IMG/VR virus record: IMGVR_UViG_3300006749_000038
Coordinates: 1-38,703 of that record
Source of the DNA: a virus
DNA: 38,703 bases
Reading direction: 5' to 3' (one strand)
The notes beneath the pieces were generated by a model that saw nothing but the letters and a program-made list of their open reading frames with translations, ran no database searches and was not told the origin of the DNA. Positions 1 to 38,703 of the stretch are shown here, in pieces. How positions within the stretch are numbered: the stretch's first letter is position 1; the number at the start of each line of letters is the position of its first letter. The translations under genes were made by a program, and so were the position numbers.

Positions 1-3000
1 AAGAGTTTTACTAGTTGCAGCATTTATAAATGTATCTCCCACAGAAGATTGTAATAGTGCATATTGTCCTGCACCTGTCATATCTCTATGTGAAACATAT
101 CCATAATCACTATAAGTTGCATAGCCAACTCTTGTTCTACCAATATTTGCATATGCATTTGAATCATCACTAACTAATAAATTAGTACCATCAAATGTCA
201 TGTTTGCTTCGGCATTCATTCCGTCTGCTCCGGTAGCAGTGACTACTCTATTATTAGAACCATTAGTCATAAAATCAGATACATCGACTGATATATCATC
301 TGCTCCAACATCGATGCCGGTACCAGCTCCTATATTTAAAGTAACTGTTCCAGATGTACCACCACCAGTTAATCCAGAACCTGCAGTAACGCCTTCAATA
401 TCTCCAGATCCACCACCACCGGAGTTAGCTATCCAATTTGTTCCTGTTCCGGTAGAAGATAATATTTGACCAGAAGATCCTAAATCTCCTGATGAATCTC
501 TAAATCCTCCATCTACTTTAATATTTCCATGAAAATATGCATCATCAGTTGTAGTTCCATTTCTATCAACAATATTGTCGACTTCTAAAGCATAACCTGC
601 AGTGACTTTTGAAGTAGCTCCAATTCCTATTCCTATAGGTCCATTAGTAGTTTTTAATCCAGAATGAAAACACACTAACCCTTGAGAGTTAAACGTACCA
701 GCGGCAGTTGTATCATAACTTGATACTCCTAACAATCTAAAATCATATGCCGATCTAACAAATCTAAAACGCTGGCCTGAGTTTTGTACCATTACTCTTC
801 CAGATGCTGCTCCTATATCTCCAACACTTCCGCCTCCATATGTAACACTTCCTCCTGCTGGATAAACTCTTGTTTGAAATAATTGATAAAACCAATCATC
901 AGCATCTCCATAAAATCCATATGCATATGCACTACTACCACTAACTGCGACAAGAGCTGCATATCCTACAGCACTAGTAGCACATTCTATAGTAACTTCA
1001 TGTCCTTGACTATTTGATTTAATTGGTGGTTGTATCATACCAATTGGATTATTAGGAACACATTCAATTCTAACAGACTGTGCTATGCCTCCACCTAAAG
1101 ATCCATCTAATACTAATTTAGTATAATTTTTTCCTCCCGTTGTATATTGTTCAAAGAATGAACCAGAATTAGCAACATTTATTTTTAATAATTTAAATAC
1201 AAAATAATCAGCTTTAGCATAATCTGTTAATTCTATTTGTTTAGCTGATACTTCTCCTGCAGGAGTAACATTGAAATTTGAAGATGAAATTGATATTATG
1301 TTACTATCATATTTAAAATGACTACCAGTATCTGTTCCTACAAAAAATCTTGGATTACCATTATTGTATTGTAATTGTATTCCAGTATCTGTATAACTAC
1401 CTGTTGCTATTGATAATGATTTATTTGCTGAATCTAATAATATTGATTGTTTTTCTGAATTAAATGTTGTAGTTTGATTTGCTCCAGATACAAAAATAAG
1501 ACTATTTGCGTCACTATATTCTGAATCATTTATAAAATAAAGATCTCCATCAAAACTAGAAGATGCAACCATAAAACCATCTAATGAAAAGAACTTGGCA
1601 GACGGAGTTCCAAAGTTTCCAACTTTTGCGACTGATACAGCTGCAAATGGAGTACCTTCTCCATCAACTTCTGCAAATAAAGCTTTTTGAGTTTCAAATT
1701 CTCCTTGTTCTGTTGCTAATACATATAAGTTACCAGCTTGAGCTAATCCATTCCAAAAATTAACATCTACTAGTCCAGAATTTTTATTTCCTGTTGCATC
1801 GTTAGTTAATTGTGATGTTGAAAAATAATCTATTGAAACATTTAGTTGACCTGATGATGGTGCATTATTCATAGCTATAAATGAACAACTAACATTTGTA
1901 TTTGTTACAGATTGACTTACAACTGAAATTATTTCTGGAGTACCTTCAAATTTATTAGCAGATAATTCAAATCCTCCAATTAAACCTGCACTTGCAGTAA
2001 TTCTACCAGATCCTGATAAAACAAGATTACCATTAGAACTTGCTATAGCATCGCTAGAAAGATTAAATCCTCCAATATCACCTGCTGTTGCAGTAATAGT
2101 ACCTGTCATTGATACATTACCATTATTATCTAAATGGAAATTAGATGATGAAATTTCTATATTTCCGTTGGCTCCTGATATAAATTGATTTGCTGCTCCT
2201 AAGAAATATGTAGATGAACTTATAAATAATTTGGGAGATCCTCCGGTATCAAATTTAATAAATTGATTTGCATCGCCTGCCCTAAATATTGTTCTAGATC
2301 CATCGTCTTTTGTTGCAGCAAAAAATGGCAATGATGTATTATCAATTAATTCGCCAGGATTACTTCCAAGAATTATTCCAAATGAATCTTCTCCATCAAC
2401 GGTATACTCGCCTGATTTGACATCTAATCGAATTCGTTCTCCACCCGAGTCATTACCAGTTAATGTATTTGTACTAATATCAAATCCACCAATTTCTCCG
2501 CCAGTAAGTAAAGCTTTAGAGCCAGTTATTTGACCTAATGCTCCTTTTAATTTTAGTGTGCCAGAAGTTGAGTCTAGATCAGTTCCAATATTAAATCCAC
2601 CTATAGTTCCAGACTCTGCTACAATTTTTCCTGTAATTTGAGCATTTGACGCAGTCATATTACCAGATGCTGATAATATTAGATTGCTATTGGAACTTTT
2701 TATTCCTACTGAATTAATATTAAACCCTGCAATAGTTCCTGCAGTATTTGCTGTAATTGTATTTGCTATTATATCACCGGTAATATTTGCATTAGATGCA
2801 GTTATGTTACCAGATGCTGACAGAATTAAATTACTATTCGAACTTTTTATTCCTACTGAATTAATATCAAAGCCTGCAATTTCACCACCATCTAATAAAA
2901 CTTTAGATCCTGTTATTTGGCCTGTATCTCCTCTTAATATTAAAGTGTCATTAGACGATGATATAGCTGTAGACGTAATAGCAAATCCACCTATTTGTCC

Positions 3001-6000
3001 AAATGTTGCTGTTATGCCTCCTTGCAAATATACATTGTCAGTTGCTAAACCAAATCCTGGTGCTTGATTTCCAAATACTATACTAGATCCAGCTAATCCA
3101 GATAAATCTCCAAGTCTAGCTTTTAATGCTATATCATAAATTGCAGATCCTGTTCTTTCAACAATATCAATAAACGGAGTTGCTTGATTATTAGGGTTTG
3201 CATTTAATCTTATAAACCCACTTCCAACTTTACCAGTTGATACTAATACTTGAGAACCAGAATATGATTGTGCTGCTCCTGGAGAGTCTCCTAAGGAAGC
3301 ACTACTAAAACCAGAATCAGCTGGTAATGAACCTGAATAACCTCTTTGTACAAATATATTTCCAGAAAAGTCATCATCGCTACTTGAATCATTTCTAGAT
3401 GAAGATTCAACAAATATATATTCAGTACCAAAACCAGTACTACTAACTTTTTTAGCAGATAATATTTCTCCTATAGAAAATCCAGTAACGTTAACTACAG
3501 ACATTGTTGTATCGGTTGGTAGATAATCTGGACTAGTATGTAGTGCAGATGAAGTTAATGTTGTAGAATTTGCTACATATAATTGTCCTCCAACCGCATT
3601 AACTGTTTCTTTTTCAAATACTGCAGTTGATAATGTACCTCTAATTTTTGCATTTTCAAATTCTGCAAAGCCATTGTCTTGTGCTGATATTTTCCAACCT
3701 TTTAAATCAGATGCATAATCTGCAGTTTGAATACTTCCTGCAGAATCAATAACAATATTACTACCAGTAATAGTATCAGATGTTAATGTAAATCCTCCAA
3801 TAGTACCACCATCAAATAAAACATCACTACCAGTTATTTGTCCTGACGATTTCATTCTAAGATTATTATTTGAAGACTTGATCTCATTTGTAGATAATTC
3901 GAATCCACCAACTACTCCTCCTTCAAGTAATACTCTAGAACCAGTAATTATACCACCTGCAGACACTTTGAATAGAGACGATGATATAAACGATGCAGGA
4001 TCGTTAGTATCTGTAGATGATGAAATTGTATATGACGTTGTAGATAATTTTGTATCAGATATAGTTAATCCGCCGATGACATTTCGTGTTGGCGATAATT
4101 CAAATAGTCTATTTCCTGCAACGTCGAAACCTTTGATACCAAATACATCATCAGTAAGTTGTCCAATCGCAAGCATTACATTATCTGCATCGTTATCACC
4201 TATATTATTCTTACCTTCGCCGGAATCTCCATGAAATGTCATTAATTGATAATCAGCATCTATCCTAATACCAAATTTATCTTGAGTAGAAGTTTTAAAA
4301 GATGATAATTTTTTATCATCAAATGCCCATGATGAAATTTTATTTCCATTTCCGCCAGGATCTCCTAATAAGAACACATTATTACCTCCTTGCGTTCCTA
4401 TTATACCAAAATCAGTTGCAGTAGTATGGAATATTCGTATACGATTATTATCATCTTCTCTAACTTCAATAGTTGGAGATGATGTATCTGCGTCTAATAT
4501 TATACCTTTATTAGAGGCATTAACACTTGAAAGTGTGTCGCCTATTATATCCCAATTTCCAATTGTTCCTTCGGTTGCTGTAATTTTTCCGCTTATTTGT
4601 GCGTTAGATGCTGTTATTTGACCCGATGCTGATAATATTAAGTTACTATTTGAAGATTTAATACCAACTGAATTAATATTAAACCCTGCAATAGTTCCTG
4701 CTGTGTTTGCAGTAATTGTATTTGCTACTATATCTCCAGTTATATTAGCATCAGATGCTGTTATTTGTCCTGATGCAGATAATATTAAGTTGCTATTTGA
4801 AGATTTAATACCGATTGTATTAATATTAAATCCTGCAATATCTCCTCCATCAAATAAAACTTTAGATCCTGTTATCTGGCCAGAATCTTTCATTTTTAAC
4901 ACACTTCCAACTGCAATTTCATCATTACTTACTGGCATACCTGCTACACTTCCTCCATTTAATAATAATGTAGAAGCAGTAACTTGTCCAGATGCTTTCA
5001 ATCTTAAATTAGAATTTGCAGATCTTATTTCTTCCTCACTTACAGTAAAGCCTGCTATTGAGGCTGATCTAAATATAGCCAATCCTTGATCGGATATAGA
5101 AGCTGAAGCTTCAGAAACAGATAATCCTGCAGGTACTAATATACTATTTGCAGAAACAGATCCTTCTATTGTTACGTCGCTAGTTATACGACCTCCTCTT
5201 AATAAAAATTTAGATGCAGTAATATCTCCAGTTGGTTGTATATGATATCCAGATGATGATATTTCTAATTCTCCGTTTGCTCCAGAAATAAATTGAACAT
5301 CATCTTTTCCTAAAAAGAATTTAGGAGTTTGTATATCAACATTAGATCCACTTATTAATAATTGTGCAGATGCAGAAGAAAATGCAAAATGAGCTGCTGT
5401 ATTTTTTCCTATAAAGAAATTACCTGTATTATCTAAAAATGATGTAAAATCATTTATAGTTGCATTAGTTCCATCGCCTTCAGCAATTGCTTCATGGAAT
5501 CCTAAAACGGTTGAGGTCATTAACAAACCTTTTGACAAACCTCCAGTTGTATCTACTTCAGATAATGATCCTGTTAAGAAATCAAAATTAGGACCCGTTG
5601 GCCCTGTGGCTCCTGCATCTCCTTGTGCTCCTTGTGTTCCTTGTCTTGATTTAGCAAGTGTCATTGTTTTAGTAATACTAACACTAGCACTGTTTGCAGT
5701 AAAATTAATTGATCCAGAATCATGAGCCATACCAGTAACTGTTATTGCGTTGCTAGAACTAGTAGCAGTAACTCCAATTGTATTAGATCCAGTATAAGTA
5801 AAACTAGAAGTTGAATTAGTTAATCCAACAAAAACAATCATTTCAGAAGTTCCATCGGCAAAGCTAGATACAGTACCACTACTATCAGCAGGAAAAGTAT
5901 GAGATTCATTTGTTAAGAATCCGGTAACTGCAGGTGCTCCGTCAGCTCCAGCTGCACCAGCTGCGCCATCAGAACCAGAAGATCCTCCATCTAACTTAAA

Positions 6001-9000
6001 AATCCTTGTTGTATCTGATAATCCGTCTTTTGTAACTTCTATAGTTAATGGTAATTTTGATTTAGTACTACTTACTGTTGAACTAAAAGTAATACTACCA
6101 GATACTTGGCCAGATCCATTTGTTACATCTGCAACTAATGTAGGATCTGATAATGTAGTTCCAGATGAATCTTTAATAGTTAAATCACCAGTACCAATAG
6201 TATCTGACAAATTTTGTTGATTAATTATAATTAATATATCATCATCTAAAGCTGTAGTTGAAGAGGCACTAGGAAATGAAAATACTTGAGAGTCGGTTGT
6301 TAAAACTAATGTTTTAGCTGTGCTTCCAGATTCACCTGTTTTTGATTTAGCTAAATTCATTGTTTTGGTTAAACTAACACTAGCACTAACTGCGGTAAAA
6401 TTGATAGATCCTGAATCGTGACTCATTCCTGTAACAGTTAATGAATTACTTGAGCTTGTAGCAGTAACTCCATTAGAATTAGATCCGGTAAATGTAAAGC
6501 TAGATGTAACATTATCTAAACCTAAAAATACTATCATTTCGGTAGTGCCAGTAGAAAAGTCTGGTACTGTACCGTCTGCAGAAGCTGGAAATGTATGAGA
6601 CTCATTAGTTAAAAATGCAGTTATCGATGCTTGTCCGTCTGCTCCTGTTGCTCCATCAGACCCGTCTGAGCCAGATGATCCTCCTTCTAATTTAAAGATT
6701 CTAGTTGTATCACTAACACTATCACGAGCTACTTCAATTGTTAAAGGAAGTTTAGTTTTATTCCCTCCAACTGTACCGCTAAATGTAATACTACCCGAAA
6801 CTTGACCTGTTCCTGATGTAACGTCTGTTATTAAACTAGGATTAGTTAATGTATTACCGCCAGAATCTTTTATGGTAATATTACTAGAAACTACGGCTGA
6901 ATCTAAATTTTGTTGATTAATAATAAATAATATGTCGTCATCAATTGCATCGCTACTAGACGCAGATGGAAATGAAAATACTTGAGAATCAGTTGTTAAT
7001 GTAATTAATTTTGCACTACTGCCAGGATCTCCGTCAGATCCAGCTTTTGACTTAGCTAACGACATGATTTTAGTTAATGATGTACTTCCGCTCGTTGCTG
7101 TTATGTTAATTGATCCAGTATCACTTGTTAATCCTGTTACTGTAATAGTATTATTTGTTATATTAGAACTAACTCCTGTTCCATTTGTTCTGGAAAATGA
7201 ATAACTGCTTGTTACATTAGTAATACCTTCAAAGACAATCATATCAGTTGAGCCACCATCGAATGATGATATAGTTCCTGATTCATCTGCAGAGAATGTA
7301 TGTGATTCATTTGTTAAGAATGCTGTTACTGCATCTATACCGTCTGCTCCAGCTGCACCTGCTGCTCCGTCAGAACCAGACGCTCCTGCTGATCCACCTT
7401 CAACTTTAAATAACGACGTAGTGTCTGTTAATGAGTCTCCAGAAACTTCAATTGATACTGGAAAATTATCTTTATCTGAATTTAATCCTCCTCCAGATAA
7501 TGCTCCTGCAAATGTTATACTACCACTTACAATTCCACTAACTAAACCTGCAGAGTTAAATGATATACTATTTGTGTCAAAATCAAATCCAGTAACATTT
7601 CCTCCTTGTGCAGTTGTGATAGTAACGTTACTTGCTGATATGCTGGCAGTTAAATTTTGTTGAGCTATACTAAATATTATATTTGATGGTGTTGCTAAAT
7701 TTGATGAAGCTGATGCAAATGCCATTACTTGTGAATCAGTTGTTAATATTAATGATTTTGCTGTATTTGATGCAGTTGCTTCATTTATAGCATCATCAAC
7801 TGTTTGTCCTGATTCTAATCGTAATTGTCCTCTAACTGTTAAAGCTGATCCATCCCATGTTAATTTGTCACCTAATGAAAAATTAGATCCTGAATCTACA
7901 TAAAACCCAGTATCTGAATTTGCGTGATTACCAGCTCCAATATATAATTTACTAGATTCCATTTCTATACCAGCAATAGATCCAGTATTAGCTATAATAC
8001 CACCTTGTAAAAATACATTATCTGTTGCTAAACCAAATCCAGGTGTAGGATTTCCAAATACATAATCAGAATTTGCTAATCCACTTAAATCTCCTAAACG
8101 AACTTTTAAATCAACATCATATAATCCACTTCCTGTTCTTTCTACAATATCTATAAAAGGAGTATTAGAATCTCTTGGATTTGCGTTCATTTTAATATAA
8201 CCGCTACCACTTAATCCTGTTGAAACTATAACTTGTCCTTCGTCATATGATTGTGATGTTGATGCTAAATCTCCTACAAATGATCCAGCTGATCCAGAAC
8301 CATATCCACGTTGAATATAAATTCTACCATGCACTTCATCTGCGTTTGAATTATTACCATCTACTGATGCAGATTCTACTAAAAGATATTCTGTCTGAAA
8401 TCCAGTTCCATCAACTTTTTTTGCTAATAATATTTCTCCAACAGTGAATCCGGATGCGTTTGCAACTGACATTGTTGTATCATTTGCAGTAACATTTGAT
8501 CCAGATATTGTTGTTGCGTTAGTAACCCATAATTGACCGCCAACTGCGTTTACTGATTCTTTTTCGAATGTAGTTGTTCTTAATGTACCTCTAATTCTTA
8601 CATTTTCAAATTCTGCAGTACCATTTCCTTCAGATGAAATTTTCCATCCTTTAAAGCCACTAGCAAAATCTCTTGTTTGCAAAATACCTTGTGGCTTCAT
8701 TATAAGATTACCACCTTGTATTGATGCAGTAGTAATATCCCATCCGCCAATGGATGCAGATCTAAATATAGCTAATCCTTGATCGGATATTGATGATGAT
8801 GCATTAGTTGGTGTTGACGGAGATCCTCCAATTGTAGCTGGTGTCTGAATACTGTTTGCTGTAACGGAACCTAATATAGTTACTCCGTCTGTAATTGTAC
8901 CACCCTCTAATAATACTCTAGAAGCTGTAATATTACCATCTGCTTTTAGTCGTAATTCAGAGTCTGCAGATCTTATTTCGTTAGGATTAATAACAAATCC

Positions 9001-11298
9001 TGCTATTGATGCTGATCTAAATATAGCTAATCCTTTATCAGATATAGAAGCTGACGCATTAGCTGCGGTAGATGGTGATCCACCAATTGTTGCTGGAGTT
9101 AATATGCTATTTGCAGAAACAGATCCTAATATGGTAACGTCATCAGTAATAGTTCCGCCTTCAATTAATATTTTTGATGCAGTAATATCTCCAGTTGGTT
9201 GTATATGATATCCAGATGATGATATTTCTAATTGACCATTAGCTCCAGAAATAAATTGAGTTGCAGGATTTCCTAAGAAAAATGTTTCAGTGTGTACATC
9301 TAAAATACTAGGATTTGTTCGATATCTAAAGAAATTATTTGCATCAGAAACAAGTTCTAGTCCAACTCCTTCATATGATGTTGTTGCTTGTTGAGGTAAA
9401 GCAGATCCAGAAAATAATAAAAATCCTCCTCTTCCGCCTGTTATTGCTTGATTAAATCCTTCATATCCTAATGATCTAATATAGCCAGTATTTTGAAGTC
9501 CTACTATTTCTACACCTGAATTTAAAGAATCTGCAACAGTTAATGATCCAGTTAACATTGAAAAATCGCCGTCAATGTATCTATTGCCTCCTTCAAAAGG
9601 TTTGTTTCCTATAAAGCTAACTGTTTTACTTTTATTACCAGCAATATTATAATATTCTAATTTAAATGATAATTGATTATTACTTTTATGATGATTTGGA
9701 ATTAATGTACGTAATCTAGTATAATTTTCAGTAAACCCAAATTCTGAGTCTGATAATGTTTGAATTTCTGATAATTGCCATTGGCCGTTTTCTACTACAA
9801 AAAATATTGATGCTAATCCATCTTGATCAGCATTAAATATAAAACTAACATCATCATATCGTTGATTTGTAGCAGTTGTAGTAATTTCACCAATTTTTTT
9901 TCCTATCTTTATAGGTAATTCTAAATTTAATGGATCTGTTCCATCAAAATTAAAAGATGATCCAGATAAATAAATAGAAAGTTTTGAATCTTGTCCTGGA
10001 ATAATTTGTGTTGCAATTGCATCAAATTGTATTTTATATTGAGAGTCTTCAACAAAAACTCCAGAAATTGCATCTATAGATTTTACAACATGAACACTAT
10101 TTGGTGCTGATATGTCAGTAGAGCTACTAATTATCATAGCATTATTTAATGAACTTGTTGACCAAACTAATGTTGGGCCAGTTACTTCAGTATTTCCTAA
10201 AAATGTTTTTCCTTCCCAATATTCATTAATTAAACTTTGAGATGTAAAAAATCCTATAGAAACATCAGGTAAATCAGAACCAGTTGCATCTACAAATATT
10301 TCTGTTGCTGTTAAGTCTATATCATTAATTAATTCAAAATCTCCTATAGTTCCATCATTACTAGCATATAATTTTAATCTAGATACATCTCCAGATTGTG
10401 GATCTAAGTTCTTAACTTGCATTAATGCAAATGATTGCGAATTTTGAGTTGTTGCAAAATTTGGAGATACATTATATTCAATTGAATATGAAGAATTATC
10501 AAATTCATTATATCTTTGTATAGATAAACTTTGGCTAGTTGTAAATGTAAATGGTTTTTCTAATGATAGTGTTGTATCATTTAATACTTTTAATATTTTA
10601 GAAGTATAAATAGGAGTTGAATTTAAAGAAAAATTTGGTACTGGTTTAGGATTAATAGGATTTGTTACAGTTAATGTTCCACCCTTCATATCAGAATTAA
10701 ATTTTCCTCCAGTTAAAATAACTTTTGGATCATTATTTCGTTCAATGTATTGTATAGTACCTATATCATATGTTGTTGTTTGTAAACTTCCAGAAAATGA
10801 TCGATCTAATTGTACAGCTATTTGTTCTTCTATAGTTATAGTAGGTTCGTTTGTAAATATAATTTCACTACTATTCTGTATAGTTGGAGTTACCGGTATT
10901 ATTTTTGACCATTTTGCATTAACACGATTTTGAAAATTAAATGGTACTAATTGTCCGTTGAGTTGAAATATTTCAGTACCTAATATTATTGTTGCATCGC
11001 CTTCCGGCGTATCTGGATAAATATAAACTACAATAACTCTTGATCCGTCGTCTTCTAAATAATCAAGAATTTCATTGTATATTGGATCTCCATTAGCATC
11101 TATAACTTCTATTTCAATAAATGCACCAGTTACTAATGTATTTTGATTTCCTTGTAACTTTATTACATTTTTTCCTGCAGTTAATGTTGTAGGAAATTCA
11201 GTTATTCGAAATATATCTGGAGAAGTATCTGATGTGTCAGTAAAGAATACTTGTCTGTCAGATAATTTGGGATTATTTAATCGTCGTTTTCTTGGCAT
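1..11298 (-). CDS. Giant modular tail fibre protein, 3' end beyond the window
   Basis: The frame from the ATG at 11298 stays open for 3766 codons to base 1, so the C-terminus lies off the left edge. The N-terminus (MPRKRRLNNPKLSDRQ) is followed by several hundred residues of beta-rich sequence, probably the virion attachment part. After that come repeated fibre modules: stretches like ITASNANITG..GTIAGFNI, three tandem copies of a domain starting TTDSQVFSF, two copies of a domain starting GWKIS..NG and ending in LQGG, and collagen-like G-X-Y runs such as GTQGAQGDAGATGPTGP near 5590-5640. Near the left edge it has VTAGSGLTGGGTSGTVTL, a motif common just before the distal region of phage fibres, so an S74-type chaperone domain could lie just outside. 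It likely mediates host recognition. An AATATTTAT element lies 23 nt upstream of the start. That it is a fibre is a strong inference from composition and motifs; the receptor is unknown. Confidence 0.85.
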   Translation of the reverse strand, partial: MPRKRRLNNPKLSDRQVFFTDTSDTSPDIFRITEFPTTLTAGKNVIKLQGNQNTLVTGAFIEIEVIDANGDPIYNEILDYLEDDGSRVIVVYIYPDTPEGDATIILGTEIFQLNGQLVPFNFQNRVNAKWSKIIPVTPTIQNSSEIIFTNEPTITIEEQIAVQLDRSFSGSLQTTTYDIGTIQYIERNNDPKVILTGGKFNSDMKGGTLTVTNPINPKPVPNFSLNSTPIYTSKILKVLNDTTLSLEKPFTFTTSQSLSIQRYNEFDNSSYSIEYNVSPNFATTQNSQSFALMQVKNLDPQSGDVSRLKLYASNDGTIGDFELINDIDLTATEIFVDATGSDLPDVSIGFFTSQSLINEYWEGKTFLGNTEVTGPTLVWSTSSLNNAMIISSSTDISAPNSVHVVKSIDAISGVFVEDSQYKIQFDAIATQIIPGQDSKLSIYLSGSSFNFDGTDPLNLELPIKIGKKIGEITTTATNQRYDDVSFIFNADQDGLASIFFVVENGQWQLSEIQTLSDSEFGFTENYTRLRTLIPNHHKSNNQLSFKLEYYNIAGNKSKTVSFIGNKPFEGGNRYIDGDFSMLTGSLTVADSLNSGVEIVGLQNTGYIRSLGYEGFNQAITGGRGGFLLFSGSALPQQATTSYEGVGLELVSDANNFFRYRTNPSILDVHTETFFLGNPATQFISGANGQLEISSSGYHIQPTGDITASKILIEGGTITDDVTILGSVSANSILTPATIGGSPSTAANASASISDKGLAIFRSASIAGFVINPNEIRSADSELRLKADGNITASRVLLEGGTITDGVTILGSVTANSIQTPATIGGSPSTPTNASSSISDQGLAIFRSASIGGWDITTASIQGGNLIMKPQGILQTRDFASGFKGWKISSEGNGTAEFENVRIRGTLRTTTFEKESVNAVGGQLWVTNATTISGSNVTANDTTMSVANASGFTVGEILLAKKVDGTGFQTEYLLVESASVDGNNSNADEVHGRIYIQRGYGSGSAGSFVGDLASTSQSYDEGQVIVSTGLSGSGYIKMNANPRDSNTPFIDIVERTGSGLYDVDLKVRLGDLSGLANSDYVFGNPTPGFGLATDNVFLQGGIIANTGSIAGIEMESSKLYIGAGNHANSDTGFYVDSGSNFSLGDKLTWDGSALTVRGQLRLESGQTVDDAINEATASNTAKSLILTTDSQVMAFASASSNLATPSNIIFSIAQQNLTASISASNVTITTAQGGNVTGFDFDTNSISFNSAGLVSGIVSGSITFAGALSGGGLNSDKDNFPVSIEVSGDSLTDTTSLFKVEGGSAGASGSDGAAGAAGADGIDAVTAFLTNESHTFSADESGTISSFDGGSTDMIVFEGITNVTSSYSFSRTNGTGVSSNITNNTITVTGLTSDTGSINITATSGSTSLTKIMSLAKSKAGSDGDPGSSAKLITLTTDSQVFSFPSASSSDAIDDDILFIINQQNLDSAVVSSNITIKDSGGNTLTNPSLITDVTSGTGQVSGSITFSGTVGGNKTKLPLTIEVARDSVSDTTRIFKLEGGSSGSDGSDGATGADGQASITAFLTNESHTFPASADGTVPDFSTGTTEMIVFLGLDNVTSSFTFTGSNSNGVTATSSSNSLTVTGMSHDSGSINFTAVSASVSLTKTMNLAKSKTGESGSTAKTLVLTTDSQVFSFPSASSTTALDDDILIIINQQNLSDTIGTGDLTIKDSSGTTLSDPTLVADVTNGSGQVSGSITFSSTVSSTKSKLPLTIEVTKDGLSDTTRIFKLDGGSSGSDGAAGAAGADGAPAVTGFLTNESHTFPADSSGTVSSFADGTSEMIVFVGLTNSTSSFTYTGSNTIGVTATSSSNAITVTGMAHDSGSINFTANSASVSITKTMTLAKSRQGTQGAQGDAGATGPTGPNFDFLTGSLSEVDTTGGLSKGLLMTSTVLGFHEAIAEGDGTNATINDFTSFLDNTGNFFIGKNTAAHFAFSSASAQLLISGSNVDIQTPKFFLGKDDVQFISGANGELEISSSGYHIQPTGDITASKFLLRGGRITSDVTIEGSVSANSILVPAGLSVSEASASISDQGLAIFRSASIAGFTVSEEEIRSANSNLRLKASGQVTASTLLLNGGSVAGMPVSNDEIAVGSVLKMKDSGQITGSKVLFDGGDIAGFNINTIGIKSSNSNLILSASGQITASDANITGDIVANTITANTAGTIAGFNINSVGIKSSNSNLILSASGQITASNAQISGKITATEGTIGNWDIIGDTLSSVNASNKGIILDADTSSPTIEVREDDNNRIRIFHTTATDFGIIGTQGGNNVFLLGDPGGNGNKISSWAFDDKKLSSFKTSTQDKFGIRIDADYQLMTFHGDSGEGKNNIGDNDADNVMLAIGQLTDDVFGIKGFDVAGNRLFELSPTRNVIGGLTISDTKLSTTSYTISSSTDTNDPASFISSSLFKVSAGGIITGSRVLLEGGVVGGFELSTNEIKSSNNNLRMKSSGQITGSDVLFDGGTIGGFTLTSDTITGSNIVIDSAGSIQTADYASDLKGWKISAQDNGFAEFENAKIRGTLSTAVFEKETVNAVGGQLYVANSTTLTSSALHTSPDYLPTDTTMSVVNVTGFSIGEILSAKKVSSTGFGTEYIFVESSSRNDSSSDDDFSGNIFVQRGYSGSLPADSGFSSASLGDSPGAAQSYSGSQVLVSTGKVGSGFIRLNANPNNQATPFIDIVERTGSAIYDIALKARLGDLSGLAGSSIVFGNQAPGFGLATDNVYLQGGITATFGQIGGFAITSTAISSSNDTLILRGDTGQITGSKVLLDGGEIAGFDINSVGIKSSNSNLILSASGNITASNANITGDIIANTITANTAGTIAGFNINSVGIKSSNSNLILSASGNMTASNAQITGKIVAESGTIGGFNIGTDLDSTSGTLKLKGALGQITGSKALLTGGEIGGFDISTNTLTGNDSGGERIRLDVKSGEYTVDGEDSFGIILGSNPGELIDNTSLPFFAATKDDGSRTIFRAGDANQFIKFDTGGSPKLFISSSTYFLGAANQFISGANGNIEISSSNFHLDNNGNVSMTGTITATAGDIGGFNLSSDAIASSNGNLVLSGSGRITASAGLIGGFELSANKFEGTPEIISVVSQSVTNTNVSCSFIAMNNAPSSGQLNVSIDYFSTSQLTNDATGNKNSGLVDVNFWNGLAQAGNLYVLATEQGEFETQKALFAEVDGEGTPFAAVSVAKVGNFGTPSAKFFSLDGFMVASSSFDGDLYFINDSEYSDANSLIFVSGANQTTTFNSEKQSILLDSANKSLSIATGSYTDTGIQLQYNNGNPRFFVGTDTGSHFKYDSNIISISSSNFNVTPAGEVSAKQIELTDYAKADYFVFKLLKINVANSGSFFEQYTTGGKNYTKLVLDGSLGGGIAQSVRIECVPNNPIGMIQPPIKSNSQGHEVTIECATSAVGYAALVAVSGSSAYAYGFYGDADDWFYQLFQTRVYPAGGSVTYGGGSVGDIGAASGRVMVQNSGQRFRFVRSAYDFRLLGVSSYDTTAAGTFNSQGLVCFHSGLKTTNGPIGIGIGATSKVTAGYALEVDNIVDRNGTTTDDAYFHGNIKVDGGFRDSSGDLGSSGQILSSTGTGTNWIANSGGGGSGDIEGVTAGSGLTGGGTSGTVTLNIGAGTGIDVGADDISVDVSDFMTNGSNNRVVTATGADGMNAEANMTFDGTNLLVSDDSNAYANIGRTRVGYATYSDYGYVSHRDMTGAGQYALLQSSVGDTFINAATSKTL
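2644..2884 (-). repeat. Fibre repeat module A, copy 2
   Basis: Translates to a segment with SSNSNLILSASG, ITASNANITGDI, ANTITANTAGTIAGFNI and a second SSNSNLILSASG. It closely matches the stretch at about 4600-4840, including much of the DNA. This ITAS/NITG/GFNI pattern recurs in weaker form throughout the fibre and probably forms stacked beta elements of a trimeric shaft. Confidence 0.75.
3015..3705 (-). repeat. Fibre repeat module C, copy 2
   Basis: A ~230-residue domain running from GWKISAQDNG through AEFENAKIRGTL, VNAVGGQLYV, DTTMSVVNVTGF, EYIFVESSS, VQRGY, VLVSTGKVGSGFI and DIVERTGSAIYDI to GLATDNVYLQGG. The same domain occurs again at about 7998-8660. Similar modules are found in fibres and tail-tip proteins of other phages; the copies here are clearly paralogous. 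Limits are approximate. Confidence 0.75.
4600..4840 (-). repeat. Fibre repeat module A, copy 1
   Basis: This is the partner of the repeat at about 2644-2884. It carries the same succession of SSNSNLILSASG, ITASDANITGDI and NTAGTIAGFNI. The two copies are nearly identical in protein and similar in DNA, which suggests a fairly recent duplication or gene conversion within the gene. Limits are approximate. Confidence 0.75.
5640..7765 (-). repeat. Three tandem copies of a ~700-bp fibre module
   Basis: Inside the giant fibre gene three consecutive units of about 690-750 bp can be read, at roughly 7018-7765, 6325-7017 and 5640-6324. Each begins with TTDSQV(F/M), runs through QQNL, GSITFSG, (L/V)xIEV, a G/S/D-rich collagen-like linker (GSDGAAGAAGADG), then LTNESHTF, a DMIVF or EMIVF strand, VTGxxxDTGSIN or similar, and closes with SLAKSK or TLAKSR. 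The copies are diverged at DNA level, so the duplication is old. Boundaries are approximate because they were set by eye on the translation. Confidence 0.8.
7998..8660 (-). repeat. Fibre repeat module C, copy 1
   Basis: This is the first copy, in reading order, of the GWKIS..LQGG domain, with GWKISSEGNG, AEFENVRIRGTL, VNAVGGQLWV, DTTMSVANASGF, EYLLVESAS, IQRGYG, VIVSTGLSGSGYI and ERTGSGLYDVDL. It pairs with the copy at about 3015-3705. Limits are approximate. Confidence 0.75.
8745..9050 (-). repeat. Fibre short repeats (GLAIFRSASI)
   Basis: Two units with SISDKGLAIFRSASIAGF and SISDQGLAIFRSASIGGW lie at about 9001-9050 and 8747-8795. A third occurs near 5053-5100 (SDQGLAIFRSASIAGF). Each is flanked by ITAS..LLEGG-type strands. 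They show that the fibre grew by repeated duplication of the same shaft unit. Confidence 0.7.
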
Positions 11299-11303
11299 TT
11301 TCG

Positions 11304-11339
11304 TACATACTTCTTTTTTTAATAAATATTAAGTATGTA
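11304..11339 (-). other. Inverted repeat enclosing the promoter motif of the fibre gene
   Basis: TACATACTT (11304-11312) and AAGTATGTA (11331-11339) form perfect 9-bp arms around an 18-nt loop that contains the AATATTTAT motif. The distal arm lies in the end of the upstream gene. It could be a hairpin in read-through RNA or an operator. No long T-tract follows, so a terminator role is uncertain. Confidence 0.5.
11322..11330 (-). promoter_or_regulatory. Candidate late-promoter motif AATATTTAT (fibre gene)
   Basis: On the coding strand AATATTTAT ends 23 nt before the fibre ATG. It overlaps the stop codon of the upstream gene. The same element precedes seven other genes in the window, always in gene orientation. 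A promoter role is inferred from recurrence and position. Confidence 0.45.
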
Positions 11340-14300
11340 GAATCTGGCTAAAATTTTCTATTTTATTTACTTCAATTAAGTTGTCTACCATATCTCTCAT
11401 AGATTCAACATGAGATATTATAATAGAAAAATCAAATTTTGTTCTAAAATATTCAAATAAATTTGTAACTGCAGAAATATGTTCTCTATCTAAACTACCC
11501 CATCCTTCATCTATTGCTATGAAATTTGGTCTTGGTAGTGCTGAAACATTAATTAATGCTACACGAATTGCTAATGATGAAATAAATCGTTCCATTCCAG
11601 ATGTTAATTCTAATGGCCAAAAATTATCTTCATCGTATATAATATATCCATTGATATTTTTACCATCTGTATTTAACACCATATTGAAATCAACAACTTG
11701 ATTTAAGACATTGTTTATTTCTGTTTCAATTTTTGGTAATGCTTTTTTAATTAATTCATAAGGAACACCATCACGCTTTACAGAATGTAAATAATATTCA
11801 TATGCTTTATATTCAGTTTCTAATTGTTTATAAGTATCCAATTGTTCTAACGCTGTTTTCTTCTTTGTTTTAGCAACTTCAATTTCGCCATGATTAGATT
11901 TAATCTTATCAGTAATTGATTTCAATGTAGATACAATATCTGTTATTAATTTCTTTTTGTTAGATATTTTTTCATCAATTGATTTGTTATGAATAATTGC
12001 AGATTCGTTCTTTTTAAATAGATCTTGTCTTTCTAAACAAGTTTCCAATTCTGATTCTTTTGTTTGCATATCACTTTCTAATACTTGTAATTGCAATTCT
12101 TGTTTATCCAATTTATTTCTAATATCTTGTTTTTCTTGAATTTTGTCTATTTTGTCTTGTAAAATATTTAGTTTCATTTTAGAAGATCGTTGAATTTGTT
12201 CTTGTTTTAATAAAACTTTTTCTTTTATTGGAATTTGTTTTTCTGCTTCTTTAGCTTCCTTTACAAATATATTTTCAACACAATATTTACATGTATGATC
12301 ATATTCATGATCTTTTAAATGATCAATTTTTTCTTGTAAATATATGAGTTCTGATTGATGTGTATGTATCCATTTAGTGGATTCTTTTAAAGATTTATTA
12401 ACGTTGTCTTTTTTTATATTAAGAACATTTAAATCTGCTTGAAAGTCATATTCAGATCCTACTTTACATTGACTATTTAATATTTTAATTGTATCTTCTA
12501 ATTCTGAAATATTATTTTGTAATTTTTCAATATCTTCTTCTAAATATGTTTGTGTATCTTGTAACTCTTTAATATCTGGGCCTTCGTATGACATTGGTTG
12601 TTTGGATTCAATTAATTCTACAATTTCATTTTGTAAATTATTTCTTGAATCTTGTAATTCATTATCTGTTTTTTCTAAATCAATAATTGTATCTTGATTT
12701 TCAATAATGATATCGTCAGATTCTTTAATAATAGATCCAAAGTCTGTTTTTTTATATTCTTTTAACTTACCAGACGTTTCTTTTATTTCTTCTGATGCTA
12801 AATGATATAATTGCTCAAATACAGTAGTATCTAAAAATTGCGATAATAAATCTTTTCGTTCTCTTTGTGATTTTTCTATAAAATTATTATTATCAGCTTG
12901 CAAAGAAAATGCAGTTAAAATAAAATCATCATATGTTCCTAAGTATCGCCTAATACTTTTATTTGTATCACTTCTTTCTTCTCCATTTAAATTTTGATCT
13001 TGATTATAAAAATTAACATTTACTTTTACATGTCCATGTTTTAATGTTATTCCTTCTCTTTCAATAGTATATAATTTATCATTTAACATAAATTTAAATA
13101 CACCTTTAAATCCGGACTTTTTGTTATTTAAAACTTCTTTTGATTTACTTGTTTTACTACATTTATCGAATATAGTATATGTTATTGCATCAAGCAAAGA
13201 TGATTTACCAGATGCGTTAGCAGCAAATAATCCTATAACATCTGACAGTTTTGAGAAATCTACTTTATTATTTTCTCCATAAGAAAACATATTATTAAAT
13301 TCAAATGATACTGGATGCCAAGTTACATTTCTTACTGATTCTAAAACTGGTAGTTTTGAGTTAATTGTTCTATTAATATGTCGTATAGCATCAAGTTCTT
13401 TTTTATCTGCATCTGGATGATTATCTTCTATAAATTGTGTTATTAGATTATTTTGATGTTCTACATCTCTAACATTTCCAATAGTTATTGATCCATTTTG
13501 ATTATTTTCAATATGATTTGCACTACGTTGTATAGATATATCTTGAACTTTATATTTTTTTCTAATAGTTGCAATTAATTTTTTGATATCAGATGCATCA
13601 GTATCATTAAATTTAATTCGTACTCTAGGTTTATTAGGAACACGTTTAGGAGAGTTAATAATTTTGCCATTATCTACTTCAAATGTCACATATCCATATT
13701 CATTTTCAATTTCAATAAATTCTGATGTACGATCTGGAAGATCCCATACTAATATACCATGATTAAGTGCTTCTCCGTGGTTTTGTTGAATTAATGATCC
13801 AGGATATCCAATAGTTTTTTGAGTGTTTAAGAACTGTGCAGGTTTGTGTATATCGCCTAGTAATGTTAAATCATGTCCTTCGAATAATTCAGTAGTTACA
13901 TGTTCATTTGATATTTGAAATCCAATATCTGTTTTAGCACTATGTACAGCTCCATGATGTAATGCTATTTTATAATGAGCTTCAAAATCTTTTGCTTTAA
14001 TATAATTTTTTGGAGCCACATCAACAGCCATATGATTAAATACAACGTTAGCAAATTTAAATAATCCATTATCTTTTATAAAATGTATATTATTATTATT
14101 AATAACATTTAGTATTGGAGATAATGCGTCCAATCGATATAAATTATTTAAATTCATATCATGATTTCCTAATATAACAATTGTAGGTAAATGAAATCCA
14201 TTAAAGAACTTAGTTAACATATTAATTAATTCTGGTGACATATCTAATTTTGAATGTACAATATCTCCAGTTAATACACAAATACTTTGATCAGTTGCAT

Positions 14301-14439
14301 GTTGTGCTATATGTAAAAATAAATTTTCAAATACTTGTTCATATTCTTTATGTCGTTTTAATGTACGAATATGAACGTCAGATATATGAAATATTTTATC
14401 AATTGAAGTTATATTTGTTTTTAATGTTTTTATTTCCAT
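11329..14439 (-). CDS. Fused Mre11-Rad50 (gp47-gp46) recombination nuclease/ATPase
   Basis: This one 1036-residue protein contains both halves of the recombination nuclease that T4 encodes as gp47 and gp46 and E. coli as SbcD and SbcC. Residues 15-200 show the calcineurin-like phosphodiesterase motifs: D21-x-H23, GD at 58-59, GNHD at 91-94, HH at 161-162 and GDIH at 195-198. Residues 375-570 form the N-terminal ABC half with Walker A AANASGKSS (406-414). Long coiled coils flank a zinc-hook motif CKYC at 717-720. The C-terminal ABC half has the signature LTSGMERF (945-952), Walker B FIAIDE (973-978) and a GSLD D-loop. The P-loop has Ala where the family usually has its first and third Gly. The role is end processing in recombination-dependent replication and possibly host DNA breakdown. 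The start overlaps the end of the primase gene by 10 nt. No frameshift or second start separates the halves. Confidence 0.92.
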   Translation of the reverse strand: MEIKTLKTNITSIDKIFHISDVHIRTLKRHKEYEQVFENLFLHIAQHATDQSICVLTGDIVHSKLDMSPELINMLTKFFNGFHLPTIVILGNHDMNLNNLYRLDALSPILNVINNNNIHFIKDNGLFKFANVVFNHMAVDVAPKNYIKAKDFEAHYKIALHHGAVHSAKTDIGFQISNEHVTTELFEGHDLTLLGDIHKPAQFLNTQKTIGYPGSLIQQNHGEALNHGILVWDLPDRTSEFIEIENEYGYVTFEVDNGKIINSPKRVPNKPRVRIKFNDTDASDIKKLIATIRKKYKVQDISIQRSANHIENNQNGSITIGNVRDVEHQNNLITQFIEDNHPDADKKELDAIRHINRTINSKLPVLESVRNVTWHPVSFEFNNMFSYGENNKVDFSKLSDVIGLFAANASGKSSLLDAITYTIFDKCSKTSKSKEVLNNKKSGFKGVFKFMLNDKLYTIEREGITLKHGHVKVNVNFYNQDQNLNGEERSDTNKSIRRYLGTYDDFILTAFSLQADNNNFIEKSQRERKDLLSQFLDTTVFEQLYHLASEEIKETSGKLKEYKKTDFGSIIKESDDIIIENQDTIIDLEKTDNELQDSRNNLQNEIVELIESKQPMSYEGPDIKELQDTQTYLEEDIEKLQNNISELEDTIKILNSQCKVGSEYDFQADLNVLNIKKDNVNKSLKESTKWIHTHQSELIYLQEKIDHLKDHEYDHTCKYCVENIFVKEAKEAEKQIPIKEKVLLKQEQIQRSSKMKLNILQDKIDKIQEKQDIRNKLDKQELQLQVLESDMQTKESELETCLERQDLFKKNESAIIHNKSIDEKISNKKKLITDIVSTLKSITDKIKSNHGEIEVAKTKKKTALEQLDTYKQLETEYKAYEYYLHSVKRDGVPYELIKKALPKIETEINNVLNQVVDFNMVLNTDGKNINGYIIYDEDNFWPLELTSGMERFISSLAIRVALINVSALPRPNFIAIDEGWGSLDREHISAVTNLFEYFRTKFDFSIIISHVESMRDMVDNLIEVNKIENFSQILHT

Positions 14440-15377
14440 AGTGAATTTATTTCCATGTGCATCATTTCTTCAAAAGAAAATTGATACGTGTCTTGAATTT
14501 TTTCAGTAATTTTTTTATATCCCAATTCATTCGGATCTTGTTTGTCTAATTTAACCAAATGTACAGTTATTCCTTCTCCCATAAATGTTTTTGCTATATT
14601 TTTTGCATTAATAATTGCATCATTATCTAAACATATATTAATTTCTTTAACTCCTTCTTCTATAATTTTCATTCGTAATTTTGGGTTAATTTGTTTTCCA
14701 AATAATGGTATTGCATTTCTTTTAATTGTAATTGCGTCAAAGGCTCCTTCACATAATGTAATTGGTTCATTCCAGTTAATTAACATACCAAATCCTATTA
14801 TATCTTTTGAAACTTTTGGATTTTTATGTTTATATGGATCATTTTCATAAAATGCTCTAGATACAAAATAATTTAATTGACCGTTTTCGTCATAACTAGG
14901 GATAATAATTTTACCAGAATATAAACCATCTTCAGCATACCCAATTCTATATCTAATTATATCAAATATTGTTATTCCACGTTTTTGTAAATAATATATT
15001 GCGTTACGATAGTCTGGCGTATTATTTTTTAACCAAAGTGGTTTAAATTCTTCTGGTAATTGTATTTGTTCTTCATTTTTTGTTATTTCTGTAGAAAGAT
15101 TTCTATACTTTGATCTTTCAATTATTTTACCTAATTTTTCAAATTTGTCTTTTGATAAATTTAATTGTTTAAATAAAGAATGTATTGATCTACCTTTTTT
15201 ATCAGATATCCAACAATGCCATGGATTTTGTCCGTTACTATCAGTATTAATATCAATTTCTAATTTAGGTTTATAATGTGATGTAAATGGAGAGAAAAAC
15301 GCAATATTATTACCAGATGTTTGCTTACCTTTACCTAAAACAGACTCTAAGAGTTGAAGTAGTTTTAAATTCTTCAT
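14430..15377 (-). CDS. DnaG-type DNA primase with degenerate zinc domain
   Basis: This 315-residue protein makes RNA primers for lagging-strand synthesis and is the likely counterpart of T4 gp61. The C-terminal TOPRIM fold is clear: LCEGAFDA with the metal-binding Glu at 210, and CLDNDA with Asp251 and Asp253. The N-terminus (about 25-72) aligns with the CHC2-type zinc domain, with SPFTSHYKPKL and WHCWISDKKGRS. The usual ligands (CPFH and CWVC) are mostly replaced, leaving only Cys55, so zinc binding is probably lost. The middle (about 120-180) resembles the primase catalytic linker, with RGI, IGYAEDG and a strand ending in FVSRAF. It lies directly before the Mre11-Rad50 gene and overlaps it by 10 nt. 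A sigma70-like promoter lies just upstream, giving a nearly leaderless transcript. No helicase gene is nearby. Confidence 0.85.
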   Translation of the reverse strand: MKNLKLLQLLESVLGKGKQTSGNNIAFFSPFTSHYKPKLEIDINTDSNGQNPWHCWISDKKGRSIHSLFKQLNLSKDKFEKLGKIIERSKYRNLSTEITKNEEQIQLPEEFKPLWLKNNTPDYRNAIYYLQKRGITIFDIIRYRIGYAEDGLYSGKIIIPSYDENGQLNYFVSRAFYENDPYKHKNPKVSKDIIGFGMLINWNEPITLCEGAFDAITIKRNAIPLFGKQINPKLRMKIIEEGVKEINICLDNDAIINAKNIAKTFMGEGITVHLVKLDKQDPNELGYKKITEKIQDTYQFSFEEMMHMEINSLWK

Positions 15378-15384
15378 ATAATTT

Positions 15385-15412
15385 ATTATAAGAAAATTTA
15401 CTGAAAGATCAA
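15385..15412 (-). promoter_or_regulatory. Sigma70-like promoter before the primase
   Basis: On the minus strand TTGATC (15412-15407) and TATAAT (15390-15385) are separated by 16 bp, close to the bacterial consensus. The -10 box ends only 7 nt before the primase ATG, so the leader would be very short. It implies that the primase and the recombination nuclease are read early by host polymerase. Such AT-rich DNA gives chance matches, so this is a prediction. Confidence 0.5.
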
Positions 15413-15436
15413 AATAATTGGCTTATTATAATATAT

Positions 15437-15461
15437 GTTAGACACAATTAATCGGTCTAAC
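15437..15461 (-). other. Perfect 7-bp inverted repeat in the pre-primase spacer
   Basis: GTTAGAC (15437-15443) and GTCTAAC (15455-15461) flank an 11-nt loop. It lies in the 165-bp spacer 15378-15542, the longest gap without a gene here; no ORF over about 10 codons starts in it. The spacer also holds the sigma70-like promoter. No T-tract follows on the minus strand, so it may be an operator or an RNA structure rather than a terminator. Confidence 0.4.
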
Positions 15462-15542
15462 GATTCATCATTTAATAATATACATTATATTAAACGATTT
15501 CATCTTTTTATTAACTTACATTAAAAAAATAATGATTATTTT

Positions 15543-16031
15543 TCAATTATCCAACCAATCATTTAAAAATTTAACTTTTTTTGGTTCTTCATTTATTTTA
15601 CAACATTCATTTAACCAATCTTCTGGCATATCCTTTTTTGCAACATGTTTTATTCCAATTTTAGTTGCATACATTTCATATGTTGTTTTTGATCCTTTTG
15701 ATATTTTTTGATTTGGATTTTGAAATATAATCCTTAAATCAATATTTGGATTAGATGCTAAAATATGTTTCATTTTTTGTCTATCAGTACTGGTCCATCT
15801 TCCTTTTGTTTCAATATACATTGTGTTACCATTCTTTTTTGTAAAAACAAAATCAGGTGTGTACTTTGAATTTTTTTGAGGAACAATATATTGTAATGTT
15901 TCTGTTTCATATTTTACTGGATATTTTGCTTCTTTTATTTGATCTGCAACTTTTAATTCTAATCCAGATCTATATCCATATTTATACGCTGTTTGGCGTT
16001 GTTTATTATTTGAATGCCAATGATTTTTCAT
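15543..16031 (-). CDS. T7 endonuclease I-like Holliday-junction resolvase
   Basis: The protein matches phage T7 gp3 along its length: RSGLE, a YTPDF strand, YIETKGRW, an RIIFQNPNQKISKGS-like stretch and a C-terminal WLNE. The catalytic residues of T7 endonuclease I (Glu20, Asp55, Glu65, Lys67) correspond to Glu25, Asp60, Glu74 and Lys76 here. It would resolve branched DNA before packaging and may help degrade host DNA. T4 uses the unrelated gp49 for this job. The start chosen is the ATG at 16031, which has AAAAGGA upstream; a longer frame from a TTG at 16052 adds seven residues and overlaps the kinase-fold gene. The product is 162 residues, close to T7's 149. It lies directly after the kinase-fold gene and 165 bp before the primase. 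Confidence 0.92.
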   Translation of the reverse strand: MKNHWHSNNKQRQTAYKYGYRSGLELKVADQIKEAKYPVKYETETLQYIVPQKNSKYTPDFVFTKKNGNTMYIETKGRWTSTDRQKMKHILASNPNIDLRIIFQNPNQKISKGSKTTYEMYATKIGIKHVAKKDMPEDWLNECCKINEEPKKVKFLNDWLDN

Positions 16032-16045
16032 AACTTTTTTTCCTT

Positions 16046-16594
16046 TTACCAATCGATCATTACTAAATTACCATTCCAATCCATAATATTATCTGGTTTA
16101 AAATCTAATGATAATTCTAAATCGCCGATTCCTGTGTCTTTAACTTGTTGTTCTAACGCACTTATAAAACTAGCTAGTTTTTGATTAATATTTCTAGCTC
16201 CATTATTATTAAAATAATCAAAAATACTTGTTTCAATACCTTGTTGTCTTGCATAGTTTTTATAATTTTCATAAAATGTTTCTATTTCTGTAAACATAGA
16301 TGCTGATAATTTATTTGCTCGCTTCATAATATACATTTTATTATTATCTGTATAGATTACTGGAATAAATGCGTTATATTTATCATATTGTCCAACAATA
16401 ACATCTGCAACTGCAACTTCATCTGGTTCTGATGTTATTTTCATTAATAAATCTTCTCCATCTATAGTATAAACTTTTCCATTATCACCACTATCAAAAA
16501 ATTGAAAATTTTTATTTCGTATTTTTGATAATATTCTTTCTGATTCTATTTCAGAAATTTCTTTTAATATATTTGATAATTTAATCAAGTTCAT
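16046..16594 (-). CDS. Minimal kinase-fold protein
   Basis: This 182-residue protein has the landmarks of the protein kinase/aminoglycoside phosphotransferase fold. They are a glycine loop SGDNGKVY (35-42), a lysine in LLMKIT (Lys52), a hinge-like YIMKRAN, a catalytic loop LDFKPDNIM (Asp164, Asn169), and a metal-binding IDW (Asp181) in place of DFG. The chain ends one residue after that Asp, so the activation segment and the rest of the C-lobe are missing. The start is the ATG at 16594; a TTG 42 nt upstream would lengthen the overlap with the preceding gene to 56 nt. The first 12 residues, MNLIKLSNILKE, resemble the start of the endolysin and a T4-type capsid-targeting peptide. It overlaps the end of the LamG protein gene by 14 nt. 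Substrate and activity are unknown; it could phosphorylate a host protein or be a pseudokinase. Confidence 0.7.
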   Translation of the reverse strand: MNLIKLSNILKEISEIESERILSKIRNKNFQFFDSGDNGKVYTIDGEDLLMKITSEPDEVAVADVIVGQYDKYNAFIPVIYTDNNKMYIMKRANKLSASMFTEIETFYENYKNYARQQGIETSIFDYFNNNGARNINQKLASFISALEQQVKDTGIGDLELSLDFKPDNIMDWNGNLVMIDW

Positions 16595-18284
16595 TTGTTT
16601 CTTTAATATTTGCAAATCGATCTTGATCAAGATCAACTCTAACTAAAATATTTGTATCAATATCATTTCTATTTTTTATTGGATTAGCTAATTTTCCAAT
16701 AGCTAATAATTCTGCATGTTTATTATATAAACCTATAGTTGTAACATATGGTTGAAAATTACTAGAAGTAACATGACTTAAATATGTTTCATTATCATCT
16801 TTTAAAGCTGAATGATTTGTCGTTAAATTAAAATCTCCTGCATCTATTTTACATAATGTACTAAATTCAAAAATATTTATTGTACTTTTATATTTTACTG
16901 TATATTCAGATTCTAATAAATTATTATATCTATAATCAGCACTTGATATAACAAAAATTCCATTATTATGAAATGCATTACCAACACGATTTGTTTGTAA
17001 TAAAGAACCTCCTTCTGTACGATCAGATAATGAAGCAATATCTGATGCATTTAATCCTTTATTATATATTCTAACTTCATCTAATACGCCATTTAAATTT
17101 CTATTATTTGCAGCAAATCCTCCTATTTTTATAGGATGTATATTACTTATATTACCAGAAGCAGTATGAAAAGTCTGTATTTCATCTGTTGGTAGTAATG
17201 AATCTGATGATAATGATTTATGTAAAACATTGTTAATATACATTTGCATTGTACTACCAGTCTTTTGACAAACTACATGTGTCCAACTACTAGTAACATG
17301 TGCATCAGATAAAAGTTCAAATTGTAACTGCGAACTTGCAGCAATTGAATATTTAATTTTTCCATTACTTAAATATATTCTAAATGGATATTGTCGAAAT
17401 TGATGATTTGATGTTTTTGATATAATATTATCATCAAAGCTATTTTTATTAGATCCGCTACATATATAAAATGATATAGCATAATCATGATCACGATCAT
17501 ATATTCCATCAATATTAGTTTTTAAAAACGAAGAACCTGTAAAAAATGCAGCATATCCAATATTACTTTCTGATCCATTTGTTGTTAATACTCCCGGAAC
17601 AAATGATAAAGATTGGGTTACAGATGTTTTTTCATATATTGGCTTTAATGGAAATGATTGTCCACGATCTAGATTTTCTGATGTTAAATTTAATCTAGTA
17701 ATATCAAAATATTCATTAAATCCTTCATAAAATGTTTCATTTGTTACATATGAACTAGTATCAATAGCAGAATCAATAATATTTTCATACTTATCAGAAT
17801 GTAAATTTACTGATCCACTATATATAAAAGATCCTGGTTTTACTTTTAATCCCATCTTTTTTTGAGGAATACTAAAAACAGATGCTGATTGATATAATAT
17901 TTTTGTAGATTTATCTAACGGCGTTATTATTCCGTGAGTTTTAAATGCGTCATTTTTATATTTGTAAAATAAATGATTTAACGAATGATATACAGAAAAC
18001 GAATATGAACCATTTAAATTTTTTCTAAAATTTTGTTGTTCTGGATGATTAAATAAATAAGCTACGCCATCAGATCCAATTTCTGGTGTTCCTGTAACAT
18101 AATTTGCAAACATAGCCATATAATCATTGTTGTCATCAAATGGATCACCTGAATTTATTTCACTTCCAGAAGTTAATGTAAATTGTTTGTTAATTTGTAT
18201 AGGAGTAATTTTAGTGTCGGCTTGATCAACACGTTTAAAAACTTGTGGATGAACTCCGTTTTTATCTTTAATTAAATTTGGCAT
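16581..18284 (-). CDS. LamG-domain tail/baseplate structural protein
   Basis: This 567-residue virion protein has a laminin-G/concanavalin-like domain at about 245-415, seen from AAFFTGSSFLKT, a YAISFYICSGS strand, WTHVVCQKTGS, MQMYINN and LDEVRIYNKGL. Such domains bind sugars or other surface ligands, so it may contact the host envelope or decorate the tail. Its C-terminal part (about 516-560), with VTTIGLYNKHAELLAIGKL and a final LVRVDLD strand, matches the C-terminus of the protein encoded at 18341-19741, indicating a shared assembly domain. The start ATG is preceded by a hairpin containing the recurrent promoter motif. The 3' end overlaps the kinase-fold gene. Exact tail position is unknown. 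Confidence 0.75.
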   Translation of the reverse strand: MPNLIKDKNGVHPQVFKRVDQADTKITPIQINKQFTLTSGSEINSGDPFDDNNDYMAMFANYVTGTPEIGSDGVAYLFNHPEQQNFRKNLNGSYSFSVYHSLNHLFYKYKNDAFKTHGIITPLDKSTKILYQSASVFSIPQKKMGLKVKPGSFIYSGSVNLHSDKYENIIDSAIDTSSYVTNETFYEGFNEYFDITRLNLTSENLDRGQSFPLKPIYEKTSVTQSLSFVPGVLTTNGSESNIGYAAFFTGSSFLKTNIDGIYDRDHDYAISFYICSGSNKNSFDDNIISKTSNHQFRQYPFRIYLSNGKIKYSIAASSQLQFELLSDAHVTSSWTHVVCQKTGSTMQMYINNVLHKSLSSDSLLPTDEIQTFHTASGNISNIHPIKIGGFAANNRNLNGVLDEVRIYNKGLNASDIASLSDRTEGGSLLQTNRVGNAFHNNGIFVISSADYRYNNLLESEYTVKYKSTINIFEFSTLCKIDAGDFNLTTNHSALKDDNETYLSHVTSSNFQPYVTTIGLYNKHAELLAIGKLANPIKNRNDIDTNILVRVDLDQDRFANIKETNELD

Positions 18285-18294
18285 ACTAGTAAAA

Positions 18295-18327
18295 CCCCGC
18301 TATACTTTTATTATAAATATAACGGGG
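18295..18327 (-). terminator. Hairpin terminator candidate with nested promoter motif
   Basis: The minus-strand RNA forms a 10-bp stem (CCCCGUUAUA with UAUAGCGGGG, one G-U pair) around a 13-nt loop, then UUUU (18294-18291). On the plus strand the wobble becomes a C-A mismatch, so the structure favours minus-strand RNA. The G+C-rich stem stands out in this AT-rich DNA. It lies 13 nt after the 466-residue protein's stop codon. The ATATTTAT motif sits in the stem/loop region. Confidence 0.6.
18313..18320 (-). promoter_or_regulatory. Candidate late-promoter motif ATATTTAT (LamG protein gene)
   Basis: The motif ends 28 nt before the LamG protein ATG and is embedded in the hairpin at 18295-18327. 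Transcripts starting here would lack the 5' arm and escape the hairpin, while read-through RNA would form it. That logic is inferred from position. Confidence 0.4.
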
Positions 18328-18340
18328 ATAGAATCAGTTA

Positions 18341-19741
18341 TTAATATTCTAGTTTTACACGAATATTTAATTCACGTTTTTTAGATTTTAATAATGGTTT
18401 ACTTAATTTTGCAATTGCTAACAATTCTCTAGATTCATTATATAAACCTACAGTTGTAATATACGCTTTAGGATCTCCTATAAATTCATCTTGTTTAATA
18501 TCTCCTTGATCTCCGGTTGTATATGTTGGATTATTTGAATAATTAAAGTCTCCATTTTTAACTCTTACAAAATAAAATGTACTAGAAACTGTTTCTTTAT
18601 TTCTTGCTTTAAATCCATTTGTTAATGATCCAGAATATGATCCAGAAATTGAAGCATGTAATGCATAATGATTACTTCCTTGTGAATTTGAACCAGTATT
18701 TGTTCCAAATCTTAATCTTTGATCTAATAAATTTCCGTCTAATATAATAGTACTATGATCTGGATATACAACACCATAATAATCTGGAGCTGATGAATTA
18801 TGTACTCCATTTGCTATACTTCCAGAAACAACAAAATATACATTTCCTGAATCTTCATTTGAAGCAGATGCAATTGTAGAATCATCAATTAATGTAATAG
18901 ATCCTGAAACTTCTCCTACACTTACACTACCAGTAGCATCAGTAGATCTAGCAGTAATTCCTAATAATGGTAATTCAAAATTTCCTGGATCTAATTTATC
19001 TTTTGTTCTATTTCTTTGGAAGTTAATAATATATATTGAATCAGTACTTCCAGATTGTGGAGTTGAAAATCTTGTAATGTCTTTATTTAATAATAATTGT
19101 CTATATTGACTATAAATTGCTTTTGATGGAGCATCATCAATACTACCATTAGTTGAAGAACCACTTCCTAATGCATTACCATATGCAATTGCATATTGTA
19201 TTGCTGAGCCTGTATCGTTTTGTTTCTTTTGTAAAACATTAACATAATATTGTGATTGTGCTTGACTCATTGATTGAGTAAAATAACTTTGTAATTCAGT
19301 TAAATTATCACTCCATAATCCTGCAGTTACAGTTTCTTTTGAAGCTTCGATAATATCACCATTTTGTCCTGATATGTCAAATACTTGAAATGTTTTTCCA
19401 CCATTTAAAATAGTGTTTTGATTTTGTACTTGAGCTATATAATCGTCAATAGCTTCTCTTCTAATTTCATCAATTGTAGTAGGATCAATTTCGCCTCCTG
19501 TTATTGGATCTTCAATTACAACAGTTGGTTCTAAAGCTTCTGGAATTGGAGCTGGTCTTTCAATAGGAGGCTCAGGTCTTACCGGTTGTCTTACTGGCAC
19601 TCTTTCAACAGGAAGTTCTCTTGGTACTTCTCTGTCTCTAGATCTTTCTCTTCTTACTTCTTCTCTTCTTCTTTCTCTTGTTCTTCTACCTCGTTGACTT
19701 TGATTTGGTAATTTTTTTAAATTATCTATTATTGTATTCAT
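18341..19741 (-). CDS. Structural protein with Arg/Glu-rich N-terminal tract
   Basis: This 466-residue protein is of unknown exact role, probably tail or baseplate. Residues 16-75 are extremely charged and then Pro-rich (RGRRTRERRREEVRRER, then PVRPEPPIERPAPIPEALEP), which would be disordered. From about 95 onward it is a normal folded sequence with many GS-rich turns typical of phage tail proteins. The C-terminus (about 428-466), ITTVGLYNESRELLAIAKL then LNIRVKLEY, matches the C-terminus of the LamG protein downstream, so the two probably share a docking or trimerisation domain. The first residues, NLKKLPNQS, resemble those of the 159-residue protein at 25070-25549. AGGAG stands ahead of the start codon. 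It follows the 220-residue gene by 11 nt. Confidence 0.65.
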   Translation of the reverse strand: MNTIIDNLKKLPNQSQRGRRTRERRREEVRRERSRDREVPRELPVERVPVRQPVRPEPPIERPAPIPEALEPTVVIEDPITGGEIDPTTIDEIRREAIDDYIAQVQNQNTILNGGKTFQVFDISGQNGDIIEASKETVTAGLWSDNLTELQSYFTQSMSQAQSQYYVNVLQKKQNDTGSAIQYAIAYGNALGSGSSTNGSIDDAPSKAIYSQYRQLLLNKDITRFSTPQSGSTDSIYIINFQRNRTKDKLDPGNFELPLLGITARSTDATGSVSVGEVSGSITLIDDSTIASASNEDSGNVYFVVSGSIANGVHNSSAPDYYGVVYPDHSTIILDGNLLDQRLRFGTNTGSNSQGSNHYALHASISGSYSGSLTNGFKARNKETVSSTFYFVRVKNGDFNYSNNPTYTTGDQGDIKQDEFIGDPKAYITTVGLYNESRELLAIAKLSKPLLKSKKRELNIRVKLEY

Positions 19742-19752
19742 TTTAACTCCTA

Positions 19753-20415
19753 TTAACCTCTTTGGGTTGTTGCTAAATTAGCAGCTTTGACAGTTACACT
19801 AACAGTTGTACTTCCGCCTGTTTCATTACCAATAATAGTAATTGTAGCAGTTTTATCTTTTGATAATTGTTTTCCTACTATTCTAAATGCTCCTTGACTT
19901 AACGAAGCAATACTTGTTGCTTCTGCATTTGCTGATATACTAGGTACTGTTGGTAAAATATTACTTGTAATTTCATTATTTGGTGCAGGATTAATTATAG
20001 CAACAGATGAATCAGAAAGAATTGCAGAATAACCAAATGTAGAATTTGCATTATTCAATCCAAATGTAGAAGCTTGTATTATAGCTGATTGACCAGTATT
20101 TAATGTTAAAGATGCTTTGTCTACTTGTACAGTTGGTATTCTTGTTGTAGTATTATTATCTAATGTTAATAATCTACTTTTCATAGCTTGAGTTTCGTCA
20201 GGTATTGCTTCTGTTAACGGCATATTTTCAATAACTATGCCATAAAAGTCAGATCCTAATGAATGATTAGGATTCCATAAATCATAATCTATTTCATCAT
20301 CTGCCAATGCAAACTGAGTTATATTAAAAGATCCGTCTCCTTTAGCTAACAATTCTCTACCTTTATTAGTAAGAATTGCGTCTACAGTAACAGAAGTGTT
20401 ATCTAAGTATCCCAT
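19753..20415 (-). CDS. Tail-associated structural protein with Ig-like C-terminus
   Basis: This is a 220-residue protein. The N-terminal 75 residues (LDNTSVTVDAILTNKGRELL, FALADDEIDYDLW, GSDFYGIVIENMP) form a conserved-looking globular start that I associate with baseplate-region proteins of marine T4-like phages. The C-terminal part (about 90-215) is beta-rich and Thr/Ser-rich, with TLNTGQSAIIQAST and ATITIIGNETGGSTTVSVTVKA, resembling a bacterial Ig-like domain often found on phage surfaces. An AATATTTAT element ends 17 nt before the ATG, with AAAGGAAAT as the ribosome-binding site, so it begins a transcription unit. Exact location in the tail is unknown. Confidence 0.6.
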   Translation of the reverse strand: MGYLDNTSVTVDAILTNKGRELLAKGDGSFNITQFALADDEIDYDLWNPNHSLGSDFYGIVIENMPLTEAIPDETQAMKSRLLTLDNNTTTRIPTVQVDKASLTLNTGQSAIIQASTFGLNNANSTFGYSAILSDSSVAIINPAPNNEITSNILPTVPSISANAEATSIASLSQGAFRIVGKQLSKDKTATITIIGNETGGSTTVSVTVKAANLATTQRG

Positions 20416-20432
20416 TGATTTCCTTTTTTTAT

Positions 20433-20441
20433 ATAAATATT
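20433..20441 (-). promoter_or_regulatory. Candidate late-promoter motif AATATTTAT (220-residue gene)
   Basis: The motif lies 17 nt before the ATG, in the 47-bp gap after the 1204-residue gene. It is followed by an A-run and the AAGGA ribosome site. It belongs to the recurrent set described in the findings. Confidence 0.45.
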
Positions 20442-20462
20442 ACGTTGTTAAAAAAGTTAATT

Positions 20463-23400
20463 TTATTCACGTATGTCAAAATTCCCTTCTATACCAGGTT
20501 GTTTTGTTATAATACGATTACCACTTGACTCAACAAATTCAACAACAGGTTTGCCATCTGGCGTATCTTTTGAATTAACATTAAAATCAGGACTAGTAAT
20601 TTTACATCCATTAAATCTATGATTTGCTATTCCGCGCGGAAGATAGTCTTGAAATTGCGCTCTTCTTAATGTTGTTCCAATTGATGAAGAATATGAAGTT
20701 TTTGCAAATTCAGAAAATCTACTAGCAGTAATAAATGGTAATACTGCTTCACTTTCCCAATAAGGTGTTGATCCAGTAATATATGTATTACCTGAGTATA
20801 TTAAATATTGATGTACATATGTTGTTCCTTCGAATCGATTTGTTTTTCCAATTATTATAGCATCATACTCTCTATAACTAGCAGAAATATTTGTTGGACT
20901 ACTTAAATCTAACGTTGTAACAAAATCTTCAAAGCTACTAGTAGTTTTTAATACACTATTTTTTGAAATATCAAGACTACCACTATAATCTGTAATTTCA
21001 GGTTGTAAAAAGTCATCTGGTATTATGTTAATAGATTGCGAATAATCATTAATACTACTAGTAATATTTATTATATCCATAATATTAATACTACTAGTAT
21101 GATGTTGTTCTAATTTTGATATTCTTGTTAAAACAGTATCTTTGCTACGTTCAATAATTGCAGGTTGTATTAAGACTCCTAATGTTTTATCAACTCTAGC
21201 TGGTAATAATTGTTCTAGTTGTTTAAAAAATGATAAATCAAATAAAGAAAAAATTCTTAAAAATGCATTCATATCATTTTTGTCAGCATATTTTCTCCAA
21301 TAATTTCTTGATACATTAACTAAATCAGGATATGAATATTTATCTTTATTGCTAGGATCTCCTATAAGATCATCTAACATTGTAAATCCTAATTGAGAAA
21401 TAATATCTTCATTTATCATTGTTTGTGGAGAATAAAATACTCCTAATCTATTAGAATCTAATGGGGCAGTATCAAATTGATTTAATGATGCACGATTTTC
21501 TGTATTTAATGTTCCTGTTAATGTTGTAGATTCTAATCGAATTTTATTATCATCAAATGTACCAGCACCTAATGATATTCCATCAAAATAATATGTTTCT
21601 TCTATAGAATCATATGGTTTGTCATTAGTCCAATTAGCAAATGACGCAGAAATAGTCGATGTTACCGGTTGTACTCCAGTTAAACTTGATGTTACTGAAT
21701 GATCAATATTTTGTGTTAATGGCGTTCTAAATACTAATTCTTCATATGCATCTATATTTCCATCATATGCAGATGGAGCTTTAGTGTGATTAGTAAATGG
21801 AGATTCTAATAAACTTCCAGACCATATACGTAATTCTTGTACTTGTCCTTGTAATCTACTACCGCCAGTAGTTCCGCCAATTAATATACTTCCTGGATTC
21901 GAAAAACTTCCAGTTGCTGAAGCTGAAACGGTTGCAACAATTTTTCCATATTTTGATTTTTTTGCAAGTATCTCTAAACTACCATTAGATCCTGTTCGTA
22001 ATAATGTATTAACATAACTTCCATCAAATAATTCTATATCTGCGGAAGAAGTTCCGTTAATTTGTATTTTACCTAATGTTCCTCTACTAAATTCAATAGT
22101 AACATCATTTCCTCCTGCTGAATATAAATTCATTGTTCCAGGCACTGATGGATTTGTTAAAACGTTATCTGTTTTAAATCTTAATTCTACACTTCCAATT
22201 GGTTGATTATAATCAACTTGTACTGTTCCAGCAGTATTTTGAATTAAATCTAATGCATAGTCAAAATTTAGTTTTTCATATACCGGTGGTCTTGCTAATC
22301 TAGGACCTCCATATTCTTGTATTGTTATTAACGATTGTGGAACCCCATAACATGCTAGTAAAGCTTGAATACTACGTTTTGTTCCTTTTGATTTTAACAA
22401 TCCAGGTATATTATTAACAATTCTTCTCCATGTATGAAATGCAATATCTCTACTAGGCAATGAAGGATCTCCAACAGAATTAGATCCAGTTAATGGAATA
22501 CCATTTATATCAGTTCCTAATGTATATTTCCATAAATCATCAGATTGACTTCCATTAGTTAATTTCCAACCAAATTGTTTTGCTACACTATATAATAACT
22601 CATTTGGCATTCCAATTTTTGGATGCTCTTCTCTAGTATTAATTTTAGTCATTTCATTGATATACGTATATAATATATCATAATGTTGACCTAACATATT
22701 TACAAAACTAGATAAATGTTCATTGTTTTCATCTAATAACATGAACTCTGGAACATTTCTTATAATTCTATTATTATTTCTTAAATCATATATTGAAGCA
22801 CTTTCGAAGATTCCATTATACCAATTTACAAAATTACTACTTGTTACTGAATATAATTCATATGGGTATGTTGAATTACTTTTTGGAACAGGTGATATAT
22901 AACTACCAGTTACAAATTCAACCGTTGGATTTTCTAATGGAATATCATGAGTAAATAATCCTGACGAAGATTGATAATATAAAAACTGTTCAAATTGATC
23001 AAATCCTCCAATTAAATTATTATATAAAGTTTTATTTTCAATTGCATTTAATTTTGCATCAGATCCAGAAACACTAGCTATTGATGCAGATTGTGCTGTA
23101 TAATATTCTAATAGTTCTACTTTATACTTAAAATTAGCTAATCGTTCTGCAGCTGAGCTATAAAATATAAAATTATTAAAGTCAGTAAAATCAATATTTA
23201 AGCTAACACCAGATAAACTTCCAGAAAAATATGAATCAATAATTTGTTGTGATGTTTGTAATGAAGATCCTAATAAATCATTCCAACTTTTTAATGTTGT
23301 TGCATTTGATGTATTTTGTTCTGCAGAAGCATACCAATTTACACCTGAAATAACATTGAATGTTATATCTTGTATTATTTCTGTTACAGATATATTATCA

Positions 23401-24077
23401 ATATATGGTAATTTATTTTCACGTACTATCCAACATTTAAAATTTTTTTCTATATCTGCAGAAATTGGTTCATATAATTTTACAAATAGATATTTTCCAA
23501 CAACAACACTATTAACAAATAATGCAGTTTTATTTCTAGAAAAATTTAATAGATATCTTTCATGAGCATCATCATCTAATGAAGTTTGTTGTACATTATT
23601 AATATATTGATTAATTGCAACTAAAAAATGTGGATTTGTTTCGTCTATAGCTCGTAAACGTATTTCTGTTCTATCTGGAGATATTTCATCAATTGCTAAT
23701 AATTGTCTATTATAACTTCCTATAATATTTTCAAAAAAGTTTAAAACTATTTTATATTTTCCGCTAGTTAACTGTAAATCTTTTAATGTTTCTGATATAT
23801 TAAATTTAGCTGGTTGATTTAATTGTATTTCATTACCAGTTTTATCAAATACTTGTTTATTATAATCTGTTAGTGTTATATTTTGTTTTGCAGTAATCCA
23901 TGATTCTCCAGAATATACATGAAATTCATTAGAACTATTTACTGATGCTAATGTAACTGGAACGTATGGAAATAATGTATCTTTAAATAAAGCTTTATCT
24001 GTTGAACTATAACGTTCTCCTGCTATTGCATTAGTTGCATTATTAATATTTTCTATATTTGAATATTGTTTTAACAT
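20463..24077 (-). CDS. Large baseplate wedge protein, gp7/gpI-like, with LamG insertion
   Basis: This 1204-residue protein is close in size to T4 gp7 (1032). Around residues 545-590 it contains WRRIVNNIPGLLKSKGTKRS followed by a helix ending in CYGVPQ and EYGGP. That pattern (helical stretch, KGT, helix, glycine) recalls the gpI/tail protein I family, the P2 counterpart of gp7. A beta-sandwich-like region at about 610-770, with MNLYSAGGNDVTIEFSRG, SILIGGTTGG and LQGQVQELRIWSG, looks like a LamG/concanavalin insertion. The remainder has alternating SxS-rich beta segments and a second helical part near 900-1000. The order gp25, gp6, accessory genes, this gene is consistent with a wedge subunit. 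It begins one base after the end of the 332-residue gene. The gp7 equivalence is inference. Confidence 0.6.
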   Translation of the reverse strand: MLKQYSNIENINNATNAIAGERYSSTDKALFKDTLFPYVPVTLASVNSSNEFHVYSGESWITAKQNITLTDYNKQVFDKTGNEIQLNQPAKFNISETLKDLQLTSGKYKIVLNFFENIIGSYNRQLLAIDEISPDRTEIRLRAIDETNPHFLVAINQYINNVQQTSLDDDAHERYLLNFSRNKTALFVNSVVVGKYLFVKLYEPISADIEKNFKCWIVRENKLPYIDNISVTEIIQDITFNVISGVNWYASAEQNTSNATTLKSWNDLLGSSLQTSQQIIDSYFSGSLSGVSLNIDFTDFNNFIFYSSAAERLANFKYKVELLEYYTAQSASIASVSGSDAKLNAIENKTLYNNLIGGFDQFEQFLYYQSSSGLFTHDIPLENPTVEFVTGSYISPVPKSNSTYPYELYSVTSSNFVNWYNGIFESASIYDLRNNNRIIRNVPEFMLLDENNEHLSSFVNMLGQHYDILYTYINEMTKINTREEHPKIGMPNELLYSVAKQFGWKLTNGSQSDDLWKYTLGTDINGIPLTGSNSVGDPSLPSRDIAFHTWRRIVNNIPGLLKSKGTKRSIQALLACYGVPQSLITIQEYGGPRLARPPVYEKLNFDYALDLIQNTAGTVQVDYNQPIGSVELRFKTDNVLTNPSVPGTMNLYSAGGNDVTIEFSRGTLGKIQINGTSSADIELFDGSYVNTLLRTGSNGSLEILAKKSKYGKIVATVSASATGSFSNPGSILIGGTTGGSRLQGQVQELRIWSGSLLESPFTNHTKAPSAYDGNIDAYEELVFRTPLTQNIDHSVTSSLTGVQPVTSTISASFANWTNDKPYDSIEETYYFDGISLGAGTFDDNKIRLESTTLTGTLNTENRASLNQFDTAPLDSNRLGVFYSPQTMINEDIISQLGFTMLDDLIGDPSNKDKYSYPDLVNVSRNYWRKYADKNDMNAFLRIFSLFDLSFFKQLEQLLPARVDKTLGVLIQPAIIERSKDTVLTRISKLEQHHTSSINIMDIINITSSINDYSQSINIIPDDFLQPEITDYSGSLDISKNSVLKTTSSFEDFVTTLDLSSPTNISASYREYDAIIIGKTNRFEGTTYVHQYLIYSGNTYITGSTPYWESEAVLPFITASRFSEFAKTSYSSSIGTTLRRAQFQDYLPRGIANHRFNGCKITSPDFNVNSKDTPDGKPVVEFVESSGNRIITKQPGIEGNFDIRE

Positions 24078-24078
24078 A

Positions 24079-25077
24079 TTATGTTTTTGGAGATTCTATA
24101 TCCATTCTATAATTTGTTGGTATTTTTCCATATTCTCGAGATCTCCTTGTTCCTAATAATCCTTTACCAGGATCATCAATTAATTCAACATTCCAGAACA
24201 TTGAACTTCGTAAATACCAAGCAGGCCCTCCTGTTTCTAATGTTAGAAAATAAGTATCATAATCAAACATATCAGTTGGATCTATTATATATACAAATTT
24301 AATATATGGCCACATATTGGAATAACTACTACCAGAAAATCCAGTATAATTTGCATGATCTTGGGATCTTTGATATGATCTTGGGTTTGTGGATCCAAAT
24401 ATTGGTTTTCCATCTGCTCCTATTTTATTATTACGTCTCCATTTAGTTGGCATATCCCGTTCTAGTTGTAAAAGATATCCAGTATTACGTTTAGGATCTC
24501 CTGTGTCTTTTTGATTAACACTAAATCCTACCGTAAACCTTATAACTTTGTTTGTATCGTTAAGTAAAGAAATAATTTCTGGTGTTAAAACAAATCCAAA
24601 ACGTTCTCCTAAAGGAGTTCCAGATAATGTTTGTTCAAATGGTATTCTTCTAGGACCTTTATATCCTTGAGGATTTTCTGGAGTTATATTCCAACTATTT
24701 CCATTTCCATATGATAAATTAATTTTTCTATATTCATTATTTCCTCTATCCAAATTTGGATCTAATGGTACACGATGAAATCCGCTTACTGGATCTATTC
24801 CAAACTCTGATAAATCTAAATCAGGTAATGTAACATCAAAATTATCTGCAGAAATAGTTGTACTTGGAGGAAATGAAAAATATCTAAATTGGGTGTCAAT
24901 TGTTTTTACAACAGATCTATTAGTATAATTTCGTTTAATTTGTTCAAATATTATTAATTCTTCTTGATTAGCTGGCCGGCCGGCTTTTTCAAATGATTGT
25001 AATTCTTTTTCAGCTTGTTTTTGAACTGCAACTTCTTTTATTTCTTCTGGTTTATTTGTATCTACTGCTCTAGCCAT
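24079..25077 (-). CDS. Baseplate-region protein of unknown function
   Basis: This 332-residue protein is not recognised as a named family. The first 55 residues are helical and charged (EEIKEVAVQKQAEKELQSFEK). The rest is rich in aromatic and Pro/Gly residues with a soluble mixed fold, including FGFVLTPEIISLL, VIRFTVGFSV and MWPYIKFVYIIDP. It carries no signal peptide or membrane segment. The ribosome site AAAGGA precedes the ATG. It overlaps the upstream 159-residue gene by 8 nt and is followed after one base by the gp7/gpI-like gene, so it is likely co-produced with the wedge. An odd GC-only run (24974-24984) encodes the GRPA segment near residue 33. Confidence 0.6.
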   Translation of the reverse strand: MARAVDTNKPEEIKEVAVQKQAEKELQSFEKAGRPANQEELIIFEQIKRNYTNRSVVKTIDTQFRYFSFPPSTTISADNFDVTLPDLDLSEFGIDPVSGFHRVPLDPNLDRGNNEYRKINLSYGNGNSWNITPENPQGYKGPRRIPFEQTLSGTPLGERFGFVLTPEIISLLNDTNKVIRFTVGFSVNQKDTGDPKRNTGYLLQLERDMPTKWRRNNKIGADGKPIFGSTNPRSYQRSQDHANYTGFSGSSYSNMWPYIKFVYIIDPTDMFDYDTYFLTLETGGPAWYLRSSMFWNVELIDDPGKGLLGTRRSREYGKIPTNYRMDIESPKT

Positions 25078-25549
25078 TCGTATCCTTTATTATTAATGTA
25101 ATATTTCCAGAATCATCTCTTTTATTAATTGCATTTAAATTAGATTTAAAATAAATTCCTTTTGAATTATATTCTCTAATTATTTTCTGATCAACTGGAG
25201 ATGGAGTTGGTTCTATTATACTAGGCGGAATATTTTCTTGTTTTGAAGTGTTTATTTTTTTATTTTGATCTTTAATTTGTGTATTTTTTATTTCTTTGGT
25301 ATAATTTTTAACACTAATTGCATTTAAATTTTTTGAATCTATAGGAACTTGAGTATTTGGAATTCTTGAGTCGCCAGTATCTCCAGTAATTGTGTCTGAT
25401 GGAGTTCCTGCAGCAGGAAACGGAGCTGTATTTACAGAACCATCGTCAGGTTCTTGATCAATTACATTATATTTAGGATCATCTACTCCGCCTGGAAATG
25501 ATTGTTTAGGATATTTTTTTAATTTTGATATTAGATTATAGCAATTCAT
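25070..25549 (-). CDS. Small, largely disordered structural-region protein
   Basis: This 159-residue protein of unknown function is Pro-, Asp-, Asn- and Lys-rich, with little predicted order between residues 15 and 125. The start, NLISKLKKYPKQSF, resembles NLKKLPNQS at the start of the 466-residue protein, suggesting a common binding peptide. The C-terminus (GIYFKSNLNAINKR then ITLIIKDTNG) may form a small beta element. The AATATTTAT motif ends only 6 nt before the ATG, so a transcript from it would be almost leaderless. It overlaps the next gene by 8 nt. Confidence 0.55.
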   Translation of the reverse strand: MNCYNLISKLKKYPKQSFPGGVDDPKYNVIDQEPDDGSVNTAPFPAAGTPSDTITGDTGDSRIPNTQVPIDSKNLNAISVKNYTKEIKNTQIKDQNKKINTSKQENIPPSIIEPTPSPVDQKIIREYNSKGIYFKSNLNAINKRDDSGNITLIIKDTNG

Positions 25550-25555
25550 ATATGT

Positions 25556-25564
25556 ATAAATATT
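25556..25564 (-). promoter_or_regulatory. Candidate late-promoter motif AATATTTAT (159-residue gene)
   Basis: This copy is the one closest to its start codon (6 nt). If it is a -10 type element, the mRNA would be leaderless or the real start would be debatable; no good downstream start exists. Confidence 0.4.
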
Positions 25565-25590
25565 AAACTAGAAAAATATAGATAATAATT

Positions 25591-26754
25591 TTATCTTGTA
25601 ACTTTAAAATAAAATTTATCACTTATAAATTCTTCTAAATATCCATCAACAACTTTAAATTCTAATCTATAATATCGTTCAGGCATAAGTCCAGACATAT
25701 CCATTTGTATAAAACTACTTGTGCTATCACAACTAATATTTGTATAAGATGGATCATATGGAACAATTGTTTCATCAGTAGCAGCATCAATTACGGTATA
25801 TACTGAACTACTAGGAAGATATTTAACAGTTCTCATTGGAAACTCATTACTTGGAGATCTTTGTGGATATTTATCTCTTCCAAATATTCTTAATTTGACA
25901 ACTTCTTGATCTTTATATGATTTTTTAAGTCTAGTATATACTGCATATGAATCTAAATCAATTGAAGATAAACTACCTGTAGAAAATGAAGATTTATCAA
26001 AATACATTAATATTCTAGGAACATATACAGTATTCGAATCTCTACTAAAAAATCTAACAAATCCTGAAACTGCAGAATCTTCTTCATCGTCGTCAGAAAA
26101 CTTTAATATAAATCCATAATTAGGTACTGTATAACCTCCACTTCCAGACACCCATAATTTAACAGCTTCTGTTATATCCATATTAATATCGGTAGGACGT
26201 ACAGAAGTATCCATTAATGACGTTGTAGTAAATGATTGTGAATATAACGTAGTACTTCCACTTATTTGAGCAGATCCTGATTCATAAAGCCAACTACCAC
26301 CTGTTCCTGATCCTGATATATATAATGTACTACCCGTTGGCATATTTACTTCTTGACTACTAGATATCCAAAAATATGATCCAGATTTAGGATTATCCCA
26401 TGTACATCCATTAATTTCTGGAGTACTTTGAAAATTTAAATATCCAGTACCATTAGTCCAATCTTGTCCAACTACATTTGCGTTAATAGTATATGATGAT
26501 GGTAAATTTTTTGCATGAGTAGTATACAATTGTAACATAAATTTACAATCGTTGATTCCTACACTATATTTTGATAATGTATTAGATACGTCATTCATAT
26601 CAAATTTTATTAACGATCTAGATAATGAATAACTAGAAGTTACACCAGTTGTTAATCGTTTTCCTACTTCTAGTATTTCATCTAATCCAGTATTAACTTT
26701 AGGTTTTCCTTGATATAATGTAGCGTCGTTTGATGGATATATTATTTTAAACAT
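25591..26754 (-). CDS. DNRLRE-like carbohydrate-binding tail protein
   Basis: The first ~255 of 387 residues follow the DNRLRE/CBM96-type pattern. They show SNDATLYQGKP near the start, RSLIKFDMNDV, a beta strand with FMLQLYTTHA, WTNGTGYLNF, CTWDNPKSG, MDITEAVKLWVSG, a GFILKFSDDDEE strand and GFVRFFSRDSN then VPRILMYFD. In bacterial proteins such domains lie in secreted adhesins and polysaccharide-binding modules. Here it probably decorates the baseplate and contacts glycans. The C-terminal ~120 residues (TRLKKSYKDQEVVKLRIFGR to YRLEFKVVDGYLEEF) look like a second beta domain. It follows gp6 by 17 bp with no own promoter motif. Family assignment is by motif order. Confidence 0.65.
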   Translation of the reverse strand: MFKIIYPSNDATLYQGKPKVNTGLDEILEVGKRLTTGVTSSYSLSRSLIKFDMNDVSNTLSKYSVGINDCKFMLQLYTTHAKNLPSSYTINANVVGQDWTNGTGYLNFQSTPEINGCTWDNPKSGSYFWISSSQEVNMPTGSTLYISGSGTGGSWLYESGSAQISGSTTLYSQSFTTTSLMDTSVRPTDINMDITEAVKLWVSGSGGYTVPNYGFILKFSDDDEEDSAVSGFVRFFSRDSNTVYVPRILMYFDKSSFSTGSLSSIDLDSYAVYTRLKKSYKDQEVVKLRIFGRDKYPQRSPSNEFPMRTVKYLPSSSVYTVIDAATDETIVPYDPSYTNISCDSTSSFIQMDMSGLMPERYYRLEFKVVDGYLEEFISDKFYFKVTR

Positions 26755-26771
26755 AATGTTTTAATTTTCTT

Positions 26772-28652
26772 TTAATAATTTACTACTCGTCCTTTAATAT
26801 CTTTATTTAAAAACTTAACTTCAAATATTGCAGGATCTAACGGAGGATATATTATTCCTTGTTTAGTTGCAGTTTCTAAATCATATACATTTCCAGAATA
26901 ATTACTAGCAGTATCATATAAATTTTTAAATTCTACATCTACTACTGAATTTACCCCTCTAACTTTTCCTAATATATTCATGATATCAGACATTACAATA
27001 GGTTGATTAATTTGCCAATTATCAACATCAAAATATGTTCTTAATTCACCTATACATTCTAATAATACTTCATTACTATTATAATTAGTTGCAACAGTAA
27101 TTTCAAATTCAATACCAATATTAATAATAAATGCATCAATTATATTTACTGCATCAGTTAATATTCTATAATAATTTAAATAATTTTTTAAATTTGTTTT
27201 TATAGCTTCATTTAACGAAGTTAAATTTCTATTTCGATCAAATCCTAATACATATAAATTCATTGCTAATGGATTTGGAATTCTTGTTTCTTCAAATTGA
27301 TTTTGTGATAATTGATCATCCGGAACAATATAGGCTTTAGAAACACTTCCAAATTGAGATGGCATTGAATAACATCTTATTATATAATCATCTCTTGTAA
27401 CTAATCGATTCTGAGTAGCAAAATTAGCCATTGCATTATTTTTAATATCTTGTATAGAATCACTTGACTTTCCACCAGTAGCTGGTTGTTCATTTGTAAC
27501 AGTAACGCTAGATTTTACAAAATTTTTCATTGCAGCTGATATAATAGCATTTGGGTCATCATCAAATTCAATTAATTGTATCTTTGTTAATACTCCAGAA
27601 GCAACATTATCAGAAACTCCTCCGCCTACTGAGTATGTTATAGTTAATGTAGTATTTGATGGAGCTTGTCCATATGCTCTCGTATATAAAAAATTAGATG
27701 GATCTATATCAACATCAATTGGCCTTCTAAATGCAGCTAATCCATTTCCAACGTTGTCTGGATTAGGTATAATTTCTTCATCATTATTATCTGAAATTCC
27801 AGCTCCAAATTGTACTTCTAATTTATTATCACTTCTTAATCTAGTAATAAATCTTTTTGATGTTTTTAATAATTTTAATAAACTAGGACTAGTTGATCTA
27901 TATTGAGCAAATTCTGGATCATTTTCTATTAAATTAGGAACTTCTTGAAATATAGTATCTTGTGCTAAATATTCTACTTGATACCATCCATCTCCATCTG
28001 ATTCTTTACATGATATAATATCTATAATATTAGTATCGTCAATTATAACTTTATCATATTGTTTTGGAGTAGTAAAAGTAAATTGTGCAGTTTTAATTTT
28101 TCCAGAAACTACTTGAGTTTGTTTTTTCAATAAATAATATACAGGTTGATTTGTTGATTCATCGCTTTCATATATTGTTATTTCTGTTGGGTTAATTGAT
28201 GAACTAAAAGAAAAGTCTACTGTATTTAAAGTTCTAAATTCTGAACTTCCATCTGTTTGTTTTATTTGCATTCCAGGTTTAATTGTTAATGCATAATTAA
28301 AATCTGGAGAAACATTATCACCAGACCCAATAGCAGGAACTAATTGAAATATATCAACAGTAGTATATGCTGGAATAGCATTTTTTGACTTATATCCTAG
28401 TGACTTAGCTAAATCATAAATATTTTTACGTTCTGAAGCTTGTTCTAATAATGATTCTTTTAAATTATTATCTGCATAATAACTTAAAACATCACCAACA
28501 TATGATGCCATTTCCATAAATAACATTCCTGGTGATGATTCGTTAAAATCATTGTAATCATTTGGAAAATATTGTTTTGTAAAATCAATTAAATTTTTTC
28601 TAAATTGACCAAAATCTTTTCCTAAGTATGATATATCTTTTGTTACCTCCAT
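26772..28652 (-). CDS. 6: Baseplate wedge protein gp6 (baseplate J-like)
   Basis: This 626-residue protein is close in length to T4 gp6 (660). The N-terminus is characteristic: YLGKDFGQFRKNLIDFTKQY, DFNESSPGMLFMEMASYVGD, LSYYADNNLKESLLEQASER and LAKSLGYKSKNA. The C-terminal half has the gpJ-like features NRLVTRDDYIIRCYSMPSQF and an EFEITVATNYN strand. It forms the wedge ring that holds the baseplate together and drives contraction. It follows the gp25 gene with an 8-bp gap and has AGGAAAT before the start. The context gp25-gp6 matches T4-like gene order. Confidence 0.92.
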   Translation of the reverse strand: MEVTKDISYLGKDFGQFRKNLIDFTKQYFPNDYNDFNESSPGMLFMEMASYVGDVLSYYADNNLKESLLEQASERKNIYDLAKSLGYKSKNAIPAYTTVDIFQLVPAIGSGDNVSPDFNYALTIKPGMQIKQTDGSSEFRTLNTVDFSFSSSINPTEITIYESDESTNQPVYYLLKKQTQVVSGKIKTAQFTFTTPKQYDKVIIDDTNIIDIISCKESDGDGWYQVEYLAQDTIFQEVPNLIENDPEFAQYRSTSPSLLKLLKTSKRFITRLRSDNKLEVQFGAGISDNNDEEIIPNPDNVGNGLAAFRRPIDVDIDPSNFLYTRAYGQAPSNTTLTITYSVGGGVSDNVASGVLTKIQLIEFDDDPNAIISAAMKNFVKSSVTVTNEQPATGGKSSDSIQDIKNNAMANFATQNRLVTRDDYIIRCYSMPSQFGSVSKAYIVPDDQLSQNQFEETRIPNPLAMNLYVLGFDRNRNLTSLNEAIKTNLKNYLNYYRILTDAVNIIDAFIINIGIEFEITVATNYNSNEVLLECIGELRTYFDVDNWQINQPIVMSDIMNILGKVRGVNSVVDVEFKNLYDTASNYSGNVYDLETATKQGIIYPPLDPAIFEVKFLNKDIKGRVVNY

Positions 28653-28660
28653 TTTATTTC

Positions 28661-29104
28661 CTATTCAATTTTAAGTATTCCGTCTTGTCCTGCAAAAAGT
28701 GTTATTGTTTTTTCTGATTCTGTTCCTGTAACAGTAAATGAAACAGATATCTTTATATTATGTATCATATTAGGATCGTCGTCGGATGTGATAATTGTTA
28801 AATCTGTAATTACAATATAAGGTAACCAAAAACTTATTGCATCTGTTATAGTAGTTGATATAAAGTCTTTTAATTCAAAAACATTTGGTTCAAATATAAC
28901 ATTTAAAAGATCTGTACCAAAATTAGGTTGTATATATCTTTCTCCTTTTCTTGTTAATAGTAATGTTTTAATATTTGTAGACGCTTGATCAAAAGTAGTA
29001 AATGTTTTTTTAAAAACACCAGGCGCGTTGAATGGAAATTTAACTCCAATTGCTCTATTAGGAGTTAATGTATTTGTATCTATTTCAACTATTTTATATG
29101 CCAT
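28661..29104 (-). CDS. 25: Baseplate wedge protein gp25 (GpW/lysozyme-like fold)
   Basis: This 147-residue protein (T4 gp25: 132) is a sheath-initiating subunit of the contractile baseplate. The family pattern is visible: GVKFPFNAPGVFKKTF, DQASTNIKTLLLTRKGERYI, PNFGTDLLNVIFEPN, then a helix and YIVITDLTI. Although named lysozyme-like in fold, the family is structural, not enzymatic. The ATG overlaps the stop of the upstream gene by one base (TAATG), implying translational coupling. The gp6 gene follows. Confidence 0.93.
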   Translation of the reverse strand: MAYKIVEIDTNTLTPNRAIGVKFPFNAPGVFKKTFTTFDQASTNIKTLLLTRKGERYIQPNFGTDLLNVIFEPNVFELKDFISTTITDAISFWLPYIVITDLTIITSDDDPNMIHNIKISVSFTVTGTESEKTITLFAGQDGILKIE

Positions 29105-29532
29105 TATCTATGTTTCTTTTTATCAATTGCTTTCATTAAAGCACTATAATCTTTAGTCATTGCTTTAGCTATAACAGGATCAACTTTCATAGACTTACCA
29201 GTTTCTGGATCTTGCATTATAGTAGGAGAAGCAGTCGACATTGTTCGCTGTACTCCAAAATTACGAGCATCTGCAGACGTCATATGAATATTTTCATTCA
29301 TTATATCAGCATAACTAGTTTGTTCTTTTAAAGCTCCTGTTTCATTTAATACAGCAGCAAATTTATTTTCTTTGAATTTACTATGTTTTTTTACTGGTAC
29401 TGGTTCTTTTATTTCATTAACAGTACGTTGTAACCCTTCTTGTAATATTTCAGTTAGCTCTTCTTTAATTACTGATCTAACTTCTTCTTTAACAATTTTT
29501 CTTAAAACTTGTATAAACTTTTTTTGTTCCAT
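29104..29532 (-). CDS. Small helical baseplate-operon protein, unknown function
   Basis: This is a 142-residue protein. Residues 1-45 form an amphipathic, charged helix (KKFIQVLRKIVKEEVRSVIK..) suited to coiled-coil pairing. The rest is polar, with DIMNENIHMTSADARNFG and a Lys-rich end KDYSALMKAIDKKKHR. It has no membrane segment. It begins a transcription unit with the AATATTTAT motif 18 nt upstream and is coupled to gp25 by a TAATG overlap, so a role as an assembly partner of the wedge is plausible. Confidence 0.55.
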   Translation of the reverse strand: MEQKKFIQVLRKIVKEEVRSVIKEELTEILQEGLQRTVNEIKEPVPVKKHSKFKENKFAAVLNETGALKEQTSYADIMNENIHMTSADARNFGVQRTMSTASPTIMQDPETGKSMKVDPVIAKAMTKDYSALMKAIDKKKHR

Positions 29533-29550
29533 AATTATTCTTCTTTTTTT

Positions 29551-29559
29551 ATAAATATT
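29551..29559 (-). promoter_or_regulatory. Candidate late-promoter motif AATATTTAT (gp25 unit)
   Basis: Located between the stop of the 339-residue gene and the 142-residue gene, 18 nt before its ATG, followed by an A-run and AAGAAG. It could drive the 142-residue, gp25, gp6 and DNRLRE genes. Confidence 0.45.
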
Positions 29560-29563
29560 AACA

Positions 29564-30583
29564 TTAGAAATTTACGGGCGACGGCCAGCCAGAACTTGTT
29601 TTAGGCCCATATATATTTTTATTTTTAGTATCTACATAATAGTCTCCTGGTTTTCCTAATGATGTTTCTGGAGCTCCTTCCCCATTATATGATTGAGCTG
29701 GAGCTTCTTGTAAAGATTTTAATAAATCTTGTTGTGTATCTACTAATGATTCAATTAATCCAATTCTAGATTTAATATCTTCAATTCCTGTATTTATTTC
29801 TGTATAAAATTCACTTCCCATTGTTTCGTCATCCTTTCTACTTTGTTCGCTTCCCCATGCTATTCCTGTGCCTGGATCTATTTCTCCATCCCATATCCAT
29901 ATACTTCCATCGGTATCATTATATGGACTTTTAGGATTAGGTGGAGGATTTAATGGAGCTCCATTTCCACCAGATCCTTGGACTAACAACCAAGATCCAG
30001 CTGGTTGTTTTTCTGGAATACTATCTGAAAAATCTAAATTATCAATTGCATTACGTAAAGAATTAGTTGCATTAATTGAAACTTCATCACTACAAACGCC
30101 TCCGATTTGTACTGCTACATCGCCTAATCCTCCTAGAGCAGATTCTAATGATATACGTATTTGCGGAGGTATAGTACCTAATTGTTTAACTGCAATCCCA
30201 GCATTTGCTAAAATCATATTTTGTACAATTACTAACTCAGCTGCTAATACTGGTAATGCTGTAATAGGATTAAGTAATTGTAATGCTTTTATTGCATTTG
30301 CAATACCTACTAATGTTTTTAATAGATTAACAATTTTTTCTATTAAAGGAACCAATTGTAAAATCTTTTCAACTAATTCTTGAATTTGTCGTATTCTTTC
30401 TAATAAATCTTGAATATCTGGAGAATCACAATCGCAATCATCAGGTAACTTAGCACAGTCAGAAATAACCTTTTCAATTTCTACTTGTATTTTATTTATA
30501 AATTTTACTATTTGATCTACTATCAAAGCTACTGCTTGATTTGGCAGAGCTGGTATTTTATCTAATGGAAATGAAACTGGCAT
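29564..30583 (-). CDS. Helical structural protein with fibre-like C-terminal tag
   Basis: This 339-residue protein is not recognised as a named T4 gene. The first ~185 residues are long hydrophobic and amphipathic helices (IVDQIVKFINKIQVEIEKV, LLERIRQIQELVEKILQLV, LNPITALPVLAAELVIV), with an Asp/Cys cluster (CAKLPDDCDCDSPD) near residue 43-56. A Pro/Gly/Asn-rich linker follows at about 195-230, then a helical coil. The end is GKPGDYYVDTKNKNIYGPK followed by a GW turn, a pattern also seen at ends of phage fibres and tail spikes. It lies between the spike-like gene and the wedge genes, so it is probably part of the baseplate hub or a tail-tip accessory. Confidence 0.6.
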   Translation of the reverse strand: MPVSFPLDKIPALPNQAVALIVDQIVKFINKIQVEIEKVISDCAKLPDDCDCDSPDIQDLLERIRQIQELVEKILQLVPLIEKIVNLLKTLVGIANAIKALQLLNPITALPVLAAELVIVQNMILANAGIAVKQLGTIPPQIRISLESALGGLGDVAVQIGGVCSDEVSINATNSLRNAIDNLDFSDSIPEKQPAGSWLLVQGSGGNGAPLNPPPNPKSPYNDTDGSIWIWDGEIDPGTGIAWGSEQSRKDDETMGSEFYTEINTGIEDIKSRIGLIESLVDTQQDLLKSLQEAPAQSYNGEGAPETSLGKPGDYYVDTKNKNIYGPKTSSGWPSPVNF

Positions 30584-30594
30584 AACTTGTCTTT

Positions 30595-31584
30595 CTATTT
30601 ATCAAAATAATGTTTATTACTATTTAAATTACCTATATCTTTCAATATATTAATTAATTTTCCTTGTTGTAATGGACTAGAAGCTATACCTGCAGGTCCT
30701 ATTACGCCTGCTGAAATAACTGCTACTAAATCATTTAATATCATTCTTAATTTATCTCCTTTAACTAATGGATGTCCTGCATTTTCAGCTCCAATTCTAA
30801 CTTGTGGAGCTCCTAATGTAATTCGATTTGGAGAATCTAAAATTATAGAATCTGTTTTTGCTCTTAAAATTATACGATTTGCATCTCCAATAAATTGTGA
30901 TGTATTAAAACTTTCTATAGGTGATGATTTTGTTGGAGTTCTATATAATTTTAAATTACTTATTTGTTGCATAGAAGTTAAATAAAATGAGGAAAAATCA
31001 TCTTTAAATGATTCAATTGTAAATTGTTTTTCTTTTTTATCTAAATGTGCATTAGATATTATTATAATTGGATCTCCATCTGTTTTACCTGACCAAGTTG
31101 GTTGAAGTGTATACGATCCATTATTTACAGTACTTCCTAATCGAATACTATTACTAAATCTTCCTTGTAATATTGTATCTCCTTCGAACATTTGTAACTG
31201 AGATACAGATTTTTGTTTAAAAGACTTACCTAATGGATTTTGTTGTCCAATTGTGTTAACATTAGATGTTTGTGCTTCAGCAATACCAGGTAATGCATTA
31301 TGATTAATATTTGATTGAATATTATATGCAGGAAAATAATACCATTGCCTTCTAAATTTATCTACAGTACTAAATTCATTAGTTCCTTGAAATATTAATA
31401 CATGTTCTCCAACTAATGGTATATCATTAAATCTAGAATTAACTGGCCTACAAATTAATTCTTGAGTTTTTTCTTCATCATACGTTCGAACAATAATTGA
31501 ACCAAAATTTGATTTATCGTCTTCTTTATATGTTTCAGTTATATTATTTTGAATAACTTCAGCTAGTAAAAAATTAACTTGCAT
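30595..31584 (-). CDS. gp5-like baseplate central spike/hub protein (OB-fold)
   Basis: This 329-residue protein has an N-terminal ~95 residues resembling an OB-fold, with FGSIIVRTYDEEK, DIPLVGEHVLIFQG and QWYYFPAYNIQSN. The next section has FEGDTILQGRFSNSIRLGST and GDPIIIISN, a pattern seen in spike-region proteins of T4-like marine phages. Further on are repeated beta strands (RIILRAKTDSIILDS, RITLGAPQVRIGAENAGHPLV) that could form a beta-helical needle tip. T4 gp5's lysozyme domain is absent. It overlaps the preceding 144-residue gene by 11 nt. A piercing role at the centre of the baseplate is inferred. Confidence 0.6.
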   Translation of the reverse strand: MQVNFLLAEVIQNNITETYKEDDKSNFGSIIVRTYDEEKTQELICRPVNSRFNDIPLVGEHVLIFQGTNEFSTVDKFRRQWYYFPAYNIQSNINHNALPGIAEAQTSNVNTIGQQNPLGKSFKQKSVSQLQMFEGDTILQGRFSNSIRLGSTVNNGSYTLQPTWSGKTDGDPIIIISNAHLDKKEKQFTIESFKDDFSSFYLTSMQQISNLKLYRTPTKSSPIESFNTSQFIGDANRIILRAKTDSIILDSPNRITLGAPQVRIGAENAGHPLVKGDKLRMILNDLVAVISAGVIGPAGIASSPLQQGKLINILKDIGNLNSNKHYFDK

Positions 31585-32008
31585 CTTTATTCTCCAACGA
31601 CTTTTTTACATTATTAATTTTTTCTTGAAGTTCTTTATCTTCATTTTCAATTTTTTCAATTTCTGTTGATAATTCTTCTTCAAACGTATCATCAGCAATT
31701 TTTAATAATTGATTTTTTTCATCATCACTTAATAATGAAGATTCGCCTGTAATTGTTTGTTGAGTTGATATATAACGCTGTACTATAGCTGTTAATTTAA
31801 CTAAATGATCATCGTTTTTAACAGCTACATCTAAATATTCTTTTATTAATGGTACTATTATAGTAGCATCAGATGCTGTTCGTATAAGTGGTTGTAATTG
31901 TGATATTAACTGATTAATTTGTCTATCTTTCTTTTTAGAATTATGATAGACATCAGACATTAAGTCAGAAAAGCTTGTTCCTTTAAATAATTTATCATTT
32001 ACATCCAT
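31574..32008 (-). CDS. Helical protein of unknown function before the spike gene
   Basis: This is a 144-residue all-helical, soluble protein. It has DKLFKGTSFSDLMSDVYHN near the start and a central hydrophobic helix pair (ATIIVPLIKEYLDVAV). The acidic C-terminal coiled coil is rich in Glu (FEEELSTEIEKIENEDKELQE). The AATATTTAT motif and GGGAG ribosome site precede the ATG. Its stop overlaps the start of the spike-like gene by 11 nt, so it may be a chaperone or adaptor for that protein. I do not recognise a family. Confidence 0.6.
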   Translation of the reverse strand: MDVNDKLFKGTSFSDLMSDVYHNSKKKDRQINQLISQLQPLIRTASDATIIVPLIKEYLDVAVKNDDHLVKLTAIVQRYISTQQTITGESSLLSDDEKNQLLKIADDTFEEELSTEIEKIENEDKELQEKINNVKKSLENKDAS

Positions 32009-32026
32009 AATGGACTCCCTTTAATA

Positions 32027-32035
32027 ATAAATATT
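32027..32035 (-). promoter_or_regulatory. Candidate late-promoter motif AATATTTAT (spike unit)
   Basis: Located 18 nt before the 144-residue gene's ATG, overlapping the stop of the sigma gene. CCTTT and AAAGG flank it as a 5-bp inverted repeat. It belongs to the recurrent set described in the findings. Confidence 0.45.
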
Positions 32036-32735
32036 AAAAAGGCAAATTCACGAACTCATTACGTTCATATTCTAAAAATTTAGTTGAGTATATATGTTTT
32101 AATATTTTAATTACTTTTGTAATATTATTTGTTTCTAATCCTGTACGTTCTCTTATAAATACATATAATGCTTTTTTATTAAATTGTTCTATATTTTGCC
32201 TATCTTCAAAAATATGTAATATTGAGTCAGCTACGTGTATATCTGTTTGATTAGTAAATATAAAATTTAAATTTTCATAACAATATGAAACATACGCATC
32301 CATAAAATATTTTAATGTATCTTGCATTTCTGTATTATGCATTTCAATCATTACATTTCTTTGATCATCAATATTAACAGGTTCAGCTGTTTTCTTTAAA
32401 TTTGAGTATCCTTTTTGATTTTCTGCAATTAAATAATTAAATGCTGTTCTTGTATAATATGAATATGCTTTTCCAGCATTTGGATTAAATTTATCTAATC
32501 GTATAGTTAAATATGTAACTAAATCTGTTTGTAAATCACGAAACGTTGAATCAATATATTCACATTTCATTTTATTAATTAAATTTTCAGATAATTTCAT
32601 AAAAGCTGGAAATATAAATCTTCTATATATTTTTTCTTTTAATACTTGATTATCTTCAGATCTATTATATGCTGAAACTGAATATTCAGTAACTTTAGTC
32701 CAATATCTATTTGACTTTTTCTTCTTTCTCCCCAT
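32034..32735 (-). CDS. 55: gp55-like late-transcription sigma factor
   Basis: This 233-residue protein (T4 gp55: 185) redirects host RNA polymerase to late promoters. The stretch from about 60 to 110 (YIDSTFRDLQTDLVTYLTIR, LDKFNPNAGKAYSYYTRTAF, NYLIAENQK) fits sigma region 2: helix, aromatic core and the YSYYTRTAFNYLI segment that contacts -10 DNA. No region 4 is apparent, as expected for this family. The C-terminal end (ERNEFVNLPF) is hydrophobic and could be a sliding-clamp-binding peptide as in T4. It overlaps the preceding 99-residue gene by 29 nt. The assignment relies on this pattern and on position next to baseplate genes. Confidence 0.75.
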   Translation of the reverse strand: MGRKKKKSNRYWTKVTEYSVSAYNRSEDNQVLKEKIYRRFIFPAFMKLSENLINKMKCEYIDSTFRDLQTDLVTYLTIRLDKFNPNAGKAYSYYTRTAFNYLIAENQKGYSNLKKTAEPVNIDDQRNVMIEMHNTEMQDTLKYFMDAYVSYCYENLNFIFTNQTDIHVADSILHIFEDRQNIEQFNKKALYVFIRERTGLETNNITKVIKILKHIYSTKFLEYERNEFVNLPF

Positions 32736-33006
32736 TGAATTCGTTTTCTAAATTTGTGATTACATTTTTTAAAAATTCAAACGTTGTACCAGCTTCGTCA
32801 TCTGATTCAAACGCTCCTTTATGATCAATTTTTTTCATTTCATCATATGAATTTTTAATTTGATCGTACATGTATTGAGACATATCTTCTAATTCCTGGA
32901 TATATTCTTCTTGATCTGCTGTTACATTAGCTAATGTTAATGATCTCCATACAAAGTAAACAAATCCGCCTGATAAAATTATTAATCCTATTATTTCAAG
33001 TATCAT
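32707..33006 (-). CDS. Small single-span membrane protein
   Basis: A 99-residue protein with one N-terminal transmembrane helix (IIGLIILSGGFVYFVWRSL, about 5-23) and a charged, cytoplasmic helical tail. A KGAFESDDEAGTTFEFLKN stretch is the most distinctive part. It overlaps the HD gene by 4 nt (ATGA) and the sigma gene by 29 nt. I do not know its function; a link to the membrane during late expression is possible. Confidence 0.65.
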   Translation of the reverse strand: MILEIIGLIILSGGFVYFVWRSLTLANVTADQEEYIQELEDMSQYMYDQIKNSYDEMKKIDHKGAFESDDEAGTTFEFLKNVITNLENEFNGEKEEKVK

Positions 33007-33779
33007 GATTCTCCAAATGTTTTAAATATATCTGTAATTGATTTATCAATATCTGGGTTTTGTTCTGCTAAATTTTTAATTGCTGTTTTTTTAGTAGCTT
33101 TTGTTTTTGCACTAACAGGCTTTGGTGAGTTATTTTTATGTGATCTCCATCTTTCATATTCTATTTGAGATGCCATATGATCTGCATGATGTAATAATAA
33201 AGGTAAATTAGTTTTTAATTTAGCTTGAGCAGATCTTGCAATAAAATATGGTTTATTAGCATCATCATATATACCGTCATGTATTCTAATAGCTTGAAAT
33301 TCATTCCATGACATTTGAACTTGATATTTTTGAAGCAAATATATTGAAAGATCTGGTACCATTGTGAATGGAATATTTTCATTATGTTTATACATTCTTC
33401 CCATATTTTTTCTATGCCAATCAGATGTTTCTACTTGATATACTTCTCTTCCTTTACCTGGAAATCCGCATTTACCTAAATCATGATGCATTGCTGCAAA
33501 CATCATTTCATTATATTCATATCCAGACATATCAGATCCCATACTTTCCCAAGAATCATATAATTTTTCTACACAATCCATTACTCTAAGAACATGATCT
33601 ACATACCCTCCAGCAAAAGCATTATGATAATGAGCAACAGAAGAAGCAGGCATCATTACAATCCTTTCTTCATAATCGTCATATAATTTATTTAATTTAT
33701 CTGCTCTATCTGAAAATAAAGTATTAACTCTACTTCTATATTCATCCCAGTTGGATTTAATTTTTTCTGCTTCTAACAT
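33003..33779 (-). CDS. HD-domain phosphohydrolase
   Basis: This 258-residue protein has the metal-dependent HD fold. A first histidine lies in GGYVDHVLRV (His62), the HD doublet in AAMHHDLGK (His99-Asp100), and a distal Asp in LLLHHADHMAS (Asp200). It probably hydrolyses a nucleotide or cyclic nucleotide; the substrate is not visible. Inserted aromatic segments (YQVETSDWHRKNMGRMYKH) are not typical of dGTPases. The C-terminus is Lys-rich. It overlaps the membrane-protein gene by 4 nt. Possible roles are nucleotide-pool control or degradation of host signalling nucleotides used in defence; neither is shown by the sequence. Confidence 0.8.
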   Translation of the reverse strand: MLEAEKIKSNWDEYRSRVNTLFSDRADKLNKLYDDYEERIVMMPASSVAHYHNAFAGGYVDHVLRVMDCVEKLYDSWESMGSDMSGYEYNEMMFAAMHHDLGKCGFPGKGREVYQVETSDWHRKNMGRMYKHNENIPFTMVPDLSIYLLQKYQVQMSWNEFQAIRIHDGIYDDANKPYFIARSAQAKLKTNLPLLLHHADHMASQIEYERWRSHKNNSPKPVSAKTKATKKTAIKNLAEQNPDIDKSITDIFKTFGES

Positions 33780-33802
33780 ATTTTTTATTATATTATAATG
33801 AA

Positions 33803-33949
33803 TTATTTGGAATATTCCAAAAGTCCTTCTGCCATTTTAAATGTACAAAAAGAACATACTACTGATAATGATGTTTTTGCAACTTCTACTATATTAGTAC
33901 AGCTTTTACATCTGCATTGTAACGTTTTTGTTGATTTTATTTTTTTCAT
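33803..33949 (-). CDS. 48-residue zinc-ribbon protein
   Basis: A small gene of 48 codons with MKKIKSTKTL at the start and four cysteines as CRCKSC (14 and 17) and CSFC (32 and 35). The pattern CxxC-(14)-CxxC is a zinc ribbon, suggesting nucleic-acid or protein binding. It lies 9 bp after the stop of the four-helix membrane protein gene and 23 bp before the HD gene, in one operon. The composition and spacing support it as real despite its size. Confidence 0.65.
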   Translation of the reverse strand: MKKIKSTKTLQCRCKSCTNIVEVAKTSLSVVCSFCTFKMAEGLLEYSK

Positions 33950-33958
33950 AATTTAATT

Positions 33959-34990
33959 TTATGTTATTACTTGACCGGTAGGTCCTTGATGTGTAGGTTT
34001 ATCTTCTTCTTCATAATGTAAACCCTCATTTCCATTTTGACCTATAATATCCATTCTTCTTTCAGCTTCTTCTTCAAGAAAATCTTTGGTATCAGAATAA
34101 GGTGCTGCAGTTGCATCGGATGGATGTGGAGGTCTAAAAGCTTCTGGATTACTATTTTTTATAACTTTTTCTCCGTATATATTTTCTTTTATATTTTCAG
34201 AAATAATATCAAAAGCCTTATTTGAAGCAATTAATAATATTACAGCTAATGGATCAAATACAAATATAAAAATTAATATAAACCAATTTACAACTTGATT
34301 CATTGGACGATCTAATAATTCAGAAACGTATTTTAGTGGTCCAATTTCGTTAGTAACTGTAGAATTAGATTCTATATCTAATATACTTATATCTAATGAT
34401 GTTACAGAATCAGTTAATGCTTCAATTTTTAATGAAACATTATTTCGTTGTTGTTTTATATCATTTAACTGTGATGTTAAAACTTTTCTTGTTCTACTTG
34501 ATGTTGATGTCAATATCTGACCTGTTTCTTTATCTTTCCATTGTACTGTATTATTAGAAAGTCCTTTTGTTAATTCAGATATTGAATTAGCTAATTGATT
34601 CTTTTCTTGTATATAACCTGTTAGTTGTTCTTGATATCTTTGTTTTTTAAGATCAATAATAGTTATTTCTTTATCCATTACAGACAACTCATTAGCTGTA
34701 GTTTGATATGCAGCAGTTAAAAATCCATATATACCTAACGATGTTATAAACATTAATATAATAACAGCAATTGTTAAATATGTTTTAAGTAAAAAATTTA
34801 TATGTTTCCAAAATCTATGTAAATATGTAGCAGTTATTAATTTAGCAGCTTCTAAAGTTCCTGCCATTATAGCTACTGCAACTGCTTGTGCTGAAAATAA
34901 TTTACTAATTCCAAAAACACTATAATATGCTGCACTACCTGCTAATGATAATGCTGTGATTAATACAATGTATGAAAATATACGATTCAT
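33959..34990 (-). CDS. Multi-span membrane protein with periplasmic-size coiled coil
   Basis: This 343-residue protein has three N-terminal transmembrane helices (about 5-25, 31-50 and 67-95). A long coiled coil (about 100-215, with repeated LKKQRYQEQLTGYIQEKNQL and SISELTKGL) follows, then a fourth transmembrane segment (WFILIFIFVFDPLAVILLI, about 235-255). A polar tail rich in Pro, Glu and Asp ends the protein. It shares a 4-nt overlap with the 60-residue gene. Its position near the wall-active genes suggests an envelope function such as lysis or superinfection exclusion. I do not recognise a named family. Confidence 0.7.
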   Translation of the reverse strand: MNRIFSYIVLITALSLAGSAAYYSVFGISKLFSAQAVAVAIMAGTLEAAKLITATYLHRFWKHINFLLKTYLTIAVIILMFITSLGIYGFLTAAYQTTANELSVMDKEITIIDLKKQRYQEQLTGYIQEKNQLANSISELTKGLSNNTVQWKDKETGQILTSTSSRTRKVLTSQLNDIKQQRNNVSLKIEALTDSVTSLDISILDIESNSTVTNEIGPLKYVSELLDRPMNQVVNWFILIFIFVFDPLAVILLIASNKAFDIISENIKENIYGEKVIKNSNPEAFRPPHPSDATAAPYSDTKDFLEEEAERRMDIIGQNGNEGLHYEEEDKPTHQGPTGQVIT

Positions 34991-35169
34991 TCACGTTCAA
35001 TAAAATGTTTTACTGAGTCTAATTTTCTTAACGATTCTGCTAAATTTGACATTGCAGAGTGAGGATCTATTTGTCCTTTTTCAATACCACGACCAACACT
35101 TTTGATAATTTCATATGCATCTGTTAAACTGTCGGTAATTTGGTTTTTATATTTTAATTTACTTGCCAT
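34987..35169 (-). CDS. Small helical protein of unknown function
   Basis: A 60-residue soluble helical protein (LTDAYEIIKSVGRGIEKG, AMSNLAESLRKLDSV). It lies in the operon between the 51-residue membrane protein and the 343-residue membrane protein, overlapping the latter by 4 nt. It is kept because of tight spacing on both sides. Confidence 0.55.
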   Translation of the reverse strand: MASKLKYKNQITDSLTDAYEIIKSVGRGIEKGQIDPHSAMSNLAESLRKLDSVKHFIERE

Positions 35170-35185
35170 AACTTATTTTCCTTGA

Positions 35186-35341
35186 TTATTTTTTAAATGC
35201 TAACAAAAATTCTCTAGCTGCAAATCCAAATGCAATACCAGAATAAAATACATTTTTGTCTAGAAGTAGCAATATTGCAATGCTTCCGATTGCAGCTGCT
35301 TTAAACCATGATGAGTTTACTATGTTTTTAATTGTTTCCAT
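35186..35341 (-). CDS. 51-residue membrane protein, holin candidate
   Basis: A short frame from the ATG at 35341, preceded by AAAGAAAGGA and a GATATTTAT motif. It reads METIKNIVNSSWFKAAAIGS, then a hydrophobic IAILLLL, a DKN turn and a second hydrophobic stretch (VFYSGIAFGFAA), with a basic end. Two short membrane segments joined by a turn, beside a divergent endolysin gene, fit a small holin, but nothing proves it. It is the first gene of the minus-strand unit running to the sigma gene. Confidence 0.55.
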   Translation of the reverse strand: METIKNIVNSSWFKAAAIGSIAILLLLDKNVFYSGIAFGFAAREFLLAFKK

Positions 35342-35358
35342 AATATTCCTTTCTTTAT

Positions 35359-35367
35359 ATAAATATC
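35359..35367 (-). promoter_or_regulatory. Candidate promoter motif GATATTTAT (membrane/sigma unit)
   Basis: Reads GATATTTAT toward the 51-residue gene, 17 nt before its ATG, followed by AAAGAAAGGA. It likely serves the operon down to the gp55-like gene. Confidence 0.45.
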
Positions 35368-35386
35368 AGTAATTTAAATTGTTGAT

Positions 35387-35394
35387 ATATTTAT
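35387..35394 (+). promoter_or_regulatory. Candidate promoter motif ATATTTAT (endolysin)
   Basis: The plus-strand copy, 32 nt before the endolysin ATG. It is the only copy facing right, matching the only right-facing gene. The ribosome site before the endolysin is weak. Confidence 0.45.
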
Positions 35395-35426
35395 TATTAT
35401 AATAAAAAATAATCAAAAAACAAATC

Positions 35427-36437
35427 ATGATTAAATTAAAACATTTATTACAAGAACAAACATCTATACTTCGTAAAGGTAGTCGTGGTAAAAAAGTTGA
35501 AGAATTGCAAAAACAATTAATTCAATTAGGATTACTGCCAGAACTACAATCGAGTGGAAGAACATCTGCAGATGGAATTTTTGGATCTGGAACAAAGGCA
35601 GCAGTAGTAGCTTTTCAAAAAAATCCAAAAAATAAAGATGATGATGGAAAAAAATTAAAACCAGATGGGATTGTAGGACCTAAAACATATCAAGCATTAA
35701 AACAATCTATTAGTAAATCAACTGAATCTCCAAATAAATCAACAGATAAAAAAGATCAATATTTTACAGATTTAGATCCTACAAGACAAGGCAAAGGTGA
35801 AATTACTTTTGACAAAAATTGGACAGATATAATTGATTCTACAAGACGAGTTGATATATGTAAAGCTCCTGAATTTGCAAATAAATGTGCTAGTTTTGTA
35901 AATGCTTTAGATCCTTCAGTTTCTACCTTAGGTGATGCATGGACTGCATATGGTAGAAGTCAAGGAGGTAAAAAAGCAACCTATAATGTTATGACAAAAA
36001 TGTCACCAAGCCAAACAAAACTATATGATACATATTATGATATGAATTTACCTAATCAACAAAGTGGCGGTGGAGCATATGTACAAAAATTAGGTAAATT
36101 AATGGGTAGTATTACAAAAGGTAAGATTCCTCCTAAAAATATTCTTACTCCAGGATCTCATGTTGGAATATATTGGCCTACTAGTAGATATCATCAAAAA
36201 GCTTTTATTGATTCTTCAAAAATAAAAAAATATTCTCCATTTAATACTCATGTAGGATTAGTAATAGCAGTTAAAGATGGTGTTCCAATTATATTACATG
36301 AAGTTGATGGTCAAGGAAGAGCAGAACCGTATACTAATTTATTTATTTCATGGGTAAAATCAGATATGGGATATTCAAAATTTGTAAAAAGTGCTGATGC
36401 ATATTTACAAAAGTTTATTAATTGGGCTAATTCTTAA
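35427..36437 (+). CDS. Endolysin: PG-binding domain plus NlpC/P60- or CHAP-like hydrolase
   Basis: This 336-residue protein is the only plus-strand gene. Residues 15-92 form a PG_binding_1 domain (LRKGSRGKKVEELQKQLIQLG, SADGIFGSGTKAAVVAFQ, PDGIVGPKTYQAL). After a linker, residues 140-300 look like a papain-like wall hydrolase: a Cys in ANKCASFVNAL (Cys154), PGSHVGIYW, and a His in NTHVGLVIAV (His275) followed by ILHEVDGQG. No signal peptide is present. The first ten residues MIKLKHLLQE form a short amphipathic peptide very like the start of the kinase-fold protein (see findings). Its end shares four bases with the convergent L,D-transpeptidase-like gene. The role is lysis or virion-borne wall penetration; the exact bond cut is unknown. 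Confidence 0.8.
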   Translation: MIKLKHLLQEQTSILRKGSRGKKVEELQKQLIQLGLLPELQSSGRTSADGIFGSGTKAAVVAFQKNPKNKDDDGKKLKPDGIVGPKTYQALKQSISKSTESPNKSTDKKDQYFTDLDPTRQGKGEITFDKNWTDIIDSTRRVDICKAPEFANKCASFVNALDPSVSTLGDAWTAYGRSQGGKKATYNVMTKMSPSQTKLYDTYYDMNLPNQQSGGGAYVQKLGKLMGSITKGKIPPKNILTPGSHVGIYWPTSRYHQKAFIDSSKIKKYSPFNTHVGLVIAVKDGVPIILHEVDGQGRAEPYTNLFISWVKSDMGYSKFVKSADAYLQKFINWANS

Positions 36438-37039
36438 CCAATTACATATATTATAGTTCCAATTTTACAAAGATCAATAATTTGATTGTTATATTTTTTA
36501 TCGGTAGTAAAACAACCTAAACTTCTTCCTATACGTCCATTTCTTTTAAAATATGAATCAGATGCATATTTAGACGAATGAAATCTAATACCTCTTTGAT
36601 ATACATTGTCATTTACATTATCTTCAAGACCATATATATTCATAGCTCTACCAATTACAGAATTTGTATATTCATTACCAGTAATAAATTTTCCTATACA
36701 ACTCATATTGCTGTTATGTTTATTACTAAACTTAGTAGAAAAATTCCAACCTGAATTTTTACCGTGACCTACTCTACAATTAATTACAACATTACCATCT
36801 TGTACAACCCATAATCTCTTTTTTGAAGACGATTGTGAATAATCTATTAATATAACTTCTCCTGATTCTGGAATATGTTGTTTGAGCTCTTTAGGTATCG
36901 GCGTATGTTTGATTTTAGACATAACAGGTCTTTCAATAAAATTACTTTGAAATACCATTAATGATTCTATATTATTAAATTTTAATATGCCACACCCAGA
37001 AAAGATAATAGTAATACATATAATTAATAATTTTTTCAT
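36434..37039 (-). CDS. L,D-transpeptidase-like lipoprotein (YkuD_2 type)
   Basis: This 201-residue protein begins with a lipoprotein signal, LLIICITIIFSGC, with the lipidated Cys at position 16. The rest follows the murein L,D-transpeptidase catalytic domain family pattern. It has RLWVVQDGNVV, a RVGHGKNSG loop, FSNKHNSNMSCIGKF, a long insertion ending at RGIRFHSSKYASD with His154, and the catalytic GRIGRSLGC with Cys176. Host enzymes of this kind make or break 3-3 peptidoglycan links or attach proteins to the wall. In a phage it may modify the wall for lysis timing or against competing phages. It converges on the endolysin gene with stop codons overlapping in TTAA. It lies 54 bp after the exported transglycosylase. 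Confidence 0.8.
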   Translation of the reverse strand: MKKLLIICITIIFSGCGILKFNNIESLMVFQSNFIERPVMSKIKHTPIPKELKQHIPESGEVILIDYSQSSSKKRLWVVQDGNVVINCRVGHGKNSGWNFSTKFSNKHNSNMSCIGKFITGNEYTNSVIGRAMNIYGLEDNVNDNVYQRGIRFHSSKYASDSYFKRNGRIGRSLGCFTTDKKYNNQIIDLCKIGTIIYVIG

Positions 37040-37093
37040 ATCTTATTTTTTTTCTTTATAATAAGAATTATACATGAAAAATCCAACCTTTAA

Positions 37094-37582
37094 CTAAAGT
37101 TTTTTACTCATTTCTATTTTTACTTTTTCCCAATATTGTAAAGTACGTTTACGTTTATAACCTTTAGGTCCTCCATTCCAATTTCTTGCTATTTTCTCAT
37201 CAGAAGAATTTGTATGATGAAAGTCTTTCCAAATATAAAACATTTGAATAGATTTTTTTCTACTCCATCTATCTTTATATTTAAATCGTAGTGTATCCTT
37301 TTGTTTCTTTAATATTCTATTAACTTCTCTTACCATTACTGGTCTAATTTGTAAACATCCTATGGATGGAAGTATCAAATGCCTATCACCTATACAACTA
37401 TCATTTCCTCTACTTTCAACTTGAATTAATGCTTCAATTAGTTTATTATCTTGTATTTCTTTATTTTTAATTTTTATATGATAATTTTCAATTTCAATTG
37501 GTATACAAAATTCAGATTTATTTTTTGGAATAGAAGTACTTCCGATTAACAATATAAATAATAATATTATTATTTTATTCAT
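37094..37582 (-). CDS. Exported SLT-like lytic transglycosylase
   Basis: This 162-residue protein has an N-terminal hydrophobic signal (IIILLFILLIGSTS). The SLT/goose-lysozyme pattern follows: ALIQVESRGND with the catalytic Glu56, SIGCLQIRP in the position of the usual SxGLMQI, and a C-terminal ARNWNGGPKGY. It cleaves the glycan backbone in the periplasm. It is followed by the L,D-transpeptidase-like gene, and the pair forms an envelope cassette next to the endolysin. It could be a late lysis aid or a wall-opening factor for assembly. Confidence 0.8.
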   Translation of the reverse strand: MNKIIILLFILLIGSTSIPKNKSEFCIPIEIENYHIKIKNKEIQDNKLIEALIQVESRGNDSCIGDRHLILPSIGCLQIRPVMVREVNRILKKQKDTLRFKYKDRWSRKKSIQMFYIWKDFHHTNSSDEKIARNWNGGPKGYKRKRTLQYWEKVKIEMSKKL

Positions 37583-37591
37583 AATATAAGT

Positions 37592-38092
37592 TTAAGTAAA
37601 TTTTCTAAGAAAATCTTTTTGTTTGTCTATAGCTTGTTCTAATTCATTGTTTTCAGCTGACTTTTTGATTTTTCTATTTGATCGTATGTTGTTTGTAACG
37701 CCATTCCCAGAATCATTCGTTGTCCTACTGTTAGATCCTGTATTTGATATTGTGTTGCTAATAGATCCAGGAAGTCGTTTCCTTGTTTTATCGTCATTTC
37801 GTGTTTCAATTGTTGAAACTCCGGCTTTGCCATTATTTGATCTATTTTTTGAAGTCTCGTAGTCGATTGATCCGGCATAGTAGCTTGAATATTCTTTGAT
37901 TTGAATACCGCAAGGATACGTGTACTTGCCTGTTTTAACCATGTAAGTAATTTTTTCATTTGCTTTTAATATTTTTTTAACAACCCCCCAACCAGACTCT
38001 CCTAAAAATTCCCATTTAACAATATCTCCAATATTGAATTGTTGTTTTTTAAATTTTTCTTGTATATATTTAGGTAATTTTTTCTTTTTCAT
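37592..38092 (-). CDS. Basic SH3-like protein with an overprinted C-terminal half
   Basis: This 166-residue protein has an N-terminal 60 residues (FNIGDIVKWEFLGESGWGVV, then KILKANEKITYMVKTG) that look like a small SH3/KOW-type beta domain. From about residue 80 to 145 the sequence is Ser/Asn/Thr/Arg-rich and low in hydrophobics, because the same bases also encode a second frame (37639-37959). The C-terminus (ELEQAIDKQKDFLRKF) returns to a normal helix. It overlaps the 67-residue gene by 4 nt. Function unknown. Confidence 0.6.
   Translation of the reverse strand: MKKKKLPKYIQEKFKKQQFNIGDIVKWEFLGESGWGVVKKILKANEKITYMVKTGKYTYPCGIQIKEYSSYYAGSIDYETSKNRSNNGKAGVSTIETRNDDKTRKRLPGSISNTISNTGSNSRTTNDSGNGVTNNIRSNRKIKKSAENNELEQAIDKQKDFLRKFT
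37639..37959 (-). CDS. Overprinted ORF nested in the 166-residue gene (+1 frame)
   Basis: A 106-residue frame on the same strand, shifted by one base, lies wholly inside the larger gene from its codon 45 onward. It reads like a real helical protein: KKLLTWLKQASTRILAVF, LQKIDQIMAKPEFQQLKHEM, NDFLDLLATQYQI and RMILGMALQTTYDQIEKS. G+C counted over 37681-37920 is 90 of 240 (37.5%), against 13-23% in nearby single-frame lines, which is what dual coding would impose. No strong ribosome site precedes its ATG. No family is recognised. It is not a spanin pair: neither product has a membrane anchor or lipobox. Confidence 0.55.
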   Translation of the reverse strand: MKKLLTWLKQASTRILAVFKSKNIQATMPDQSTTRLQKIDQIMAKPEFQQLKHEMTIKQGNDFLDLLATQYQIQDLTVGQRMILGMALQTTYDQIEKSKSQLKTMN

Positions 38093-38292
38093 TCTATGAT
38101 AATTTCTGCGTCTGAAATTTCAATTAAAAACCATAAATATCCATCTTTACGCAATACAACATCATGTTCAATTAGATTTTTCCAGAACTCTATATTTTCA
38201 TCTGGATTTTCACGAACTAATCTACGAATATTATATCTTTTATTCTGATATTCTATTGTTGGTGGTATATATAATGAGTTGGTAGGTCTCAT
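38089..38292 (-). CDS. Small conserved-looking protein of unknown function
   Basis: A 67-residue soluble protein with RPTNSLYIPPTIEYQNKRYN, a helix (ENIEFWKNLIEHDVVL) and a final beta strand (YLWFLIEISDAEIII). It overlaps the 166-residue gene by 4 nt and follows the Hsp20 gene by 5 bp, so it is co-transcribed. Function unknown. Confidence 0.6.
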   Translation of the reverse strand: MRPTNSLYIPPTIEYQNKRYNIRRLVRENPDENIEFWKNLIEHDVVLRKDGYLWFLIEISDAEIIIE

Positions 38293-38297
38293 GTAAC

Positions 38298-38703
38298 TTA
38301 TTTAATTATTAATCGCTTTGGTGCTCTATCTTTAGCATATGGAATATCAATTGCTAATAATCCTTTTTCCATTTTTGCTCCTGCTTTAGTTAAATCTAAT
38401 TCTTTAGATATTTTCCAAGCAAAATCAAAAGCTCTTTTAGCGATACCTTTGTGAATAAATTCACGCTTTTCTTCTTTACCTTTGTCATATCGAACTCTTA
38501 AAGTTTCTCCTTCTGTTGATATTTCAATATCTGATTTTTCTAAACCTACTGCAGCAATTTCAAATTGTATACCACTATCAGTTGTAAATATATCAACTGG
38601 ATAATTCATTTTATTTGATGTTACTGGTAAAAATTTAGATGTTTGATCGAAAAAGTTTTTCCAAACTAAATCGAAATCATTGAGTAATAATGTTTCTTTA
38701 AAA
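38298..38703 (-). CDS. Hsp20-type small heat-shock protein, 5' end beyond the window
   Basis: The frame is open to the right edge, so the ATG at 38609 is internal: 31 more codons upstream read FKETLLLNDFDLVWKNFFDQ then TSKFLPVTSNK. The upstream part FDLVWKNFFDQ matches the phenylalanine-rich start of phage Hsp20 proteins. The alpha-crystallin core follows with VDIFTTDSGIQFEIAAVG, KSDIEISTEGETLRV, FDFAWKISKELDLTKA and the hallmark GLLAIDIP. It is a chaperone common in T4-like marine phages, thought to guard late structural proteins. The start codon lies outside. Confidence 0.85.
   Translation of the reverse strand, partial: FKETLLLNDFDLVWKNFFDQTSKFLPVTSNKMNYPVDIFTTDSGIQFEIAAVGLEKSDIEISTEGETLRVRYDKGKEEKREFIHKGIAKRAFDFAWKISKELDLTKAGAKMEKGLLAIDIPYAKDRAPKRLIIK

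Follow-up and report, generated by a model that had tools for sequence, protein, structure and literature searches.

The window, i.e. the whole 38.7 kb IMG/VR record that was analysed, comes from a large phage of marine origin. It encodes baseplate wedge proteins, and its nearest cultured relatives are the Flavobacterium Immutovirus and the Microcystis phage Mel-JY01. These two observations assign it to a T4-like phage, as the original prediction had proposed, with a host most likely among the Bacteroidota. Since the record is a fragment, the absence of a gene cannot be argued from it. An L,D-transpeptidase-family gene (LDT; 36434-37039, minus strand) lies between the gene of an exported lysozyme-superfamily protein (37094-37582, minus strand) and a convergent gene on the plus strand (35427-36437). 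Both minus-strand genes had been described as abutting an endolysin gene; in fact, the lysozyme gene is separated from the convergent gene by LDT, and only LDT touches the latter, by a 4-base tail-to-tail overlap (36434-36437). The identical overlap was found in five related loci (L043, L108, L003, L045 and L047). Elsewhere in the window, positions 33003-33779 encode an HD-domain phosphohydrolase-like protein (phrog_5889), the best 80 of whose 145 viral-contig matches were 72-98% identical, and a phage-encoded Hsp20 small heat-shock protein lies at 38298-38609, its start being perhaps upstream, past the window end.

The L,D-transpeptidase-family protein and its exported neighbour

The 201-residue LDT product is an exported member of the YkuD_2 family and a probable lipoprotein. 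When compared with Pfam, it matched PF13645 (YkuD_2) with an E-value of 2.7e-42 and a score of 144.5 bits, well above the gathering cutoff of 27, and the YkuD family with an E-value of 1.6e-5. A signal sequence (residues 1-15, MKKLLIICITIIFSG; 36995-37039, minus strand) precedes Cys16, the last residue of a probable FSGC lipobox. The active-site motif is GRIGRSLGC; the nucleophile Cys176 within GRSLGC is encoded at 36512-36514 and the catalytic His154 at 36578-36580, both on the minus strand. In an alignment of 14 phage and bacterial homologues, His154, Ser173, Gly175 and Cys176 were unchanged. The lipobox protein with a YkuD_2 GRxGRSxGC site and a catalytic His, which had been read from the letters of the DNA, was thus borne out, and none of the 14 sequences lacked either catalytic residue, including Cys176, whose conservation had been singled out for verification.

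The AlphaFold model of LDT, with pLDDT values mostly around 90 over residues 61-200, adopts the YkuD fold. Its best PDB matches in Foldseek were the L,D-transpeptidases LdtMt1, LdtMt2 and YkuD (E-values of 6e-7 and above, with query TM-scores of only 0.43-0.47). LDT is 67% identical to its homologue in L043, with a dN/dS of 0.26 overall and about 0.19 in the catalytic part; it is a real, maintained gene under purifying selection. A classical ISGC lipobox is present in the L043 homologue, and the L108 homologue has a signal sequence without a clear lipobox, so that lipid anchoring is probable in two of the three phage proteins.

Lpg1697 of Legionella and the periplasmic homologues of Bacteroidota share with LDT the Pfam family, the His/Ser/Cys site, the signal peptide and the absence of LysM. 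LDT differs from them in being phage-encoded and part of a separate phage clade, in having GCF instead of GCP at the motif Cys, in its shorter N-terminal region and in its convergent gene pair. Deletion of Lpg1697 led to envelope phenotypes, a muropeptide change being not detected (PMC10117105), and in the literature consulted on the family no biochemically shown transpeptidation by a PF13645 member was found. YkuD proteins variously cross-link, anchor or cleave (PMC10434034, PMC8263019). Editing of the host wall by an exported phage enzyme of L,D-transpeptidase type is still the best reading of this protein. Toxicity of LDT itself, akin to that of the T6SS effector Tlde1 with its altered L,D-transpeptidase fold, the neighbours then being tolerance factors, appears very improbable. 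YkuD-fold toxins do exist (PMC9638812), and an exported protein reaches the wall; however, the YkuD_2 domain is an ordinary one, the anchoring of two of three homologues is probably by lipid, and a specific immunity-like neighbour was not found.

The family is rare among phages. Among 50,697 INPHARED records, YkuD_2 had a single match, in the Pf-like OQ658363. This record and the IMG/VR contig L145 were both rejected as sources of a phage YkuD_2, the genes concerned being P. aeruginosa chromosomal genes beside phage DNA. Apart from one Pseudomonas chromosome fragment, scans of IMG/VR detected LDT only in two more lineages belonging to this phage group, where it occupies the corresponding position; these scans were pattern-based and of limited sensitivity, homologues being recovered with patterns from the alignment and none with the poor patterns from the single LDT protein. 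A phage YkuD_2 enzyme was not described in the literature searched, subscription papers being mostly beyond reach. In the phylogeny, the three phage LDTs formed a clade of their own (support 97/96), separate from the 55 remaining sequences, which were essentially bacterial; LDT is thus established as a phage gene. YkuD_2 occurs in 107 of 296 Bacteroidota genomes, and these data fit an old acquisition. In the collections searched, a phage gene of this family was thus essentially the property of one lineage.

The neighbouring gene product (162 aa) is an exported protein of the lysozyme superfamily. It had been taken for a signal-peptide SLT enzyme: export was retained, but its SLT (PF01464) score of 16.8 bits falls under the cutoff of 21.3, so that the SLT label is not secure. 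A profile built from five sequences of the family pointed instead to i-type (destabilase) lysozymes as the nearest group, with PDB matches at E-values of 5e-6 to 1e-4 in which only the C-terminal 30-55 residues or so align. The likeness consists of a C-terminal NGGPxG...TxxYW region and, by eye, of QVES...GCLQI-like motifs; the significant alignment is limited to the C-terminal half.

The convergent gene and its N-terminal leader

The product of the convergent gene (336 aa) comprises a ten-residue leader, a PG_binding_1 domain (residues 20-91, 35484-35699; Pfam E-value of 2.8e-13) and a putative catalytic C-terminal domain (residues 132-336, 35820-36434), all on the plus strand. The latter (CASFVN...NTHVGLVIA) displays Cys/His motifs that look NlpC/CHAP-like by eye and is 46% identical to the C-terminal domain found in L043, the only other phage in which it was detected. 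It had no Pfam or PDB match, and its structure model (pLDDT 31) was discarded as evidence.

The leader, MIKLKHLLQE (35427-35456), follows the pattern MIKLKxLLxE, which was carried by about 40 protein families across the fetched loci. In two large relatives it was strongly enriched at protein N-termini: 7 of 204 proteins in G001 and 9 of 198 in G005, where shuffling gave expectations of 0.07 and 0.09, respectively, and none of the 926 and 897 internal Met positions fitted the pattern. Wall-directed domains, namely PG_binding_1, OmpA, glucosaminidase, tail lysozyme and YkuD, are found in some of these families. Two leader proteins are predicted in the Immuto phages, and a further window protein (16046-16594) begins with a related leader, MNLIKLSNILKE.

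The T4 capsid-targeting sequence is likewise a short N-terminal peptide with an L/I-x-E end that is borne by otherwise unrelated proteins (PMC9026906). The leader has both properties, and its occurrence as a ten-residue N-terminus with an L/I-x-E end in numerous unrelated proteins within one phage recalls the T4 internal proteins; the difference is that here it is found on peptidoglycan-binding proteins. By analogy with T4, leader proteins may be packaged in the head. The ten residues would then predict which proteins sit inside the virions of these phages.

Exchange of gene sets in a variable slot

About 130 related loci were collected with two flanking genes as anchors. The three genes occupy a slot bordered on one side by a conserved gene of 166 aa (37592-38092, minus strand), present in nearly all relatives, and on the other by a conserved membrane protein of 343 aa (33959-34990, minus strand), present in 70 related loci. 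In many relatives the slot is reduced to 214-434 bp and has no recognised cassette; among other relatives, about nine different gene sets occupy it. In every filled slot that was examined, a leader-type gene on one strand was opposed by genes for exported or membrane proteins on the other. A PADLOC search returned zero matches.

The original prediction regarded the exported SLT enzyme and the L,D-transpeptidase as one cassette, to be followed by their co-occurrence in related phages. This pairing was not conserved. The lysozyme recurs at 97% identity in L002-L004, where a C92 (YiiX-type) lipoprotein replaces LDT, and in L005/L006 the lysozyme is present and an LDT homologue was not detected, which makes five contigs with the lysozyme and no LDT. 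Conversely, in L043/L052 and L106/L108 the window lysozyme is missing and the LDT homologue has as its opposite-strand neighbour another leader-bearing protein, whose likeness to SLT was seen only by eye. LDT travels instead with the C-terminal domain encoded by the convergent gene, and the functional pairing should be redrawn accordingly. In L003, the C92 lipoprotein gene (6553-7201) carries an in-frame stop inside the signal sequence; it is intact in L002 and L004.

Three adjacent wall-directed genes could also constitute a joint set for lysis or wall opening, in which LDT, acting with the lysozyme and the convergent leader enzyme, would weaken the wall by exchange, L,D-carboxypeptidase or endopeptidase chemistry. 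There are precedents: the YkuD proteins DpaA and P. aeruginosa LdtPae3 cleave instead of cross-linking (PMC8263019, PMC10434034), and a weakly L,D-transpeptidase-like protein of a Vibrio Mu-like phage, lying in the endolysin position, was proposed as an endolysin by synteny (PMC9239132). In addition, the leader protein of L108 bears a YkuD domain. However, nothing in the slot was recognised as a holin, although the fragmentary window has a small, unassigned transmembrane ORF there at 35186-35341, and the annotated or likely endolysin-holin genes of relatives are found at a distance from it. Flavobacterium phage Immuto has an annotated endolysin-holin pair away from the slot; in G005, a homologous holin (E-value of 1.4e-51) lies far from it, beside a PG-binding-domain protein without leader which is likely the endolysin. 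Since these pairs sit elsewhere, the convergent gene is probably accessory and not the lysis endolysin, within the limits of an incomplete window. Its earlier designation as an endolysin is doubtful also in view of the leader, which is common to many unrelated phage proteins. The slot being empty in many relatives, it is dispensable for lysis there, and we consider a lysis function of the three genes somewhat unlikely.

Comparison of the window with its closest relatives by blastn showed how the slot changes. With L003, an identity of 97.5% extends from 38383 to 37021, through the lysozyme gene and the first LDT codons; the sequences are then unalignable down to 35621, and a stretch of 83% identity then covers the initial portion of the convergent gene. 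The block replaced relative to L002/L003 (35622-37020) thus contains LDT from about codon 7 and the sequence for the C-terminal portion of the convergent protein. A like picture was obtained with L108 and L110, whose flanks are 97.5% and 95.9% identical. In both exchanges, between near-identical phages with flank identities of 83-98%, the swap took in the exported gene as well as the facing gene's C-terminal half, while the partner's start, the leader and peptidoglycan-binding domain of the facing gene and the upstream genes were retained.

Furthermore, the window and L043, a second, diverged phage, have in common both LDT and the Cys/His C-terminal domain (E-value of 2.5e-53), the neighbouring lysozyme being different, and L045, L047 and L110 have in common another C-terminal domain together with a small membrane partner. 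A colicin-M-like reading of this other domain in L045/L110, made by eye, was unsupported in a profile search and was dropped. The pattern of a polymorphic system, in which a variable C-terminus and its partner are exchanged and the N-terminus is kept, was therefore seen in two events and in the co-inheritance, for which linkage alone could suffice. One crossover block is enough to move the 3' ends of two convergent genes, so that the joint exchange supports a functional tie without proving it. Nor is the pairing strict, as the LDT homologue of L108 faces a YkuD C-terminal domain in place of the Cys/His domain. The protein concerned (L108 5807-6799, minus strand) has the leader and PG_binding_1 and ends in YkuD with a Pfam E-value of 3.5e-18; another slot protein with leader and PG_binding_1, L058 2615-4372 (minus strand), has a YkuD-like HGT...SSGCIGVR end by eye only.

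The exchanges also bear on the possibility that LDT is an independent auxiliary gene of the host envelope, which by itself would stiffen the wall, repair the injection hole or block other phages, the slot being a hotspot for morons. The hypervariable and often empty slot is compatible with this, as are the frequency of YkuD_2 in Bacteroidota and the re-cross-linking of stressed E. coli walls by LdtD (PMC6428754). For free-standing morons, however, replacement together with the effector half and co-inheritance in L043 are unexpected, although linkage could explain them. An independent role is in our opinion unlikely.

Possible roles at the host wall

Tentatively, and with a probability of about 0.4, we propose that the slot houses a polymorphic module of T4-like Bacteroidota phages, composed of a wall effector and an envelope partner, in which LDT would be the wall-modifying partner that lessens the damage by matched wall enzymes. 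The convergent gene would supply the effector, a leader and peptidoglycan-binding protein with a C-terminal wall-active domain varying between phages, and the facing partner gene would change along with that domain. The most likely site of action of LDT would be the periplasm, where it would add 3-3 cross-links to the peptidoglycan stems of the host or cap donor tripeptides. In this way, the matched effector and the exported lysozyme could do less harm to the wall of the infected cell, whether the effector stems from the phage's own infection or is brought in by sister virions.

This module is favoured by the family, fold and active site of LDT, by the low dN/dS (0.19), the phage clade (97/96), the two joint replacements and the co-inheritance with L043. 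A second locus in relatives, where leader proteins are paired with exported CAP proteins, speaks for it as well. On the other side, enzymes would be unusual as immunity partners, and the absence of a detected muropeptide change upon Lpg1697 deletion, the crossover linkage and the L108 mismatch count against the module. Moreover, if the leader directs its protein to the head and thence to the host cytoplasm, the membrane would separate a peptidoglycan-cutting domain from its substrate.

In polymorphic toxin-immunity loci, contact-dependent inhibition being an example, the N-terminus is constant, and the C-terminal domain varies and is exchanged along with the partner gene beside it. The slot resembles them in the constant N-terminus and in the joint replacement of C-terminal domain and partner; it differs by its location in a T4-like phage, by genes that are convergent and not tandem and by the enzymes among the partners. 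Superinfection exclusion by T4 imm/sp offers another parallel, as Sp blocks the incoming gp5 lysozyme. There too, a phage envelope protein would shield the wall of the infected cell from virion wall enzymes; Sp is an inhibitor, whereas LDT is an enzyme of L,D-transpeptidase type to which such a role may be attributed. A more specific scenario is a wall weapon of phage against phage, with a head-packaged effector of swappable C-terminus and an envelope partner, re-cross-linking by LDT serving as an enzymatic 'immunity' against sister or rival virions; we hold it to be distinctly unlikely.

If LDT works, phages would be able to rebuild the host wall, beyond cutting it. A concrete and testable pairing is provided by the exchange of LDT together with the wall-active domain that faces it.

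Finally, relatives have a second variable locus, in which the gene of a leader-type (MIKLK...) protein, 309-447 aa long and variable at its C-terminus, is followed by that of an exported protein, usually of the CAP/SCP family. It was seen at L012 438-2105, L017 3558-5294, L041 3548-5310 and L107 3032-4489, among others.
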